In this document: positions 1-64,000 of the stretch, piece after piece
Layout: every line of letters begins with the position of its first letter
How positions within the stretch are numbered: the stretch's first letter is position 1
Source of the DNA: Ditibartonella apihabitans
Lineage (GTDB): Bacteria; Pseudomonadota; Alphaproteobacteria; Rhizobiales; Rhizobiaceae
DNA: 64,000 nucleotides
Direction: 5' to 3'
NCBI RefSeq assembly: GCF_002007485.1
Contig: NZ_CP015820.1
Span: forward strand, 682,001-746,000
Position numbers and translations under genes: made by a program
Notes under the pieces: model-generated
Seen by the model: only the letters and a program-made list of their open reading frames with translations
What the model was told of the DNA's origin: nothing
Database searches by the model: none

Positions 1-1224
1 TTCGGACAATCTTTCGGAAAATTCATAGACCTTCTTTTCTTCTTCTTTATTACCTTTGTGATAGCCGAGAAGAACATGGAAGTTTCCATCACCGACATGA
101 CCGACCATTGGCCCGATAAGGTGGTGCTCCTGAAGATCTTTTTGTGTCTCACCCACACAATCGGCAAGCCTTGAAATAGGCACACAGGCATCAGTGGAAA
201 ATACATCGCAATCCGGCAGGCTTGCCTGCGCTGCCCAGAAGGCTTCGTGGCGTGCTTTCCAGAGTTCGGCGCGTTTGTCAGGATCGGTCGAATGTTTGAA
301 ATCTTTTGATCCATGGCTTGCTGCTATTTCACCAAACAGTGAAACTTGTGCGGCAACGCTGGTTTTATCGCCATGAAATTCGACACAAAGCGTTGGAAGG
401 GGATCAAGTTTCAATCCCGAATAGGCATTGCAGGCTTTTGTCATGAACTCATCAAGAAGTTCGACACGTGCGAAGGGAATGGCACATTGAATTGACTCAA
501 TAACAGCATTGCAGGCATCGGTTACAGTCGGAAAAGTGCAAGCGCCACACGAAACCACTTCCGGAACCGGATGCAGACGCAAAGTAATTTCGGTAAAAAT
601 GCCGAGTGTTCCTTCAGAACCGACAAGAAGACGGGTCAGGTCATAGCCGGCGGCCGATTTTTTTGCGCGGCTTGCCGTGCGGATAATTCTCCCGTCTGCC
701 ATAACCGCTTCGGCACTTAAAACAGCTTCTCTCATCGTGCCATAGCGCACGGCATTGGTTCCGGATGCACGTGTCGAGGCCATGCCACCAATAGATGCAT
801 CGGCACCGGGGTCGATCGGGAAGAACAGACCACTGTCGCGCAACCAGCTATTTAAGGTTTCGCGGGTAATTCCGGGCTGGACAGTTATCGTCATATCTTC
901 AGGTGAAAAAGAAACAACCTGATCCATTTTTGAAAAATCGATGCTGATGCCACCTTTAGGCGCATTAAGCTGCCCCTCAATGGAACTTCCGGCACCGAAG
1001 GGAATAATCGGCATTTTGTGCTTGGCGCAAATCTTTACGATTTTTACAACATCGTCTTTGTTGGTCGCATAGACAACGCCATTAGGAGTTTGTTGATAAA
1101 GGGCGGTCACATTATGGGAATGAGCCTGACGGACAGAAAGATTGCGGCTGAACCGGTCTCCGAAAGCCGCTTTCAATTCTTCACAAACACGATCTATTGT
1201 CGCTTCATCGCAGTGTTTTGCCAT
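1..1224 (-). CDS. FAD-linked oxidase, GlcD / D-lactate dehydrogenase type (3' end outside window)
   Basis: The minus strand is open from an ATG at 1224 down to the window edge, giving 408 codons without a stop, so the C-terminus is missing. The N-terminus reads MAKHCDEATIDRVCEEL and is followed by an FAD_binding_4 (PCMH-type) domain: PFGAGSSIEGQ binds the pyrophosphate, and SIGGMASTRASGTNAVRYG and VGSEGTLGIFTEITL are typical of the GlcD/DLD family. These flavoproteins oxidise 2-hydroxy acids (D-lactate or glycolate) and pass electrons to quinone or cytochrome. A GAGAAAG ribosome binding site lies about 8 bases before the ATG. Which 2-hydroxy acid is used cannot be read from this part. It is followed upstream by a gene-free stretch, so it probably has its own promoter. 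Confidence 0.85.
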   Translation of the reverse strand, partial: MAKHCDEATIDRVCEELKAAFGDRFSRNLSVRQAHSHNVTALYQQTPNGVVYATNKDDVVKIVKICAKHKMPIIPFGAGSSIEGQLNAPKGGISIDFSKMDQVVSFSPEDMTITVQPGITRETLNSWLRDSGLFFPIDPGADASIGGMASTRASGTNAVRYGTMREAVLSAEAVMADGRIIRTASRAKKSAAGYDLTRLLVGSEGTLGIFTEITLRLHPVPEVVSCGACTFPTVTDACNAVIESIQCAIPFARVELLDEFMTKACNAYSGLKLDPLPTLCVEFHGDKTSVAAQVSLFGEIAASHGSKDFKHSTDPDKRAELWKARHEAFWAAQASLPDCDVFSTDACVPISRLADCVGETQKDLQEHHLIGPMVGHVGDGNFHVLLGYHKGNKEEEKKVYEFSERLSE

Positions 1225-1647
1225 TCTTTTTACTTTCTCTTTGGGTGGGCAATTTTCTTTTGCCACTTTCGCGCCAAGCGCAAGAAATTGCAATGTTATT
1301 TCAAAATATTATGATTGATTTCGGTCTTCTGCGAAAATTTTTTCAAAGGATTGAAAATTTATTCAAATTCAATGAGCGCATTTGTTTATCCATTGTGAAA
1401 TCGTTTCTGTTAATGCACACCGGTTCGATGACAAAATGTTTTGGTGAATGTCAACTTCACCCGTCATTCCAGCATGATTATTTTGGCTGTTCAAAGAGGA
1501 TGCGAGTGACAGACTTAATTCACATCTATCTCCATGCTTTTTGTGAATGCTCTGACCTCTGATCAATCCACTTTAAAACTCTTCATTCAATATGATGAGC
1601 GGCGAAGATTGACCTGATCTAATAAGGTTGCCGAAAACACCGTTAGC
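1225..1647. other. Intergenic stretch between the FAD oxidase and copA, no gene supported
   Basis: About 420 AT-rich bases. Open frames on both strands (for example 1197-1562 plus) lack a convincing ribosome binding site and have no recognisable protein features. It should hold the promoter of the FAD oxidase and the 3' end of the copA transcript. I see no strong hairpin followed by a T-run. Confidence 0.5.
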
Positions 1648-4134
1648 CTATAAACGGGGTTTGAAACGTTTCAAACGCAATGCATTGGAAAGCACAAAGA
1701 CACTTGAAATTGCCATTGCTGCGGCAGATAGCATTGGCGACAATTGTACGCCCCAGACCGGATAGAAAATTCCGGCAGCAACAGGAATGAGTAAAACATT
1801 ATAACCGAATGCCCAGAACAAATTCTGCTTGATGTTGCGGATTGTTGCTTTTGAAATGGCAATCGCATTGACAACGCCTGTCGGATCGCCCGACATCAAT
1901 ACAACATCCGCGCTTTCAATAGCGACATCGGCACCGGTTCCAATGGCGATACCGGTATCGGCAGCCGCAAGTGCCGGCGCATCATTGATGCCATCACCAA
2001 CAAAGGCGACCTGCCGTTCAGACCCGCGTATTTTTTTCACAGCATCCACTTTTCCTGCCGGAAGCACTTCTGCGACGATTTCTGAAATACCGAGTTTTGA
2101 GCCGATTGTTTTTGCTGTGTTACGATTATCTCCTGTGACGAGCGCTGTTGCGATGCCCATGTTTTGAAGTTCGGCTATCGTTTTCCCCGAATTTTGTTTG
2201 ACCGGGTCTTCAACAGCAAAAATTGCAGCCGCCTTATTGTCTATCGCGGCATAAAATGGCGTCATGCCTTCATTGCCGAAAATCTCGGCATCTTTGGCAA
2301 AGCCGGAGATATCGACATTTATCTCGTTCATATAACGGTCGGCTCCGATAATGACTTCTCTTCCATTAACTTTGCCGGAAATACCAAATCCGGGTTTGGA
2401 ATAGAATTCTTCAACAGTCGAAAGGGATATTCCGGCTTTTTTTGCAGCTTCATTCAAAGCCTCGCCAATCGGGTGTTCGGAGCGAAGTTCTACCGCTGCA
2501 ACATCTGCCAATGTTTGTTTTTCATCAAATCCCTCGGCTGTGATTATTTTATGCAAAACCGGTTTACCGACCGTCAGTGTGCCGGTTTTGTCAAAAGCAA
2601 CAATATCGGTATCACGTAATGTTTGTAATGCATCACCGCGACGGAACAAAATACCGAGAGTGGCTGCCCGACCTGTGCCCACCATAATAGATGTCGGCGT
2701 TGCAAGACCCATTGCACAGGGGCAAGCGATGATGAGTACCGACACACCGGCAATAAGAGCATGTGGAAATTGTGGAGCAGGGCCGACGAAAAACCAGATA
2801 AAAAACGTAACAATTGCGGCTGCAAAAACCGCAGGGACAAACCAGCCTGTTACCTTATCGACCAAAGCCTGAATGGGTAGTTTTGCACTTTGTGCGTCTT
2901 CGACCATTTTCTGGATTTGTGCAATAAGTGTATCGCCACCGATCTTTTCAGCACGAAATGTCAAGGAGCCATTGCCATTGACAGTTCCGCCATAAACATT
3001 GTCGCCTTCTTTCTTGGCAACAGGTAAAGGTTCGCCCGTCATCATGGATTCATCAACATTCGAGTTGCCACTTGTGACAGAACCGTCAACAGGGAATTTT
3101 TCTCCCGGCCGCATCACAATAATGTCGCCGACAGCAACATCATCAAGCGCAACATCTGTTTCTTCATTGTTTCTTAAAACATGTGCTGTTTTCGGTTTCA
3201 AACCGGCAAGCATACGGATGGCTTCACTGGTGCGTCCACGTGCACCTGCTTCAAGATAACGGCCGAGCAGAATTAAAGTAACAATAACGGCTGCCGCCTC
3301 GAAATAAACATTATTGGTTCCTTCCGGCATATAAGCGCCGGCGAAGGTCGCAACAGTGGAATAGGACCATGCAGCAAAGGAGCCGACAGCAACAAGAGAG
3401 TTCATATCCGGAGTGGCACGAAAGAGATTGGGGATGCCGGATTTGAAAAAACGCCAACCGGGGCCGAAGAGCACAAGTGTTGTCAAAATAAATTCGACGA
3501 GGCGGGAGGGGAACATACCAATCGTCGTCATGACAAAATGATGGAACGGCGGTATGATATGGCCGCCCATTTCGAGAACGAAAACCGGAATGGTGAGAAT
3601 AAGAGCTATAACCAGAGAGCGGCCAAGTTTATGCGCTTCAATGGCTTGTCTGTCGACTTGCTTATGATTATTGACGGGCTTTGCACCATAACCGGCTTTT
3701 GCAACAGCTTTCTCCAGCGCATCAATTGTCGCAACATTTTTAAGCATCTCGACATGGGCACGGTTTGTTGCGAGATTAACAACAGCAGTCTTTACCCCGT
3801 CTACCGAAAGCAGTGCCTTTTCAACGCGCCGCACACAAGAAGCGCAACTCATACCTTCAATATCAAGGTCAACCGGCTGGTAACCTACTTCATAACCGGC
3901 TTTCTCGACCGCTTGCACAAGCTCGTCGATACCGAGTTTATTTTTGCTCGTAACGTCCGCTTTTTCTGTTGCCAGATTGACGACAGCATTGTCTACGCCT
4001 TCAACTTTTTTGAGCGCTTTTTCGACGTGGCGAACACAAGATGCACAAGTCATCCCTTCAATATCAAGCTCGATATGAAAATTATCATTTGCCGGAGATT
4101 GACCGGTTTTTTCCGTTTGTGAAGTTGTTGTCAT
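1648..4134 (-). CDS. copA: Copper-translocating P1B-type ATPase CopA
   Basis: Exports Cu(I) from the cytoplasm across the inner membrane using ATP. Two N-terminal heavy-metal-associated domains carry MTCASC and MSCASC (about residues 28-33 and 95-100). They are followed by the transmembrane CPC metal site ([15 protein letters not shown]), the TGE actuator motif, the DKTGTLT phosphorylation site, the SEHPIG nucleotide-binding motif and [10 protein letters not shown]. Two HMA domains and about 828 residues are normal for bacterial CopA. The open frame extends to a GTG at 4143, but GAAAGG at 4148-4143 sits 8 bases before the ATG at 4134, and the predicted transcript starts near 4149, so I prefer ATG 4134. 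The gene has its own CueR-type promoter and stands alone; no copper chaperone or regulator gene lies beside it. Confidence 0.95.
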
Positions 4135-4155
4135 GAAACGCACCTTTCACATCAA

Positions 4156-4186
4156 GAGATAATGGTTCCCCTTATGGGAAGGTCAA
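4156..4186 (-). promoter_or_regulatory. MerR/CueR-type copper-responsive promoter of copA
   Basis: On the minus strand TTGACC (4186-4181) is followed after exactly 19 bases by TATCTC (4161-4156). The overlong spacer is occupied by a near-palindrome, ACCTTCCCATAAGGGGAACC. Long-spacer promoters with a dyad between the -35 and -10 boxes are the hallmark of MerR-family activators, and the E. coli copA promoter has the same TTGACCTTCCC start. I infer control by a CueR/HmrR homologue encoded elsewhere. Transcription would start near 4149, giving a leader of about 15 bases. Confidence 0.8.
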
Positions 4187-4200
4187 GAGAAAAAATAGAT

Positions 4201-4233
4201 GAAAAAACCTTATCCGGAGTGAACCGGATAAGG
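4201..4233 (-). terminator. Rho-independent terminator of the DUF882 gene
   Basis: A perfect 10-bp stem (4208-4217 CCTTATCCGG with 4224-4233 CCGGATAAGG) around a 6-base loop, followed on the minus strand by a run of six T. It lies 37 bases after the DUF882 stop codon and separates it from the copA promoter. Confidence 0.9.
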
Positions 4234-4269
4234 CCTTGATAAAAGATCAAATATTTACGACGACTAAAA

Positions 4270-5829
4270 TCAATATGTGTCGTTGATACGTGCTACAGCG
4301 TGGAAGTCGATTGCACGACCTCTGAGTTCTGCAACCCGCGAAACTTCCTGCTTTTTCTCCAGACCGGAAACAAAGACCACATTCGGTACTTTACGCAATT
4401 CCTCATCGGGAGCGAGCATATCCGAATTTGTTAAAGAAGCCGGTATTCTATTTTCATTTTCCGAAATAATGTTTTTCACGTCTTCTTCATCGGGGCGGTC
4501 GACTTTCGGAGCAGTTTTGGGTGCTTCTGCAGATTTATTTGTTTCAAGCGCTGCAACAGTTGACTCGTCCGGAGATTGGGCATCATCTGCATCGGCATAA
4601 TCATCGTCTTCTTCATAATCGTCATCCGGTACAGCGATGATTTCATTTGCTTCGATCAATGCCGTCAAATCGTCACCCGGAACTTTGTCAGACAACTTTC
4701 CGGTCTCGCCCCCATTATTGGCAATAGCAAGGGCAACTTTATCAGCCTCATCCTGCCGCAAAGGTCTTGATTCCGGCAAAGGAACCGATGCCAATTTGAC
4801 TGTCGTCTCATTATCTTCACCTTCATCCGGTTTGAAGGTCGGTACCGGTACATTAGCATAAGCCATAACCGGTGCTTCGTTGGTCTCTTCCTCGTCTTCG
4901 TCTGTCGGTTTCATGCCCTTGCCGCGCAAAGGCGAAGATTCGGGAAGCGGTGCGTCCTTTTTGGGTAATGAAACCACTGTGGTTGTCTTTGGCTCTTCGG
5001 CTACGACCGGAGCACTCGGTTGAACACGCACAGGTTGTTCGGTTGACTGTTCTTGCGAATTTTTACGCCCGAAAAGACTGCTGAGAAACCCACGTTTTTG
5101 AGGGGCAGGTGATGCACTGGCATAGACAACCGGTGCCCCGCGACGGGCGAGCCACTCGGCTTTCGCCTCATTATATCCAGAAAGCGGTTTGCCGTCACTT
5201 GGTATATACATAGTCTTGCCATCAGGAAATAATGCCATCAACTCGCTGCGGCTCATACGCGGCCAATGGCGTACATTGCCCACATCCATGTGGACGAAAG
5301 GCGAACCTGAACGCGGATAATAGCCGACACCGCCAACCTGCTGCTTTAATCCGATAGCACGCAATTTGGCGAGATTGACATCCGGTAGATAGAAGTCCAT
5401 GGCATGACCAAGAGTGTGTTGGCTGTTTTTGGCAACGCCACTATTGGCCGAACGAGAACGTAACATATTGTTTGTTGCAGGCGAGCGATAGGCGGAAACA
5501 ACATTAATATATTCGCGCGACCCGCTGGTGCGATAAACAGACCAGATAAGATCAAACAAACGCGGATCCATATTTGTTGGTTCATTACGCCGCCAGTCAC
5601 GCAAGAACACGTTCAGCCGCTTCAAACCGGCCTGATCATATTTGCCATCGCGTTTAAAAACAATTTCGGCTTTTTCACCGGTATGGACGTAATAGAGCTT
5701 CAAAGACCTCGTCTCGGCTTTCGCCGATACAGGTGCTAACATAAAGGACAGAGCTGTGCCCATTGCCACAAAGGCCAATGACAAACGACGAAATGTCCAA
5801 AATGATTTTCTCAATCCGTCAACCACCAT
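4270..5829 (-). CDS. Secreted DUF882 / M15-like peptidase-fold protein with acidic C-terminal tail
   Basis: An N-terminal basic-then-hydrophobic segment (KSFWTFRRLSLAFVAMG to PVSAKAET) is a signal peptide or anchor. It is followed by a DUF882 domain (YcbK family, peptidase M15 fold). The zinc-site signatures are visible as SQHTLGHAMDFYLP and PFVHMDVG, the pattern of M15 D,D-carboxypeptidases, so a peptidoglycan-related role in the periplasm is likely but not shown. The last 250 residues are low-complexity, rich in Pro, Glu and Asp, with repeated PLPES(R/S)PLR pieces (three near-copies) and an acidic DDDYEEDDDYADADD block. The frame opens at a TTG (5934); ATG 5829 is preceded by AGG at suitable distance and gives the family-like start MVVDGLRKSFW, so it is preferred. 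Confidence 0.8.
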   Translation of the reverse strand: MVVDGLRKSFWTFRRLSLAFVAMGTALSFMLAPVSAKAETRSLKLYYVHTGEKAEIVFKRDGKYDQAGLKRLNVFLRDWRRNEPTNMDPRLFDLIWSVYRTSGSREYINVVSAYRSPATNNMLRSRSANSGVAKNSQHTLGHAMDFYLPDVNLAKLRAIGLKQQVGGVGYYPRSGSPFVHMDVGNVRHWPRMSRSELMALFPDGKTMYIPSDGKPLSGYNEAKAEWLARRGAPVVYASASPAPQKRGFLSSLFGRKNSQEQSTEQPVRVQPSAPVVAEEPKTTTVVSLPKKDAPLPESSPLRGKGMKPTDEDEEETNEAPVMAYANVPVPTFKPDEGEDNETTVKLASVPLPESRPLRQDEADKVALAIANNGGETGKLSDKVPGDDLTALIEANEIIAVPDDDYEEDDDYADADDAQSPDESTVAALETNKSAEAPKTAPKVDRPDEEDVKNIISENENRIPASLTNSDMLAPDEELRKVPNVVFVSGLEKKQEVSRVAELRGRAIDFHAVARINDTY

Positions 5830-6196
5830 TCGTAAAACCTGTCTTGTTATCCCGCCAATTGGCGCAATAACCAAACTTCTATTGTTTGATCGTCTCGCCT
5901 CAGGGCCACCTGAATTAGGCTTTATAGTTATCAAAGTATAATCCAGAATGGTTAACAGCAGCTTTATTATGAGCTAGCAATTTTATCCTGCTAATCAAAT
6001 ACGACCATACCATGGCAAAAATGCCACAGAAGAGAACTTTTATAACAAACTCAGTAACTTTTTGTTACTACGGTTAATTTTTTCTTTTTATTGACACATT
6101 CTCGAGCAGCACCTCTGCCGGTTCATTTTTAATATTGGGATTGAAGCGTCCCAAGACAAGTCAAAATCCTCGTTTTTTGATCTATGTGGAGACAAT

Positions 6197-6229
6197 GAGA
6201 TGCCTTGGAGATGCCTTTGAGATGCCTTG
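6197..6229. repeat. Three tandem copies of an 11-base unit
   Basis: GAGATGCCTTG, GAGATGCCTTT and GAGATGCCTTG follow each other head to tail at 6197-6207, 6208-6218 and 6219-6229. The array is non-coding and has no known function. Confidence 0.85.
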
Positions 6230-6469
6230 ACGGGGGCGATATGACGGCGTTGGAAAGCAATGATAATCGCGACATGTCCTGACAATAGTGTGCAAATAAT
6301 ATATCATAAAAGCGGCCGATGCAGAACAGATTATCATTGTAAATATGCTCTAACGGATATTCCAACCAGAACTTGCAAATGAAATTTTAATTTTATCTCT
6401 TTTGGTTGTTTTCTGGAGCACAAATAATAGAGAATTCGTCCAATAGAAAAATCGTCAATCCATATCCAT

Positions 6470-6536
6470 CAATCGGCACATTCAACAGTCGGCCAGTTTT
6501 AACAATCGCCTGGTTTTAACAATCGGCTGTGTGAAA
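6470..6536. repeat. Four degenerate tandem copies of a 17-base unit
   Basis: Units begin CA(A/G)TCGSC and mostly end in TTTTAA or similar: 6470-6485 (16 bases), 6486-6502, 6503-6519 and 6520-6536. The two middle copies share GTTTTAACAATCG spaced by 17 bases. Confidence 0.7.
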
Positions 6537-6618
6537 AGCGGATTTTATTTTGCATTTAAACACAGCATGAGGGAAAAGTGCCGAATTCGGGTGCTTCCGT
6601 GTTGGAAATCGAAAACGT

Positions 6619-6653
6619 AGTTTCGTTTTGATAAAAAAGGCAGTTTCGTTTTG
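6619..6653. repeat. Paired direct repeat AGTTTCGTTTTG
   Basis: Identical 12-base copies lie at 6619-6630 and 6642-6653, 23 bases apart (about two helical turns), followed by TTATATAA. The spacing would suit a dimeric DNA-binding protein, but no gene begins downstream on the plus strand. Confidence 0.6.
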
Positions 6654-6782
6654 TTATATAAGCGGGAGAACGAAGGGGGCGGGCGGTTCTTTCGCTTATA
6701 CAGAAAAATAGAAAAAATCGATTGAGGTTAGCAAACTACGAGTGCAATTTTGGTTCTTGCGTTTTGTCGTCAATGAAAAACA

Positions 6783-6816
6783 AATAAAAAGTGGTGACAA
6801 AGATATTTGTCACCAC
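6783..6816 (-). terminator. Rho-independent terminator of the NtrC-like regulator gene
   Basis: A perfect 11-bp stem (6791-6801 GTGGTGACAAA with 6806-6816 TTTGTCACCAC), four-base loop, followed on the minus strand by TTTTTATTTG. It lies about 85 bases after the stop codon at 6901. Confidence 0.9.
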
Positions 6817-6900
6817 CAAATCATCATGCCGCATTAAAATTATGCGGTGCCGACCTTTTCCGGCCAGTCTTATTTAGTCTTATTTTCAGCTTGCCCGTTT

Positions 6901-8304
6901 TCAACTTGCTCGACGCAATGTCTCGGTCTCTTTCCGACTTTCAGCATGATATTCATCAAGCTTGCGGTAAAGTGTTGAACGACCGATCCCGAGGCGACGG
7001 GCCGCTTCGCTCATGCGTCCACGATAGTGGTTCACTGTGCGTTCAATGATTTCCCGTTCAAGTTCATTATAAGCACGCACCTGACCGTTATCATCAATTA
7101 GATGAACGGAATAACGATCATTTTTTTCGGCTATTTCTACCGGTGCATTGCTTCTGAAATCGGCAAGCTGATTTCCGGTTAGTTGCGGGAAGTCACGAAT
7201 TGTCAAAAGTGGCCCTTGGCTCAGCAATACAGCGCGAAAAAGCACATTTTCCAGTTCACCAACATTCCCTGGCCAATCATGCTGCAATAAAAGCGAAAGT
7301 GCAGAACCTGCCACCCCGTGAACATGCGGCTGCCCACTTTCAACGACAATATGTTCAATGGCACGCTGCGCAATATCGGCAAAATCGTCACGCCGTTCGC
7401 GAAGCGGGGGAATAATTACGTGACATTCTCTCAACAGATCATAGAATTCCTTCAAAAACAGACCGTCTTCGACAAGCCCCTGAAGCCGTGACGTTGAAAT
7501 AGTTGTCAAACGGAACTTGGGCTCTTCACCTTTTTCAGTTTCCTTGCGTTTCTTGAGAAAATCAACCCAGCGTCTCTGCTGATTAATTTCAAGACGATCG
7601 ATCTCGCAAAGACAAATTGTTCCATGGTCAATCGCGTTGATATGCGGCAGAATCTTGGTTTCCCACTTTTTTGCGTCCTGCAGGGGATCAGAAATCGGCA
7701 CACATTGGATACGAACAAATTTACCGGTTGCGTAAGGGCTTTCGTGGTGGATAACGCGGGCAAGTGTCTCTCTACCGGTTCCTTTTTCTCCTTCGATGAG
7801 AAGATTTTTAGTCGATAAAGCAGCTTGTTTTGCCCGTTCAAAAGGCTCTTTCATTGCTTCACTATTTGCGTAAAGGTCAGAGAACCGCAAGTGGTTTTCC
7901 TGTTGGCGACGAATATAATGCACTTCACGCTCATAGGTATTGTTGATTGAGAGATTGCCGAGTGTCACACTCAATCTTAGTGATGTAATCGGATAAACGA
8001 GATAATCAACGGCACCCGCCTTCAGACTTTTCTGAAGGAGTTCCTCATTTTCTACATCGGACATGACAACGAGTGGGGCGGCAAATCCGGTAACGCGGAT
8101 TGTTGAAATGAGATCGGTTCCGCCAAGGTCACTCATCATCAAATCGACCAATGCAAATGAAATATTACGGCGTTTACGCAACAAATCGAGTGTGCGTAAT
8201 CCATTTTCTGCTTCAATTACACGATATCCGAGAGCACGAAGAATGGAAGAAGTGTTGGCTCGTTTACCATAGTCTTCGGCTGCTACTAGTATAGGACCCA
8301 TCAT
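6901..8304 (-). CDS. NtrC-family response regulator with degenerate AAA+ domain and Fis-type HTH
   Basis: Domains in order: an N-terminal receiver (GPILVAAEDYGKR, phospho-acceptor in FALVDLMMSDLGG), an AAA+ domain, and a C-terminal Fis-type helix-turn-helix (MSEAARRLGIGRSTLYRKLDEY). The AAA+ part is odd. Walker A reads GEKGTGRET with Arg in place of the usual Lys, Walker B reads ICLCEID with Cys in place of the first Asp, and the GAFTGA loop that contacts sigma-54 is missing in a shortened segment. It is therefore probably not a sigma-54 activator; it may bind DNA as an ordinary regulator. The track start (8589) would overlap omp10; AAAGGAG just upstream of clustered ATGs (8316, 8313, 8304, 8301) places the real start there, and I chose 8304. 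The exact Met is uncertain. No partner kinase is adjacent. Confidence 0.8.
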   Translation of the reverse strand: MMGPILVAAEDYGKRANTSSILRALGYRVIEAENGLRTLDLLRKRRNISFALVDLMMSDLGGTDLISTIRVTGFAAPLVVMSDVENEELLQKSLKAGAVDYLVYPITSLRLSVTLGNLSINNTYEREVHYIRRQQENHLRFSDLYANSEAMKEPFERAKQAALSTKNLLIEGEKGTGRETLARVIHHESPYATGKFVRIQCVPISDPLQDAKKWETKILPHINAIDHGTICLCEIDRLEINQQRRWVDFLKKRKETEKGEEPKFRLTTISTSRLQGLVEDGLFLKEFYDLLRECHVIIPPLRERRDDFADIAQRAIEHIVVESGQPHVHGVAGSALSLLLQHDWPGNVGELENVLFRAVLLSQGPLLTIRDFPQLTGNQLADFRSNAPVEIAEKNDRYSVHLIDDNGQVRAYNELEREIIERTVNHYRGRMSEAARRLGIGRSTLYRKLDEYHAESRKETETLRRAS

Positions 8305-8569
8305 TGCTTTCATCATCTCCTTTGTGAGGACGAAAACGCATAGATAGGCGTTTGGTTGCAAAACATAGGTGTACCTCGTTTGCCCCGCAAGCGTCAGACT
8401 ACTATCAATCTGATGATTACATGCAACAGAAAAGAGAATTTTTTCCAAAAAAAAAGCTTTTCCGTTGATTTCCATCAAAAGCGACATATTGATTGAGCTA
8501 TAACATGTTGATACAGCTGTTATCAGTTGTTTTTTTGCCGCTTGATGTCGGTTTTTTGGAGCAAACCTG

Positions 8570-8944
8570 ATGAAACCTATTGCGTCCACTCTTTGTCTTA
8601 CTGCAATGGCTTTTGCCCTTGCCGCTTGTAATCTTTCACAAAATTATGGCCAGCGTCCTTCGGTGCAGAATATTCCGACAGGAATTGATGGCCAGTGGGT
8701 CGATAAAAATGGTGTCGTATCGTCGTTCAGAAACGGTATCTTCGAGACGCGTTCGTCCGATACAAAAGAAAAGCTTTCAGAAGGAAATTATCGTTTCAGT
8801 AATCCGCAACTTGTTGAAATCGAGATGCGCTCCATCGTGCGCGGAACTGTTTCACGCGTCAATTGCGCAATATCGAACAACTCGATGCAGCTCTTGTGCA
8901 CCAAGAGCAGCGGTTCGCAATTTTCTTTAAACAGAAAAATTTAA
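8570..8944 (+). CDS. omp10: Outer membrane lipoprotein Omp10
   Basis: The 124-residue precursor has a signal peptide ending in the lipobox LAAC (residues 17-20), so the mature protein starts at a lipidated Cys20. The body matches my memory of Brucella Omp10: GIDGQWVDKNGVVSSF, GIFETRSSDTKEKL, EGNYRFSNPQLVEIEMRSIV, VNCAISN, GSQFSLNR. The fold belongs to the small beta-barrel AprI/Omp19-like group. Omp10 is a surface-associated lipoprotein of Brucella and relatives; its molecular function is not established. It lies 30 bases before hemH, as in Brucella, and diverges from the NtrC-like regulator, with a shared promoter region of about 265 bases. Confidence 0.9.
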   Translation: MKPIASTLCLTAMAFALAACNLSQNYGQRPSVQNIPTGIDGQWVDKNGVVSSFRNGIFETRSSDTKEKLSEGNYRFSNPQLVEIEMRSIVRGTVSRVNCAISNNSMQLLCTKSSGSQFSLNRKI

Positions 8945-8974
8945 TAAAAAACGGAAAGACCAGACTGGAATTTT

Positions 8975-9970
8975 ATGGCAGATCAAAAAAGTAAGGTTGG
9001 CGTTCTCCTGATTAATCTGGGAACGCCAGAAGGTACCGATTCAACAAATGTTCGCAAATATTTGCGTGAATTTTTGTCAGATCGACGGGTAATAGAATGG
9101 CCACGCATTTTATGGTACCCGATTCTTTATGGAATTGTTCTCAATGTACGACCGAAAAAGTCCGGTGCACTTTATAAGCGTATCTGGAATTATGAATTGA
9201 ACGAGTCGCCTTTGCGCACTTATACACGTGCTCAAGCTGAAAAGCTCGGTCCGCTCCTTGATGAGACGAATGTCGAGGTCTATTGGGCCATGCGCTATGG
9301 CAAGCCTTCGATTGACGAGGTGCTCGGCACTATGATCGAGAAGGGGTGCGAAAAAGTTCTGTTTTTCCCTCTTTACCCTCAATATTCTGCAACAACAACG
9401 GCGACGGTACTCGACGCAGTATTCGCAAGCCTTGAAAAACGTCGTTATCAACCGGCTATACGCTCTGTTCCGCCCTATAGCGATGATCCGGTTTATATTG
9501 ATGCGCTCGCCCATTCGGTCGAGACACATTTGAAGACGCTCGAATTTGTTCCGGAAAAAATCATTGCGTCCTATCACGGTATTCCTCAATCCTACGCAAA
9601 AAGGGGTGACCCTTATCCGGAAGAGTGCGTGCGCACAACGGAAGCTTTGCGTAAACGCCTTGGAATGGATGAGAACAAGCTCATTATGTCCTTCCAATCA
9701 CGCTTTGGCCCTGAGGAATGGCTGCAGCCTTATACAGCCGCGACCGTTGAAAAACTTGCGAAAGAAGGCGTCAAATCTATCGCAGTCTTCAATCCGGGTT
9801 TTGTCGTTGATTGTTTGGAAACAGTCGATGAAATGGGCCATGAAGCGCAAAAGACATTCAAAGAAAATGGCGGAGTGAATTTTGTCCATATTCCCTGCCT
9901 GAATGACAGTGAAGACGGCATGAAAGTCATCGCCCATCTTGTAAAAAGAGAGCTTCAGGGCTGGATTTGA
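8975..9970 (+). CDS. hemH: Ferrochelatase
   Basis: Inserts Fe2+ into protoporphyrin IX in the last step of haem synthesis. At 331 residues it has normal bacterial length. Visible landmarks are KVGVLLINLGTPEG at the N-terminus, the metal-binding His in IIASYHGIPQSYAKRGDPY, the family motif QSRFGPEEWLQPYT and the second ligand region PGFVVDCLETVDEMG with its catalytic Glu. It follows omp10 with a 30-base gap and is likely co-transcribed with it. A short gene-poor gap of about 140 bases separates it from qmcA. No Fur- or Irr-like box is evident to me upstream. Confidence 0.97.
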   Translation: MADQKSKVGVLLINLGTPEGTDSTNVRKYLREFLSDRRVIEWPRILWYPILYGIVLNVRPKKSGALYKRIWNYELNESPLRTYTRAQAEKLGPLLDETNVEVYWAMRYGKPSIDEVLGTMIEKGCEKVLFFPLYPQYSATTTATVLDAVFASLEKRRYQPAIRSVPPYSDDPVYIDALAHSVETHLKTLEFVPEKIIASYHGIPQSYAKRGDPYPEECVRTTEALRKRLGMDENKLIMSFQSRFGPEEWLQPYTAATVEKLAKEGVKSIAVFNPGFVVDCLETVDEMGHEAQKTFKENGGVNFVHIPCLNDSEDGMKVIAHLVKRELQGWI

Positions 9971-10112
9971 ACTATTGCTGAAATTAAAAAAATTTTGCAT
10001 TGATCATTAAACGGGGGAAAGCTGCCTTCCATCGCTGTTTGTAGCTTTCCGCTGGCAAATAAAACTGTAACGATACGAATACTGATCTCGATATTTTTTA
10101 AGGGAGAAGAAT

Positions 10113-11138
10113 GTGTTCGGTTTTAATATCGCCTTATTGTTGTTGGTTGTGCTGGTTGTTGCAACATTGTTTGCGGGTATCAAGCAGGTTCCGCAGGGCT
10201 ATCAATATACAGTTGAACGTTTCGGCCGCTATACCAAAACCTTGATGCCGGGACTTAATTTGATTGTTCCGTTTTTTGACCGCATAGGCGCGCGCGTCAA
10301 TATGAAGGAGCAGGTGCTTGATATTCCCACTCAGGAAGTCATTACCCGCGATAACGCAACTGTTTCGGTTGATGCAGTGGCGTTTTTCCAAGTGCTGAAT
10401 GCTGCCCAATCCGCCTATCAGGTATCGGATTTGAATTATGCGGTCTTAAACCTCAATATGACGAATATTCGTACTGTTGTCGGTTCAATGGATCTTGACG
10501 AGCTTTTATCCAACCGCAATACGATCAATGAAAAGCTTTTGCATGTGGTTGATGAAGCAGCCCATCCATGGGGCTTGAAGATGACCCGAATTGAAATAAA
10601 AGATATCCAGCCGCCGCGTGATCTGGTCGACGCTATGGGCCGGCAGATGAAAGCCGAACGCGACAAGCGCGCACAAGTTCTTGAAGCCGAAGGGGACCGC
10701 AATGCCAATATTTTGCGGGCGGAAGGTTTCAAACAGGCACAGATTCTGGAAGCAGAGGGAAAGCGGGAAGCCGCCTATCGGCAGGCAGAAGCACGTGAAC
10801 GTCTGGCAGAAGCAGAGGCAAAAGCAACATTGGTTTTGTCCGAAGCCATTGCGAAGGGAAATGTTCAGGCAATCAATTATTTTGTTGCGCAAAAATATAC
10901 CGATGCCCTTGCCTCTATTGGTACAGCCAATAACCAGAAGGTTGTGTTGATGCCAATGGAAGCTTCATCGCTTATCGGCTCTCTTGGTGGCATCGGTGCC
11001 ATTGCAAAAGAAGTTTTCGGTTCCTCACAAGAGAAAAATAAAGTTGAAAGCAGGACAGGAGACGATGTTTTCTCTCGTGGTTGTTATATGAGGCTTAAGC
11101 AAGCGGTTTTGACCAGTCGGCATATGGTAAAACCCTAA
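10113..11138 (+). CDS. qmcA: SPFH/Band-7 membrane protein, QmcA/paraslipin type
   Basis: An N-terminal membrane anchor (about residues 3-22) is followed by the Band-7/SPFH domain (VPQGYQYTVERFGRY, LIVPFFDRIGARV, IKDIQPPRDLVDAM) and a long charged coiled coil rich in Ala and Glu (KAERDKRAQVLEAEGDRNA onward). Such stomatin-like proteins form oligomeric membrane scaffolds and usually pair with an NfeD protein, as here 112 bases downstream. The start is a GTG at 10113 preceded by AAGGGAG; the overlapping ATG at 10111 is out of frame. The last 40 residues, after EVFGSSQ, are poorly conserved in character and slightly longer than I expect for the family. Confidence 0.9.
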   Translation: MFGFNIALLLLVVLVVATLFAGIKQVPQGYQYTVERFGRYTKTLMPGLNLIVPFFDRIGARVNMKEQVLDIPTQEVITRDNATVSVDAVAFFQVLNAAQSAYQVSDLNYAVLNLNMTNIRTVVGSMDLDELLSNRNTINEKLLHVVDEAAHPWGLKMTRIEIKDIQPPRDLVDAMGRQMKAERDKRAQVLEAEGDRNANILRAEGFKQAQILEAEGKREAAYRQAEARERLAEAEAKATLVLSEAIAKGNVQAINYFVAQKYTDALASIGTANNQKVVLMPMEASSLIGSLGGIGAIAKEVFGSSQEKNKVESRTGDDVFSRGCYMRLKQAVLTSRHMVKP

Positions 11139-11250
11139 GGAGTTTCATCGCTTGTAAAAGGTTGAATTTTTAGACAAGCTGCCAAGCTTCATAGAGTGAG
11201 CATTACTTCATAGAACGAGCGTTAAAAGCTGGCCTTCAGAAGGAACAAGG

Positions 11251-11706
11251 ATGTTTGATTTATTGATGACCTTGGGAGCATGGAACTGGGTGGTTTTAGG
11301 ATTTATCCTGCTCCTTCTTGAACTCATTTTCCCAGGCGTATTTTTTGTCTGGTTCGGTCTCGGGGCTCTTTTAACGGCACTTGTTTCTTTGCTTCTTTAT
11401 AACTTGCCATGGATTGCACACTGGGAAGTTGAAGTCATCTTTTTCCTGATATTTTCTATCATCATGGTGTTGATAGGTCGTAATTTTTTTCGCCGCGATC
11501 GCGAAACCGACGAGCCATTATTAAACAGGAGAACCGACCAGATCATTGGCAAAATAGTTGTTCTTGAGGAACCCGTTCGGGATGGCAAAGGGCGCGTCCG
11601 TATTGATGATACGATATGGCGCATCAAAGGGCCTGATCTTCCTGAAGGTACGGAAGTCAAAGTGGTTGCCTTCGATAATGGTGTTTTCACAATTGAAAAG
11701 GCCTGA
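11251..11706 (+). CDS. NfeD-like membrane protein
   Basis: A 151-residue short NfeD protein. Two to three hydrophobic segments (WVVLGFILLLLELIFPGVFFV, FGLGALLTALVSLLLY, VEVIFFLIFSIIMVLI) are followed by a soluble OB-fold domain (IIGKIVVLEEPVRDGKGRVR to VKVVAFDNGVFTIEK). NfeD proteins partner with SPFH proteins in membrane microdomains; the position right after qmcA supports the pairing. AGAAGGAACAAGG before the ATG is a good ribosome binding site. The following 250 bases hold no obvious gene. Confidence 0.9.
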   Translation: MFDLLMTLGAWNWVVLGFILLLLELIFPGVFFVWFGLGALLTALVSLLLYNLPWIAHWEVEVIFFLIFSIIMVLIGRNFFRRDRETDEPLLNRRTDQIIGKIVVLEEPVRDGKGRVRIDDTIWRIKGPDLPEGTEVKVVAFDNGVFTIEKA

Positions 11707-11963
11707 ATTCAAGGCCACGTTGTGATCCGCCTGTCTTTGATGTGTTTTTCTGATAAAACCTTGTCAATGCCGAACATTTTTTGATGGGCTTCATTTTCGA
11801 CCGGTCAGGCTCTCCTCTTTTCCGACAAAGCTTTCGGATTTCATTTTTTAAACTGTGATAAATAAAGCTATCAACGTGATCTTTTTTTTTCGTGAACGGT
11901 TTTCCTTTTTAATAAATTCGTTTATTCCCTGTGCTGGAACATCAAGCAGGAATTGAAAAAACT

Positions 11964-13247
11964 ATGCGACTGGGTGGGCGCCTTCAGGCGGCAATTGAAG
12001 TATTGCAGGATATCAAATCGCGTCGGCGTCCGGCTGCGGAAGCACTTAAAGATTGGGGGCTTTCGCATAGATTTGCTGGCGCCGGTGACAGGGCTGCAAT
12101 CGGCAATATTGTTTATGACGCCTTGCGGGAACGTTATTTACTTGAATGGCGCATGGATAGCGATGATCCTCATGACACAGCCTTTGGTGCATTGTTGGAA
12201 GATGGCGGGCTTTCGCTTGATGAACTTGCGCGTAGTCTTGATGGAGACCGTTTTGCACCGGAACCATTGGGTGAACATAGCCGCAATATGTGGCTCACCA
12301 AAAATATTGACGAAGCGCCCGATTATATTCGGGGAAACCTGCCGCAATGGTGTGTTCCTCTATTTCAGGATATTTTCGGCTCCCATTGGCTTGATGAAGC
12401 TGTCGCATTGGCAAAACGCCCACCACTTGATTTACGTGTGAACCGCTTGAAGGCAAAACCCGAAAAGATTATGCGCGAACTTGCGGGAACAGGTGCCAAA
12501 CCGGTCTCATGGTTTGATATCGCTTTACGCATTCCACCGATCGAGAAATTGAAACGGCACCCTAATGTGCAGGCAGAGCCGGCCTTCCAAAAAGGCTATT
12601 TTGAAGTGCAGGATCTCGGATCGCAAATCGTCGCAAGACTTGCCGGAGCAAAAGTCGGTATGCAAGTGCTTGACTATTGTGCGGGCGCTGGTGGAAAAAC
12701 ATTGGCTATGGCGGCGGATATGGAAAACCGTGGTCAAATTCACTGTTATGACGCGGAAAAAGCCCGTCTTGCTCCGATTTTTGAACGTCTGCGTCGCTCC
12801 GGTGTGCGCAATGTTCAACCGCACGTCAATATAAGCGAACTCGACGCATTGAGAGGTCAAATGGATATTGTGCTGCTTGATGCACCTTGCACAGGTACGG
12901 GAACATGGCGCCGCCGTCCGGATGCCAAATGGCGCTTGACAGAAGGCCAGCTTGAACGCCGTATTGCAGAACAGAAAACCGTTTTGAACGCGACCTTACC
13001 TTATCTTAAAGTTGGCGGTCATCTCGTCTATATTACATGTTCGCTGCTTTCTTCCGAAAATGACAAACAAATAGCGGCTTTTCTCAAGGAAAATTCGCAA
13101 TTCAAAGAAATCGACATGAAAAATTTGTGGCAGCAACATTTCGGGAAAGATGCACCAAGGCCGGTATTTCCTGAACATGGGCTGGTTTTATCTCCGGCAA
13201 GTACAGATACAGACGGCTTTTTTATATCGGTTCTTGAAAAACGTTAA
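11964..13247 (+). CDS. rsmB: RsmB/NOP-family rRNA (cytosine-C5) methyltransferase
   Basis: Methylates a cytosine of rRNA using S-adenosylmethionine. The N-terminal half is an RNA-binding NusB/RsmB-like region; the C-terminal half is a Rossmann methyltransferase with motif I DYCAGAGGKTLAMA, motif IV LDAPCTGTGTWRRRPDAKW and motif VI YITCSLLSSEN. The two cysteines in DAPC and ITC are the base-releasing and catalytic pair of m5C RNA methyltransferases. The frame opens at a GTG (11931) without a ribosome binding site; ATG 11964, starting MRLGGRLQAAIEVLQ, agrees with alphaproteobacterial relatives as I recall them. Whether the target is exactly 16S C967 as for E. coli RsmB is not provable here. Confidence 0.88.
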   Translation: MRLGGRLQAAIEVLQDIKSRRRPAAEALKDWGLSHRFAGAGDRAAIGNIVYDALRERYLLEWRMDSDDPHDTAFGALLEDGGLSLDELARSLDGDRFAPEPLGEHSRNMWLTKNIDEAPDYIRGNLPQWCVPLFQDIFGSHWLDEAVALAKRPPLDLRVNRLKAKPEKIMRELAGTGAKPVSWFDIALRIPPIEKLKRHPNVQAEPAFQKGYFEVQDLGSQIVARLAGAKVGMQVLDYCAGAGGKTLAMAADMENRGQIHCYDAEKARLAPIFERLRRSGVRNVQPHVNISELDALRGQMDIVLLDAPCTGTGTWRRRPDAKWRLTEGQLERRIAEQKTVLNATLPYLKVGGHLVYITCSLLSSENDKQIAAFLKENSQFKEIDMKNLWQQHFGKDAPRPVFPEHGLVLSPASTDTDGFFISVLEKR

Positions 13248-13267
13248 ACATAATGACGAGGTCAAGC

Positions 13268-13882
13268 ATGTGGGGTGGAAAATCGGTTCTTTTTCTGATG
13301 GCAACCGAACTGGAATATGGCGAGCACCTCAAAAAGCTCATTAAACCGCACATTATTGGCGTGGGGCCGATCGAGGCCGCGATCAATACGACAAAAATTT
13401 TAAGTGCTATGAAAAACGAGAATCGCTTGCCCGATCTTGTTGTCTCGCTCGGTTCGAGTGGCTCACAAAAGCTCAAACAAACAGAAGTTTATCAGGTGTC
13501 ATCTGTGAGCTGGCGCGATATGGATGCAACGGTACTGGGTGTTGAAAAGGGGGTAACGCCTTTTGTTGATCTGCCCGCAACTGTGAAAATGCCGACATTG
13601 ATACCCGATTTCCCGTCTGCAAGCCTATCGACCGGCGGCGATGTTGTTTCCGGTGATGGTTATAAAACTATCGAAACCGATATGGTTGATATGGAAACCT
13701 ATGCCGTATTGCGAAGCTGCCAGACATTCAATGTTCCTTTATTCGGATTGCGCGGTATCTCCGATGGTCAAAAGGAGCTGGAACATGCAATGGATTGGCG
13801 CCAATATTTGCATATTGTTGATGAAAAACTGGCAAATGCTTTGATGCTGCTTGATAAGGTGCTGGAACATCCGGAAAAATGA
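13268..13882 (+). CDS. mtnN: 5'-methylthioadenosine/S-adenosylhomocysteine nucleosidase
   Basis: Hydrolyses the N-glycosidic bond of methylthioadenosine and S-adenosylhomocysteine, the by-products of polyamine and methylation reactions, including that of the methyltransferase encoded just upstream. PNP/UDP phosphorylase fold: IIGVGPIEAAINTT near the N-terminus, the substrate motif MVDMETYAVLRSC and the catalytic Asp in RGISDG. GAGG six bases before ATG 13268 favours this start over the ATG at 13253. At about 204 residues it is shorter than E. coli MtnN (about 230), as in several alphaproteobacteria. It lies 20 bases after the preceding gene, so an operon is likely. Confidence 0.87.
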   Translation: MWGGKSVLFLMATELEYGEHLKKLIKPHIIGVGPIEAAINTTKILSAMKNENRLPDLVVSLGSSGSQKLKQTEVYQVSSVSWRDMDATVLGVEKGVTPFVDLPATVKMPTLIPDFPSASLSTGGDVVSGDGYKTIETDMVDMETYAVLRSCQTFNVPLFGLRGISDGQKELEHAMDWRQYLHIVDEKLANALMLLDKVLEHPEK

Positions 13883-13897
13883 AATTGACGGGCTATC

Positions 13898-13918
13898 AAA
13901 ATAACGAGCCGTTATTTT
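13898..13918 (+). terminator. Possible terminator after mtnN
   Basis: A 9-bp stem AAAATAACG / CGTTATTTT around AGC, ending in four T within the stem. It is AT-rich and weak, but it sits 16 bases after the mtnN stop and before guaA. Confidence 0.4.
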
Positions 13919-13997
13919 GCAAGCTTTGCGGTTTAAAAACTGTTTTGTCATCTATCACCCGATTGCATTTCTTAAAAAGACTCTTTAAAGGCTTTCT

Positions 13998-15557
13998 ATG
14001 AGCACAACACATCCTGACACAATTCTGATTATAGATTTCGGTTCGCAAGTAACCCAGCTTATTGCACGCCGTGTGCGTGAAGCCGGTGTCTATTCCGAAA
14101 TCGTACCGTTCCAGTCTGCTGCAGACGCTTTCAAGCGTATCAAGCCGAAAGCGGTTATTCTTTCCGGTTCTCCCCATTCAACCGTTGATATAGGGTCTCC
14201 GAGAGCACCGCAAGAGATATTCGATGCAGGGATTCCTGTTCTTGGTATCTGTTATGGCGAACAGACAATGTGCGCACAACTTGGCGGCAAAGTCGAAGCG
14301 GGGCATGAACGCGAGTTCGGGCGCGCAGATCTTACCGTTGAAGCAGATAGTGCTCTCTTTCAAGGCATATGGGAAAAAGGAACCCATCATCAGGTCTGGA
14401 TGAGCCATGGTGACAGGGTCACTGCTTTGCCGGAAGGCTTCAAAGTTATCGGCACCTCGAAAGGTGCGCCTTTTGCTGCGATTTCTGATGAAAAACGCCA
14501 TTTTTATGCCGTGCAATTCCATCCGGAAGTTGTTCATACCTTGGATGGCGCACGTCTTTTGCAGAATTTCGTCCACAATATCGCCGGTATCAAAGGCGAC
14601 TGGTCTATGAAAACCTATCGCGAACAGGCCATTTCTGCCATTCGCCGGCAGGTGGGGAAGGGGCGCGTTATCTGCGGCCTTTCAGGCGGGGTTGATTCGT
14701 CCGTTGCGGCGGTGCTTATTCATGAAGCCATTGGCAATCAGTTGACATGCATTTTTGTCGATCATGGTTTGATGCGCAAAAATGAAGCTGAAGAGGTCGT
14801 CTCGATGTTTCGCGAGACCTATAATATTCCGCTTGTTCATGTTGACGCATCCGATCTTTTTATCAATGCGCTTGAAGGGGTGAGCGACCCCGAAAAGAAG
14901 CGCAAGATTATCGGCCGCCTGTTTATCGAAGTTTTTGAAAAAGAAGCCAAAAAGCTTGGTGGTGCGGAATTTTTAGCACAGGGCACACTTTATCCGGATG
15001 TGATTGAGAGCGTGTCATTCTCGGGTGGTCCCTCGGTCACGATCAAAAGCCATCACAATGTTGGCGGCTTGCCGGAACGCATGAATATGAAACTGGTCGA
15101 ACCGTTACGCGAACTGTTCAAAGATGAAGTTCGCACTCTGGGGCGTGAACTTGGCTTGCCGGAAAAGTTTATCGGGCGTCATCCTTTCCCCGGTCCCGGC
15201 CTTGCTATTCGTTGCCCCGGTGGAGTGACGAGAGAAAAACTCGATATTTTGCGTGAGGCGGATGCCGTTTATCTTGATGAAATTCGTAAAGCCGGCCTTT
15301 ATGATAAAATCTGGCAAGCTTTTGCTGTTCTCCTTCCGGTACAAACGGTGGGTGTCATGGGTGACGGGCGAACATATGAATATGTTTGTGCGTTAAGAGC
15401 TGTGACATCGGTCGACGGAATGACAGCCGACTTTTATCGTTACGATATGGATTTTCTGGCACAAGCTGCAAATCGCATTATTAACGAAGTGCGCGGCATC
15501 AATCGCGTCGTCTATGATATTACGTCGAAACCACCGGGAACCATCGAGTGGGAATAA
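13998..15557 (+). CDS. guaA: GMP synthase (glutamine-hydrolysing)
   Basis: Converts XMP to GMP with glutamine and ATP. The N-terminal class I glutamine amidotransferase has the nucleophile motif GICYGEQT and the His-Glu of QFHPEVVHT. The ATP pyrophosphatase domain carries the P-loop [15 protein letters not shown], and the C-terminal dimerisation domain has [13 protein letters not shown] and ends PGTIEWE. The 519 residues are complete and of normal length. It is bounded by a weak terminator upstream and a strong one downstream, so it is probably transcribed alone. No purine riboswitch is evident in the 115-base leader. Confidence 0.98.
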
Positions 15558-15584
15558 AATAAACTGAATATTCGAGAATATTGT

Positions 15585-15622
15585 AAATGCCATTGAAGAA
15601 CAGATTTCTTCAATGGCATTTT
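15585..15622 (+). terminator. Strong terminator of guaA
   Basis: A perfect 16-bp stem (15585-15600 with 15606-15621) around the loop CAGAT, starting 28 bases after the guaA stop and ending in a short T-run. Confidence 0.9.
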
Positions 15623-15706
15623 CTTAAGTTATATTGTTAAAGTGACTTTATTGAGCGGTTTCAGGTTTGAATGATAAATTCAGGAAGGTTGTTTTATCGG
15701 GCAACT

Positions 15707-17044
15707 TCAAACATACCGCATCAATAAAGCATAATTCAATTGAACATCTTCAGGGATGGGAATGTAGACAATATGCCCGTCACCGGGTGCTACAGTAATG
15801 TCTTCGTTCTTTTTATTTTTCAGTGATTTTATTGTAAAATTGATATTGCCATCCGGCGTCATCATTTCCACTTTGTCATTCAATTCAAAGCGGTTTTTGA
15901 CAGCAACTTCCGCAAGTCCGTTCACGCGTTTTCCGCTAAATTCGCCAACAAATTGCTGACGGCCGGGAAGCGATGAGCCGGTAGCATAATTCTGGTATTC
16001 TTTATGTTTATGGCGTTGCAAAAAGCCTTCGGTATAACCGCGGTGGGCAAGGGATTCCAGAACCACCATCAAATTGTCGTCAAAGGGGCGTCCGGCCAGA
16101 GCATCATCAATCGCCTTGCGGTAAACTTGTGCAGTACGGGCAACATAATAATGCGATTTGGTGCGCCCCTCGATTTTTAACGAATTGACACCGATGTTGA
16201 TAAGTTTTTCGACATATTGAACCGCGCGAAGGTCTTTTGAATTCATGATATATGTGCCGTGTTCGTCTTCAAACGCGGTCATTTCGGCTTCCGGACGATT
16301 CGCTTCATGAAGCACAAATACCTTGTCGGTGGTTGGCCCTTCGCCAAGATCGGGCTGAATTTCCGCGCTTACCGTCTCTTCAACTTTGACAATTTCGCCC
16401 AGTTCATTCTCGACGCCTTCTTCGACACCATATTTCCAGCGGCAGGCATTCGTACATGTTCCCTGATTGGCATCGCGGTGGTTGATGTAGCCCGAGAGAA
16501 GGCAACGCCCCGAATAGGCCATGCATAATGCACCATGAACAAAGACTTCCAACTCGATGTCGGGAACGTTTTCACGGATTTCTTCAATTTCCTTCAGTGA
16601 CAATTCCCTTGAGAGAATGACGCGTGTCAATCCCATGCTTTTCCAGAACTTGACGGTTGCCCAATTCACAGCATTCGATTGTACCGAAAGGTGAATATCG
16701 ACATCGGGAAAATTTTCCCGCACCATCATAATCAATCCCGGATCTGACATGATGAGAGCATCAGGATTCATGTCGATAACAGGTTTTAATTCACTCACAA
16801 AACTTTTAAGCTTGCTGTTGTGGGGGGCAATGTTGACAACAACATAGAATTTTTTGCCCTCGGAATGGGCTTCGTCAATGCCTATTTTCAAATTTTCTTC
16901 ATGATTGAATTCATTATTGCGTACCCGCAAGCTGTAGCGGGGCTGGCCTGCATAAACCGCATCCGCGCCATAGGCAAAAGCGTAACGCATAGATTTCAAT
17001 GTGCCCGCAGGACTTAACAATTCGGTTTTATGAAGTTTTGACAT
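15707..17044 (-). CDS. trhP: tRNA uridine-34 hydroxylase TrhP (YegQ), peptidase U32 family
   Basis: TrhP uses prephenate-dependent chemistry to hydroxylate U34 of tRNAs (5-hydroxyuridine, precursor of cmo5U/mo5U). U32 signatures are complete: LLSPAGTLKSMRYAFAYGAD at the N-terminus, then EVFVHGALCMAYSGRCLLSGY, NQGTCTNACRWKY (Fe-S cysteines) and IEGRTKSHYYVARTAQVYR. The C-terminal domain ends QLNYALLMRYV. Long blocks appear nearly identical to E. coli YegQ as I remember it, which is unusually close for an alphaproteobacterium (see findings). The gene stands alone, convergent with guaA. Confidence 0.9.
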   Translation of the reverse strand: MSKLHKTELLSPAGTLKSMRYAFAYGADAVYAGQPRYSLRVRNNEFNHEENLKIGIDEAHSEGKKFYVVVNIAPHNSKLKSFVSELKPVIDMNPDALIMSDPGLIMMVRENFPDVDIHLSVQSNAVNWATVKFWKSMGLTRVILSRELSLKEIEEIRENVPDIELEVFVHGALCMAYSGRCLLSGYINHRDANQGTCTNACRWKYGVEEGVENELGEIVKVEETVSAEIQPDLGEGPTTDKVFVLHEANRPEAEMTAFEDEHGTYIMNSKDLRAVQYVEKLINIGVNSLKIEGRTKSHYYVARTAQVYRKAIDDALAGRPFDDNLMVVLESLAHRGYTEGFLQRHKHKEYQNYATGSSLPGRQQFVGEFSGKRVNGLAEVAVKNRFELNDKVEMMTPDGNINFTIKSLKNKKNEDITVAPGDGHIVYIPIPEDVQLNYALLMRYV

Positions 17045-17226
17045 TGATTGAAAGAGCCTTGAAAATTGAGCTGTTGTTTAGCAGAACTGGCCTATCCGTT
17101 CAACCTTTCAGAAAACATAATTTCAGAAGATTAATCTTCATTACAACATCCGGTTTTACCGGAATTGAAGGTTGAAGCGAGAGTAAACAGCATGCAGAAT
17201 TTTAAAGAATATAATTTAAAACATGT

Positions 17227-17290
17227 GGGTAAAAATGCAGCTGTTAAACTGCGAGGGTAAAAATGCATGGGTAAAAGTGTGCGGGTTAAG
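17227..17290. repeat. Degenerate 14-base repeats GGGTAAAAATGCA
   Basis: GGGTAAAAATGCAG at 17227-17240, GGGTAAAAATGCAT at 17255-17268, then a diverged GGGTAAAAGTGTGC at 17269-17282 and GGGTTAAG after it. Phasing is in multiples of 14 bases. Open frame 17131-17340 on the minus strand crosses the array but has no other support. Confidence 0.6.
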
Positions 17291-17430
17291 AAAATATGCG
17301 CTATCACGATCAAACTTTTTATCCATGCAGAAATTATCATTCCATCCCATAGACGGCCGCGGCTAAGGTGTCCAAGTTGGTGGCCATGGCGTAGACAGCC
17401 AATTTGATCGAAGCAGGATTGAAGTAATCC

Positions 17431-17946
17431 TTAATCACAAAAATAGGCCCATTGCAGAAGTGCCTGACGCTGGCGCGGACGACAGAAAAAATCATCGGGG
17501 TCACAATTTTTTCTGAGCTGGGCGAGATGGCGGCGCATCTGTTTCCAACGTTTGATCTGCCGCTCGTCTTCGCCTTCGATACGGCGGCCCGAATAATAAC
17601 GGCAATACCACTGGAACCAGCCGCGCGGATCATTGTCATAAATCCAGCCTTTAGCCTTCCAGTAGGAAAGGGGCTTACCGGCCAATACACCATAATAATT
17701 CATGTCAGCCCGTTTGCCTTCCGGCGATAGTTTTGCGTTTTGAAACCAGTTTGAAGGAAACTCGTTTCTGCAATCGGTCATATATTTTCCGCCGAAAACG
17801 CCCATTTCCAACATTTGGCTAGGGGTTAACTGCGGTTCAAAATCGGCTGAAAAGTTTTTTCCCTCTTCACACACGCGTTCATAGCGATAGCCATGTTGCA
17901 TTTTATCGTTAACCTCTACCCATAAAGACATGGAATATTGCTCCAT
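17431..17946 (-). CDS. Conserved hypothetical protein (171 aa, Trp/Tyr-rich)
   Basis: No function is known to me, but the sequence has the look of a conserved soluble protein: LTPSQMLEMGVFGGKYMTDC, EFPSNWFQNAKLS, WIYDNDPRGWFQWYCRYYSG, RRHLAQLRKNC and PRQRQALLQWAYFCD. The block DPRGWFQWYCRYYxGRR followed by a CRPRQRQALLQWAY ending occurs in an uncharacterised family of bacteria and some fungi, as far as I recall. It is aromatic and Cys-rich (five Cys in the body), with no signal peptide or membrane segment. It is read on the minus strand just before the autotransporter in map order but has its own spacing and no clear operon partner. Confidence 0.7.
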   Translation of the reverse strand: MEQYSMSLWVEVNDKMQHGYRYERVCEEGKNFSADFEPQLTPSQMLEMGVFGGKYMTDCRNEFPSNWFQNAKLSPEGKRADMNYYGVLAGKPLSYWKAKGWIYDNDPRGWFQWYCRYYSGRRIEGEDERQIKRWKQMRRHLAQLRKNCDPDDFFCRPRQRQALLQWAYFCD

Positions 17947-18122
17947 TGTTTGAACGAATAAACGAATAGTTATGTCGGAAGATAAAAAGTCCAGTGTTTG
18001 GACAAAAAGAGAATGAACGGGGTCGTTGCATTCACGACAATTGAGGTTTTCGGTTTTTCAACCGGAATGGTTTTGAAGGATTATTCCCCATCGCATGGAT
18101 GAAGAACAATCCCTCCTCAAAC

Positions 18123-21100
18123 TCAGAATTTAATTCTTAAACCTACTGTGCCGCCAAAGCTGTAATTATCGCTGACATTTTTGAACGCACCGCGTATATT
18201 TGTTTCGCCATAAAGTGACCAATTATCGTTATTCCAATTATAACTGCCACCCAACCCAAGTCCGGCCTGAAAATCTTCATTTTCATTCCGGAACGAAGTG
18301 CCGGAAACATCCACTTTCGTTCCATCAAGAAACTCGTAATAAAGGTTGCCGATGCCATATAGGAGTGTGCGACGCCGGTCTCCGCTATCGGATATCCACG
18401 TTTTATCTCTGCTGAAAGCGACACCGGCACGGCCTTCCAGACTGTCACCATCTTTCAGAGATACTTTTGTGCTTAAGCCATCGCGAAAACTGTCAAAATC
18501 TATTGACGAATAAGAAAGTTGGATTTGCGGTGTTATATCCCATGTTTCCGTCAATTTTAACCGATGACCGGCCTCTGCCGAAAGAGCGTAGCCGAAACCG
18601 TTTTCGTTTTTTGTATCCGAACGGGTAAAATTCTTGGAATTGAAATCGGTTTCATACCAGGTGGCTTGCGATTGTAAATCGACATAGCTGCCATTGAAGC
18701 CATACCATGTGGCTGCAGCCCCTATACCATACCCTTCCGCCTCGACTTTGCCATGCCCGTCATCGGAGCGCACAGAGGCTTCTGCACGACCGAAATGACC
18801 GCTCAAAGATCCTATCAGGATTCCGTTGGCATTTTCGACGAGTGCACCATCAATCCCGCTTTGCATGCGCCATAGATCAAGATCATAATGTTCATCTGTC
18901 GGCGAATGTGAGGGGGTTACTTTGCCTGTGCTTCCCTCCATGCGGCCCCAAAAACCGCTATGTTCAATAAGCGTTGAGGCTTGATCGGAAAGATGAACTT
19001 CATTCACCGTATTATCGGTTCCATCCGTCCAAAAGCGGTTACCAACTCGTTGCTGCAAGGTAGACAAACGATTGAGACTTGTGAGCACTTGAGGATAAGC
19101 TTCATAGAGCGGAACCGAAGGACCATAAGAAGGTTTCGTAGGCAAGGTTTCACCACCTGCATCACCGCCACCTGTGCCACTATTTCCTTCACCCGCGTCG
19201 TCGGTGTCTTCCGGCGAACGAAGATACCAGTCATAAGTGAATTCATCGTCCCCATAAACATCGCGGTTACCGGATTTTTTTGCCGCTCCACGCTTGAGCA
19301 AATAGGCATAAGCAGTGTCGGAACCGGCAACAGCCATGACGCCGTCATCACGTTGATATCCACGTCCCCAGCCGCAACCGATAACAAAGCTGTCTTCTCC
19401 GGTTGTTGCGCCATTGATTGCGTCAACGACTTTTATGCCCTCATATGCGGTTTTTTTACTTAACCTGCCGACAATTAAATCATCGATATAAAGTTTCGTT
19501 TTTCCCGAAGCGGTTCCGCCGTCAATGACAAGCCGGTCAGAAGCGGCGCCGTCGCCATTAAGATCGCTGTTAAGGCGAATTCCACCATTGTTTCCGATAT
19601 AATCACCTTTGACAATCAGTTTGTCTATAATATTGTCATTACTCCTGCTTACCATATCGATTATACCGCCATTGGTAAGACTAACCTTCGAGGAAGCTCT
19701 TAACGCGCTTTCGCTAAAGATGGTGGGAGCAGAGTTATTTCCTTGATAATCATTCTGGTTGATAGCCAATACGCTATTGTTCTCAATGAGAAAATCAAGA
19801 TTATCTCTACTTTTTATATCATCGGTTAATGTAAGTTTTGCGCCGTCGGCAAGTTTTATTTTCCTCCAATTATCGCCGAAGTTGACACCCCGTGCGAGAT
19901 CATCGGCAGTAAATGAACCACCTTTAATAATACTACGAGAAAGGGTAAGTTCTTTGTCGTTTCCATTGCCGGCCAATGCATGTTTGAAGTTACCGGTATC
20001 AGCTATATTAGCAATGGTCGCCTGATCGCCATCACCTCCGCCCATATCGAATCCGCCAGACCAAATGCCGCCCGACCATATGAGATTATCTTTTCCATCG
20101 CCAGCCTGTACAAGCCCCCGCACCTCGGACAAAGGGTTTGTAAAAACAAGTGTATCGCCATTTTGACTGCCTTTGACGGCCAGCACGTCATCGGCTTTTG
20201 CAAGTAAACGCCCGCTATTGATAAATTTGGTTCCGTCAGGCGAATTTGATGACCTATTCGTTAAATTGACCAACAGGGCATTTTCAGTATCGGATTGGAT
20301 TGTTCCGGCATTTTCAGATAATGAAGAGGTTCCTGCCAACCAGCCGGAGCCGGTGGCATTATTATCCATCGTCACAGTTGCATAGTTTTTTACAATCCCT
20401 GTTGTATTGGTGCGTATACCGGTTGCGTTCCCGGTGACATTGATTGTGTAACCAGACCCTATAATGGCATTGGAATTTAAAATAGGGCCATTCAATTGTG
20501 CATTGCGGAAATCATAGCCAACACCATTGGCTGCAACATTGATTGTCACCGTGGAAGCACGTAATGTTTCACTTTCATCAACATAACCTGTTACAAGACC
20601 GACTGCTGTGCGTATACCGGAGCCGCTCCCTCCCACATTGATAACAGAGCCGTTGAAAGCTATAGCTGCCGCAAAATCAGGCTCTGTCGAACTAATATTA
20701 TTCTCAACCCCGTTCCCTGTACCGGCTCCGACCGTTATCTTGTCACCGCCCAATATTATCCCTTTGGCATCCGAATTTAACAAAACACCGTGGGCGCTTC
20801 CGAAGACATTGATTTCCCCCTGATTTCCGGAAGCGTTCACAAAAGCGTTTTTCTCGAGGTAAATACCGGCAATTCCATCATTAACAGTTATCTTGCCGGT
20901 GTTAACAATGTTTGCCTGCGTGTCTCTGCCGGCCAATCCTTCAATATGGAGTCCGATTCCATTGGCGACGCTAATATTTTTATAATTTTCCAGACGCCCA
21001 CCTTCAATCACATGGATTCCGGTAGCATTAGTGCCGTTTGTCATGTCAATGGTGCCGCGATTGACCAGAAGGGCACTGTTGCGCGTGATGAAACCGGTCA

Positions 21101-23801
21101 CGTTCTTGGCGTTGGTTGTGATATCCGCATAATTGGTGAGTTTTGTTGAACTATATTCTTCATTTGTATAGCTTGAATCGATCAAATGGTAACGGCCGTC
21201 CACGATGCCGCCAATTGCTCCCTCTCCGGTAAGATAAATTTTACGTTCAAGTTGATCTTCAGCACTGATTTGGCCTATGGCACCACCATTAATAAAAACA
21301 GCAGCAGCTCCCTTCTTATTAACGGTAAGATGAGCATCTCTGGTTTCGATCGTTGTTTGGCTCCCATTGATATCCGTACCGGAACCTTCAATAATGACGC
21401 TATCTTCTCCGGATGCCGTCAAATTCTCGCCATGGCCATAAAAGCTGGCACCTCCATCCATCCGGAATAGATTGGATTGATCCGCATTCACTTCCATGTT
21501 CCTGGCGCCATTTTCAATCTGGCTTCCTGCGCCATAGACATAAAACGCGATTTGTCGCTTACCCGTTACAAAAGTCGGATTTGCATTTTCTGTTACGCTT
21601 GCGTAACCGCCATCACGAACGTAAACCCCTACAGCACCATCACCGGTAAGGTCGATGGAACCATCAATAAAAGCCCTTGCACGGTGCGTGTCATCAGGAT
21701 GTCCTTCGACCCATACGCCGTAATTGCGTATCAATTTGTCAGTTTGTGTGGAGCTCGAAACAACCACATGACTGGTGCTGGTCAATGTTGCGGTTGCATC
21801 ATTAATACCTGTTTGTTGCACTTTTGTTGAAAGAACGTAAACACCAACACCATTAATCCCGTTAAGTTTGATCGTTCCATTATTGATGACATTATTGATA
21901 ATATTGTTGCCGTTTTTTACGATTGTACCGTTGTTAACAACCTTCATCCCGTAGTTGCGTGCCGTAGCGCTGCCATTCGTCGGGACTGCTGCACCATTTA
22001 TCTCTATCGTACCATTATTGACCAGTTTGAGAGCGTGATAGTCTTCAGCTTCAATCGGGATATCGGCAGCCATAGCGGCCGCGTTTTGCATGTTTTTACC
22101 GATAATAATGGAGCCATTATTTGTCGCTGTTGCATTACTTGAAGCCATAATGCCGTAAAATTGGGTATTATTGGCGTTCGTTGTATCACTCACAATATCG
22201 GTATTGCTATATTGAGCGGCCCTGCCGATATAAATAGTTCCCGAAGAATTGTTGGTGAAACTTGAATAAAGCGAGTCTATGGCAACTCCGGCAACTTTTC
22301 CCGGCAGGCCGTCATTGTTAACGCCAACATTGATAATGCCGTCATTCGTTGCAATGCCGGAGTTATGAAGATAAATTCCGTTGCTATATGCAGTTGATTG
22401 TTCACTCGAACGGCTGACAGCAACATTTATTATTCCTGCATTATGAAATGTGCCACCGTAAAATGCCTCTACAGCCGAACCTGAATAAAATTCTTTGTCA
22501 TTTTGACTATTATTGACGTTTGTCTCATGTACAACCGATTCACGAAATCCGGAATTGATGACACCGTAATTGTTGCCAGTCGTATGAGTGCTGTTCTCGT
22601 CGTTAGGGTCGCGGTTTGAACCCAGAATAACAGCAGAATTTCCGCGTGCCGAAACAATTCCGCCTTTTTCGATTAAAACTTCACTCCCCCCTTCTGCAAC
22701 GAGTGCTCCCGACATCGTTGCCGGGTCAAAGCCGACATCAATTTGACCCGTCGAAGTAACAACAATTTTTCCCCCGTTACTCGCATACATAGCACGGGTA
22801 TTGCCTTGATCTTCGAAAATTTTATCATTGTCAGGTATTGTGGATCCAAGACTTGTTATAGGCACTGATATGAATGTCGGTTGTGCAGCAGCGAATGCAT
22901 TATCGTAAGCCTGTTGGGTTTTCAGCTCGGGAAACCTCTTATCTTGCAAAGCGTTGACGAGTTCCCGATTGTAGGCTTTTAGCTCCTCGACATTTCTAAT
23001 TACACGGGTTGTTCCATCATACCCGGTGAATGAATAAGGAAAAACAGGAACTGAAATTTCACGGACAATGGCATCTTTGTTTAAAGTATAAGCGCGGGAT
23101 TCAAATGAATTTTTCGATGCCCAGTTTACAACACTGCCTTCTCCATCTGCCCATGTCAAATTCGAATTCTTAAGAGCGAGATAAACGGTTTTTTTGGGGT
23201 TTAAAAAACCGTTTCCTTTGAAATTCTCCAGATCAACGGTTAACTCTCCACCATTTTCAGCTTTGCCAAAACCGGCGCTGATATATTGATTATCATCAAC
23301 TTGTTCGGGCGTTAGATATTTCGCATCTCCCCAGTCCGAAACTTCGAAAGATTGATCCGGATAAACATTTATTGTAGAAATTTGTCCGCCACTATCCGTT
23401 ATCGTCTTGATTTCATTCTTGGCTCCCATTGAAAGATGGGTTTTGCCATTTGTACTGCTATCAAGATCTCCAAGCCGGTTCAGTTCCTCACTTACACCGC
23501 GTTTTCCTTGTGCGAGCGAAGAAAGATCGCCTTTGATGTCAAGTTTGTTTCCGGCTCCGGAAACCAGCGCTGCGCCTACATAGTTATCACTTTTTTGCGG
23601 ATTGAATGTTTCACTTGTAACAGTGCATGTATTATCAATAGCTGCCTCTCCGCCTGACCAGTCAGATCCAACATTGCAAACCGAATTCGCATAAAGAGGA
23701 AAAGTGCCGGAACAGAATGAAAAGCTCGCAGTGCCGCAAATGATGATGGCTTTAAAAGAAAAGGAGGTATATTTCTTTTTACGGCTACGAAAGTTTATCA
23801 T
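18123..23801 (-). CDS. Large autotransporter (type Va) adhesin-like protein
   Basis: About 1,892 residues. The N-terminus MINFRSRKKKYTSFSFKA followed by a hydrophobic stretch and SGTFPLYANS is an extended signal peptide. The passenger is a long beta-helix-like region rich in Asn, Gly and Thr with many NNGTI, VNVGGSG and NAGIINV-type rungs. Near its end VDAINGATTGEDSFVIGCGW to YAYLLKRGA resembles the pertactin-like autochaperone junction. A Gly-rich linker leads to a C-terminal autotransporter barrel of about 280 residues (GFWGRMEGSTGKV to VGLRIKF, terminal Phe). It should reach the outer membrane and display the passenger outside; adhesion is the usual role but not shown. AAGGA seven bases before ATG 23801 is why I prefer that start over 23816. 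Confidence 0.92.
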   Translation of the reverse strand: MINFRSRKKKYTSFSFKAIIICGTASFSFCSGTFPLYANSVCNVGSDWSGGEAAIDNTCTVTSETFNPQKSDNYVGAALVSGAGNKLDIKGDLSSLAQGKRGVSEELNRLGDLDSSTNGKTHLSMGAKNEIKTITDSGGQISTINVYPDQSFEVSDWGDAKYLTPEQVDDNQYISAGFGKAENGGELTVDLENFKGNGFLNPKKTVYLALKNSNLTWADGEGSVVNWASKNSFESRAYTLNKDAIVREISVPVFPYSFTGYDGTTRVIRNVEELKAYNRELVNALQDKRFPELKTQQAYDNAFAAAQPTFISVPITSLGSTIPDNDKIFEDQGNTRAMYASNGGKIVVTSTGQIDVGFDPATMSGALVAEGGSEVLIEKGGIVSARGNSAVILGSNRDPNDENSTHTTGNNYGVINSGFRESVVHETNVNNSQNDKEFYSGSAVEAFYGGTFHNAGIINVAVSRSSEQSTAYSNGIYLHNSGIATNDGIINVGVNNDGLPGKVAGVAIDSLYSSFTNNSSGTIYIGRAAQYSNTDIVSDTTNANNTQFYGIMASSNATATNNGSIIIGKNMQNAAAMAADIPIEAEDYHALKLVNNGTIEINGAAVPTNGSATARNYGMKVVNNGTIVKNGNNIINNVINNGTIKLNGINGVGVYVLSTKVQQTGINDATATLTSTSHVVVSSSTQTDKLIRNYGVWVEGHPDDTHRARAFIDGSIDLTGDGAVGVYVRDGGYASVTENANPTFVTGKRQIAFYVYGAGSQIENGARNMEVNADQSNLFRMDGGASFYGHGENLTASGEDSVIIEGSGTDINGSQTTIETRDAHLTVNKKGAAAVFINGGAIGQISAEDQLERKIYLTGEGAIGGIVDGRYHLIDSSYTNEEYSSTKLTNYADITTNAKNVTGFITRNSALLVNRGTIDMTNGTNATGIHVIEGGRLENYKNISVANGIGLHIEGLAGRDTQANIVNTGKITVNDGIAGIYLEKNAFVNASGNQGEINVFGSAHGVLLNSDAKGIILGGDKITVGAGTGNGVENNISSTEPDFAAAIAFNGSVINVGGSGSGIRTAVGLVTGYVDESETLRASTVTINVAANGVGYDFRNAQLNGPILNSNAIIGSGYTINVTGNATGIRTNTTGIVKNYATVTMDNNATGSGWLAGTSSLSENAGTIQSDTENALLVNLTNRSSNSPDGTKFINSGRLLAKADDVLAVKGSQNGDTLVFTNPLSEVRGLVQAGDGKDNLIWSGGIWSGGFDMGGGDGDQATIANIADTGNFKHALAGNGNDKELTLSRSIIKGGSFTADDLARGVNFGDNWRKIKLADGAKLTLTDDIKSRDNLDFLIENNSVLAINQNDYQGNNSAPTIFSESALRASSKVSLTNGGIIDMVSRSNDNIIDKLIVKGDYIGNNGGIRLNSDLNGDGAASDRLVIDGGTASGKTKLYIDDLIVGRLSKKTAYEGIKVVDAINGATTGEDSFVIGCGWGRGYQRDDGVMAVAGSDTAYAYLLKRGAAKKSGNRDVYGDDEFTYDWYLRSPEDTDDAGEGNSGTGGGDAGGETLPTKPSYGPSVPLYEAYPQVLTSLNRLSTLQQRVGNRFWTDGTDNTVNEVHLSDQASTLIEHSGFWGRMEGSTGKVTPSHSPTDEHYDLDLWRMQSGIDGALVENANGILIGSLSGHFGRAEASVRSDDGHGKVEAEGYGIGAAATWYGFNGSYVDLQSQATWYETDFNSKNFTRSDTKNENGFGYALSAEAGHRLKLTETWDITPQIQLSYSSIDFDSFRDGLSTKVSLKDGDSLEGRAGVAFSRDKTWISDSGDRRRTLLYGIGNLYYEFLDGTKVDVSGTSFRNENEDFQAGLGLGGSYNWNNDNWSLYGETNIRGAFKNVSDNYSFGGTVGLRIKF

Positions 23802-24299
23802 CACCAGTTCCTTCATTATACAGTCTTACTGGAACAGTGTTTTGATTGAATTTTTTATTTCCAGATACTTAGACGCTCATACTAAAGTGGGTATTGGAAA
23901 TGCGTCCCGGATGGATAGATATTGAATGTTCATCACGGATTGTGAAACTTGAAATAGACGTATCACAAATTCGGCTTTTCCTAAAAAACCGTAATTTTTA
24001 TATATTTTACGAATTCAATATTCAATAAAATGAACCAAAATATCAAAGTTTTAAACAAGATTAAAAGGGATAAGGTAAGAGAATTATTTTAAGAAATAAC
24101 GAAAGAGCAGACCTCGAAATTCAAAAACAGAGAGTGTTTGACGTAAAAAATCCCCGTTCCACAGTGCAAAAGATAGAAGCAAAATGCCCGTCATTGATGA
24201 TATACTCATCGTCAATGAAAAAACTTCGGCAACTTGTCGCTTATATCCATATTGGCAGTAGTTTTTCAATAGATTGATAGCGATGCTCCGCTATTTTTC
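23802..24299. other. AT-rich intergenic region upstream of the autotransporter
   Basis: About 500 bases, notably AT-rich. The only open frame of note (24084-24269 minus, 61 codons) starts at a TTG without a ribosome binding site and is not supported. The promoter of the autotransporter and the 3' end of the kinase operon should lie here. Confidence 0.5.
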
Positions 24300-25631
24300 T
24301 CAGAGATCGATTGTTACTTCGAAACCTTGTGAGCTTCCGGTTCTTGGAGACCGATAGGTAATTTTGATCGGCATAGTTTTCTCCAAAGCTTCAACAATAG
24401 ACAAGCCAAGGCCGGAGCCTTCTTTATGATTGTCTCCACGGTAGAAACGTTGGCTCAACAATTTCAGTTTGGAAAGGGGAACAACAGGGCAATCATTGGA
24501 TATGATAATATTGTCCCGATTGATTGTTATATCGACAGATGAACCTTCCGAACTATAATTCAATGCGTTTTCAAGTAAATTGCGCACAATAACGCCGAAA
24601 GCATCTCCATTAAGATGTTTGTCGAGAACATCGGTATTATAGTGTGTGACAAGCCTTCCTTTTGTCAGATTGGCACGGTTGAAATCCTCAACCACGGCAT
24701 CAATAAAGGGGATGAGATCGACAAGTTTTTCACTCGTTCCGAGTTGGGTGTCTGCACGAGCAAGCTGAAGCAGTTTTTCACTCAAACGACGTAAACGTTG
24801 TAGAGCATTTTCCACTTCTTTTGCTCTTCTATGATAACGTTTGGGGGTTTCTTCGATAAGAACCTGTGTATGCGCCAAAGCCGCCGCGATAGGTGTTCGT
24901 ATTTCATGCGCACTATTAGATGTGAAAGATCGTTCTGCCTCGAGCGCCGATTTCAATTTCTCCAAAAGACTATTGACCGAACCAATAATGGGCTGAAATT
25001 CTTCCGGCATGGATTGCGAGCGTATGGCCTGCATATTGCCCGTGTCTTTTTTGGCAATCGTTTCACTCAGTTTCTTTATCGGACGCAATTGGTTGCGAAC
25101 AATAAAACCGATTGCAAGCATACTGAGCGGGATGAGAAGTAAAGCAGGTATGAGCATTGCCGTCATAGCCTCGCGGGCGGCTTCCCGCCTTTCGGAAAGT
25201 CGGTCGGCAACCTGAATGAGATAATCCCCATCCTGACTGACGAGGGAATAGACCCGCCATTTTTTTGTTTTAAAAAAACCGGTTTTGAGAGGTACTCCAT
25301 AGGGATTAGCAGGCGCATCTTCCGAACGCATGACCATTTTTCCATCGCGGTCAAGGACCTGATATGTTGTGTATTCCGCCGGTGTCGAGTGATTGTCTGT
25401 TCTAACGAGAAGGTCGGAATCTTTGTCATTGTCGCGCACATCTTCCAAAGCGAGAGGAAGAAGACGTTCGGCGGTTACCTGCAGTGTGCCATCGAAAGAT
25501 TCCCCATATTCCTCATACATGACAAAAGCTGCCATGAGACAAGCAATAACCCAGAAAACCAGATTGGCACAGGTCGCTGAAACGATAACCCGCCGTGTGA
25601 GACTTTTCTCCTTCTGCTTGAAATTCAACAT
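24300..25631 (-). CDS. Sensor histidine kinase, QseC/BasS-like
   Basis: A 443-residue membrane kinase: transmembrane segments at about residues 17-38 and 157-178 flank a periplasmic sensor domain of about 115 residues, followed by a short HAMP-like linker, a HisKA domain with the phospho-accepting His242 in SAHEIRTPIAA, and an ATPase domain with the N-box NLLENALNYS and G-box GSGLGLSIVEAL. It overlaps the upstream response regulator gene by 7 bases, so the two are co-translated partners. Given eptA in the same run of genes, the signal is probably an envelope condition (cations, pH or cationic peptides), as for BasS/PmrB; the actual ligand is unknown. Confidence 0.92.
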   Translation of the reverse strand: MLNFKQKEKSLTRRVIVSATCANLVFWVIACLMAAFVMYEEYGESFDGTLQVTAERLLPLALEDVRDNDKDSDLLVRTDNHSTPAEYTTYQVLDRDGKMVMRSEDAPANPYGVPLKTGFFKTKKWRVYSLVSQDGDYLIQVADRLSERREAAREAMTAMLIPALLLIPLSMLAIGFIVRNQLRPIKKLSETIAKKDTGNMQAIRSQSMPEEFQPIIGSVNSLLEKLKSALEAERSFTSNSAHEIRTPIAAALAHTQVLIEETPKRYHRRAKEVENALQRLRRLSEKLLQLARADTQLGTSEKLVDLIPFIDAVVEDFNRANLTKGRLVTHYNTDVLDKHLNGDAFGVIVRNLLENALNYSSEGSSVDITINRDNIIISNDCPVVPLSKLKLLSQRFYRGDNHKEGSGLGLSIVEALEKTMPIKITYRSPRTGSSQGFEVTIDL

Positions 25632-26278
25632 AGACTATACCCGCGACCATGATGTGTCTTGATGCGGTCTTTACCGATTTTCTTGCGTAAACGACTTATA
25701 TAGACTTCAACTGTATTGCTTTCGACTTCCGAACCGAATGCATAGATTGTATCTTCAATCTGTGCTTTGGTGACAAGCATATTCGGGTGGCTCGCCATAT
25801 GTTCGATAATGGCCCATTCACGGGAACTTAACTCGACTTCTTTATCGTCAATAAAAATCCGTTTATTTTCCATGTCCAAAGTCATAGAGCCGATTTTTAT
25901 TTCCGATTTTGAAAGACCATTTGTTCTGCGGGCGACAGCACCAATTCGGGCGGTGAGTTCATAAAGGTCGAACGGTTTGACAATATAATCATCAGCACCG
26001 CTATTCAGACCTTCTATCCGTTCGCTAATCTGGTCGTGCGCGGTCAATATTACCACAGGCGACGTTAAATTTTTCGTTCGGATATTTTTCAGAAAATCCA
26101 GTCCGCTTCCATCCGGTAGACGTAAATCAAGCAATATAAAATCATAACGCGTGGTCGAAACGGCTGCATAGGCATCTTCAAGATTTTCCGCCCAGTCGAT
26201 CGCGTTGTTCTGGTTAACGAGGTGGTCACGCACCGCGCGTCCGAGCGATTTGTCATCTTCAATCAGCAATACGCGCAT
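25625..26278 (-). CDS. OmpR/PhoB-family response regulator, BasR/QseB-like
   Basis: A receiver domain (MRVLLIEDDKSLGRAVRD, phospho-acceptor Asp51 in FILLDLRLPDG, the conserved Lys in DDYIVKPF) and a C-terminal winged helix (LSSREWAIIEHMASHPN, EVYISRLRKKIG, HHGRGYSL). It starts three bases after the end of eptA and overlaps the kinase, so it forms one operon with both. By analogy with BasR/PmrA it probably controls its own operon including eptA. I searched the region upstream of the operon for PmrA-like CTTAA direct repeats and found no convincing copy. Confidence 0.93.
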   Translation of the reverse strand: MRVLLIEDDKSLGRAVRDHLVNQNNAIDWAENLEDAYAAVSTTRYDFILLDLRLPDGSGLDFLKNIRTKNLTSPVVILTAHDQISERIEGLNSGADDYIVKPFDLYELTARIGAVARRTNGLSKSEIKIGSMTLDMENKRIFIDDKEVELSSREWAIIEHMASHPNMLVTKAQIEDTIYAFGSEVESNTVEVYISRLRKKIGKDRIKTHHGRGYSLC

Positions 26279-26281
26279 GTT

Positions 26282-27928
26282 TTATTTTTCCAAGGCTATC
26301 TGACTGGATTGGCATGATCTGAAGAGATCAAGCCGGTCATCCTTTAATGTTGTTTTAACATTCATCATGGTCAAGACGGAAGGGAAAAGATTGTCGTGTG
26401 ACATTTGTTTAGATTCGGCATCTTTGCGTATACATCCCAAATCGAGGTTCATCGTCTTTGCAAAGGGCGAGGACATCCACAAAATAAATGGAATATGTGT
26501 CTGCTCTTTCGGTGCAATCGAATAAGGCATACCGTGTAAATATAAACCGTTTTCGCCCAGAGATTCGCCATGGTCGGACATATAGATCATAGCAGAATCG
26601 AATTTGCCCGCGCGCTGGTTTAACGCATCGATAATCTGGCTCAAAAAATAATCGGTATAGAGAATAGTGTTGTCATAAGCATTGCGGATTTCTTCCGGCT
26701 TGCACTCGCTGAAGACAGTCTTTCTGCAGTCTGGCCGAAAATGTCTGAATTTTTCCGGATAACGTTCGAAATAGGCAGGACCGTGACTACCTAATTGGTG
26801 GATAAACAACACGCTGTCATGGTCAATATTATCAAGCCATTGCCCGAGTTTTTCGAGCATAATGCCGTCCTGACATTCGCCTTCAATGCAGAATTCGGGA
26901 TCTTTAAGCCCATAGAAAGATACGTTGTTGACGCGGTCTGCAACACCTTTGCTACCGGTGTTATTTTCCCACCATTCGACGTTAATTCCGGCGTTTTTCA
27001 AAATATCCGGAAGACTATTGGTTGATATAGCGCGAGCTATCGAGAACTCCTTGCGAGGAAAGGGTGAAAACATGCATGGAAGCGATTGTGCTGTCGCGGT
27101 ACCACATGAAGTGGTGTTCGGGAAATAGATTATATCCCGCTTTTTTAATTCCGGATTGGTTTCTTTATCATAGCCTTGCAGCGAAAAATCCTCTGCCCGT
27201 GCTGTTTCGCCGGCAACCACAATGGTAACGCGCGGACGATTGTTTTGCGGTTCGAATGGCACTACTTTGGCATCAAGCCCTACTTGTTTGAAAACACGTA
27301 TTTTCGCATGTTCCCTGCGGGTCACATATTTTACAGCATGACCGATAGGAAGAATAGGGTTGACAATACGCACTATTTCATTGTGCTCGCGTAATGTTGA
27401 AATCAACTGACGTGATGTAATCAACGTGCAAAAAACGGCGATCAACAAGCAGGGGACAATAATCGAGAGATTGACAAGTACCTTCTTTATGAGTGGAAAA
27501 TGTTTGATTTTTATCCACAATATAAGCAAGCAAGGAACAATGCCGGTTAATACAAGATGGAGGAAAAATGCGGGTGTAAGCAGGTTGGACGCTTCTGCCG
27601 AAGTGGTCTCTACAGCATTGGCAATCATATCGCGGTCGATAATTGTTCCGAATTCATCCGTAAACCAGCTTGCGATACTTCCCACCATAATGAAAATTAT
27701 AAAAACCGGCTTGATAAGATATTTAACCGAAAAAGTTACCGTGAGTGCAATAAACAAACAGGCAACACCGACAGCAATTGCCATAATCGGCGCAAAATCA
27801 TAATTGAAGGCCTGTAAAACATGTTGCCAGAACGTGCGGTTAAAAATCAGAAGCATGTAAAATGCAACGATAATTGATAGAGCCACGCTACTGATTGCAA
27901 GGCGATATTTCAAAATGGTGCGAAACAT
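26282..27928 (-). CDS. eptA: Lipid A phosphoethanolamine transferase, EptA family
   Basis: Transfers phosphoethanolamine from phosphatidylethanolamine to lipid A (or core sugars) on the periplasmic side of the inner membrane, which lowers surface charge and protects against cationic peptides. Five hydrophobic segments lie in the first 170 residues. The sulfatase-like catalytic domain has VVAGETARAEDFSLQGY (metal ligand Glu241), SCGTATAQSLPCMFS with the nucleophile Thr277, and IYMSDHGESLGENGLYLHG with further zinc ligands. Disulfide-type cysteines (FCIEGECQDG) fit the family. The 548 residues are normal. It starts four bases after the phosphatase stop and leads into the response regulator. Confidence 0.93.
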   Translation of the reverse strand: MFRTILKYRLAISSVALSIIVAFYMLLIFNRTFWQHVLQAFNYDFAPIMAIAVGVACLFIALTVTFSVKYLIKPVFIIFIMVGSIASWFTDEFGTIIDRDMIANAVETTSAEASNLLTPAFFLHLVLTGIVPCLLILWIKIKHFPLIKKVLVNLSIIVPCLLIAVFCTLITSRQLISTLREHNEIVRIVNPILPIGHAVKYVTRREHAKIRVFKQVGLDAKVVPFEPQNNRPRVTIVVAGETARAEDFSLQGYDKETNPELKKRDIIYFPNTTSCGTATAQSLPCMFSPFPRKEFSIARAISTNSLPDILKNAGINVEWWENNTGSKGVADRVNNVSFYGLKDPEFCIEGECQDGIMLEKLGQWLDNIDHDSVLFIHQLGSHGPAYFERYPEKFRHFRPDCRKTVFSECKPEEIRNAYDNTILYTDYFLSQIIDALNQRAGKFDSAMIYMSDHGESLGENGLYLHGMPYSIAPKEQTHIPFILWMSSPFAKTMNLDLGCIRKDAESKQMSHDNLFPSVLTMMNVKTTLKDDRLDLFRSCQSSQIALEK

Positions 27929-27931
27929 GTG

Positions 27932-28738
27932 TCACCTCACAACATGAGCGGGATAGGAATAGGAAAAAGACGTTCTGATAGAAAACGGTTTGACATATTC
28001 GGCCGGAAATTTTTCGCATTTGCCGTTTTTGTCAGACCATTCTTTCAGTTTTTCCATTTCACTTTGTGTAATGGACAGATCATTTTGGAAGGTCTTAAGT
28101 TTTTTCAAGCGTTCGAAAAGTCTTTCCGAATAATGTTCGTCAACTTCCACGGCACTGACACTATGGACGCCGCAAATAACGCGGCTTTCAGCAAAACTGC
28201 GCGCACGGGTGAAAATGGCTGCGCGTCTTTCAGGGAAAAATTCAACCAGCAAGCGTGCAACTGTCCATCCTTCCATGGCGTGACCGGACGGATAATCGTA
28301 ACCTGAAGGTCTCGCGCAAGAAGCGCCTCCATAAGCGATATAAGGACGAGGAATCTTGAATTCTTTCTTGGATTGTCGTGTCAGTCTTTCTGCGTCTTCA
28401 TCGATTTTGGTAAAAAGCTTGACAAAATTCGGCATATTTTTCGGGTCTAATTGGTGGCCCGTCGCGCAGCTAAAGCTTTGAATAAGCTCTGCTTGAGTTG
28501 CTTTAGCGTCGTTTATTGCCTGTTTCCAACGTGCACTGCCTGTATAGTTACGGGTTTTCAAAAAAATTTTTTCATCGCGTTGTTGCTCGGCACTTCCAAA
28601 GGGAGGAGGGGTGACGTCAAGCATCATCCGTTGCTCGCCATAACGGTTCAGATAGCCGTTCCCGCTCAAATAATAACCACTGCAAAACAATGTTGCACAG
28701 CCAAGAACGGCAATTGTCAGTTTTCGAGTTTTGCGCAT
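27932..28738 (-). CDS. Class A acid phosphatase / PAP2-family phosphatase, secreted
   Basis: An N-terminal signal peptide or anchor (KLTIAVLGCATLFCSGYY) and the three-part PAP2 signature: KKEFKIPRP, YPSGHAMEG and SRVICGVHSVSAVEVD. The order and spacing match PhoN-type nonspecific acid phosphatases, which act in the periplasm. As the first gene of the operon with eptA and a two-component system it may act on lipid phosphates, for example dephosphorylating lipid A or recycling the phosphate pool, but that is inference; a general phosphate-scavenging role is equally possible. Length 268 residues, close to PhoN (250). Confidence 0.88.
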   Translation of the reverse strand: MRKTRKLTIAVLGCATLFCSGYYLSGNGYLNRYGEQRMMLDVTPPPFGSAEQQRDEKIFLKTRNYTGSARWKQAINDAKATQAELIQSFSCATGHQLDPKNMPNFVKLFTKIDEDAERLTRQSKKEFKIPRPYIAYGGASCARPSGYDYPSGHAMEGWTVARLLVEFFPERRAAIFTRARSFAESRVICGVHSVSAVEVDEHYSERLFERLKKLKTFQNDLSITQSEMEKLKEWSDKNGKCEKFPAEYVKPFSIRTSFSYSYPAHVVR

Positions 28739-29184
28739 TCGCAGAATCCTTGTTTGATCTGCTATCTAAGCGCTAAAACTGACAGTATCCTGAATGGCAA
28801 AAAAACTTTGGATTGAAAAAATGGAAAGGCTCGATCCCCCGAGATGGCCGTAATTCCGGATATTTTCCCAATAAAACAAGCGAAATTCGGTCATTTTATC
28901 CGATTTTATCTCTTAAAGAATTTCATTTATTTGCGAGCTTTTGTCGATTTTAGAAAAAAGACAAATTGTTAGCGAGTTTTATAATGGTTAGAAGATCGGT
29001 TTTTTAGATTAAATGAAAGTTCCAGAAAACGCCGTAGCGGTTTTCCAAGCTGTCATAGAGGCAATATTATTCGGACCGGTATTTTCATTATCTTGTTACC
29101 ATCGCATAATCGTTTTCTTTCTTTCTTGAATATTCATCATCTTTTGCCTAACACATTCAATATAGCGCCATGGAGAGACGGGAA
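28739..29184. other. Divergent promoter region between the phosphatase-eptA operon and proY
   Basis: About 445 AT-rich bases with no gene. It must carry promoters in both directions. No operator could be identified with confidence. Confidence 0.5.
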
Positions 29185-30564
29185 ATGCAGAACAGTTCAC
29201 TGAAAAAAGGCCTGAGCAAGCGGCATGTGTTTTTTATAGCTCTTGGTTCTGCTATCGGCACGGGATTATTTTATGGCTCGGCCGGAGCCATTAAAGTAGC
29301 AGGTCCCAGTGTCCTTCTGGCTTATTGCATTTCAGGTGTTATGGCTTTCATGGTCATGCGGGCGCTGGGTGAAATGGTTCTTCACAATCCACTTCCCGGT
29401 TCATTTGGCCGTTATGCCTCCAATTATATGAACCCGTTTTCCGGTTTTCTTACTGGCTGGACCTATGTTTTTGAAATGGTACTCGTTTGTCTTGCCGATA
29501 TTACCGCTTTTGCAACTTATATGGGGTTCTGGTTTCCCGAGGTTTCGCCTTGGTTATGGACGCTCGGTATCACTCTTGTCATAACCGGTTTGAACCTCAC
29601 CGCTGTCAAAATTTATGGTGAAATGGAATTTTGGCTATCCGTCGTCAAAATCGGAGCCATTATAGCCATGATCATTGCCGGTTTCGGAATTATGTTATTC
29701 GGCTTCGGTACAGCAACACATGAAGCAACCGGTATTCATAATCTTTGGAGCAATGGCGGCTTTATGCCAAATGGCTGGGAAGGTTTTATTGCTTCTTTCA
29801 GTGTGGTTGTGTTCGCTTTCGGTGGAATTGAAATTATCGGCCTTATGGCTGTCGAAGTGAAAGATGCCGACCGGAATATTCCAAAGGCAATCAATGCTAT
29901 TCCATTCCGTATCCTGTTTTTCTATGTAGCAACGCTTGCTATTTTGATGTCGCTTTATCCCTGGAACAAGATTGGCCTTGAAGGCAGCCCCTTTGTTACG
30001 ATTTTTGAAAGTCTTGGTATCAAATATGCGGCCAATATCCTCAATATTGTTGTGATAACTGCTGCAATTTCTGCCATCAACAGCGACTTATACGGTGCGG
30101 GCCGCATGTTGCATGGCCTTGCCGAAGATGGACATGCCCCTAAAAAACTCAATTTTGTTTCAAAAAGCGGAATTCCGGTGTTGTCGGTTTTAGCAATGTT
30201 CTGTGTGTTGGTTATTGGCGTGGTGCTCAATTATTTTGTCCATGACAAACTGTTTTTCCTGATCGCTGCTATGGCAACATTTGCGACAGTCTTTGTCTGG
30301 CTGATGATTTTGCTTTCACAAGTTTGTATGCGACTTAAAATGTCAAAAGCCGAACAGAAAAACTTGCGTTATCAAATTCCGTTCTGGCCGGTTGGTCCAA
30401 TCATTGCTATTCTTTTCATGATTTTTATCATTGTGCTTCTCGGATTTTTTGAAGATACAGCACCTGCACTCATCGTCGGTATCATATGGATTGTATTAAT
30501 GTTGGTCTGCTATTTTGTTATGAAGCGTACAGGCAATGAAGCAAAACATGCCGACTTGAAATAA
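29185..30564 (+). CDS. proY: Amino acid permease of the AAT family, ProY-like
   Basis: A 12-helix proton-coupled amino acid transporter of the inner membrane. Family marks: [20 protein letters not shown] in helix 1, [33 protein letters not shown] and [20 protein letters not shown]. It resembles E. coli ProY more than CycA or GabP in the parts I can recall ([26 protein letters not shown]), suggesting proline or a related substrate. The frame opens at ATG 29170, but GGAG nine bases before ATG 29185 supports the later start [11 protein letters not shown]. It stands alone, between the divergent phosphatase operon and convergent ptsP. Confidence 0.88.
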
Positions 30565-30957
30565 CCTTCAAACTTGAAGCAGTTTCCAAGCCGCCAAGAA
30601 GTCTTTTTGTAAGGTGTAAGGGCAAAGAGGAAATTTCGAAGGACAAAAGATTTATCGGGTAGAAACAGGTTTTTGTCATAATCTCCATCGCAAAAGGGGA
30701 TTATGAGGCTTTTGTAAGTCAAAGTGAGCGAGAGAGGCTAAAAGTTGAGATCGTGCTGAACAATTCTTCAACATATCTTGAAAATCTTTACTTGTTCAAC
30801 CCCGTTTTCAAAATCTATAAAGCGACGAAAAGAACCGCAACCGGCCTTGCAATAGCGGGAACCGGTCAATCGACCAATTGGCGGCCAGTATAGAACCGCA
30901 GAATATAATAGACTATAGCAAACGGCTTTAGATCAAATAGACCGGTAAATCTCGGAT
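30565..30957. other. Convergent intergenic region after proY and ptsP
   Basis: About 390 bases with no supported gene. It holds one hairpin (30676-30706, separate entry). An ACCGG-rich patch near 30840-30890 could form a weaker stem. Nothing else is evident. Confidence 0.45.
30676..30706 (+). terminator. Probable terminator of proY
   Basis: An 11-bp stem with one G-U pair (30676-30686 TCATAATCTCC with 30696-30706 GGGGATTATGA), followed by GGCTTTTG. It lies 112 bases after proY. On the minus strand the flank is CAAAAACC, so it is weaker in that direction. Confidence 0.5.
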
Positions 30958-33225
30958 TTATAACGCGATATTATTTGCTTCGGCATAAATCGTCAGCCAG
31001 GATCGCAATGTTGCGGTGGTCGTTTTTTCCAGTTCGGCGAGCAAAGCTTTTTGTAAATCTCCGATATCAAGCCTGAGCAACATGGCCTTGATTGGACCGA
31101 TGGCTGACGGGGTCATGGAAATGCGGGTAAAGCCAAGTCCCAAAAGTGCCAAAGCAAGCAATGGTTTACCGGCCATTTCACCGCAGAGGGTCACCGGCGT
31201 GTTATTGCGCTCACCTGCTTCGATAATTTTGCGTAAAGCGCGTAGGAACGGGGCAGAAAGTTGATCAAAACGATGGGCTATCTCAGAATTTCCCCGATCA
31301 ATTGCCATCATAAATTGAAAAAGATCATTGGAGCCGACGGAAACAAAGTCGACAACACGCATGAGTTCATCAAGCTGGAACAAGAGTGCCGGTACTTCAA
31401 CCATAGCGCCCAATTTCAGCCGCGTTGGCATTGCATGACCAAAACGCGTAAGATAAGCAACCTCGCGGTCGATAAGCTTGCGGGTGTGGTATATTTCACC
31501 GACCTCTGTCACCATTGGCAGCATGACGCGCAATTCCCGTCCTCCGGAGGCTTTCAGCAAAGCGCGCAATTGCGTTCTCATCAATGCGGGTTTGTCAAGT
31601 GTCAGGCGGATAGCACGCCAGCCGAGGGCAGGGTTTTCTTCTTTGCCTTTGCTACGGAAATAGGGCAACACCTTGTCTCCACCGATATCGAGCGTCCGGA
31701 AAGTAACCGGCTTGTCGCCAATTTCCTTATAGACATTGCGATAGAGTTTTTCCTGCTCGTGGGCGCGAGGAAATGTCGAGGCAATCATGAACTGTAATTC
31801 AGTGCGGAAAAGGCCAATGCCTTCCGCTCCCGATTCATCAAGTTGTGGTAGATCGACGAGGAGACCGGCGTTGATGAGCAAGGTAATGTGGCGGCCATCC
31901 TTGGTATTGGCCGGCACATCCCGCAAATCACGATAGAGTTTTTGTTTACGGGCACGAAACCGCGCTTTTTCAACAAAAGCACTTTCAACATCCGGTACAG
32001 GGCGCAGGTAAACTTTGCCATCATCACCGTCAATTATTACAGGGTCGCCATTTTCCGATAGAGACACGACCCCTTTGACTTGCCCCACAACCGGTATTGA
32101 CATGGCACGCGCAACAATAGCTACGTGGCTTGTAGAGGCCCCATCTTCCAATACAAGGCCACGAATACGTTCCCGCGGATAATCCAATAATTCGGCCGCC
32201 CCCATCGAGCGGGCGACAATAATTGAATCTGTCGGTAAATCGGCATTGATTGTTTCGCGCGTGCGCCCCATCAATTGATAAAGCAGGCGATTGGCGAGAT
32301 CGTCAAAGTCTGACAATCGTTCACGCAAATAGGGATCCGTCAGGTGAACCATGCGTGCACGTGTATCACTTTGAACTTTTTCAACTGCCGCTTCCGCAGT
32401 CAAACCGTTTTTGATTGCTTCTTCAAGCCGCCTTATCCAGCCGCGGTCATTGGCAAACATACGATAGGTTTCAAGAATTTCGCGGTGCTCGCCTTCACTT
32501 GCTACATCACTTCTTGAAAGCATGTCATCGATTGATAGACGTAACGAGTTGATCGCTTTTGTGAGCTTCTCGATTTCCGCATTGCTGTTTTCATTGAACA
32601 GATTGGTCACGACAAGTCGCGGTTCGTGAAGAACAATATGACCAAGGCCGATGCCTTCGTTGAGTGACTGGCCAACAAGTGTGAACGGGCGGCGCATGTC
32701 AACATCGACATTGGGACGGGTAAGCCTCGGTAGATCACCTGCTGCAACCATTTCTGCAAGAACCATGGCAACTGTTTCGAGGGCTTCGACTTCCTCGTCA
32801 CTATAACCACGCTTATTGCGGTTCTGGACAACAAGAACACCCAAGGTGCGACCGGCGCGTAAGATTGGAACACCGAGAAATGACGAATAGATTTCTTCAC
32901 CCGTTTCGGGAAGATAGGCGAATGCCGGATGTTTTCTTGCGTCTGTCAGATTGAGCGGACGGGCAGTGGCTGCAATGGTTCCCACCAGACCTTGCCCCAA
33001 ACGTAATTCCGAAAGGTGGACAGCGCCGGGATTTAGGCCTTCTGTCGCATAAAGTTCCAACATATTGTCGGAACGCAAAACATAGAAGGAGCAAACCTCT
33101 GCGTCCATATTGCGAGCGATTTCACGAACAATAAGGTCAAGTCGTTCTTGCGAGTCCATGGCACGTGCCATAAACTCGCGTAGCCGCTTCAGAATAACTT
33201 TGGGGCCTACATGGGTCTCCCGCAT
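30958..33225 (-). CDS. ptsP: PTS-Ntr enzyme I (EI-Ntr), PtsP
   Basis: First phosphotransferase of the nitrogen-type PTS, which takes phosphate from PEP and passes it to NPr and then EIIA-Ntr for regulation rather than sugar uptake. An N-terminal GAF domain (residues about 15-160, ending VVQNRNKRGYSDEEVEALE) marks it as EI-Ntr. The active His lies in EDGASTSHVAIVARAMSIPVVG, and the PEP-binding TIM barrel shows GIGLFRTELQFM, RTLDIGGDKVLPYF, MLPMVTEVGE, VSVGSNDLFQFMMAIDRGN and TLCGEMAG. 755 residues, complete. It follows lysC by about 100 bases on the same strand, an order common in Hyphomicrobiales. Confidence 0.95.
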   Translation of the reverse strand: MRETHVGPKVILKRLREFMARAMDSQERLDLIVREIARNMDAEVCSFYVLRSDNMLELYATEGLNPGAVHLSELRLGQGLVGTIAATARPLNLTDARKHPAFAYLPETGEEIYSSFLGVPILRAGRTLGVLVVQNRNKRGYSDEEVEALETVAMVLAEMVAAGDLPRLTRPNVDVDMRRPFTLVGQSLNEGIGLGHIVLHEPRLVVTNLFNENSNAEIEKLTKAINSLRLSIDDMLSRSDVASEGEHREILETYRMFANDRGWIRRLEEAIKNGLTAEAAVEKVQSDTRARMVHLTDPYLRERLSDFDDLANRLLYQLMGRTRETINADLPTDSIIVARSMGAAELLDYPRERIRGLVLEDGASTSHVAIVARAMSIPVVGQVKGVVSLSENGDPVIIDGDDGKVYLRPVPDVESAFVEKARFRARKQKLYRDLRDVPANTKDGRHITLLINAGLLVDLPQLDESGAEGIGLFRTELQFMIASTFPRAHEQEKLYRNVYKEIGDKPVTFRTLDIGGDKVLPYFRSKGKEENPALGWRAIRLTLDKPALMRTQLRALLKASGGRELRVMLPMVTEVGEIYHTRKLIDREVAYLTRFGHAMPTRLKLGAMVEVPALLFQLDELMRVVDFVSVGSNDLFQFMMAIDRGNSEIAHRFDQLSAPFLRALRKIIEAGERNNTPVTLCGEMAGKPLLALALLGLGFTRISMTPSAIGPIKAMLLRLDIGDLQKALLAELEKTTTATLRSWLTIYAEANNIAL

Positions 33226-33326
33226 AATTTATCATATCTCCCGTTATGATAGTTAAGTCTCATGCTCATGATATTAAAAGGTCAACCCGCTTTATTATTC
33301 CCAAGAAAAACCGGAAAGTTTATCCC

Positions 33327-34580
33327 TTAGCCTTTATCCAAGCCATATACCGTATGTAAGGTTCGTACAGCCAATTCGGTATAGGCATTGTCGATCAAAA
33401 TTGAAATCTTGATTTCAGATGTCGTGATCGCACGGATATTGATACCTTTTTCAGCCAATGCTTTGAATGCTGTCGCAGCAACTCCTGCGTGACTGCGCAT
33501 ACCTATGCCGATGATTGAAACCTTTGCGAGATCTGTTTCCGACTGGATAACATCAAAGCCGATTTCTTTTTTGTTGGCTTCGAGGGTTGCAACAGCTTTG
33601 TCAATGTCGGTTGCCGGTACAGTAAATGTCATATCGGTCTTGGAACCGTCTTCCGAAATATTCTGTACGATCATATCGACATTAACATGTTCTTCGGCCA
33701 ATGGTCCGAATATTGCTGCCGAAATACCCGGTCGATCTGCCAAACGGCGTAAAGAAATTTGTGCCTCTTCTTTGGCAAAAGCAATGCCTGTGACAACCTG
33801 TTGTTCCACGATTTCATCCTCGTCGCAAATGAGTGTTCCGGGTGGATTGATAGGGTCCCCCATGCCCGGAGCATCGGGATCCTCGAAACTCGAACGCACA
33901 AATGTGCGTACTTTATGAACCATTGCAAGTTCGACCGAGCGCACCTGCAAAACTTTGGCACCAAGAGAAGCCATTTCCAGCATTTCCTCGAATGCTACTT
34001 TCGGCAGACGACGCGCTTTGGGGTCAATTCGCGGGTCTGTCGTATAGACCCCGTCAACATCGGTATAGATATCGCATCTATCCGCTTTGACGGCGGCAGC
34101 TATCGCAACCGCGCTGGTATCCGACCCGCCGCGGCCAAGTGTGGTAATGCGTTTATCCGGTCCGATGCCTTGAAAACCCGCAATGACAGCAACTTGTCCT
34201 TCTTTAAAACGCTGGATTAATTGCGAACCGTCGATTTTTGTAATGCGTGCAGCACCGTGAGCATTATCTGTCTCGATCGGAATTTGCCAACCGAGCCATG
34301 AGCGCGCATTGATTCCCATGGACTGCAGGGTAATAGCCAGAAGTCCGGCGGTTACCTGTTCACCCGAGGCGACAACGACATCATATTCGCGGGCGTCATG
34401 CATCGGTGAGGCTTCACGTGTCCAGCCGACGAGCTCGTTTGTTTTACCAGCCATTGCCGAGACAACGACAGCAACTTCATTGCCAGCATCAACTTCACGT
34501 TTGACGTGGCGCGCAACATTTTTGATGCGCTCGATATTGGCGACGGAAGTTCCACCGAATTTCATGACTATGCGCGCCAT
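33327..34580 (-). CDS. lysC: Aspartate kinase
   Basis: Phosphorylates aspartate, the first step towards lysine, threonine, methionine and diaminopimelate. The kinase domain opens with IVMKFGGTSVANIERIK and includes TLGRGGSDTSAVAIAAAVKAD and YTDVDGVYTTDPR. Two C-terminal ACT domains (about residues 265-417, with VDMIVQNIS and GINIRAITTSEIKISILI) are the usual allosteric lysine/threonine sites. The 417 residues match monofunctional alphaproteobacterial LysC. It is divergent from ubiG with a 180-base gap and upstream of ptsP. Confidence 0.97.
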   Translation of the reverse strand: MARIVMKFGGTSVANIERIKNVARHVKREVDAGNEVAVVVSAMAGKTNELVGWTREASPMHDAREYDVVVASGEQVTAGLLAITLQSMGINARSWLGWQIPIETDNAHGAARITKIDGSQLIQRFKEGQVAVIAGFQGIGPDKRITTLGRGGSDTSAVAIAAAVKADRCDIYTDVDGVYTTDPRIDPKARRLPKVAFEEMLEMASLGAKVLQVRSVELAMVHKVRTFVRSSFEDPDAPGMGDPINPPGTLICDEDEIVEQQVVTGIAFAKEEAQISLRRLADRPGISAAIFGPLAEEHVNVDMIVQNISEDGSKTDMTFTVPATDIDKAVATLEANKKEIGFDVIQSETDLAKVSIIGIGMRSHAGVAATAFKALAEKGINIRAITTSEIKISILIDNAYTELAVRTLHTVYGLDKG

Positions 34581-34762
34581 TTAAACAACTCTTGCCTCTA
34601 ATTTTTAAAACTGTTCCAACGCCGAGCCGATAGGCCTTACGGCTATGCTGACATAGCCAATATTGAGAATTTACGCAAGACTGACATATTTACTTGTTTG
34701 TCTCTTGACTTTGCCCCATTTAAGACAGAACTCATAAATGTAATCTTATAGGAGAGCCCCCT

Positions 34763-35509
34763 ATGGCAGAAGCCCAACGTACCACGATAGATCAGGCAGA
34801 AGTAGATCATTTTTCGCGCATTGCCGCAGAATGGTGGAATCCACAAGGAAAATTCCGCCCTCTCCATAAATTCAATCCGGCACGCCTTTCCTATATCAAG
34901 GAAAAGGTTTGTGAGGCTTTCGACCGCGATCCGAAGGATGCCGAACCTTTAAAAGGAATACGTTTTCTTGATATTGGTTGTGGTGGTGGACTTCTTTGTG
35001 AACCGATGGCGCGTCTTGGTGCCGATGTCGTGGGTGCCGATGCTTCAACCACCAATATAGAAGTGGCAAAACTTCACGCGACTCAATCAGGCTTGACTAT
35101 AGATTACCGTGCTACAACAGCCGAAGATTTGGCAAAAGCCGGAGAACAATTCGACGTTGTCCTCAATATGGAAGTGGTTGAACATGTTTCCGATGTTGAT
35201 CTCTTCATGTCAGAAAGTGCCAGAATGGTCAAACCCCAAGGCCTTATGTTTGTTGCAACACTGAACCGGACACTGAAATCGTGGGGACTGGCTATTATCG
35301 GAGCTGAATATATTTTACGGTGGTTACCGAAAGGAACACACGATTATAACAAGTTTCTGACGCCCGACGAAATTACAGAAAAGCTGAATACTGCCGGCCT
35401 TACAGTGATAGACAAATTGGGCATTACCTATAATCCCTTCAAGGATAGCTGGAACCGGTCGAAAGATACGGATGTCAATTATATGTTGTTGGCCCGCCGG
35501 CTGAAATAA
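34763..35509 (+). CDS. ubiG: Ubiquinone biosynthesis O-methyltransferase
   Basis: Carries out both O-methylations in ubiquinone synthesis. Class I SAM methyltransferase with motif [20 protein letters not shown], the acidic motif II VVGADAS, and [15 protein letters not shown]. The N-terminal [25 protein letters not shown]-type opening (seen here as [19 protein letters not shown]) and the C-terminal [13 protein letters not shown] and [10 protein letters not shown] are diagnostic of UbiG. AGGAG lies at a good distance before the ATG. It is read away from lysC, as in many Hyphomicrobiales. Confidence 0.96.
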
Positions 35510-35547
35510 GCATAAAATTTGGAAATAACCGGGTATTTGCCGGAGGA

Positions 35548-35973
35548 TCAGTTTTCATCTTCCGGCAGAGGTGCAAGCGGCATGACCGGAATGCCGTCAT
35601 CAACGAGCGATGAAACCTCTTCCGAACTCGCCTCGCCATAAATCGGACGTTCTTTAACTTCCTTGAAATGAATACGCCTTGCTTCCTCGGCAAAATGGTC
35701 GCCGACATATTCGGCATTTTTGCGCACTTGACGGGTAAGTTTGCGCATTTCTTCAATTATTCTTTTTTGCTCTTGATTAAGCCCCATTCCGACCTGTTCA
35801 TGTTTTTTGGACGTAGAAACCGCAGGAGCCATCAAAGTTTTATCTATGACGTTTGAGTCGCAAATAGGACAGTGAATGAGGCCGGCTTTTTTCTGATTTA
35901 AAAAATCATCATTATTCCGGAACCAACCGTCGAATTCGTGAGCATGATCACAATGAAGCGAAAAACGGATCAT
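35548..35973 (-). CDS. DUF1178 family protein
   Basis: A 141-residue protein of unknown function. MIRFSLHCDHAHEFDGWF and the zinc-ribbon-like pair CPICDSNVIDKTLMAP are typical of DUF1178, a family widespread in alpha- and betaproteobacteria. A basic helix (MRKLTRQVRKNAEYVGDHF) follows, then a short conserved EEARRIHFKEVKERPIYGEA block. Its start shares one base with the grxC stop (TAATG), so translation is coupled to the glutaredoxin gene. Confidence 0.85.
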   Translation of the reverse strand: MIRFSLHCDHAHEFDGWFRNNDDFLNQKKAGLIHCPICDSNVIDKTLMAPAVSTSKKHEQVGMGLNQEQKRIIEEMRKLTRQVRKNAEYVGDHFAEEARRIHFKEVKERPIYGEASSEEVSSLVDDGIPVMPLAPLPEDEN

Positions 35974-36230
35974 TATTTTTCGCCGGAAAGAAGTGTGTCG
36001 AGCTTGCCGCTTCTTTCAAGCTCATAAAGATCATCGCAACCACCAATATGTCTTTCACCAATAAAAATTTGCGGGAAAGTATTGCGACCCTGTGCACGTT
36101 TTACCATTTCTGCGCGTCTTTCACCGGAACCATCAATTTCTTCATACTGAACGTTTTTTGATTGCAACAATTCGATAGCACTCTCGCAATAAGGACAGTG
36201 GGGACGGGTGTAAATCGTTACATGCGGCAT
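35973..36230 (-). CDS. grxC: Glutaredoxin 3
   Basis: An 85-residue thioredoxin-fold dithiol glutaredoxin with active site CPYC in TIYTRPHCPYCESA, the cis-Pro region TFPQIFIGE and the glutathione-binding GGCDDLYELE. It reduces disulfides and glutathione mixed disulfides in the cytoplasm. The open frame reaches 36458 inside comF, but GGAG six bases before ATG 36230 and the normal family length fix the start. It lies between comF and the DUF1178 gene on the same strand, with tight spacing, so the three are probably an operon. Confidence 0.95.
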   Translation of the reverse strand: MPHVTIYTRPHCPYCESAIELLQSKNVQYEEIDGSGERRAEMVKRAQGRNTFPQIFIGERHIGGCDDLYELERSGKLDTLLSGEK

Positions 36231-36273
36231 TTTCTTCTCCATTGTCGCTATATAAGTGCCTTTCGATTTTTCC

Positions 36274-37050
36274 TCAAGAGGTCGGATCTTCATATAATTC
36301 CGGCAATACCCGTGAAAAAGTAAGGACATCAACGCTTTTGGCTCCTCCTCGCAGAAGTGCCTTTGTCGCCGAGCGGACAGTCGAACCGGTTGTAAAGACA
36401 TCATCCACAAGCAGAACGTGTTTGTCTTTGATTTTCGCTTTTTCCTTTTCCGGAACAAGGAATGCGCCGATCATATTCCGTTGACGGGCTTTCCTGAGAA
36501 GTCCCACTTGCTGGCGGGTGTTCTTTCTCCGTCTGAGAAGAAATGGTTGCAACGGTTTTCCGCTTCTTTTGGCAATATGGCGGGAAAGCTCTGTAGCCTG
36601 ATTATATGTACGTTTTAAAAAACGGCGGTAATGCAAAGGAATAGGCACAATGACATCGGCGTCATCAAGAAGTTCCTTGCCCGCAATGATCATCCATTCG
36701 GCCATGGACGGTGCAAGATCTGTCCGGTCTCCATATTTAAGCCGTGCAACAAGGCTGCGAGCAAGTCCGAAATGGGCAACGGCCGAGCGCGCACGTTGAA
36801 ACGGGGGAGGGGATTGCAAAGCTTCCCCGCTTAAAAAACCTTCTCCGGGGTCGTAAGTGAATGGCGTTCCCATAACAGGGCAATAAGGCTTGGTTATGAA
36901 ATGTAATTTCTGCCAACATTCTGCGCATATCGTACCGCTTTTTTCGACAAAAGCACCACATCCCGGACATGTTGGAGGAAACAGCACATTCATGACATGT
37001 TCCCCGAATTTTACCAAAGTTTTCCGATCGAGATATTGTGCCTTTAACAA
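36274..37050 (-). CDS. ComF family phosphoribosyltransferase-like protein
   Basis: An N-terminal double zinc ribbon (PPTCPGCGAFVEKSGTICAEC) and a C-terminal phosphoribosyltransferase fold with the PRPP loop HVLLVDDVFTTGSTV. The signature PIPLHYRRFLKRTYNQATEL is also typical. ComF homologues take part in handling of single-stranded DNA in competent bacteria; here the role is unknown, and no other competence genes are nearby. 258 residues, complete. It is first in a short run with grxC and DUF1178 and is divergent from the NDUFAF5-like gene. Confidence 0.9.
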   Translation of the reverse strand: MLKAQYLDRKTLVKFGEHVMNVLFPPTCPGCGAFVEKSGTICAECWQKLHFITKPYCPVMGTPFTYDPGEGFLSGEALQSPPPFQRARSAVAHFGLARSLVARLKYGDRTDLAPSMAEWMIIAGKELLDDADVIVPIPLHYRRFLKRTYNQATELSRHIAKRSGKPLQPFLLRRRKNTRQQVGLLRKARQRNMIGAFLVPEKEKAKIKDKHVLLVDDVFTTGSTVRSATKALLRGGAKSVDVLTFSRVLPELYEDPTS

Positions 37051-37209
37051 TCTTTTTGACCTTTTTAGACAAATGACTGCATTTGCAATGAAAATTCCCG
37101 GGATATTGTTAAAACGACCTGTTTGGGTTTATTCTGATCAATGATTACGGACGGGTCCGTCAATCTTTCCAGAATAATTGATGACGGCTAAAACACGCTA
37201 TAGCAGATA

Positions 37210-38091
37210 ATGACAGATTTTCTTATTTTTGACCAGAATAGAATTGAACAGTTCCGAAACCGCGCTTTTAATCGTTACGGTAATAAAGGCGATTTTTTAC
37301 TCAGACGTATTACCGAGGAATTACAGGAAAGGTTGCAGACGGTTGACCGGAAGTTCAGTCATGCTGTAGACCTTTTCGGACATACCGGAGCAGGAGCCGA
37401 AGCACTCGTCAATTCGGGAAAAGTTTCTAGTGTCGATAGTGTTGAAAGTGACGACCGTTATACGAATGGCAAACACGCTTTTTTGCGGCGTGATCGGGAA
37501 ATTATAGATTTGCCGGCCGGAGCTTATGATCTTGCTATTTCGCTTTTGTCACTTAGCATAACGAATGACGTTCCCGGAGTACTGACCCAGATTCGCAACA
37601 GTTTGAAACCGGATGGCCTTTTTCTGGGGGTTATGGCAGGAGCGGGGACATTAGGCGAATTACGGGAATCTATGCTTGAAGCTGAAAATGAGCTTTACGG
37701 GGGAGCAAGCCCGAGGATCTACCCGTTCGTTGATATTAGGGATGCCGGAGCCTTGCTTCAAAGAGCCGGTTTTGCAATGCCGGTGAGCGACGTGGAAAAT
37801 TTGACTGTGCGTTATGATACGGTTTTTCATCTTATTGATGATTTGCGTGCTATGGGGATGCAGAATGCGCTGATCGGTCGTTCCCATCGTCCGGTAAGCA
37901 GGAGATTTTTTCAGCGTGTTGCCGAAATTTATGCGGACCGTTTTAGCGATAATGATGGCCGTATCCGTGCAAGTTTTTCATTTATCTGGCTTTCGGGGTG
38001 GGCTCCGGATAAAAGCCAGCAAAAACCGGCTCGTCCGGGAACAGCAACAATATCTCTTGTTGATGTTCTGGGAGATAAATCGGCCCATTGA
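37210..38091 (+). CDS. NDUFAF5-like methyltransferase-fold protein (putative complex I assembly factor)
   Basis: A class I SAM-fold protein of 293 residues. The layout LAISLLSLSITNDVPGVLTQI, LKPDGLFLGVMAGAGTLGELR, SPRIYPFVDIRDAGALLQRAGF, VFHLIDDLRAMGMQNAL and the closing ARPGTATISLVDVL follows human NDUFAF5, which hydroxylates an Arg of complex I subunit NDUFS7. Motif I is weak (VDLFGHTGAGAEAL, no GxGxG), also seen in that family. A bacterial role in maturing NuoB is inference. It could be annotated simply as a BioC/UbiE-like methyltransferase. It is divergent from comF. Confidence 0.78.
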   Translation: MTDFLIFDQNRIEQFRNRAFNRYGNKGDFLLRRITEELQERLQTVDRKFSHAVDLFGHTGAGAEALVNSGKVSSVDSVESDDRYTNGKHAFLRRDREIIDLPAGAYDLAISLLSLSITNDVPGVLTQIRNSLKPDGLFLGVMAGAGTLGELRESMLEAENELYGGASPRIYPFVDIRDAGALLQRAGFAMPVSDVENLTVRYDTVFHLIDDLRAMGMQNALIGRSHRPVSRRFFQRVAEIYADRFSDNDGRIRASFSFIWLSGWAPDKSQQKPARPGTATISLVDVLGDKSAH

Positions 38092-38209
38092 TAGCGCATT
38101 CGATAAACTTTCATTTATCTTTAAAAACTGGATTAAGCGTGTACAGCTTTTCTTAGGCAATAAAGAGGAATTCGCGCGCAACCGTTTTTATGGCGGGTAG
38201 TTTGCTTCC

Positions 38210-39601
38210 TCAACTATTGGTCAGTTCCTTATCATTGTCGGATTCAAAAACCGATTTATCGGTTTCGTGTAAAATCTGGCTGGTAATTGTTGCGGCCGTC
38301 ATTGCACCATTTACATTCAAAGCCGTGCGTCCCATGTCGATCAATGGCTCGATAGAGATGAGCAATGCAACAAGTGTAACCGGCAAGCCCATTGTCGGCA
38401 AAACAATAAGGGCTGCAAAGGTTGCACCACCACCAACACCCGCAACGCCGATCGAGCTTAATGTGACGATACCGACGAGTGTCGCAATCCAGACAGGATC
38501 AAGCGGATTGATGCCGACAGTCGGTGCTACCATGGTGGCAAGCATTGCCGGATAGAGGCCGGCACAACCATTTTGACCTATTGTGGCACCGAAAGATGCT
38601 GCAAAACCGGCAATCGATTGCGGAACGCCTATGCGTTCGGTCAAAGCTTCAATGTTCAAGGGGATACTGGCGGCACTTGACCTGCTGGTAAAGGCGAATG
38701 TTAATACCGGCATAACTTTAGAAAAGAAACGCAGCGGATTAATGCCCGAAAGTCCAAGCAGCAATCCGTGTACGCAAAACATAATTGCAAGCCCCAGATA
38801 GGAAGCGACGATAAATGCCAGTAATTTGAGAATATCCTCGGCATTGGAGGTGGCTGCAACCTTTGTCATAAGAGCAAGAACGCCATAGGGGGTAAGCAGA
38901 ATGACAAGGCGAACCAGTTTCATGACCCAGGCCTGCAACGTGTCGATTGCCGAAATGACGCCTTTTCCTTTTTCGGGATTGTCTTTCATCAGGCGAATAG
39001 CTGCCGCACCAAGAAATGCTGCGAAAATAACGACACTGATAATGGATGTAGGATTGGCACCTGTGAGATCGGCAAACGGGTTTTTGGGTATGAAAGAAAG
39101 GACGAGTTGCGGAACACTCATATCGGCAACTTTGGACATGTAATTGGTCTCTATAGCACTCAATCTCGCACTTTCGGCACTTCCCTGAACGAGGCCTTCA
39201 GCCGAAAGACCAAAGAGATTGACCATCATCACACCGACAAAAGCCGCAATCAATGTGGTAAACAGAAGTATGCCTATGGTGATTGTACTGATTTTGCCAA
39301 GTGACGAAGCCGAATGAAGACGCGCTACCGCAGAAAGGATAGATGCGAATACCAGCGGCATGACGATCATTTGCAAAAGAAGGACATAGCCGTTGCCAAC
39401 AATATTAAACCATTCGATGGATTTTTTTAATTGCGCATTGTTAAGACCGTAAATGGACTGCAATATGATTCCGAAGATGACGCCAATAACAAGCCCGATC
39501 AAAACCCGACGCGAAAGACTCCAGCCTGTTCTTGCCGTTCTGGCAAGTGCAATGAGTAACAGAATGAATATGACGAGATTGGCAATAAATCCGATAAGCA
39601 T
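38210..39601 (-). CDS. tcyP: L-cystine:cation symporter TcyP (DAACS family)
   Basis: A sodium/proton-coupled importer for cystine, glutamate-transporter fold, eight or more membrane segments. Key stretches: [72 protein letters not shown] and [20 protein letters not shown]. It is 463 residues and appears to match E. coli TcyP (YdjN) over its whole length as I remember it. Import of cystine would supply sulfur and support redox balance. It is a single gene, convergent with the NDUFAF5-like gene. Its closeness to the enterobacterial protein is noted under findings. Confidence 0.92.
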
Positions 39602-39750
39602 GTAAAAAAACTGCCCTTTGATCCGGTATAAAACACAACAGTGCAGGGACTATCCCTTTAGTGACGATATAGGGGGCAAAGGCGCTTATCTCAAAGAAAA
39701 ATATTTTAATAAAATAACTTTTTAAGCTATTTTATCCTACTTTCAGACTT

Positions 39751-40008
39751 TTAATTAGGATTTTTTACGTCATCTATTTGAGGAATAGGCGATTGGTTGA
39801 CTGAACCTGTCATTGTAGAATAATCAACTTTATTTTGAAAAATTGATTGGGTGAATTCCGCATCCTTACGATCTGCAAGCATTGGTACAAGGATGAGACC
39901 AAGTGCGACAGCGACAGAACCGAAAAGTAATACGATACGCAAAACACCCGTCCCTGCTGATTGAGTAAGGTCATTATGATCTAATTTTGAAAACTCTTGG
40001 TGATGCAT
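39751..40008 (-). CDS. Small single-pass membrane protein of unknown function
   Basis: 85 residues with one hydrophobic helix (VLRIVLLFGSVAVALGLILV, residues about 22-41). The N-terminus is cytoplasmic and hydrophilic (MHHQEFSKLDHNDLTQ), and the short C-terminal tail (VDYSTMTGSVNQSPIPQI) should be periplasmic. GGAG at the right distance before the ATG supports translation. Similar small proteins occur in Brucella and Bartonella near argJ/mutT, as far as I recall. Function not known. Confidence 0.65.
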   Translation of the reverse strand: MHHQEFSKLDHNDLTQSAGTGVLRIVLLFGSVAVALGLILVPMLADRKDAEFTQSIFQNKVDYSTMTGSVNQSPIPQIDDVKNPN

Positions 40009-40115
40009 GATATTTCTCCAGAGTAACTGAGATACATGCTAAAAGTCACCTGTTAATAACCACTTAACACTGGTTCAATCCGGTACAATCCGGCTTAAAC
40101 AAAGTTAATAACCGG

Positions 40116-40529
40116 TTAAAGCAACAAATCTTTTAAAAGTGGTATAAGCGGCTTGTCAGCAGGAGGCATTTCATAATGATCAAGATCGTCAGCCCGAACC
40201 CATTTGAGATTTTGCCCCTCAGCTCCCCTTGCTATTCCCTGATAACGCCGACAAATATAAAGCGGCATCAGTAAATGGAATTTTTCGTAAGAATAGCTTG
40301 CAAAAGTAAAGGGCGAAAGGCAATCCTCTTTCACTTTAATTGCCAATTCTTCGTCAAGTTCGCGGATAAGTGCCTGTTCAGGCGTTTCTCCGGGTTCCAA
40401 TTTGCCTCCGGGAAATTCCCATAGTCCGGCGAGTGACTTACCCTTCGGCCGTTCGGCCAGCAAAACCCTATTATCTTCATCGATCAAGGCACAGGCAACC
40501 ACGATGAGGAGCGTTTTTAGATTGGTCAA
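40116..40529 (-). CDS. mutT: MutT-type Nudix hydrolase (8-oxo-dGTP diphosphatase-like)
   Basis: About 137 residues with the Nudix box [22 protein letters not shown], preceded by [11 protein letters not shown] and the opening [11 protein letters not shown] typical of MutT. It would remove oxidised dGTP from the nucleotide pool. The listed frame starts at a TTG (40544); a second TTG at 40529 has GGAG eight bases upstream and forms a TTGA overlap with the stop of the preceding GNAT gene, so I prefer it. Both options are TTG starts. It forms an operon with GNAT and argJ, a common order in Hyphomicrobiales. Confidence 0.85.
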
Positions 40530-41329
40530 ACGCCTGGTCTCCAATATTGATAATGGTAAATTGTTTTAAAACCGGCACCGGTGTAAAGGCGCCAGGCGGC
40601 ACTATTCAAAGTCTCGACCTGTAGCCAAAGTCTTTCAATGGGAACGTCGGCAGTTTTACGTCTGATTGTACTGATCAGACTTTGCAGTGCCAAACCACCA
40701 AGCCCGCGGCCGCGCAAATTCGGCACGATTGCAAAATCGATAAGACCGACTTGACCGAAATCATTTACAGTAATGATATTGCCGATCACCTGATTATCCC
40801 GTTCAAGCTGGTAAAATGTGGGTTTGCCTTTGATGCGTTTCAGAAGCTTGAGAAAAATTTCAGCATAGCGGTTTTCATGTGTGTGGTTGCTGACAGTCAA
40901 TTTGCTATAGTCTTCGATATTGATGTCTTTAAGTTTGACATCCGACCCTGAAATATGCGGGATTGGCTCAAGAACCATCACGGCCACATCTTTAAAGTTT
41001 GCCCAGCCATTTTGCTTGAGTTCGTCGAAAAGTTCGAGTGGCGCGAGCGGCGTCAATCGCAACGGCCTTTTATAGACGCCGTTATCAAAACATAGATGTT
41101 TAACCCTTTTTTCGAGATTTTTGTTATCGTCAGGATCAAGCGGGGTTACCGAATTAATGCGAGCCGAGGGAATATTTTCTGTCGAACGGCAGGCCCAAAC
41201 ACCATCATAAAATTCTTTTTCTGTAGGCCAGGCTCGGGCAGAGAGTGCTTCAAGTCTGCGTATCTCGGCCAGAGTTGTGCTCCGGCGTTCTCTATTATCA
41301 GCTTCTGTAGTCACCATTAATCTCGACAT
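40526..41329 (-). CDS. GNAT family N-acetyltransferase
   Basis: A 267-residue acetyltransferase. The acetyl-CoA loop is in the C-terminal half ([19 protein letters not shown]), followed by the family element [19 protein letters not shown]. The N-terminal half is diverged and probably fixes the substrate, which is unknown. Its start overlaps the end of argJ by 32 bases and its stop overlaps mutT, so it is the middle gene of a tightly packed operon. ATG 41317 is an alternative start. Confidence 0.85.
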
Positions 41330-42536
41330 ATTCTTTCGTCAAATCACACGACCATATTGTTGCACAGCCATTTCCCAAACCGATATCGGCTTTAATGACT
41401 ATATGCGTGCCTTTCATATAGTTCGAGGCTTCTTCTTCACTATAATGGGGATCACGTTCTCCATCAACGGCCAAGCGATGGGGGCCGAACCATATTGCCA
41501 ATCGGTCACGATCAGCCTCGACTCCGGCTTTACCGACAGCCATGACCACACGTCCCCAATTGGCGTCTTCACCTGCCACCGCTGTTTTTACCAATGGCGA
41601 ATTGGCGATGGAGCGGGCAATGGTTTTGGCTGCTTCATTCGTTGTTGCGCCTTCAACTCTGACTTCGATCAGGTGGTGCGCACCTTCACCATCGGTGACG
41701 ACTTGCAAAGAAAGTTCGTGCAAAATTTCATAAACGCCCTCGGCAAGCGCTTGATAACGCGGGTCATTTTTTTGCGTGAGAGATTTGATTTCTTTATTCG
41801 CGGTACCTGTTGCAAATAAGAGAAGTGTGTCCGATGTCGATGTATCGCTATCAACCGTAATGGCATTGAATGTGTCGCGAACTTTATCTGACAATATTTC
41901 CTGTAATATGGCAGCATCCACAGGTGCATCGGTTACGATAAAGGACAGCATAGTTCCCATATTCGGAGCGATCATGCCGGCACCTTTGGCAATGCCATTG
42001 ATAATGACGGGATGCCCGTCAAAATCGATCGTCCGCGTTGCAAGCTTCGGAAAGGTATCCGTTGTCATGATTGCTTTAACGGCATCAAGCCATTTGTCTT
42101 CTTTGGCATTTTTTGCCATCTCGGGTAGCAAACCGGTAAAACGCGAAGCATCCATCGGTTCACCGATAACACCGGTGGAGGCAAGATAGATTTCCTGCGG
42201 TTTTGATCCAAGACAATCGGCTGCAGCTTTCGCCGTGGCCTCTGTTGTTGCAATACCGTTTTTGCCAGTAAAGGCATTGGCATTGCCGGAATTTATGACG
42301 ACGCCGCGCGCTACCCCGTGAGAAAGAATTTTCCTGCAATGATCAACAGGTGCCGAGGGACATTTCGAACGGGTAAACACACCGGCGACATTGGCTGCTT
42401 CGTCGAATATGATAAAAAGGAGATCGGTGCGCCCTTTATATTTGATGCCGGCTTCAGTCGTTTGAAGACGCACACCTTTTATCGGAGGCAATTTAGCAAA
42501 AGTTTTTGGTGCAAGCGGCGAAATTTTAACGGTCAT
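41298..42536 (-). CDS. argJ: Bifunctional ornithine acetyltransferase / N-acetylglutamate synthase
   Basis: Recycles acetyl groups in arginine synthesis, moving acetyl from N-acetylornithine to glutamate. The proenzyme self-cleaves before a Thr nucleophile in [17 protein letters not shown]; most members have ATML here, so Gly replaces Ala just before the Thr. Other marks: [12 protein letters not shown] and [15 protein letters not shown]. The C-terminus is [20 protein letters not shown] through [16 protein letters not shown]. The frame runs to 42626, overlapping a terminator, but the family-like start [13 protein letters not shown] at 42536 has GGGG upstream and is preferred (412 residues). 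Confidence 0.95.
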
Positions 42537-42568
42537 AGAAATGCCCCGAATGACAATGAAGAGAATAA

Positions 42569-42618
42569 AATAATAATGCCGGACAAGCTGTTTGAAAAGG
42601 CATTTGTCCGGCATTATT
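42569..42618 (-). terminator. Terminator after the parvulin gene
   Basis: A perfect 15-bp stem (42572-42586 with 42604-42618) around a 17-base loop, starting 16 bases after the parvulin stop. On the minus strand it is followed by the T-rich ATTTTATTC. It ends 32 bases before the argJ start. Confidence 0.85.
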
Positions 42619-42634
42619 GTCTTCAAAGTGAAAC

Positions 42635-43651
42635 TTATTGGTCTTCTTCTTCCTGAGGCTGGTCGTCTTCCTGAGACTGGTCTTCAGGCAAACCGGCGCT
42701 ACCGCTTTTTGTACTCGTCATGAGCTTGGCAACGTCTTCGTCAGGATATTTGACATCCATTTTAGTGCGCAGATCGGCGATCAACTTGGTATAACGTTCA
42801 CGCGCAATCATATTGCGAATAGCGTCTTTGACGTCTGCCAATGCCGGTGGTTGTTTGGTGCGGCGATCTTCCACCTTGATGACGTGCCAACCGAACGGGC
42901 TTTCAACCGGTGTTTTTGTATATTCGCCAACTTTCAAATTAAAGGCGGCATCCTCAAAGGGCTTGACCATTTGTCCACGTGTGAAGTAGCCAAGATCGCC
43001 ACCTGTAGCAGCTGAACCGTCGGTGGATTTTGACTTGGCAATTTCGTCGAATTTACCGCCCTTTTCCAAGCTCTTGATAATGTCTTCAGCTTCTTTCTTG
43101 GACTTTACCAGAATGTGGCGGGCATGAACCTCTTCTTCTTTCGGCAGGCTGGCAATTTCTTTTTCATAACGCGCTTTGACATCGTCATCGGTTATTTTGT
43201 CAACAATCGAGCTCTTGAAATAAAGTTGCTGGAGAACATTGTCTCGCATGACATCCATACGTTTCTCGTATTCAGGTGTCTTATCCAAACCGTCTTTAAC
43301 GGCTGCATCGGACAGTGTTTTCATATCAATGTAAATTTTCAACACTGTGATCCGGCGTTGTTGGTCTTTCAAGCGGGCAAGTCCGGGATCAATATCATTT
43401 GCCATTGCATCGAGTTCGCCAGCGGTAATATTTTTTCCGTCGACAATAGCCATAACATGTGATGGATCAACCGGTTTTTCAGGGGCAGCTTGTTGTGCAC
43501 TTGCCGGATCAGGGACCTTGGGTTGGGGGGCAGAGTCTGTGGCAGCCTGCTTGTCGGCCGTGGATTGGGGAGCATTTTGTGCTATTGATGTTAGGCTGGT
43601 GCTCAATAGCAGAGCCGACGACAGCAAAAATGTGGCGGGAATGAATTTCAT
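42635..43651 (-). CDS. Periplasmic peptidyl-prolyl isomerase, parvulin type
   Basis: An N-terminal signal peptide ([19 protein letters not shown], cleavage near SIAQNA) is followed by a low-complexity Pro/Ala/Gln stretch, a SurA-like helical N-domain ([17 protein letters not shown]) and a parvulin domain ([51 protein letters not shown]). The C-terminus is acidic ([15 protein letters not shown]). It should help fold exported or outer membrane proteins in the periplasm. AAGGAG precedes the ATG. It diverges from secA, with promoters for both in between. Confidence 0.9.
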
Positions 43652-44075
43652 TAACTGTCTCCTTAAGAACGCAACTACGTTCTGGACTGGAATAAAGGGT
43701 TAAACTGGGATCTGTCATATCATTTAGTTTTCACAATTGGGAAAAATGTTAGCAATTTGGCACAGCAATTCACATCTTTTCTGTTGAAAATTTGTTCTTT
43801 ACGTCATTATTGACGCTTGAACTGCAACCGAAGTTAAAAAGCCCCTTTACTTTTGTTCTATTATGTCTGATTGGCAGACAAACTGTGCTCTTACTGTTGA
43901 CAGGAAATGTCTCGACACCTATCTCTGTCGTGAACATTGGGTTTAAATTTTGCAAGACTTCATCGGCACTTGTCAGCCGGTTCCGGTTGCATGGACGGCC
44001 ATTGAAGATTAAAGGGTGTACGTCACTCAACGGGCGTTGATAAACGCCAACAACTAACATCGGAAAGGACCAGAA
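43652..44075. other. Divergent promoter region between the parvulin gene and secA
   Basis: About 425 bases. Two open frames (43792-44040 plus and 43770-44060 minus) cross it without a convincing ribosome binding site. A candidate secA promoter is listed separately. Confidence 0.5.
43897..43925 (+). promoter_or_regulatory. Candidate sigma-70 promoter of secA
   Basis: TTGACA (43897-43902) and TATCTC (43920-43925) are 17 bases apart, about 150 bases before the secA start. The -35 is perfect and the -10 is poor. Confidence 0.35.
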
Positions 44076-46790
44076 ATGGTCAGTTTAGGCGGCATTGCGC
44101 GCAAAATATTCGGTTCGGCATTCGAACGTCGCATCAAGTCTCTTCGGCCAAAAGTTGCCGAGATCAATGCTCTTGAAGAGCAAATGCAGGCATTGAGTGA
44201 CAGTGAATTACGGCAGAAAACCGATGAATTCCGTAAAAGATTACAAGAGGGAGAAACACTTGATTCTCTCTTGCCAGAAGCCTTTGCAACAGCAAGAGAA
44301 GCCTCTAAACGGGTTTTCGGGTTGCGCCCCTTCGATGTCCAGCTTATTGGCGGTATCGTTTTGAATAATCGCGGTATTGCGGAAATGCGTACCGGTGAAG
44401 GTAAAACCCTGATGGCGACATTGCCGGTCTATCTCAATGCTCTTGAAGGCAAAGGGGTACACGTTGTCACGGTTAACGACTATCTGGCAAAACGTGATGC
44501 CGAAACAATGGGGAAGCTTTACGGTTTTCTTGGTCTCACAACCGGCGTTATTGTTCATGACCTTGATAACGACCAGCGTCGCGCTGCTTATGCCTGCGAT
44601 ATCACCTATGGCACCAACAATGAACTCGGCTTCGATTATCTGCGTGACAATATGACATTTGATCGTAGCCAGATGGTTCAGCGAGGACATCACTACGCGA
44701 TTGTCGACGAAGTTGATTCTATTCTGATTGACGAAGCAAGAACGCCGCTTATCATTTCCGGACCGCTTGAAGATCGTACCGATTTCTATAAACAGATTGA
44801 TACTTTTATTCCGCCGCTGAAGCCCGAAGATTACGAAATCGACGAAAAGCAGAAGACGGCAACTTTTACCGAAGTCGGTACAGAAAAAGTTGAAAAAATG
44901 CTTGCCGAGGCAGGGCTGTTAAAAGGCCATGGCCTTTATGACATCGAAAATGTCAAGATTGTGCATCACATCAACAATGCGTTGAAAGCCCATAAATTGT
45001 TTACGCGCGACAAAGATTATATTGTGCGTAACGGCGAAGTCATGATCATTGACGAATTTACCGGTCGTATGATGCCGGGGCGCCGCTATTCGGAAGGGCT
45101 TCATCAGGCTTTGGAAGCCAAGGAACATGTCGCTATCCAGCCGGAAAACCAGACACTTGCTTCAATCACTTTCCAGAACTATTTCCGCATGTATGACAAA
45201 TTGGCCGGTATGACCGGTACTGCGGCAACCGAAGCGGAAGAATTCGGCAATATTTATGGCCTCGAGGTTATCGAAATTCCGACCAATCTGCCGGTCAAAC
45301 GTATCGACGAGAATGACGAGGTCTATCGCACTGTCGAAGAAAAATATCAGGCAATTGTTCGTGATATCCGTGCCTCCCACGAACGCGGGCAGCCTATTCT
45401 GGTTGGCACTACGTCAATCGAAAAATCCGAACATCTGGCTGATCGCCTGCGGAAAGATGGTATTACCGGTTTTAATGTATTGAATGCCCGTTATCACGAA
45501 CAGGAAGCTTATATTGTTGCCCAAGCAGGTGTGCCGGGGGCAATTACGATTGCCACCAATATGGCCGGCCGCGGTACCGATATCCAGCTTGGTGGCAATG
45601 TCGATATGCGCGTTGAACAGGAATTGAAAGATGTTCCTGAAGGTCCCGAACGCGATGCCAAAATTGCAGCAATCAAAGAAGATGTTGCGAAATTGAAAGA
45701 AAAGGCGCTTGCCGCCGGTGGCCTTTACGTTCTGGCGACAGAACGCCATGAAAGCCGACGTATTGATAACCAGTTGCGCGGTCGTTCCGGCCGTCAGGGT
45801 GACCCCGGGCGGTCAAAATTCTATCTGTCATTGCAAGACGATCTTATGCGCATTTTCGGTTCCAACCGCATGGATGGAATGTTGCAGAAACTCGGCCTGA
45901 AAGAAGGCGAGGCCATCACCCACCCGTGGATTAACAAGGCACTCGAAAAAGCGCAGAAAAAGGTTGAGGCGCGCAACTACGAAATTCGTAAAAACCTTCT
46001 GAAATATGACGATGTCATGAATGACCAGCGTAAGGTTATTTTTGAACAACGTATGGAAGTTATGGATTCCAAAGACCTTACCGATATGATCGCCGAAATG
46101 CGCGATGAAGTCATAGAGGATCTCGTCGAAAAATACGTGCCGCACGGTACCTATTCGGAACAATGGGATGCGATCGGACTACGTGACAAATTGCGTGAAT
46201 TGTTCAATCTTGATTTACCCGTCGAGGATTGGGCGAAGGAAGAAGGTATTGCCGAAGAGCAGATACTGGAACGCGTCAAGAACGCCATGGAAGAGCGTGC
46301 GAAGGAACGTGCAGAACGCTTTGGCCCGGAAGTTATGGCCTATTTCCGCAAAGCCATGTTGCTTGAGAGCATTGACACATTATGGCGCGAACATTTGGTC
46401 AATCTTGACCATTTGCGTTCGGTCGTCGGATTCCGCGGTTATGGCCAGCGCGACCCGCTCAACGAATATAAAACTGAATCCTTCGAACTCTTTCAGGCAA
46501 TGCTTGCCAATTTGCGGCGTGACGTTGTTTCCAAACTCATGCGGTTTGAAATCGTTGAACAACCGGCCGAGCCCGCTCCGCTTCCCGAAATGCATGCCGA
46601 TCATCCGGAATTTAACGGTCAGGACGATGCGGAAGGCATGATTTCGGTAGGTACTGAAAGTGATACCGTTGTTGCACCGTCGAAACGTGATCCGAAAGAT
46701 CCGACCACATGGGGCAAAGTGGGGCGCAATGAACTTTGTCCGTGCGGGTCGGGCAAAAAATACAAGCATTGTCACGGATCTTTTGTTTGA
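44076..46790 (+). CDS. secA: Preprotein translocase ATPase SecA
   Basis: Motor ATPase that drives unfolded preproteins through SecYEG. 904 residues. Walker A is in [14 protein letters not shown], the DEAD-like box in [20 protein letters not shown], and the second helicase half shows [18 protein letters not shown] and [10 protein letters not shown]. The C-terminal zinc finger [19 protein letters not shown], which binds SecB and phospholipid, is intact. A GAAAGGA ribosome binding site precedes the ATG. The gene is transcribed alone on the plus strand, away from the parvulin gene whose product acts downstream of export. Confidence 0.98.
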
Positions 46791-47087
46791 CACGCCTGAT
46801 TGATCTGATGTTGCTATTGTGACAATTCTTAAAATCACGATAGTGTATAGTCTGCATATCAGCATTCAAAAGATGTTCGATGTCAATATAAACAACGTGA
46901 TTTCGCGCGGTCATTTTATTTTGTCATGGAAGTTTTCCGGCAAAACGATCGAGCAATGCTCAAGGTTTTTATTGATGTAGAGTTTTAACAAGTAATCTAC
47001 TTTCTTGAAACTGAAGTGTGGGGTATAATCTTGAATGTAAAATTCTACTTTTTCCTTGCACAAGATTGAATTATCGGTTCTAAAGAT

Positions 47088-47510
47088 ATGATGGAAGATA
47101 AACCCGATTATGAAAAAGAATTACGTAAAAGTGGCCTTAGAATAACAAGGCAACGGCGTATTATTCTTGATCTTCTCAATAATAATCTCGATCACCCCAA
47201 TGCTTTCGAGCTTTTTAAACGTGCAAGTGAACAAGACCCGACAATTTCATTGTCGACTGTCTATCGTACGATGAAGGCTCTTGAGGAAGTTGGTGCAATT
47301 GAACGGCACGAGTTTGAAGGCGGTCCGTCACGCTTCGAACAGAAAAACCGCGAGCATCACGACCATCTCATTGATATTGATACCGGCGAGGTTATCGAAT
47401 TCCGCTCCGACCTCATTGAAAAATTACAGGAAGAAATCGCCCATTCATTGGGTTATGACATTATCCACCATCGGTTCGAACTTTATGGTAAAAAACGCAA
47501 GTACAAATAA
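47088..47510 (+). CDS. fur: Fur-family metalloregulator, probably the Mur (manganese) subtype
   Basis: A 140-residue Fur-fold repressor with an N-terminal winged helix ([33 protein letters not shown]) and a metal-binding C-domain ([18 protein letters not shown]). The usual CxxC of Fur (CLDCGK) is replaced by IDIDTGE and the C-terminal cysteines are absent, which is the pattern of rhizobial Fur/Mur proteins that respond to Mn2+ rather than Fe2+. In this order iron control normally falls to Irr and RirA, so manganese is the likelier signal. A TATAAT at 47024-47029 may be its -10 box. The downstream ACCCGCGCGGGTTT palindrome could act as a weak terminator. Confidence 0.85.
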
Positions 47511-47703
47511 CGACCCGCGCGGGTTTCGGTCCTAGCCATCAGACATAGGTAACGCAAAAAAGGCGCTTGTAATTTTTTTATCCATTTAACATAAGCACTT
47601 TTTAGATTGGCAAGCGGCTTGAGCTGCATTATCACACATTTGCCCGGTTCTGATCGGTGATCGGGGAAAACTGGTCCATATCAACATACAGGCTTTTAAA
47701 AAT

Positions 47704-48783
47704 ATGGTTGCATTACCGCAAGAGCGTATGAATCAGCTCGAAAAACATTTCGAGATGATCGAAAGCGAAATGGCAAATAATCCCGATGCCGAGACCTATG
47801 TGAAGCTCGCCTCGGAATATTCGGAATTGCAACATATTGTTGGTCTGATACGTGAACTCAATAAGGCTCATCACGAAGAGGACGATCTTGAGGCAATGTT
47901 GAAAGATCATTCGATCGATTCCGAAATGCATAGCCTTGCAGAAGAAGAATTACCCGAAATCAAAGCCAAAATTGCCAAACTGGAACATGATGTTCAAATC
48001 GAACTTCTGCCCAAAGATGCAGCCGATGAAAAAAGCGCCATTCTGGAAATACGTGCAGGTACCGGCGGGTCGGAAGCTGCCCTCTTTGCGGGTGATCTTT
48101 TTCGTATGTATGAACGTTATGCGAGTTTGCATGGCTGGAAAGTTGAAGTGGTTTCCGCAAGCGAAGGTGATGTTGGCGGATATAAGGAAATAATCGCTTC
48201 TGTCACGGGCAAGGGCGTGTTTTCGCGGCTGAAATTCGAGTCCGGTGTGCACCGTGTGCAACGTGTTCCGGAAACGGAAGCGGGCGGGCGCATTCATACG
48301 TCGGCAGCAACCGTCGCGGTTTTACCTGAAGCAGAAGAAATCGACGTTGAAATCAAGCCGGAAGACATAAGGATTGATACCATGCGGGCGTCAGGCGCCG
48401 GTGGCCAGCACGTCAATACAACCGATTCTGCCGTGCGTATCACCCACCTGCCGACCGGTATTATGGTCGTGCAGGCGGAAAAATCCCAACACCAAAACCG
48501 TGCGCGTGCCATGCAGATTTTGCGTGCCCGACTTTATGATATGGAACGTCAAAAGGCAGATACCGAACGCTCTGCTTCCCGTAAAAGTCAGGTTGGCTCC
48601 GGTGACCGCTCCGAGCGCATAAGAACCTATAACTTTCCGCAAGGTCGTGTGACAGACCACCGGATAAATCTTACGCTCTATAAGCTTGACAGGGTCATGG
48701 AAGGCGAACTTGACGAGCTGATTGATGCGCTGATTGCCGATCATCAAGCGACCTTGCTTGCGGAACTGGGCAATAGCGGCTGA
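47704..48783 (+). CDS. prfA: Peptide chain release factor 1
   Basis: Recognises UAA and UAG and triggers peptide release. The GGQ loop is in [20 protein letters not shown], the tripeptide anticodon region follows [16 protein letters not shown], and the helical N-domain is complete. 359 residues, normal. The catalytic Gln of GGQ is the target of PrmC, encoded two bases downstream, so the substrate and its modifier are co-expressed. Confidence 0.97.
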
Positions 48784-48785
48784 TT

Positions 48786-49637
48786 ATGGCAAGTCTTTCC
48801 GATGTTTTGAAAAAAACAAGAAAACTGTTCCGCGACAAAAAACTGGAAAATGCCGATCTTGATGCACGTCTTCTGGTCGAGTTTGTCACATCAACGACCC
48901 GCACAGATGAAATTCTCAATCCCGATCTTCAAGTGAGTGATGAAGCCTTGCAACGGCTTGATAAGGCAATTTTTGAACGGCTGAATGGTAAACCGGTCTA
49001 CCGCATTATCGGAAAACGGGAATTTTACGGGATAGAGTTTCAGCTTTCTGCTGATACGCTCGAACCAAGAGACGATACAGAAGCGCTTGTCGATTTGGCG
49101 TTACCTGAAATTCAAGCCATAATCGGGCAATGTGGCGAAGCCGGAATTGTCGATATGGGAACCGGAACCGGCGCCATAGCCATTGCTCTTCTGGCAAATG
49201 TTGACGGGCTCAAGGCCACGGCTGTCGACATCAGTGACAATGCCTTAGAAGCAGCTTCATTGAACGCAAAAAATGCAGGAGTAGCAGACCGTTTTACGCC
49301 TTTAAACAGTGACTGGTTTTTTAGTCTCTCAGGAAAGTTCGATATGATTATATCGAACCCGCCCTATATTCGGGAAAGTCAAATTTGTTCACTTGCAACC
49401 GAGGTGAAAAAATACGATCCCTTGAGGGCATTGTCGGGTGGGCAAGACGGGCTCCAATTTTATCGGAAGCTCGCAAAAGAAGGCCGACCATTTTTGAAAC
49501 CGCATGGAATGATTGCGGTTGAAATTGGCAAAGGTCAGGAAAAAGACGTGATTGCTCTTTTTTCAGAGAGTGGTTTTGAATTAAAAAAGACGCGCAAAGA
49601 CCTGAATGGTATTTTGCGCGCCTTGTTGTTTTCCTGA
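48786..49637 (+). CDS. prmC: Release factor glutamine methyltransferase
   Basis: Methylates the GGQ glutamine of release factors 1 and 2. SAM motif I is IVDMGTGTGAIAIALL; the catalytic NPPY is in MIISNPPYIRES. The N-terminal helical domain (ADLDARLLVEFVTSTTR) and RDDTEALVDLALPEI are family marks. 283 residues. It starts two bases after the prfA stop, a conserved operon. Confidence 0.96.
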   Translation: MASLSDVLKKTRKLFRDKKLENADLDARLLVEFVTSTTRTDEILNPDLQVSDEALQRLDKAIFERLNGKPVYRIIGKREFYGIEFQLSADTLEPRDDTEALVDLALPEIQAIIGQCGEAGIVDMGTGTGAIAIALLANVDGLKATAVDISDNALEAASLNAKNAGVADRFTPLNSDWFFSLSGKFDMIISNPPYIRESQICSLATEVKKYDPLRALSGGQDGLQFYRKLAKEGRPFLKPHGMIAVEIGKGQEKDVIALFSESGFELKKTRKDLNGILRALLFS

Positions 49638-49692
49638 ACCTGAAACTCACGCTTTTTGCATTGACTTGATCAGCTACTCAACAATGAATAAT

Positions 49693-50907
49693 TCAGGCCA
49701 ATTCACGACGCCGTAACAAATAGCAGAATCCGAACGCGATGATGACGAGCGTACCGGTAAATGCAATGACCATGTCCCAGCCGCCATGGAACCAGAACCA
49801 GCCGCCAAATGCACCGATGAAGCTTGATCCCATGTAGTAGAACAGAAGGTAAAGTGCTGTTGCATGTCCCTTTGCTCCGACGGCAATGCGGCCAACCCAA
49901 CTGCTTGCCACCGCATGGGCGGAGAAAAAGCCTATGGTTACACAAATTATGCCGACAATAAACCAAAACAGACTATTGGTCAGTGTCAAAACCAGCCCTA
50001 AAGCCAGAATCGCAACAGAAATGAACAATAGAGAACTACGGTGATATTTGTTGGTCAAATTTCCGGCAATCGGTGAAACGATAATACCTGAAACGTAACT
50101 CAAGAAGATGAAGCCGACCTCAGTCGGGCTAAGGAAGAACGGCGCTCCGCTCATGCGAAAGCCTGTATAGTTCAAAATCGCAACGAAATCACCGAACACC
50201 AAAGCGATGAAGAGATAAATATAAAGCAACCGTATCGAACCGATATGTCCTACCCATGCTCTGATATGATGATGGATATTGATGCCGTGTACGGCAACAA
50301 AGTTCTTTGATGGTGGCAACAGGAAATAGAAAGCGATGGCTGCAATGAGGTCAATAATGCCGATAATAGCCAATGCCCACTGCCAGTTGAACCATTCGAT
50401 GAGGCTGCCCATACCAACCCGGCCCATCATGCCGCCAAATGCCGTACCCCCGACATAAAGTCCCATAATTTTTCCGAACCCTCGTGGAGCAATTTCTTCG
50501 GCAAGATAGGCCATAGCAACGGCTGGCACACCGCCTAGGAGAATGCCTTCCAGTGCGCGTGCGACAAGCAGCCAATGCCAGCTTGTTGCAAGCGCTGCGA
50601 CGATGTTCAGAATAGAAGCACCGATCATTGATGCGGTCATTAAACCGCGGCGGCCGAGCGCTTCGGAAAAGGCGCTTGAAAGGAGAATTGAAAAGGCCAG
50701 AAAGCCGGTTGATATAGAAAGCGCCAACGAACTGTTCGCTGGCGTTATGTGATAATGGTTTGCGAAAGATGGTAGTAGTGGCTGAACGCAATAAAGAAGA
50801 GAAAAAGTTGCAAAGCCGGCAAAAAACATTGCCACACTTATGCGTCTATATAAAGTCGTTCCGCTTTGTACACCAGGTTCAGCCTTTGTGGCTGTTGAGG
50901 TAGTCAT
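49693..50907 (-). CDS. Major facilitator superfamily transporter, YnfM-like
   Basis: A 404-residue carrier with 12 predicted membrane helices. The loop between helices 2 and 3 (LSSAFSEALGRRGLMTAS) and GGVPAVAMAYLAEEIAPRGFGKIMGLYVGG correspond to the MFS signature regions of the YnfM/AraJ-like efflux group. Substrate unknown; drug or sugar efflux is possible. The upstream region of about 240 bases separates it from the divergent cobalamin riboswitch, so it is not under that control. It is convergent with prmC with a 55-base gap and no clear terminator. Confidence 0.85.
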   Translation of the reverse strand: MTTSTATKAEPGVQSGTTLYRRISVAMFFAGFATFSLLYCVQPLLPSFANHYHITPANSSLALSISTGFLAFSILLSSAFSEALGRRGLMTASMIGASILNIVAALATSWHWLLVARALEGILLGGVPAVAMAYLAEEIAPRGFGKIMGLYVGGTAFGGMMGRVGMGSLIEWFNWQWALAIIGIIDLIAAIAFYFLLPPSKNFVAVHGINIHHHIRAWVGHIGSIRLLYIYLFIALVFGDFVAILNYTGFRMSGAPFFLSPTEVGFIFLSYVSGIIVSPIAGNLTNKYHRSSLLFISVAILALGLVLTLTNSLFWFIVGIICVTIGFFSAHAVASSWVGRIAVGAKGHATALYLLFYYMGSSFIGAFGGWFWFHGGWDMVIAFTGTLVIIAFGFCYLLRRRELA

Positions 50908-51149
50908 TTTATACTCCGAGTATCTACCTCCCCCCGATTAAATGTCCGCTATTTCGGCGGGTGGCTCTAGTGTAATTTCATAAAAATCTAAATTCAATTT
51001 ATATAATTGGACCGTCAACAAAAAGTGACTTTTTGAAACGGAAATTTGCCTCATCCTTTTTTCGGAACAGGTTCAAAAATTGTACATAATCCGATTTGCT
51101 TTTTTAAAACATATTGACGAAACTCTTGTGAGTGATACTACATCTAGTG

Positions 51150-51372
51150 TTTGAGGTTCTCTTTGATTCGAAATTTGGGATTCGAAATTTGGGATTCGAA
51201 ATCGCGGATTTAAAATCGGGTGAAAGAGCTAAGAGGGAATTCGGTAATTCATCAAAAAGCCGAAGCTGCCCCCGCAACTGTAAATGGTAAGTCAGAACCT
51301 TATGCCACTGGGGTTACCCCGGGAAGGTGGTTTTGGCGCTTCAAGCCATGAGCCAGGAGACCTGCCTTGAAT
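51150..51372 (+). promoter_or_regulatory. Cobalamin (B12) riboswitch controlling nrdHIEF
   Basis: Core elements are in order: a 5' paired segment GGTTCTCTT and its partner AAGAGGGAA (51231-51239), AGCTGCCCCCGCAACTGTAA (51264-51283), GCCACTG (51304-51310), GGGAAGGTGG, and the B12 box AGCCAGGAGACCTGCC (51351-51366). These are the conserved blocks of the Rfam Cobalamin family. Adenosylcobalamin binding normally turns the downstream gene off. The first gene after it is nrdH, 240 bases on. The arm between the two 5' paired segments is built from a tandem repeat (next entry). Confidence 0.95.
51165..51220 (+). repeat. Four 14-base tandem repeats inside the riboswitch
   Basis: GATTCGAAATTTGG (51165-51178), the same again (51179-51192), GATTCGAAATCGCG (51193-51206) and GATTTAAAATCGGG (51207-51220). 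The units contain the self-complementary TTCGAA and AAATTT, so they can fold on themselves or on each other. Confidence 0.9.
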
Positions 51373-51613
51373 TGAATGTCAACAGACGGGGTGTTCTGGT
51401 TATGGCCTTTCCGGACGAGTTTTGTACGGATGTGGGCTTTGCCATATCCCCCACATTGCTTCGGGAAGGAAGTTTTATGTCCAAGATTCTCTATTATTTT
51501 TTCTGACCGGATAAAGTTCGCCTTATCGACGCAACTTTTAAAAAACGTCTCTTATGCTGCTTTCTCAAGCAAGAAAGCAGGCGGGATTTTGCAACCAGAA
51601 ATCAGGAAAAATC

Positions 51614-51835
51614 ATGACAATTACAATTTACAGCAGACCATTTTGCGTACAATGCAAAGCAACGTACAAAGCATTGGATAATAAACATATTTCCTATGAT
51701 ATTGTGGATATTTCCAAAGATGCGGAAGCCTTATCTTATATCGAAAGTTTGGGATATAAAATGTTGCCGGTGGTCATTGCCGGAAACAATCACTGGGCCG
51801 GTTTCCAACCTGATAAAATAAACGGGCTCGAATGA
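51614..51835 (+). CDS. nrdH: Glutaredoxin-like protein NrdH
   Basis: A 73-residue thioredoxin-fold electron donor for class Ib ribonucleotide reductase, active site CVQC in TIYSRPFCVQCKATYKALD and the C-terminal WAGFQPDKI typical of NrdH. The open frame reaches back to 51554, but AGGA seven bases before ATG 51614 and the family length set the start. First gene of nrdHIEF behind the B12 riboswitch. Confidence 0.95.
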   Translation: MTITIYSRPFCVQCKATYKALDNKHISYDIVDISKDAEALSYIESLGYKMLPVVIAGNNHWAGFQPDKINGLE

Positions 51836-51836
51836 T

Positions 51837-52253
51837 ATGGCACTCCTTGTTTATTATTCGAGCGCGACGGGCAATACCGATTATTTTGTGCAACAAATCG
51901 GTGAACCGTCTTTAAGACTTTTCAAAAAAACAGCAATTCCCAAAGTGTTTGAACCTTATGTTCTGGTGGTACCGACTTACGCCGGTGCCAAAGGCGATGG
52001 AGCAGTGCCCAAAACCGTCATCAATTTTCTCAATGATGAAGAGAACCGGCAATTTCTTAAAGGCGTTATTGCCGGTGGCAATCGTAATTTCGGCTGGGCT
52101 TATGCACTTGCCGGAAAAGTCATCTCTCAAAAGTGTCGTGTGCCCTGGCTTTATAGTTTCGAGCTCAGGGGGACAACAGAAGACGTGAACCTTGTCAGAC
52201 AAGGATTAGGAAAATTATGGAAACAGATAGCCCAGAAAAAACAGACACTTTAG
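51837..52253 (+). CDS. nrdI: Flavodoxin-like NrdI
   Basis: A 138-residue flavodoxin-fold protein that supplies superoxide/oxidant to assemble the dimanganese-tyrosyl radical cofactor of NrdF. The FMN-binding [33 protein letters not shown] and [15 protein letters not shown] are diagnostic. It begins one base after nrdH and overlaps nrdE by 37 bases, so the genes are translationally linked. Confidence 0.95.
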
Positions 52254-54367
52254 ATAGTGACAAAAATTATCATTCATTAAATGCAATGCTCAATCTTTTT
52301 GACGATAATGGGCTTATCCAGTTCGATAAAGATCGTGAAGCCGTGCGGCAATATTTTTTGCAGCATGTCAATCAGAATACGGTATTTTTTCATGATCTTG
52401 AAGAGAAGATCGATTACCTCGTGCGTGAAGGATATTACGAGAAAACCGTTTTTGATTGTTATGATTTTGCTTTTATCAAAAAAGCTTTCAAACGTGCTTA
52501 TGCGTTCAAATTCCGCTTTCCCACATTTTTGGGTGCCTTCAAATATTATACGAGTTACACGCTGAAGACTTTCGACGGGAAAAGATATCTCGAACGTTAC
52601 GAAGATCGTGTCGTTATGGTGGCATTGACACTTGCTGCAGGCGACAAAAAATTTTGCGAAAGGCTTGTCGATGAAATGATGACAGGCCGCTTTCAACCGG
52701 CAACGCCGACATTTCTCAATGCTGGTAAAAAACAACGTGGAGAACTTGTTTCCTGTTTTCTTCTGCGGGTTGAAGACAATATGGAGTCGATCGGTCGCGC
52801 AATCAATTCTTCTTTGCAATTGTCCAAGCGCGGTGGTGGGGTCGCTTTGTGCCTTACAAATATCAGGGAACAAGGCGCACCGATCAAGAAAATACAAAAC
52901 CAGTCGTCCGGAATTGTGCCGGTTATGAAACTTCTTGAAGACGCGTTTTCTTACGCCAATCAATTGGGTGCAAGACAGGGGGCAGGGGCGGTTTATTTAA
53001 GTGCCCATCACCCCGATATTATGCGCTTTCTGGATACCAAGCGGGAAAATGCCGACGAAAAAATCCGCATCAAAACACTTTCCCTTGGGGTGGTCATCCC
53101 CGATATTACTTTCGAGCTTGCACGCAATAACGAGGATATGTACCTTTTCTCACCCTATGATGTAGAGAAAGTCACGGGTAAAGCCTTATCCGACATATCT
53201 TTGAGCGAAAATTATCGCAAATTCGTTGACGATCCGCGCATAACCAAGAAAAAAATCAATGCTCGTGATTTTTTCCAAACTCTGGCCGAAATCCAGTTTG
53301 AATCGGGTTATCCCTATATCGTGTTCGAAGATGCGGTCAATCGCGCCAACCCCATTGCCGGACGCATCAATATGAGCAATCTTTGCTCTGAAATTCTTCA
53401 GGTCAATGAGCCGAGCACATTGAATGCCGATTTGAGCTATCGTCACATCGGTAACGATATTTCGTGCAATCTCGGCTCGCTCAATGTCGCTAAAGCCTTC
53501 CAGTCCAACGATTTCGGCAAAACAGTTGAAACAGCGGTCCGGGCTTTAACAGCGGTTTCCGAAATGAGCGATATTGTTTGTGTGCCATCCATTGAAAAGG
53601 GCAATCGCGAGGCGCATGCTATCGGCCTCGGTCAAATGAATTTGCATGGCTTTCTTGCCAAAGAGCACATTTATTATGGCTCTCCGGAAGCACTCGATTT
53701 CACCAATCTCTATTTTTATACAATTGCCTTTCATGCGTTGAGAAGCTCGAACCTTATTGCCAAAGAAAAGGGTAAAACATTTCAAGGCTTTGAACAATCA
53801 GCCTATGCTGATGGGCGTGCGTTTAAAAAATATCTCACTCAAAAGTTCGAGCCGGAAACACAACGCATCAAACAGCTTTTTGCTGATAGGCATTTCACGA
53901 TCCCTACTGTGAAAGACTGGCAGGAGCTTGAGCAATCGGTGAAAAAATGGGGGCTTTATAATCGTTATTTACAGGCGGTTCCGCCCACCGGCTCGATTTC
54001 CTATATCAATAATGCCACAGCATCCATTCACCCGATTGTTGCAAAAATAGAAATACGCAAAGAAGGAAAAATTGGTCGGGTCTATTATCCGGCACCTTAT
54101 ATGACCAATGATAATCTTGAATATTATCAGGACGCTTATGAAATAGGTCCGGAAAAAATCATTGATACTTATGCCGCAGCCGGACAACATGTCGATCAGG
54201 GCTTGTCATTAACGCTGTTCTTTCCGGATACCGCCACGACGCGCGACATTAATAAAGCGCAAATTTACGCGTGGAAGAAAAAACTCAAAACCATCTATTA
54301 TGTGCGGCTACGCCAAAAGGCCTTGAGCGGAACCGAAGTCGAAACCTGTGTTTCCTGTAGCCTTTAA
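52217..54367 (+). CDS. nrdE: Class Ib ribonucleotide reductase, large subunit
   Basis: Reduces ribonucleoside diphosphates to deoxyribonucleotides. 716 residues. The substrate-site region shows [21 protein letters not shown] (first redox Cys) and [15 protein letters not shown] with the catalytic Cys. The N-x-C-x-E radical motif is seen in that same stretch, and the C-terminal redox pair is in [11 protein letters not shown]. Absence of the long N-terminal ATP-cone of class Ia is typical of NrdE. It overlaps nrdI and precedes nrdF by 12 bases. Confidence 0.97.
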
Positions 54368-54373
54368 GGATAA

Positions 54374-55348
<975 letters not shown>

Positions 55349-55391
55349 ATTGATTGTTAATACATTTTTAAATCGACGGTTAAAACGAAAG

Positions 55392-55418
55392 AAGAGGGGG
55401 AAGGCTCCCCTTTTTTTG
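55392..55418 (+). terminator. Terminator of the nrdHIEF operon
   Basis: AGAGGGGG-AAGG-CTCCCCT forms a GC-rich stem, directly followed by seven T (55411-55417). Confidence 0.88.
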
Positions 55419-55743
55419 TCATAAGGTGAGGGGGTAAAAAACGCAAACCATTTTAATTCAAGCTTCGTTGAAAGGCACGAGGTTTCTCGGTAATGGAAGA
55501 CTATTCGCCAGAAAAACAGGTGAAAAAAAATGAACCCCGCGTCATCTTCAACGAGTTTTTGCTCATGAAACGTCAGATGTACTTCAACAATTCATGAACA
55601 GATAGGCGTTTGTTAAACGCAAGGACCATCCGCGATAAGATGACACTAAAGCCATTAACTTCCGCCGGTCATGTTTAAAGGATACCCATCTGAGCTTGTT
55701 CAAAATCAAAACGGGATAGTTATCGGTCGGGATAATGGTGAGT
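55419..55743. other. Gap between nrdF terminator and nadQ
   Basis: About 325 bases without a recognised gene. A plus-strand frame of 34 codons (55493-55597) with a weak GAGG ten bases upstream is discussed under findings. Confidence 0.45.
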
Positions 55744-56658
55744 TTAATTCCCGGAGCGGGCAATCGGAAACCGCGAGAGGTTGACCACACAGGATTCAAT
55801 AATTTCCTGACGATAACGATAGAGTTTAGCCGGCCTACCACCTGTTTGCGTTTCGCGTTCGCCTACTTCTTCGATAATTCCCTGTTGTTCGGTCAAACGA
55901 CGAAAATTCGGTTTATGAAGGCGCCTTCCTATAATCGCTTCTACCGTTTTTTGTAGCTGTAATAATGTGAACTTTTCCGGCAACAGTTCAAAGATCACAG
56001 CTCTATATTTTATTTTCCTTCGGAGCCGTCCAATAGCGGTTGCTAAAATTCGACGGTCATCGGCAAACATTGGCGTTCCCGCAAAAAGATTGCCTCCAGC
56101 TTCGGCAATGAGACCCGCTTCATATAGAATTTCATATCTTTGGAGAATGAAATCTTCGTGCCACGAAAAGCCGTTACATCCGAAAAGAAAAGAAATTCTG
56201 CGTTTCTTGAAGTCACAATGGACTTTATCTTTTTCGGCCCAAACATTGAGCGCTTTTATAATTTCGTCGACACATGGATGTTTTCCACTTCGGCAATCGT
56301 CCCATGGAAAATGCTCGTACCAATCATGCCATTCGGCATTTGGAGAAAACTCGTCTTGCTCACGCACCAAGCCCAGATAGCTGACGGATATTGTTCGCGT
56401 ACTGTTCTCGGCAGAGATAGGCAAACGATTGGAAAATGTGTAAAGTTGTTCGAGAAATCCGACGGGATGACCGGTTTTTGTATTTATCCAGTCACGTAAA
56501 GAAGACTCCAGGCTTTGTTGCCCGAATTCCAACGGTCCGGATGGAAGTTTTTGTTCTGGTCCTACAGTAATAACTTTTGGTTGACCGTTCGTAACTGCGG
56601 TAATAACGGCAATAAGTTCGATTTTTGAAAGCGCTGATGGGGTAGTCAAGATCGTCAT
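55744..56658 (-). CDS. nadQ: NAD metabolism regulator of the NadQ (COG4111) type
   Basis: 304 residues. The N-terminal two thirds resemble a Nudix-fold effector domain without a working Nudix box (SSLRDWINTKTGHPVGFLEQ, LYTFSNRL, ISVSYLGLV, WYEHFPWDD). The C-terminus is a winged helix (KFTLLQLQKTVEAIIGRRLH, TQTGGRPAKLYRY). This layout is that of COG4111 proteins, called NadQ in Hyphomicrobiales, predicted to repress NAD synthesis genes. No nad gene is adjacent, so the target lies elsewhere. NrtR, a related Nudix-wHTH repressor, is the alternative name. The start lacks a strong ribosome binding site. Confidence 0.75.
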   Translation of the reverse strand: MTILTTPSALSKIELIAVITAVTNGQPKVITVGPEQKLPSGPLEFGQQSLESSLRDWINTKTGHPVGFLEQLYTFSNRLPISAENSTRTISVSYLGLVREQDEFSPNAEWHDWYEHFPWDDCRSGKHPCVDEIIKALNVWAEKDKVHCDFKKRRISFLFGCNGFSWHEDFILQRYEILYEAGLIAEAGGNLFAGTPMFADDRRILATAIGRLRRKIKYRAVIFELLPEKFTLLQLQKTVEAIIGRRLHKPNFRRLTEQQGIIEEVGERETQTGGRPAKLYRYRQEIIESCVVNLSRFPIARSGN

Positions 56659-57162
56659 TTTCGATTTTTATCTATAGTTTATTGAATGCGAAAATATAAA
56701 TCGGTTTTCATATCCGAACTAATATTTCGTTTGGATGAAATCCCTCGGGGATACCAAGGGAAAGAGTTGATCTTCATGCCCATATAGCGCAGCAATCCGA
56801 TCAGCCAAGTCTAAATTCGAGAAAAAATTCAATTGAATTATAAATAAAAAATACTAATTCATACCCGTTCAAAAAAATAAAAAAGTCTTTTTAATAATTC
56901 TTATATTCGGTTAAAAATACTCCTAATTTGCTTTATCTGTTTCGGTGTTGTTGATACAATTATTAGTTAGTCGGTTAATGAAAAATCCGATTAAAAACAT
57001 AAACGAAAATTTAATATTAGCAACCGGTAAGTAGAAAAATATTGTATTGCCATTCCGGAAAGCACAGTTTTTAAATGGAAATGGTCGATAAAATAGTTGG
57101 TGAGTGGCCCTGTAGCGATAACAGTGGCTTTAGAATACAGAAACAGGAAAACTTGTGGGAGA
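56659..57162. other. AT-rich intergenic region upstream of nadQ
   Basis: About 500 bases without a supported gene. An imperfect inverted repeat (TTTCATATCCGAA at 56706-56718 and TTTGGATGAAA at 56730-56740) lies 50-80 bases upstream of nadQ and might be an autoregulatory operator. Confidence 0.4.
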
Positions 57163-57192
57163 ACACAAAAAACCGGCTCAAAAGCCGGTTTT
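57163..57192 (-). terminator. Terminator of the small secreted repeat protein gene
   Basis: A 10-bp stem AAAACCGGCT / AGCCGGTTTT (57169-57178 with 57183-57192) around CAAA. On the minus strand it ends in six T. It starts 26 bases after the stop codon at 57218. Confidence 0.88.
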
Positions 57193-57217
57193 CGTTAAAC
57201 ATAACTTCGCGATGCTT

Positions 57218-57511
57218 TTAATGGTGATTTACCGGTGATCCATCGCCGAAATGGGCTTCGTTGATAGATCCACCATGCGTTGCTTCACCGGATTTTTGCG
57301 CGTGACCGATGACATAGCTATCTTCGACCGAACCATCGCCAAATCCATTTGCACGTGTATAAGCACGTGAATTGCCGGTATAACCTTTGTTCATGCCGGA
57401 TTGGGCAGTAGAACCGATGACATAGGTGTTGACCGGTGAACCATCGTCAAAAGCATAACCACCGGCATAGGCGCTGCTTACACCACATAAACTTGCAAGC
57501 GCAATAAACAT
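57218..57511 (-). CDS. Small secreted repeat protein with probable frameshifted start
   Basis: The frame encodes 97 residues: a hydrophobic FIALASLCGVSSAYA that looks like a signal peptide cleaved after AYA, then a mature part with three related units, AFDDGSPVNTYVIGSTAQSG, GFGDGSVEDSYVIGHAQKSG and HFGDGSPVNHH. The only in-frame ATG (57511) gives a signal peptide without basic residues and lies 17 bases from the GGTGA ribosome binding site. An ATG at 57522 is five bases from that site but runs into a stop because the following A-run has five A. With six A it would read MKKLMFIALASL, a textbook signal peptide. Either a sequencing or natural deletion, or slippage, is implied. Function unknown; it has its own terminator. 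Confidence 0.7.
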   Translation of the reverse strand: MFIALASLCGVSSAYAGGYAFDDGSPVNTYVIGSTAQSGMNKGYTGNSRAYTRANGFGDGSVEDSYVIGHAQKSGEATHGGSINEAHFGDGSPVNHH

Positions 57512-57807
57512 TAATTTTTCATTTCATTCACCGTTTTTATGAGCCCTTAGCTTTGGCTAACGGCTTTAATTGCAATTGGATCAATCTGGATATATTTTCC
57601 AAACTCTCTAACGCTTATATCTTCATCACGGCAATCAATCTCAAATCACTTTAAAATGTATCAATCACGGAAAAGTGATAATGTAAAATATAGCAAAAAC
57701 AATAAGTTAACATTTGTTAATTCCCGTCCAATAGAGGTTTATCAAGTCGGGATCACGATTTTAGTGAAGTGGCTTCAAGAAGGGCTAGATGGCGTTTTTC
57801 TGGCCTA

Positions 57808-59283
57808 TCAAAAGTTGATTTTTGCCTTCGCAAGTTGCAAGCTTTGTTCGAACCTTGTAGTTTCTTGTTTCTTCAATTCTTCCGATTTGATCCGGAGAAG
57901 ATATGACGGGTGAAAAGTGACAAGCACCGGAATTTTTTCTTCTGTCTCGATTATTTTACCCACCAAACCGCTTAACGGCTCGTTCAAATCTGTGAGTGAG
58001 AACAGGGCGGTTTTCCCCATGGCAACGATAAGCTTCGGTTTGACGATGTCGATTTCTTTCAAAAGCCACCAGCGACAATGCTCGACCTCGCTCCTGTCTG
58101 CTCTTTTATGAAGGCGCTTGTGACCTTTGAGTTCATATTTGAAATGTTTGACAGCGTTGGTGATGTAAACCTCATCCCGTTTTAGTCCTACCCTATGGGC
58201 AGCTTTGTCAAACACTTGCCCTGCAGGACCGATAAATGGCCGACCAACGAGATCTTCACGATCGCCCGGTTGTTCTCCGACAATCATTAGAGAAGCATTT
58301 TCAGGCCCTTCGCCACAGACAGCCTGCGTTGATGAACAATGCAATGGGCAACTTTTGCATGATTTGATACCTTTATTGAGATCATCCAAAGTTTTAAGCG
58401 TTGCCCGCGACTTCAAACTCGTTCGAATGACATTCTCGGCATTTCTTTCCGTTAAACGGGAATGAAAGAGCGGAGGTGGCAGAACCGGTTGTTTTTCCAT
58501 TGTTTCAATGCGCGTTTCCGCATTATCAACGAGACTATCGATGATTTCCGCTTCCGGAAGGTTGCTCCAGTATTTTTTCGGCATATGACTTTGCATGGTT
58601 TTGACTTTCAGTCTTGCCGGATTGAAAATGCTGGAAAAGTAGGTTTTCCAGAGTTCTTCGGTTTCATCTTTATTTTGTGGCTTTTTAAATATCGGTTCGC
58701 CAAAAAACAGTCTTTTGTTAAAATAGAATGCACTGCCTTTCGGCGTGAGAATTTGCCAATCCATGTCGCTGAAACGCCGACAGAAAAACGGTATCGCTTC
58801 CGCAATAATGAAATGTTGAGGTTCATACCAGGCGGTAAAACAACGCCTGAATGTGTCGTCGCCAAGGCTGGCAATTTCCTTGAAACGTAAAAATGCATGC
58901 ATATGGTGGATGTCATGGCAAACAGCTTTTTGCCGTGATAGGGCTGTGGCGGTGTCAATGTCGTAAATTTTTTCAAGAACCGTTTTATCGTGCTGCAAGC
59001 GATAAAGAAGGCGGTATAAAAGGGCCGACGAATCTTCGCTTTCGTGGCAGATGACATTTTTCGCAAGATTGATGAACTGCTTTGGCACCAGAAATTCTTG
59101 GCTTCGTTGTGAAGGCTGATATTTTTCTGAAGGCGGAGAGGCGGGCTCGCTGTCAAATAATGTCGGGGCCGAATGGTAATGCCAAAAAACATCTTCCGGA
59201 CGCATTTCTTCCTGCAATAGCAAACGCGCTATCGTTCGCCACTCTTCAAAATCTCCCTGCTTTTTCAAAACAATCGTTTTCAT
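57808..59283 (-). CDS. UdgX-type uracil-DNA glycosylase fused to an N-terminal DUF4130 domain
   Basis: 491 residues. Residues about 1-250 form a DUF4130 domain (YRLLYRLQHDKTVLEKIYD, HDIHHMHAFLRFKE, FAAWYEP-like block). The C-terminal part is a family-4-like uracil glycosylase with Fe-S cysteines (CKSCPLHC), GEQPGDREDLVGRPFIGPAG and HPSYLLR. The loop KRLHKRADRSEVEHC holds His392 at the place where mycobacterial UdgX has the His that bonds covalently to the abasic site after uracil removal. So this may be a suicide-type uracil scavenger. It overlaps the radical SAM gene by 4 bases, a pairing seen in other Hyphomicrobiales as I recall. Confidence 0.9.
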   Translation of the reverse strand: MKTIVLKKQGDFEEWRTIARLLLQEEMRPEDVFWHYHSAPTLFDSEPASPPSEKYQPSQRSQEFLVPKQFINLAKNVICHESEDSSALLYRLLYRLQHDKTVLEKIYDIDTATALSRQKAVCHDIHHMHAFLRFKEIASLGDDTFRRCFTAWYEPQHFIIAEAIPFFCRRFSDMDWQILTPKGSAFYFNKRLFFGEPIFKKPQNKDETEELWKTYFSSIFNPARLKVKTMQSHMPKKYWSNLPEAEIIDSLVDNAETRIETMEKQPVLPPPLFHSRLTERNAENVIRTSLKSRATLKTLDDLNKGIKSCKSCPLHCSSTQAVCGEGPENASLMIVGEQPGDREDLVGRPFIGPAGQVFDKAAHRVGLKRDEVYITNAVKHFKYELKGHKRLHKRADRSEVEHCRWWLLKEIDIVKPKLIVAMGKTALFSLTDLNEPLSGLVGKIIETEEKIPVLVTFHPSYLLRIKSEELKKQETTRFEQSLQLAKAKINF

Positions 59284-60515
59284 GATGAAAAAAGATCAAG
59301 TTGAGTGGGGCGCGCACGAAAACGCTCGGCAAGGTGTGAACTGTCGAGAAGGTTTTTAGGCGTCCAGCGTTCGGCAGTCACAAACGGCTTTATTTTTTGA
59401 AGGCTGATATGAAAGGTTTTCAAATCTGAAAAATCGAGCCGCTTGAACCGGCGTGCTACCAATATCCGTTTAACATTGCGCACACCAAGGCCGGGAACAC
59501 GTAACAACATTTCCTTGTCGGCTTTATTGATGTCAACCGGAAAGAGATGCCGGTTTTGTAATGCCCAGGCGAGTTTCGGGTCAAATTCAAGATCAAGCAT
59601 GCCACCATTTGTTTTCGCGGTCAGCTCTTCCATTGCAAAGCCGTAAAACCGATAAAGCCAATCGGCTTGATAAAGCCGGTGTTCCCTTAAAAGCGGCGGG
59701 CGCTTGACGGGAAGCAGGTTTGAAGCATCCGGAATCGGACTGAATGCCGAATAATAAACGCGTTTCAGCCGATAACCCGAATAAAGCTCGGCGCTTGATT
59801 GCAGTATTGTCGCATCATTGGCATCGTCGGCACCGATGATCATTTGGGTAGATTGCCCTGCGGGCGCGAAACGTTGCGTTTTTTTCGTCTGTAATGTCGC
59901 GTCTTTGGAGGCTTCTATATCAATCCGAACATTCGCCATAGCCTGCTTGATTGTCAGGATCTTTTTTTGCGGAGCAAAGCGGTTAATGCTTTTTTCTGTT
60001 GGCAGTTCGACATTGATCGACAAGCGATCTGCGTAACGTCCGGCTTCTTTGATCAGCGCGTCCGAAGCATCCGGAATGGTTTTTAAATGGATATAGCCGC
60101 CGAAATGGTGGATGGTTCGCAAATCGCGGGCAACTTTAACCAATTCCTCCATTGTGTGGTCCGGAGAACGGATAATGCCGGACGAAAGAAACAAGCCTTC
60201 TATGTAATTTCTGCGGTAAAATTCGAGCGTCAAAAACACCACTTCATCGGTACTAAAACGCGCCCGCTCGACATTGCTTGAAGAGCGGTTGACACAATAG
60301 GCACAATCAAAGATACAAAAATTGGTGAGTAGAATTTTTAACAGCGAAACGCAGCGCCCGTCAGGCGTGAAGGAATGGCAAATTCCCATATTCGCCGTTG
60401 ACCCCAAGCCGCTTTTTGTTGGCGACTGACGCGTTGAACCGCTTGATGCACAGGAGGCATCATATTTGGCAGCATCTGCCAGAATTGCCAATTTTTGTTT
60501 GAGCGTTTTGACCAT
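59280..60515 (-). CDS. Putative DNA modification/repair radical SAM protein
   Basis: 411 residues. The radical SAM cluster motif is CxxxCxxC in NFCIFDCAYCVNR (Cys67, 71, 74). GICHSFTPDGRCVSLLKIL and SSGIIRSPDHTMEELVKVA are marks of the family annotated as 'putative DNA modification/repair radical SAM protein'. A helix-hairpin-helix near the C-terminus (LLRVPGLGVRNVKRILVARRF) binds DNA. Its stop overlaps the UdgX start by four bases (ATGA), so the two are co-translated and probably act on the same lesion. The reaction is unknown to me. Confidence 0.87.
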   Translation of the reverse strand: MVKTLKQKLAILADAAKYDASCASSGSTRQSPTKSGLGSTANMGICHSFTPDGRCVSLLKILLTNFCIFDCAYCVNRSSSNVERARFSTDEVVFLTLEFYRRNYIEGLFLSSGIIRSPDHTMEELVKVARDLRTIHHFGGYIHLKTIPDASDALIKEAGRYADRLSINVELPTEKSINRFAPQKKILTIKQAMANVRIDIEASKDATLQTKKTQRFAPAGQSTQMIIGADDANDATILQSSAELYSGYRLKRVYYSAFSPIPDASNLLPVKRPPLLREHRLYQADWLYRFYGFAMEELTAKTNGGMLDLEFDPKLAWALQNRHLFPVDINKADKEMLLRVPGLGVRNVKRILVARRFKRLDFSDLKTFHISLQKIKPFVTAERWTPKNLLDSSHLAERFRARPTQLDLFSS

Positions 60516-60828
60516 TTTTGTTCACTATTTGTTCTGTGCACGAATATAGACGTGAAGTAGAGGAAGTAAAGGAAAAACAGGAAGTCACGGTGAACTCAAA
60601 TCAACATTTTTCCAGAGGGCAAATTCAAGTCAGTTAATTTTGTTCCAATTGGTCAGACTGTTTCGCATTGTGTTTCACTTTGTAACGATATTGCGAGACA
60701 TTGAACAAAAGAGACTTTGGAGAGACCGGCCCGTTTACACCGATAACAAGGCAATTTTTCGAGAGTAAAAAATTTAAAGAGCAGCATGACGAGTTTTTTA
60801 TGCAGAAATCGTTCTCACAAAGAAGGTT
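60516..60828. other. Gap between the repair operon and nhaA
   Basis: About 313 bases without a gene. It should hold the promoter of the radical SAM/UdgX pair and the 3' end of nhaA. I found no damage-response (LexA) box I would defend. Confidence 0.4.
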
Positions 60829-62205
60829 TTAATGCAAGAAATGTTCTTTATCCGGTTTACGCGTCCTATGTTGTGCAAGAAATTTCAGCCATAAACCGTA
60901 GCCCAGTCCGAAGATAGCAGACATCAGTGATCCACATAGAATCGCGAATTTTGCCGCTTCCAATTGTCGAGGAGCGTTGAAGGCTAAAGTGGCTGTAAAA
61001 ATCGCCATGGTAAAACCGATACCCCCTAATAATCCGACGAGAATCATTCCGCGGCAGTTTACTCCCGAAGGGAGAGTGCAAAGCCCGAAACGGACAGTCA
61101 GGAAACTTATGAGGAAAATGCCCAAAGGTTTACCAATAGCAAGGCCAAGTCCTGTTCCAACCATGATAATGAGGGAGAAATGATCTTTAAAGTCGACATT
61201 GGAAATATTGATACCGGCATTGGCAAGCGCAAAGAGCGGCATAATGACAAATAATACCCAAGGACTAAAGGCGGCAACAAGTCGGGATACGGGAGCGTCA
61301 ATTGCAGCTTCGCTCTTTCGTATTTCAAGAAGAGCAAAATGGTGCGTTGAAGCGCTGTCTTCAGGCTTTTCATTTTTCAATATTTCCAAAGCGTAAGACA
61401 GTCGATCAACAGGCGCAATCAATGAGCGGGGGCTAAGTGCCGGTGTCAATAATCCCAATATTACGCCCGAAAGGGAAGGGTGGATTCCGCATATCATAAG
61501 TCCGAGCCAGAGGAGAGCGGCGGGAAGAACATAAACCAGTGCCGAGTTAATCCCTATCCATTGCAAAAAAACGAGAATAATAATTGCAAGACATGCAATG
61601 GGCAGGCCTGCAAGATCAAAACTACCAGAATAAAAAATCGCTATAATCAAAATGGCGATAATGTCGTCTATAGTGGCGAGCGCAAGCAAAACGATTCTTA
61701 AATTATTTGGAACCGATTTGCCCAGAAGTGCCAAAATCCCGATTGCAAAAGCTATGTCGGTTGCAGTGGGGACAGCCCAGCCGTGGCTGGTCTCCGGACC
61801 ATGATTGATAGAAAAATAAATAATCGCCGGCATGATAACGCCGCCGACAGCTGCAACCAGAGGCAACAAAGCCTGGCGGAATTTTGACAATGCGCCATCA
61901 TGGATTTCCCGTCTTATCTCCATGCCTGCGACAAGGAAAAAGAGTGTCATTAAGCCGTCATTGACCAGAAAGTGCAGATCTTTGGAAAAGGAATATCCGA
62001 AGGCTTCTATTGAAATTTTTTGGTGCCAGAAATTTTGGTAAGCGGTCGCATAAGTTGAATTGGCAAGCAAGAGAGCAACCATTGTTGCAATAACGAGAGC
62101 AACGCCCGCCATAGCTTCGATATGAAGTAGATTGCGACAGCTTGAAAATATTTTTTCGGCAAAAACAGATGCGCGGTTCGGCAGGCGGTGAGACATATTT
62201 GTCAT
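60829..62205 (-). CDS. nhaA: Na+/H+ antiporter NhaA
   Basis: Exchanges intracellular Na+ or Li+ for external protons, keeping sodium and pH balance. About 458 residues with 11-12 helices. Diagnostic blocks: FFLVAGMEIRREIHDGAL, AVPTATDIAFAIGILALLG, LALATIDDIIAILIIAIFYSG (paired Asp of the ion site), FALANAGI and LGGIGFTMAIF. The frame opens at 62271, but AAGGA about seven bases before ATG 62205 gives MTNMSHRLPNRASVF, preferred. A hydrophilic insertion (KNEKPEDSASTHHFALLEIRK, split here for length) between helices is a known feature of some NhaA. Confidence 0.93.
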   Translation of the reverse strand: MTNMSHRLPNRASVFAEKIFSSCRNLLHIEAMAGVALVIATMVALLLANSTYATAYQNFWHQKISIEAFGYSFSKDLHFLVNDGLMTLFFLVAGMEIRREIHDGALSKFRQALLPLVAAVGGVIMPAIIYFSINHGPETSHGWAVPTATDIAFAIGILALLGKSVPNNLRIVLLALATIDDIIAILIIAIFYSGSFDLAGLPIACLAIIILVFLQWIGINSALVYVLPAALLWLGLMICGIHPSLSGVILGLLTPALSPRSLIAPVDRLSYALEILKNEKPEDSASTHHFALLEIRKSEAAIDAPVSRLVAAFSPWVLFVIMPLFALANAGINISNVDFKDHFSLIIMVGTGLGLAIGKPLGIFLISFLTVRFGLCTLPSGVNCRGMILVGLLGGIGFTMAIFTATLAFNAPRQLEAAKFAILCGSLMSAIFGLGYGLWLKFLAQHRTRKPDKEHFLH

Positions 62206-62453
62206 GGCAAGTTCCTTTTTGCTGGCGGCCCGACCAGCTTGAAACCTGCCCGTAAACAATTTACCGGACACCCGACATTTTTATATCCAAACGAGGGAGA
62301 ATATACAAGCCAACAATATTATTTATGGCGTTCGAAATTTGAAGCTTTAATATGTAGATAAAATTTCTAAAGTGCCCAACTTAAAGAGAGAAATTCAAAT
62401 ATATTTTGATTCTTACAAGAGTGTGATTGATTATATGAAATAATACGACACGA

Positions 62454-62490
62454 TATATAGAGAATTATCCATTAGATAATTCTCTATATA
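62454..62490 (-). terminator. AT-rich hairpin after the last gene, possible terminator
   Basis: A perfect 16-bp stem (62454-62469 TATATAGAGAATTATC with 62475-62490) around CATTA, starting 15 bases after the stop at 62506 on the minus strand. No T-run follows, so it may act as an RNA-stability stem rather than a terminator. Confidence 0.55.
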
Positions 62491-62505
62491 ATTATATTTC
62501 ACCAT

Positions 62506-64000
62506 TTAATTTTCATTTTTTACGACAAGATCGACTTTATTGAGCGCGCCTGCCAGATCATTTTGCAATGCTGTTTCAAGATCTGTTGCTGTGAGTCCTT
62601 TATCGTCTTTGGCTTTGATTGATATTTTGAGTGTTCCCGGTTTTTTTGCAAATGCACCGAAAGCAGCTGATATCTTTTGTGCTTCTTCGTGATCTTTCAA
62701 AAGCATTGCCGGACTCTTCGTCATAACCACATAAAAATCGTCATAAAGTTCTTTCTTGAGATCGTGTTTATTGTCGTTCAAGTTCTGTGCAAGATAGGTA
62801 AACAATTTGTCGATGAAGCCGAAATCGGAATAACGCATATCCGCTTTAGTGATGCCAATTTGGTTTGCAGCATCAAGCATTGCTTGTTTGTCGCCCGAAA
62901 AGAGTTCTGAACCGGCATTGATAATTGTTGCGGACATTTCGCCTGAACCAATGCCATCTGCGTTAAATGACAGATCATTAAGGGAAAGAGTTTGACGACC
63001 GGAATTATAAGAGAAATCAAGTTTTCCCGAGATATCCAGTGTTTTGAATCCCATATTCCTGAACATTTCGAAACTTTTCTGAGGCATTTCGCTGGTGTTT
63101 AATGAAAAACCATCGAGTTTCACTAACAAACTTTCAGGAACAGCTTGTTTCCATTCTCTTGGTTGGAGTTCGAACGAATTCAGGCTTGCTTTGACTGTTG
63201 GTAAATCGATATCAGCTTTTTCAACTTCGGCATCTATGGCCGTAATTGCCGATACTATCGTTGCCAGCAACTCATTCCTTGCCGCTTTTTCACCCTTTTC
63301 ATCACCACTCTTTTTAGCTTCCAGATAGGCACGTGCAAGATCTTCAGGCACGGCTTCCATCGGACGCATTTTTAGCCCGGCGGTTTTAAACTTGTTGAGC
63401 GAAAAATGAGCATTGCGATTGGTGCCCTCGAAGACATCGATTGCAATATCGCCGAGTTCGACCGGTCCGAAGATAGTCCGACCAATTTTGTCCGGTTTTA
63501 CTTTACCGGCCAAAATTGCATAGGTGTAAGCAAGATCAATATCACTCGCTTGCAAGGCATTGCTTTTGCCAATCAGCCGAAGGTTATTGTGTTCGCTCAC
63601 ATTGGAATTGGGCAAACCGACATTTGTACTCATGCCTGCAATGCCGACAGAACCGATATTGCCGGCCTTCAAACTCGAAAGCCAGAAGCCCTTGATATCA
63701 AGTTTTTCTGTTTCACCCTGTGGATTGGACAGGGATACCTCTATATCCGGCGCATTGACCGACGATATACCAACGCGCAACAAAGCTTGTAAAACGTTGG
63801 AAGCGATAGATGTATCCTTATCTTTGAGGGTGACACCACTCAATGTCATTTCAGGCACAACGACATGGATATTATCCCGTTTCAAATCAATATCATAAAT
63901 TGTAAATGAACCGGGGACAAAGCCAACAGGAGGGCGACCGGAAACAGAACCTATTTTGAGAGAGACACCGTCTGGTACGGGTAAGGTGACATTTTTGAGG
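62506..64000 (-). CDS. Unrecognised protein, 5' end outside window
   Basis: The frame is open from the window edge to the stop at 62506, at least 498 residues; the listed TTG at 63885 is internal. The sequence before it continues LKNVTLPVPDGVSLKIGSVS and SGRPPVGFVPGSFTIYDIDL. The whole resembles a beta-rich lipid- or polymer-handling protein: repeated short strands such as VPEMTLSGVTLKDKDTSIAS, GNIGSVGIAGMSTNVGL, FKTLDISGKLDFSYNSGRQT and LNDLSFNADGIGSGEMSATI, with no membrane segment in the visible part. It recalls AsmA/DUF945-type periplasmic proteins, but I do not recognise the family. Function unknown. Confidence 0.7.
   Translation of the reverse strand, partial: LKNVTLPVPDGVSLKIGSVSGRPPVGFVPGSFTIYDIDLKRDNIHVVVPEMTLSGVTLKDKDTSIASNVLQALLRVGISSVNAPDIEVSLSNPQGETEKLDIKGFWLSSLKAGNIGSVGIAGMSTNVGLPNSNVSEHNNLRLIGKSNALQASDIDLAYTYAILAGKVKPDKIGRTIFGPVELGDIAIDVFEGTNRNAHFSLNKFKTAGLKMRPMEAVPEDLARAYLEAKKSGDEKGEKAARNELLATIVSAITAIDAEVEKADIDLPTVKASLNSFELQPREWKQAVPESLLVKLDGFSLNTSEMPQKSFEMFRNMGFKTLDISGKLDFSYNSGRQTLSLNDLSFNADGIGSGEMSATIINAGSELFSGDKQAMLDAANQIGITKADMRYSDFGFIDKLFTYLAQNLNDNKHDLKKELYDDFYVVMTKSPAMLLKDHEEAQKISAAFGAFAKKPGTLKISIKAKDDKGLTATDLETALQNDLAGALNKVDLVVKNEN

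Follow-up and report, generated by a model that had tools for sequence, protein, structure and literature searches.

A radical SAM gene with DUF4130 as its constant partner and UdgX as an optional module in Ditibartonella apihabitans and other bacteria

Closest described systems

Genes for a radical SAM (rSAM) protein and a DUF4130 protein, with or without UdgX, form a pair that is not new, since its families are named in NCBIfam and both its association and its SOS control are in print. The closest described arrangement is the COG4277-COG1573 two-gene system (TIGR03916/TIGR03915/TIGR03914), in which COG4277 is presumably TIGR03916. In the passages compared, this system shows no difference in kind from ours and is apparently the same pair: a 2013 legend links DUF4130, a SplB-like rSAM and UDG (PMC3765255), and SOS-type control of COG1573-COG4277 was reported in 2021 (PMC8565304). 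Those passages do not mention a clamp tail, extra cysteines or a primacy of DUF4130 over UdgX. In the open-access literature searched, we found no experimental work on either the rSAM or DUF4130. The sequence-only reading of this DNA had called the chemistry of the pair undescribed, which holds as far as searched; the pair itself and its SOS control are described.

The window, a stretch of 64,000 nucleotides of D. apihabitans DNA (NZ_CP015820.1, positions 682,001 to 746,000), carries the rSAM gene and a DUF4130-UdgX fusion (Table 1). Compared with UdgX of Mycobacterium smegmatis, the window domain aligns at GEQPG, N376, R390/H392, H458 and R464 and resembles it in predicted fold (Z 31), but it is fused behind DUF4130, its R-loop reads HKRLH instead of KRRIH, and it is two residues shorter before the R-loop in the alignment. 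A sister family of helix-hairpin-helix rSAM proteins (Verrucomicrobiota, Gemmatirosa) is approximately 33-40% identical to the window family, shares CxxxCxxC and, in Verrucomicrobiota, scores 245-295 bits against TIGR03916. It differs in lacking the C46/C55 pattern and the clamp tail (0/20 each), and DUF4130 was above cut-off in none of its 20 Verrucomicrobiota genomes (for Gemmatirosa, the plasmid alone was searched).

We consider it somewhat more probable than the opposite that the pair constitutes an SOS-induced, replication-linked two-gene module for lesion processing, in which rSAM and DUF4130 would be tethered to the sliding clamp and UdgX would serve as an optional trap for uracil or AP sites.

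Table 1. Features of the rSAM and DUF4130-UdgX genes, with positions in the window.
Feature	Position	Strand	Remarks
DUF4130-UdgX fusion gene	57808..59283	-	491 aa; TIGR03915 184.3 bits and TIGR03914 279.8 bits, both above cut-off
UdgX domain (aa 248-484 of fusion)	57832..58542	-	TIGR03914; predicted fold like UdgX 6ajo
R-loop HKRLH	58108..58122	-	H392 aligns with DNA-linking H109 of UdgX
UdgX motif A GEQPG (aa 336-340)	58264..58278	-	E337 = E52, Q338 = Q53; from alignment
DUF4130 / TIGR03915 domain (aa 8-245 of fusion)	58549..59262	-	Conserved D108, H126, R133, E154, R170, D206, R224
rSAM gene	59280..60515	-	411 aa; TIGR03916 rSAM_link_UDG, 586.1 bits vs cut-off 343.5
ATGA stop-start overlap of the rSAM and DUF4130-UdgX genes	59280..59283	-	Read from sequence
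Sliding-clamp-binding-like motif QLDLF (rSAM aa 405-409 of 411)	59289..59303	-	Consensus QLxLF
Helix-hairpin-helix, putative DNA-binding (rSAM aa 327-358)	59442..59537	-	Pfam HHH_3, sub-threshold
Canonical radical SAM motif CxxxCxxC (C67, C71, C74)	60294..60317	-	Invariant in the alignment
N-terminal segment with extra cysteines C22, C46, C55	60351..60452	-	Could bind an auxiliary Fe-S cluster or other metal
Alphaproteobacterial LexA (SOS) box GTTCACTATTTGTTC	60520..60534	.	4 bases before rSAM start codon; predicted

The gene pair and its proteins

The overlapping open reading frames lie where the sequence-only reading had placed them, and the window proteins exceed the curated NCBIfam cut-offs of all three models (TIGR03914, TIGR03915 and TIGR03916). 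As a control, Caulobacter vibrioides, the species of the laboratory strain NA1000, likewise gave matches to the three models. Among the 81 of 87 loci retained for this count, the spacing of the two genes was -4 in 24, -1 in 22 and no more than 60 bases in 72. The idea of a further conserved gene in the operon was rejected, any one neighbour cluster being common to at most 6 of the 87 loci; the top four clusters (6, 5, 5 and 5 loci) were a histidine kinase, a LysR-type regulator, another kinase and DnaE2. Relatives of the rSAM were contained in 10 of 50,697 phage records; the one annotated record examined carries glyS, glyQ and aroE and resembles bacterial DNA, so that we do not regard the pair as a phage system.

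The predicted fold of the UdgX domain matches UdgX 6ajo_A with Z 31.1 and an rmsd of 1.2 over 195 residues, placing it in the UDG superfamily. The 4Fe-4S ligands of UdgX, which we take to be three Cys and one His, have counterparts in C309, C312, H380 and C403 of the window protein, and the full set is present in 43/50 fused proteins. KRLH had been assigned to the R-loop and His392 to the DNA-linking position; alignment with the M. smegmatis protein bears this out, HKRLH falling on KRRIH, with H392 on H109 and R390 on R107, the R-loop signature of UdgX as defined in the passages cited from PMC10359453. Both residues are kept in all 50 fused proteins aligned, the window protein included, and the glutamine of motif A equivalent to Q53 is kept in 49 (for the roles of E52 and Q53 see the same passages of PMC10359453). 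Motif B, printed there as HPS(S/A)(L/V)(L/V)R, reads HPSYLLR in the window protein; its sole mismatch, Y461 in place of S/A, recurs as tyrosine in 33/50 fused proteins. Sequence and predicted fold thus support the earlier assignment to the covalent type of UdgX, which by homology would excise uracil and bond via H392 to the abasic sugar.

DUF4130 is recognized by two models (TIGR03915, 184.3 against a cut-off of 112.25; PF13566, 128.1 against 27), and a profile search of PDB sequences gave 0 matches up to E 10. For the model of the whole fusion, the PDB structures listed fall on the UDG part, and the top viral structural matches are, as far as named, UDGs or UDG-containing polymerases.

The rSAM protein matches Pfam Radical_SAM (PF04055) above cut-off with 40.1 bits, and the CxxxCxxC motif pointed out earlier was confirmed; the protein is predicted to cleave SAM with the help of a reduced 4Fe-4S cluster. 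The helix-hairpin-helix proposed along with it is present as a match but falls below the Pfam cut-off (HHH_3, 22.2 bits vs 27, E = 1.5e-4); a profile match to a ComEA-type protein was also obtained (E = 0.0055). The extra cysteine/SSG pattern is found in 120/123 rSAM family members and 0/20 proteins of the sister family, the three deviating members keeping all cysteines and differing in SSG only. C22, C46 and C55 are possibly ligands of an auxiliary Fe-S cluster or metal site, an idea drawn from conservation only, because residues 22-54 of the predicted model are of low confidence.

The predicted fold is an rSAM barrel, and among the 50 structural matches listed, HydE and lipoyl synthase rank first (Z 17-18; approximately 210-226 residues). 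These enzymes share the barrel with the rSAM, but are only about 12-15% identical to it, and their substrates differ. Spore photoproduct lyase is not among the NCBIfam matches listed for rSAM, the PDB sequence matches up to E 1, or the 50 structural matches listed, although such lists exclude no family. These searches bear on a special case of the reading we favour, namely that rSAM repairs a pyrimidine lesion by direct reversal as spore photoproduct lyase does. The legend in PMC3765255, in the part cited, ties DUF4130 and UDG to a SplB-like rSAM, and SOS-type control and likely DNA targeting would suit such a repair enzyme; direct reversal nevertheless seems to us rather unlikely.

DUF4130 and UdgX as partners of the radical SAM protein

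Co-occurrence was surveyed in 249 Pseudomonadota and 115 Verrucomicrobiota genomes, even draws from these two phyla (Bacteroidota and Bacillota lie outside), presence being defined as a score above the curated cut-off. The rSAM-DUF4130 pair was found in 56/249 Pseudomonadota genomes, and DUF4130 lies downstream of rSAM on the same contig and strand in every rSAM genome of both phyla (56/56 and 7/7; 63/63 together). UdgX is present in 43 of these 63 genomes (43/56 in Pseudomonadota, 0/7 in Verrucomicrobiota); the remaining 13 Pseudomonadota and 7 Verrucomicrobiota genomes contain no UdgX anywhere, with DUF4130 still downstream of rSAM. UdgX occurs without rSAM in 12 of the 55 UdgX-bearing Pseudomonadota genomes and in 3/3 of those in Verrucomicrobiota, and DUF4130 without rSAM in 3/59 genomes of the Pseudomonadota survey. 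The conserved pair of the sequence-only reading is thus borne out for rSAM and DUF4130, and its proposal that the two genes serve one pathway is supported as probable; separation of the genes, which would have spoken against it, is seen for UdgX but not for DUF4130.

Individual loci gave a consistent result. Among the best 80 of 592 confirmed contig loci, which are mostly alphaproteobacterial because the best were taken, a DUF4130 match follows rSAM in 79, so that the pairing is not due to chance. The exception comes from a draft genome outside both samples (G250, locus L091), in which the genome search found no DUF4130; it is read as an assembly gap, because the contig stops 74 bases after rSAM. 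With a local DUF4130 profile, matches were also obtained beside more distant rSAMs (L113, L115, L116 and L117), and none at L114, a member of the sister family, or in the 774 bases downstream of L111; the contig of L112 ends inside rSAM. The constant partner of rSAM is DUF4130 rather than UdgX.

A tree of rSAM proteins covers 98/117 rSAM loci, 6 of another 7 loci from Verrucomicrobiota and 3 proteins of the sister family; of the 19 rSAM loci omitted, 7 were removed by name and 12 lack a delimited DUF4130 ORF. The state of the UDG fusion changes approximately 10 times on it, and strongly supported branches force at least 6 of these changes. UdgX is thus optional to the module.

These distributions weigh on the proposal of the sequence-only reading that rSAM prepares the base attacked by UdgX or resolves the UdgX-DNA crosslink. 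UdgX is indeed fused to the constant partner within an overlapping operon, and H392 and the other catalytic residues listed are kept in 50/50 fused proteins. However, 20/63 genomes with rSAM and DUF4130 lack UdgX above cut-off, UDG-free operons retain LexA boxes, UdgX occurs without rSAM at the frequencies given above, and the fusion state changes about 10 times on the tree. As a general job of rSAM this proposal is not supported, and we regard it as improbable; rSAM may act on a UdgX product in the fused lineages alone.

The one-to-one partnership would also suit an activase model, in which rSAM would act on DUF4130, itself the DNA enzyme, by furnishing it with a radical or a covalent modification. 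Folds of PFL-AE activases are among the structural matches listed for rSAM, and DUF4130 genes without rSAM are rare; these three genes would nevertheless need to work unmodified, and the clamp motif and helix-hairpin-helix sit on rSAM, the motif being found in 0/100 DUF4130 proteins. An activase role is thus, in our estimation, distinctly unlikely.

SOS boxes, the clamp motif and the mutasome

The box in front of the window rSAM gene has the same motif as boxes upstream of recA and lexA in the same genome. An alphaproteobacterial LexA box was found upstream of rSAM at 98/116 loci (the sister-family locus L114 being left out), compared with 28/590 control ORFs and 2.9% of random windows. Of the 18 loci without it (L002, L025, L026, L030, L034, L054, L074, L090, L091, L099, L100, L102, L103, L110, L113, L115, L116 and L117), 15 are non-alphaproteobacterial or of host not known, which leaves L034, L054 and L110 as the only ones with alphaproteobacterial names. 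CTGTN8ACAG is present instead in 12/18 non-alphaproteobacterial Pseudomonadota rSAM genomes (15 from one box search, 3 from the alphaproteobacterial box set), against a background of 8.4% among random windows drawn from those 15 genomes, true sites included. In the other 6, none of the LexA box types tried matches exactly; 3 have a box that is one base off and 3 have none. LexA boxes also precede UDG-free operons (L007, L010, L031, L038, L048, L062, L157, L158, L160, L161, L165, L166 and L172). The boxes suggest that the operon is induced in the SOS response via LexA.

The C-terminus of rSAM ends in a putative clamp-binding motif (consensus QLxLF in the passage cited from PMC4549789). The motif was detected in 96/117 rSAM tails as compared to 3/598 neighbour ORFs, and in none of the 20 sister-family proteins; among the 117 proteins are that of the window (L001), one of the sister family (L114) and some that are closely related to each other, with 114 distinct tails among 116. 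The 21 tails missing the strict pattern mostly carry variants outside the printed consensus, e.g. QLGFGF and QGSLF, and the motif is present in 3/7 Verrucomicrobiota tails. Through its QLDLF tail, rSAM appears to be tethered to the DNA replication clamp (DnaN).

The module resembles the ImuA-ImuB-DnaE2 SOS mutasome in its LexA-type boxes and, in some lineages, in adjacency or a shared gene cluster. At L096, imuA-like, imuB-like, rSAM, DUF4130-UdgX and dnaE2 genes all lie on one strand; at L086 and L087 the mutasome genes are divergent from the module, and at L053 and L101 imuB-like/dnaE2 or imuA/imuB-like genes stand beside it. The three DUF4130 genes without rSAM each adjoin an imuA-like gene, and a LexA box lies in the interval. 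ImuA and ImuB were assigned from matches that fall short of the NCBIfam cut-offs, and in part from their position before an above-cut-off DnaE2. Within 2.5 kb of rSAM, dnaE2 was found in 8 of the 48 genomes having both, these 8 cases representing two family groups only; in the window's genome it is 614 kb away. DnaE2 is above cut-off in 48/56 rSAM genomes compared with 69/193 genomes, a comparison confounded by lineage. The module encodes other enzymes than the mutasome, which is not required, because 8/56 rSAM genomes lack DnaE2 above cut-off. Its joining to the mutasome in some lineages fits an action beside translesion synthesis, and we tentatively suggest that a clamp-riding rSAM and DUF4130 lesion enzyme might be the radical-chemistry arm of the SOS mutasome, with the UdgX trap repeatedly added and lost. 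The NCBIfam name 'DNA modification/repair' would also accommodate an epigenetic or anti-restriction system of base modification; SOS-type operators, mutasome linkage and 87 loci without a third conserved neighbour make this most improbable.

According to the SOS-induced lesion-processing reading, inactivation of LexA by DNA damage would release transcription from the predicted box, and rSAM would reach DNA via its C-terminal clamp motif and helix-hairpin-helix. Together with DUF4130 it would subject damaged DNA to radical chemistry, possibly aided by an extra metal site (C22/C46/C55). Where UdgX is fused to DUF4130, uracil would by homology be excised and H392 bonded to the abasic sugar, and uracil or abasic sites near error-prone synthesis would be trapped, not cut; in some lineages the module would be physically joined to the imuA-imuB-dnaE2 mutasome.

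With DUF4130 as constant partner, the clamp tail and the SOS boxes, the vague label 'DNA modification/repair' gives way to predictions that can be tested, namely that rSAM binds the clamp, that the substrate is linked to replication and that the phenotype is one in common with the mutasome. For UdgX, the cellular role suggested is to trap uracil or abasic sites while SOS synthesis is under way.

Constancy of the DUF4130 partner

The locus had been described from its sequence alone as a radical SAM gene and a DUF4130-UdgX fusion gene sharing an ATGA overlap. This description was right: the genes are so joined, on the minus strand, and the NCBIfam models for the radical SAM protein (rSAM, TIGR03916), DUF4130 (TIGR03915) and UdgX (TIGR03914) all exceed their cut-offs. 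It adds one more member to a family that already has a name but is uncharacterised; the system itself is not new.

Features located in the window, with profile matches where available
Feature	Coordinates	Strand	Description
LexA (SOS) box	60520-60534		alphaproteobacterial type
rSAM gene	60515-59280	-	411 aa; TIGR03916, 586 bits
DUF4130-UdgX gene	59283-57808	-	491 aa; TIGR03915, 184 bits; TIGR03914, 280 bits
NrtR-like regulator ORF	55744-56658	-	
Ribonucleotide reductase small chain	54380-55348	+	profile match
Putative ribonucleotide reductase pair	52217-55348	+	716-aa ORF, then small chain

Elsewhere in the window, the 716-aa ORF has the look of a large chain by eye, and this putative ribonucleotide reductase pair faces the NrtR-like ORF.

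Among 249 Pseudomonadota genomes, above-cut-off matches were found in 56 for rSAM, 59 for DUF4130 and 55 for UdgX; DUF4130 was present in all 56 rSAM genomes and UdgX in 43 of them, and 12 genomes carried UdgX without rSAM. Among 115 Verrucomicrobiota genomes, rSAM exceeded its cut-off in seven, DUF4130 in those same seven, and UdgX in three others. A DUF4130 match lay downstream of rSAM on the same contig and strand in 63/63 rSAM genomes, with the two matches more than 400 bases apart in six (maximum 3,075). The constant partner of rSAM is DUF4130, not UdgX. The expectation that the two overlapping genes seldom occur apart thus held for rSAM and DUF4130, but not for UdgX. Matches to TIGR03914 of any strength occurred in 190 Pseudomonadota and 109 Verrucomicrobiota genomes of these samples; sub-cut-off matches, read here as family-4-like UDGs, are thus widespread, and the ordinary repair of uracil is not at issue.

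DUF4130 followed rSAM on the same strand in 79 of the 80 contig loci compared (best 80 of 592 confirmed). The exception, L091, comes from a genome outside both samples (G250) in which no DUF4130 was found and whose contig ends 74 bases past rSAM. Where both ORFs were delimited (81 loci), the gap was at most 60 bases in 72, with 4-base overlaps in 24 and 1-base overlaps in 22; a few large negative values stem from over-long ORF starts. No third neighbour cluster was shared by more than six of 87 loci. At L108 a gene with a sub-cut-off resemblance to the PA2171 ribosome-binding persister family (7259-7750; 41 bits against a cut-off of 190) stands between rSAM and DUF4130-UdgX, and L111 has a similar-sized ORF there. 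At L113 (CAKLQH020000003.1, labelled Acinetobacter phage MD-2021a) glyS, glyQ and aroE surround the pair, and the record looks like a bacterial chromosome under a phage label.

On a tree of 107 proteins the UDG-fusion label changed about 10 times, six changes being forced by well supported branches. One side of the first within-family split held eight members, all unfused (one Bacillota plasmid, four Verrucomicrobiota, two phage-labelled records and one Pseudomonadota). Since UdgX is absent from many rSAM-DUF4130 genomes and fusion has changed repeatedly, rSAM must have a UdgX-independent job. The earlier proposal that rSAM resolves UdgX crosslinks is unsupported as a general role, with UdgX in 43/56 and 0/7 rSAM genomes of the two samples. 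Eight DUF4130 residues (D108, H126, R133, E154, R170, D206, N221 and R224) were invariant (23/23) and could serve in catalysis or in binding nucleotides; a legend in PMC3765255 names DUF4130 as a predicted mutagenesis-related enzyme.

LexA boxes and a clamp-type tail

The alphaproteobacterial LexA box GTTCACTATTTGTTC lies 4 bases ahead of the rSAM start codon. By itself the motif is weak (four window sites versus 2.2 expected), and the further GTTCN7GTTC sites at 7030, 46269 and 56393, the last inside the NrtR-like ORF, may mean nothing. Its placement, by contrast, is not weak evidence: within 250 bases upstream of rSAM it occurred in 98/116 loci, compared with 28/590 ORFs nearby and a rate of 2.9% in random windows, and in 64 of the 98 its first base lay 16-23 bases ahead of the start codon. 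In the window's genome recA and lexA are preceded by this motif as well, and only three of the 18 loci lacking it are alphaproteobacterial by name. Among 18 non-alphaproteobacterial rSAM genomes of the Pseudomonadota sample, CTGTN8ACAG stood upstream in 12 and a version one base off in three; neither was found at L002, L025 and L026. In random windows drawn from 15 of these loci, with true sites counted, a slightly looser pattern turned up at a rate of 8.4%. UDG-free rSAM operons also bear LexA boxes. Two unrelated operator types at orthologous operons are hard to explain other than by selection for LexA control, and the upstream sequences suggest that the operon is SOS-induced. This agrees with a passage of PMC8565304 that reports control of COG1573-COG4277 by SOS-type motifs for Bacteroidetes, with citations for Verrucomicrobia and Alphaproteobacteria. 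Five Xanthomonadaceae-type loci without the LexA boxes tried (L025, L026, L074, L090, L099) each show by eye a palindrome, GTCTCA-N5-TGAGAC, upstream of rSAM, perhaps another operator.

The window rSAM ends in ARPTQLDLFSS. A passage of PMC4549789 gives the bacterial clamp-binding consensus as QLxLF, mostly C-terminal. Q[LMAIV]x[LMI][FLIWM] was found within the last 18 residues of 96/117 rSAM relatives (window counted) and the strict Q[LM][SDEA]L[FL] in 79/117, as against 3/598 and 0/598 neighbouring ORFs and 2.2% and 0.3% of shuffled rSAM tails; 0/100 DUF4130 proteins carried the clamp pattern. The Q, L and L positions vary less than the residues directly preceding the motif. A looser pattern in the last 30 residues (QLGFGF, QGSLF, QLSLAL and similar) covered 109/116; of seven Verrucomicrobiota TIGR03916 loci, three had the first pattern and six the looser one. 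A sister family of helix-hairpin-helix rSAM proteins without DUF4130 (L128-L147, Verrucomicrobiota, and L114, Gemmatirosa) had neither in its 20 Verrucomicrobiota members. We infer that rSAM binds the sliding clamp via this tail; our literature search found no paper joining a clamp-binding motif with radical SAM.

The UdgX domain and the rSAM cysteines

The UdgX half aligned with M. smegmatis UdgX at E 2e-38. In an AlphaFold model of the fusion (mean pLDDT 89) it superposed on the UdgX-DNA structure 6ajo (Z 31.1; rmsd 1.2; 195 residues). In the 50 fused proteins compared, the window's among them, E337, N376, R390, H392, H458 and R464 were constant and Q338 had one exception. A passage of PMC10359453 recognises UdgX by R107 with H109 and by Q53; judged by these residues, the domain appears to be a UdgX with the covalent-type loop proposed earlier, notwithstanding a Y in motif B at the position printed as S/A. 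All four presumed Fe-S ligand positions (C309, C312, H380, C403) are altered in L046, L066, L085 and L098 and some in L047, L092 and L107, H392 being retained in all 50; cluster-free UdgX domains may exist. In genome G182, without rSAM or DUF4130 above cut-off, a stand-alone UdgX match and a dnaE2 match converge about 55 bases apart (C13:136369-140083).

In addition to CxxxCxxC, rSAM conserves C22, C46 and C55, the strict pattern occurring in 120/123 proteins and the remaining three departing only in the SSG after C22. The sister family has this pattern in 0/20 and CxC at the C22 place in 20/20; its copy L134 adjoins a family-4-like UDG. The predicted model (mean pLDDT 80; residues 22-45 and 48-54 below 50) is a radical SAM barrel, with HydE and lipoyl synthase nearest among the matches listed (Z about 17-18). 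The three extra cysteines, near the N-terminus, are reminiscent of lipoyl synthase and MiaB, which are auxiliary-cluster enzymes, and we raise an auxiliary cluster as a hypothesis only.

Mutasome neighbours and a proposed role

At L096 (Alteraurantiacibacter) imuA-like, imuB-like, rSAM, DUF4130-UdgX and dnaE2 genes follow on one strand; imuA- and imuB-like genes precede the pair at L101, dnaE2 follows it at L089, and the mutasome cluster is divergent in Bradyrhizobium (L086, L087) and Henriciella (L053). DnaE2 exceeded its NCBIfam cut-off, and ImuA and the Y-family ImuB candidate fell below theirs. A mutasome gene was present in the stored flanks, many only 1.5 kb long, of 12/117 rSAM loci. 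In the three Pseudomonadota genomes with DUF4130 and without rSAM, DUF4130 and an imuA-like gene point away from each other, and a LexA box separates them. DnaE2 occurred in 48/56 rSAM genomes versus 69/193 others; dnaE2 lay within 2.5 kb of rSAM in eight of the 48, all from two family groups (f3, f12), so that their independence is limited, and in the window's own genome it lies 614 kb away.

Sequence statistics show the operon with its constant pairing, the conserved LexA boxes and clamp motif, and the UdgX active-site residues. These would fit a pathway in which SOS induction supplies rSAM and DUF4130, rSAM is tethered to the clamp with DNA as its substrate, the two together carry out radical processing of a lesion, and UdgX is an optional addition that traps uracil or abasic sites. 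What merits follow-up is the clamp tail, the extra cysteines and a logic centred on DUF4130.
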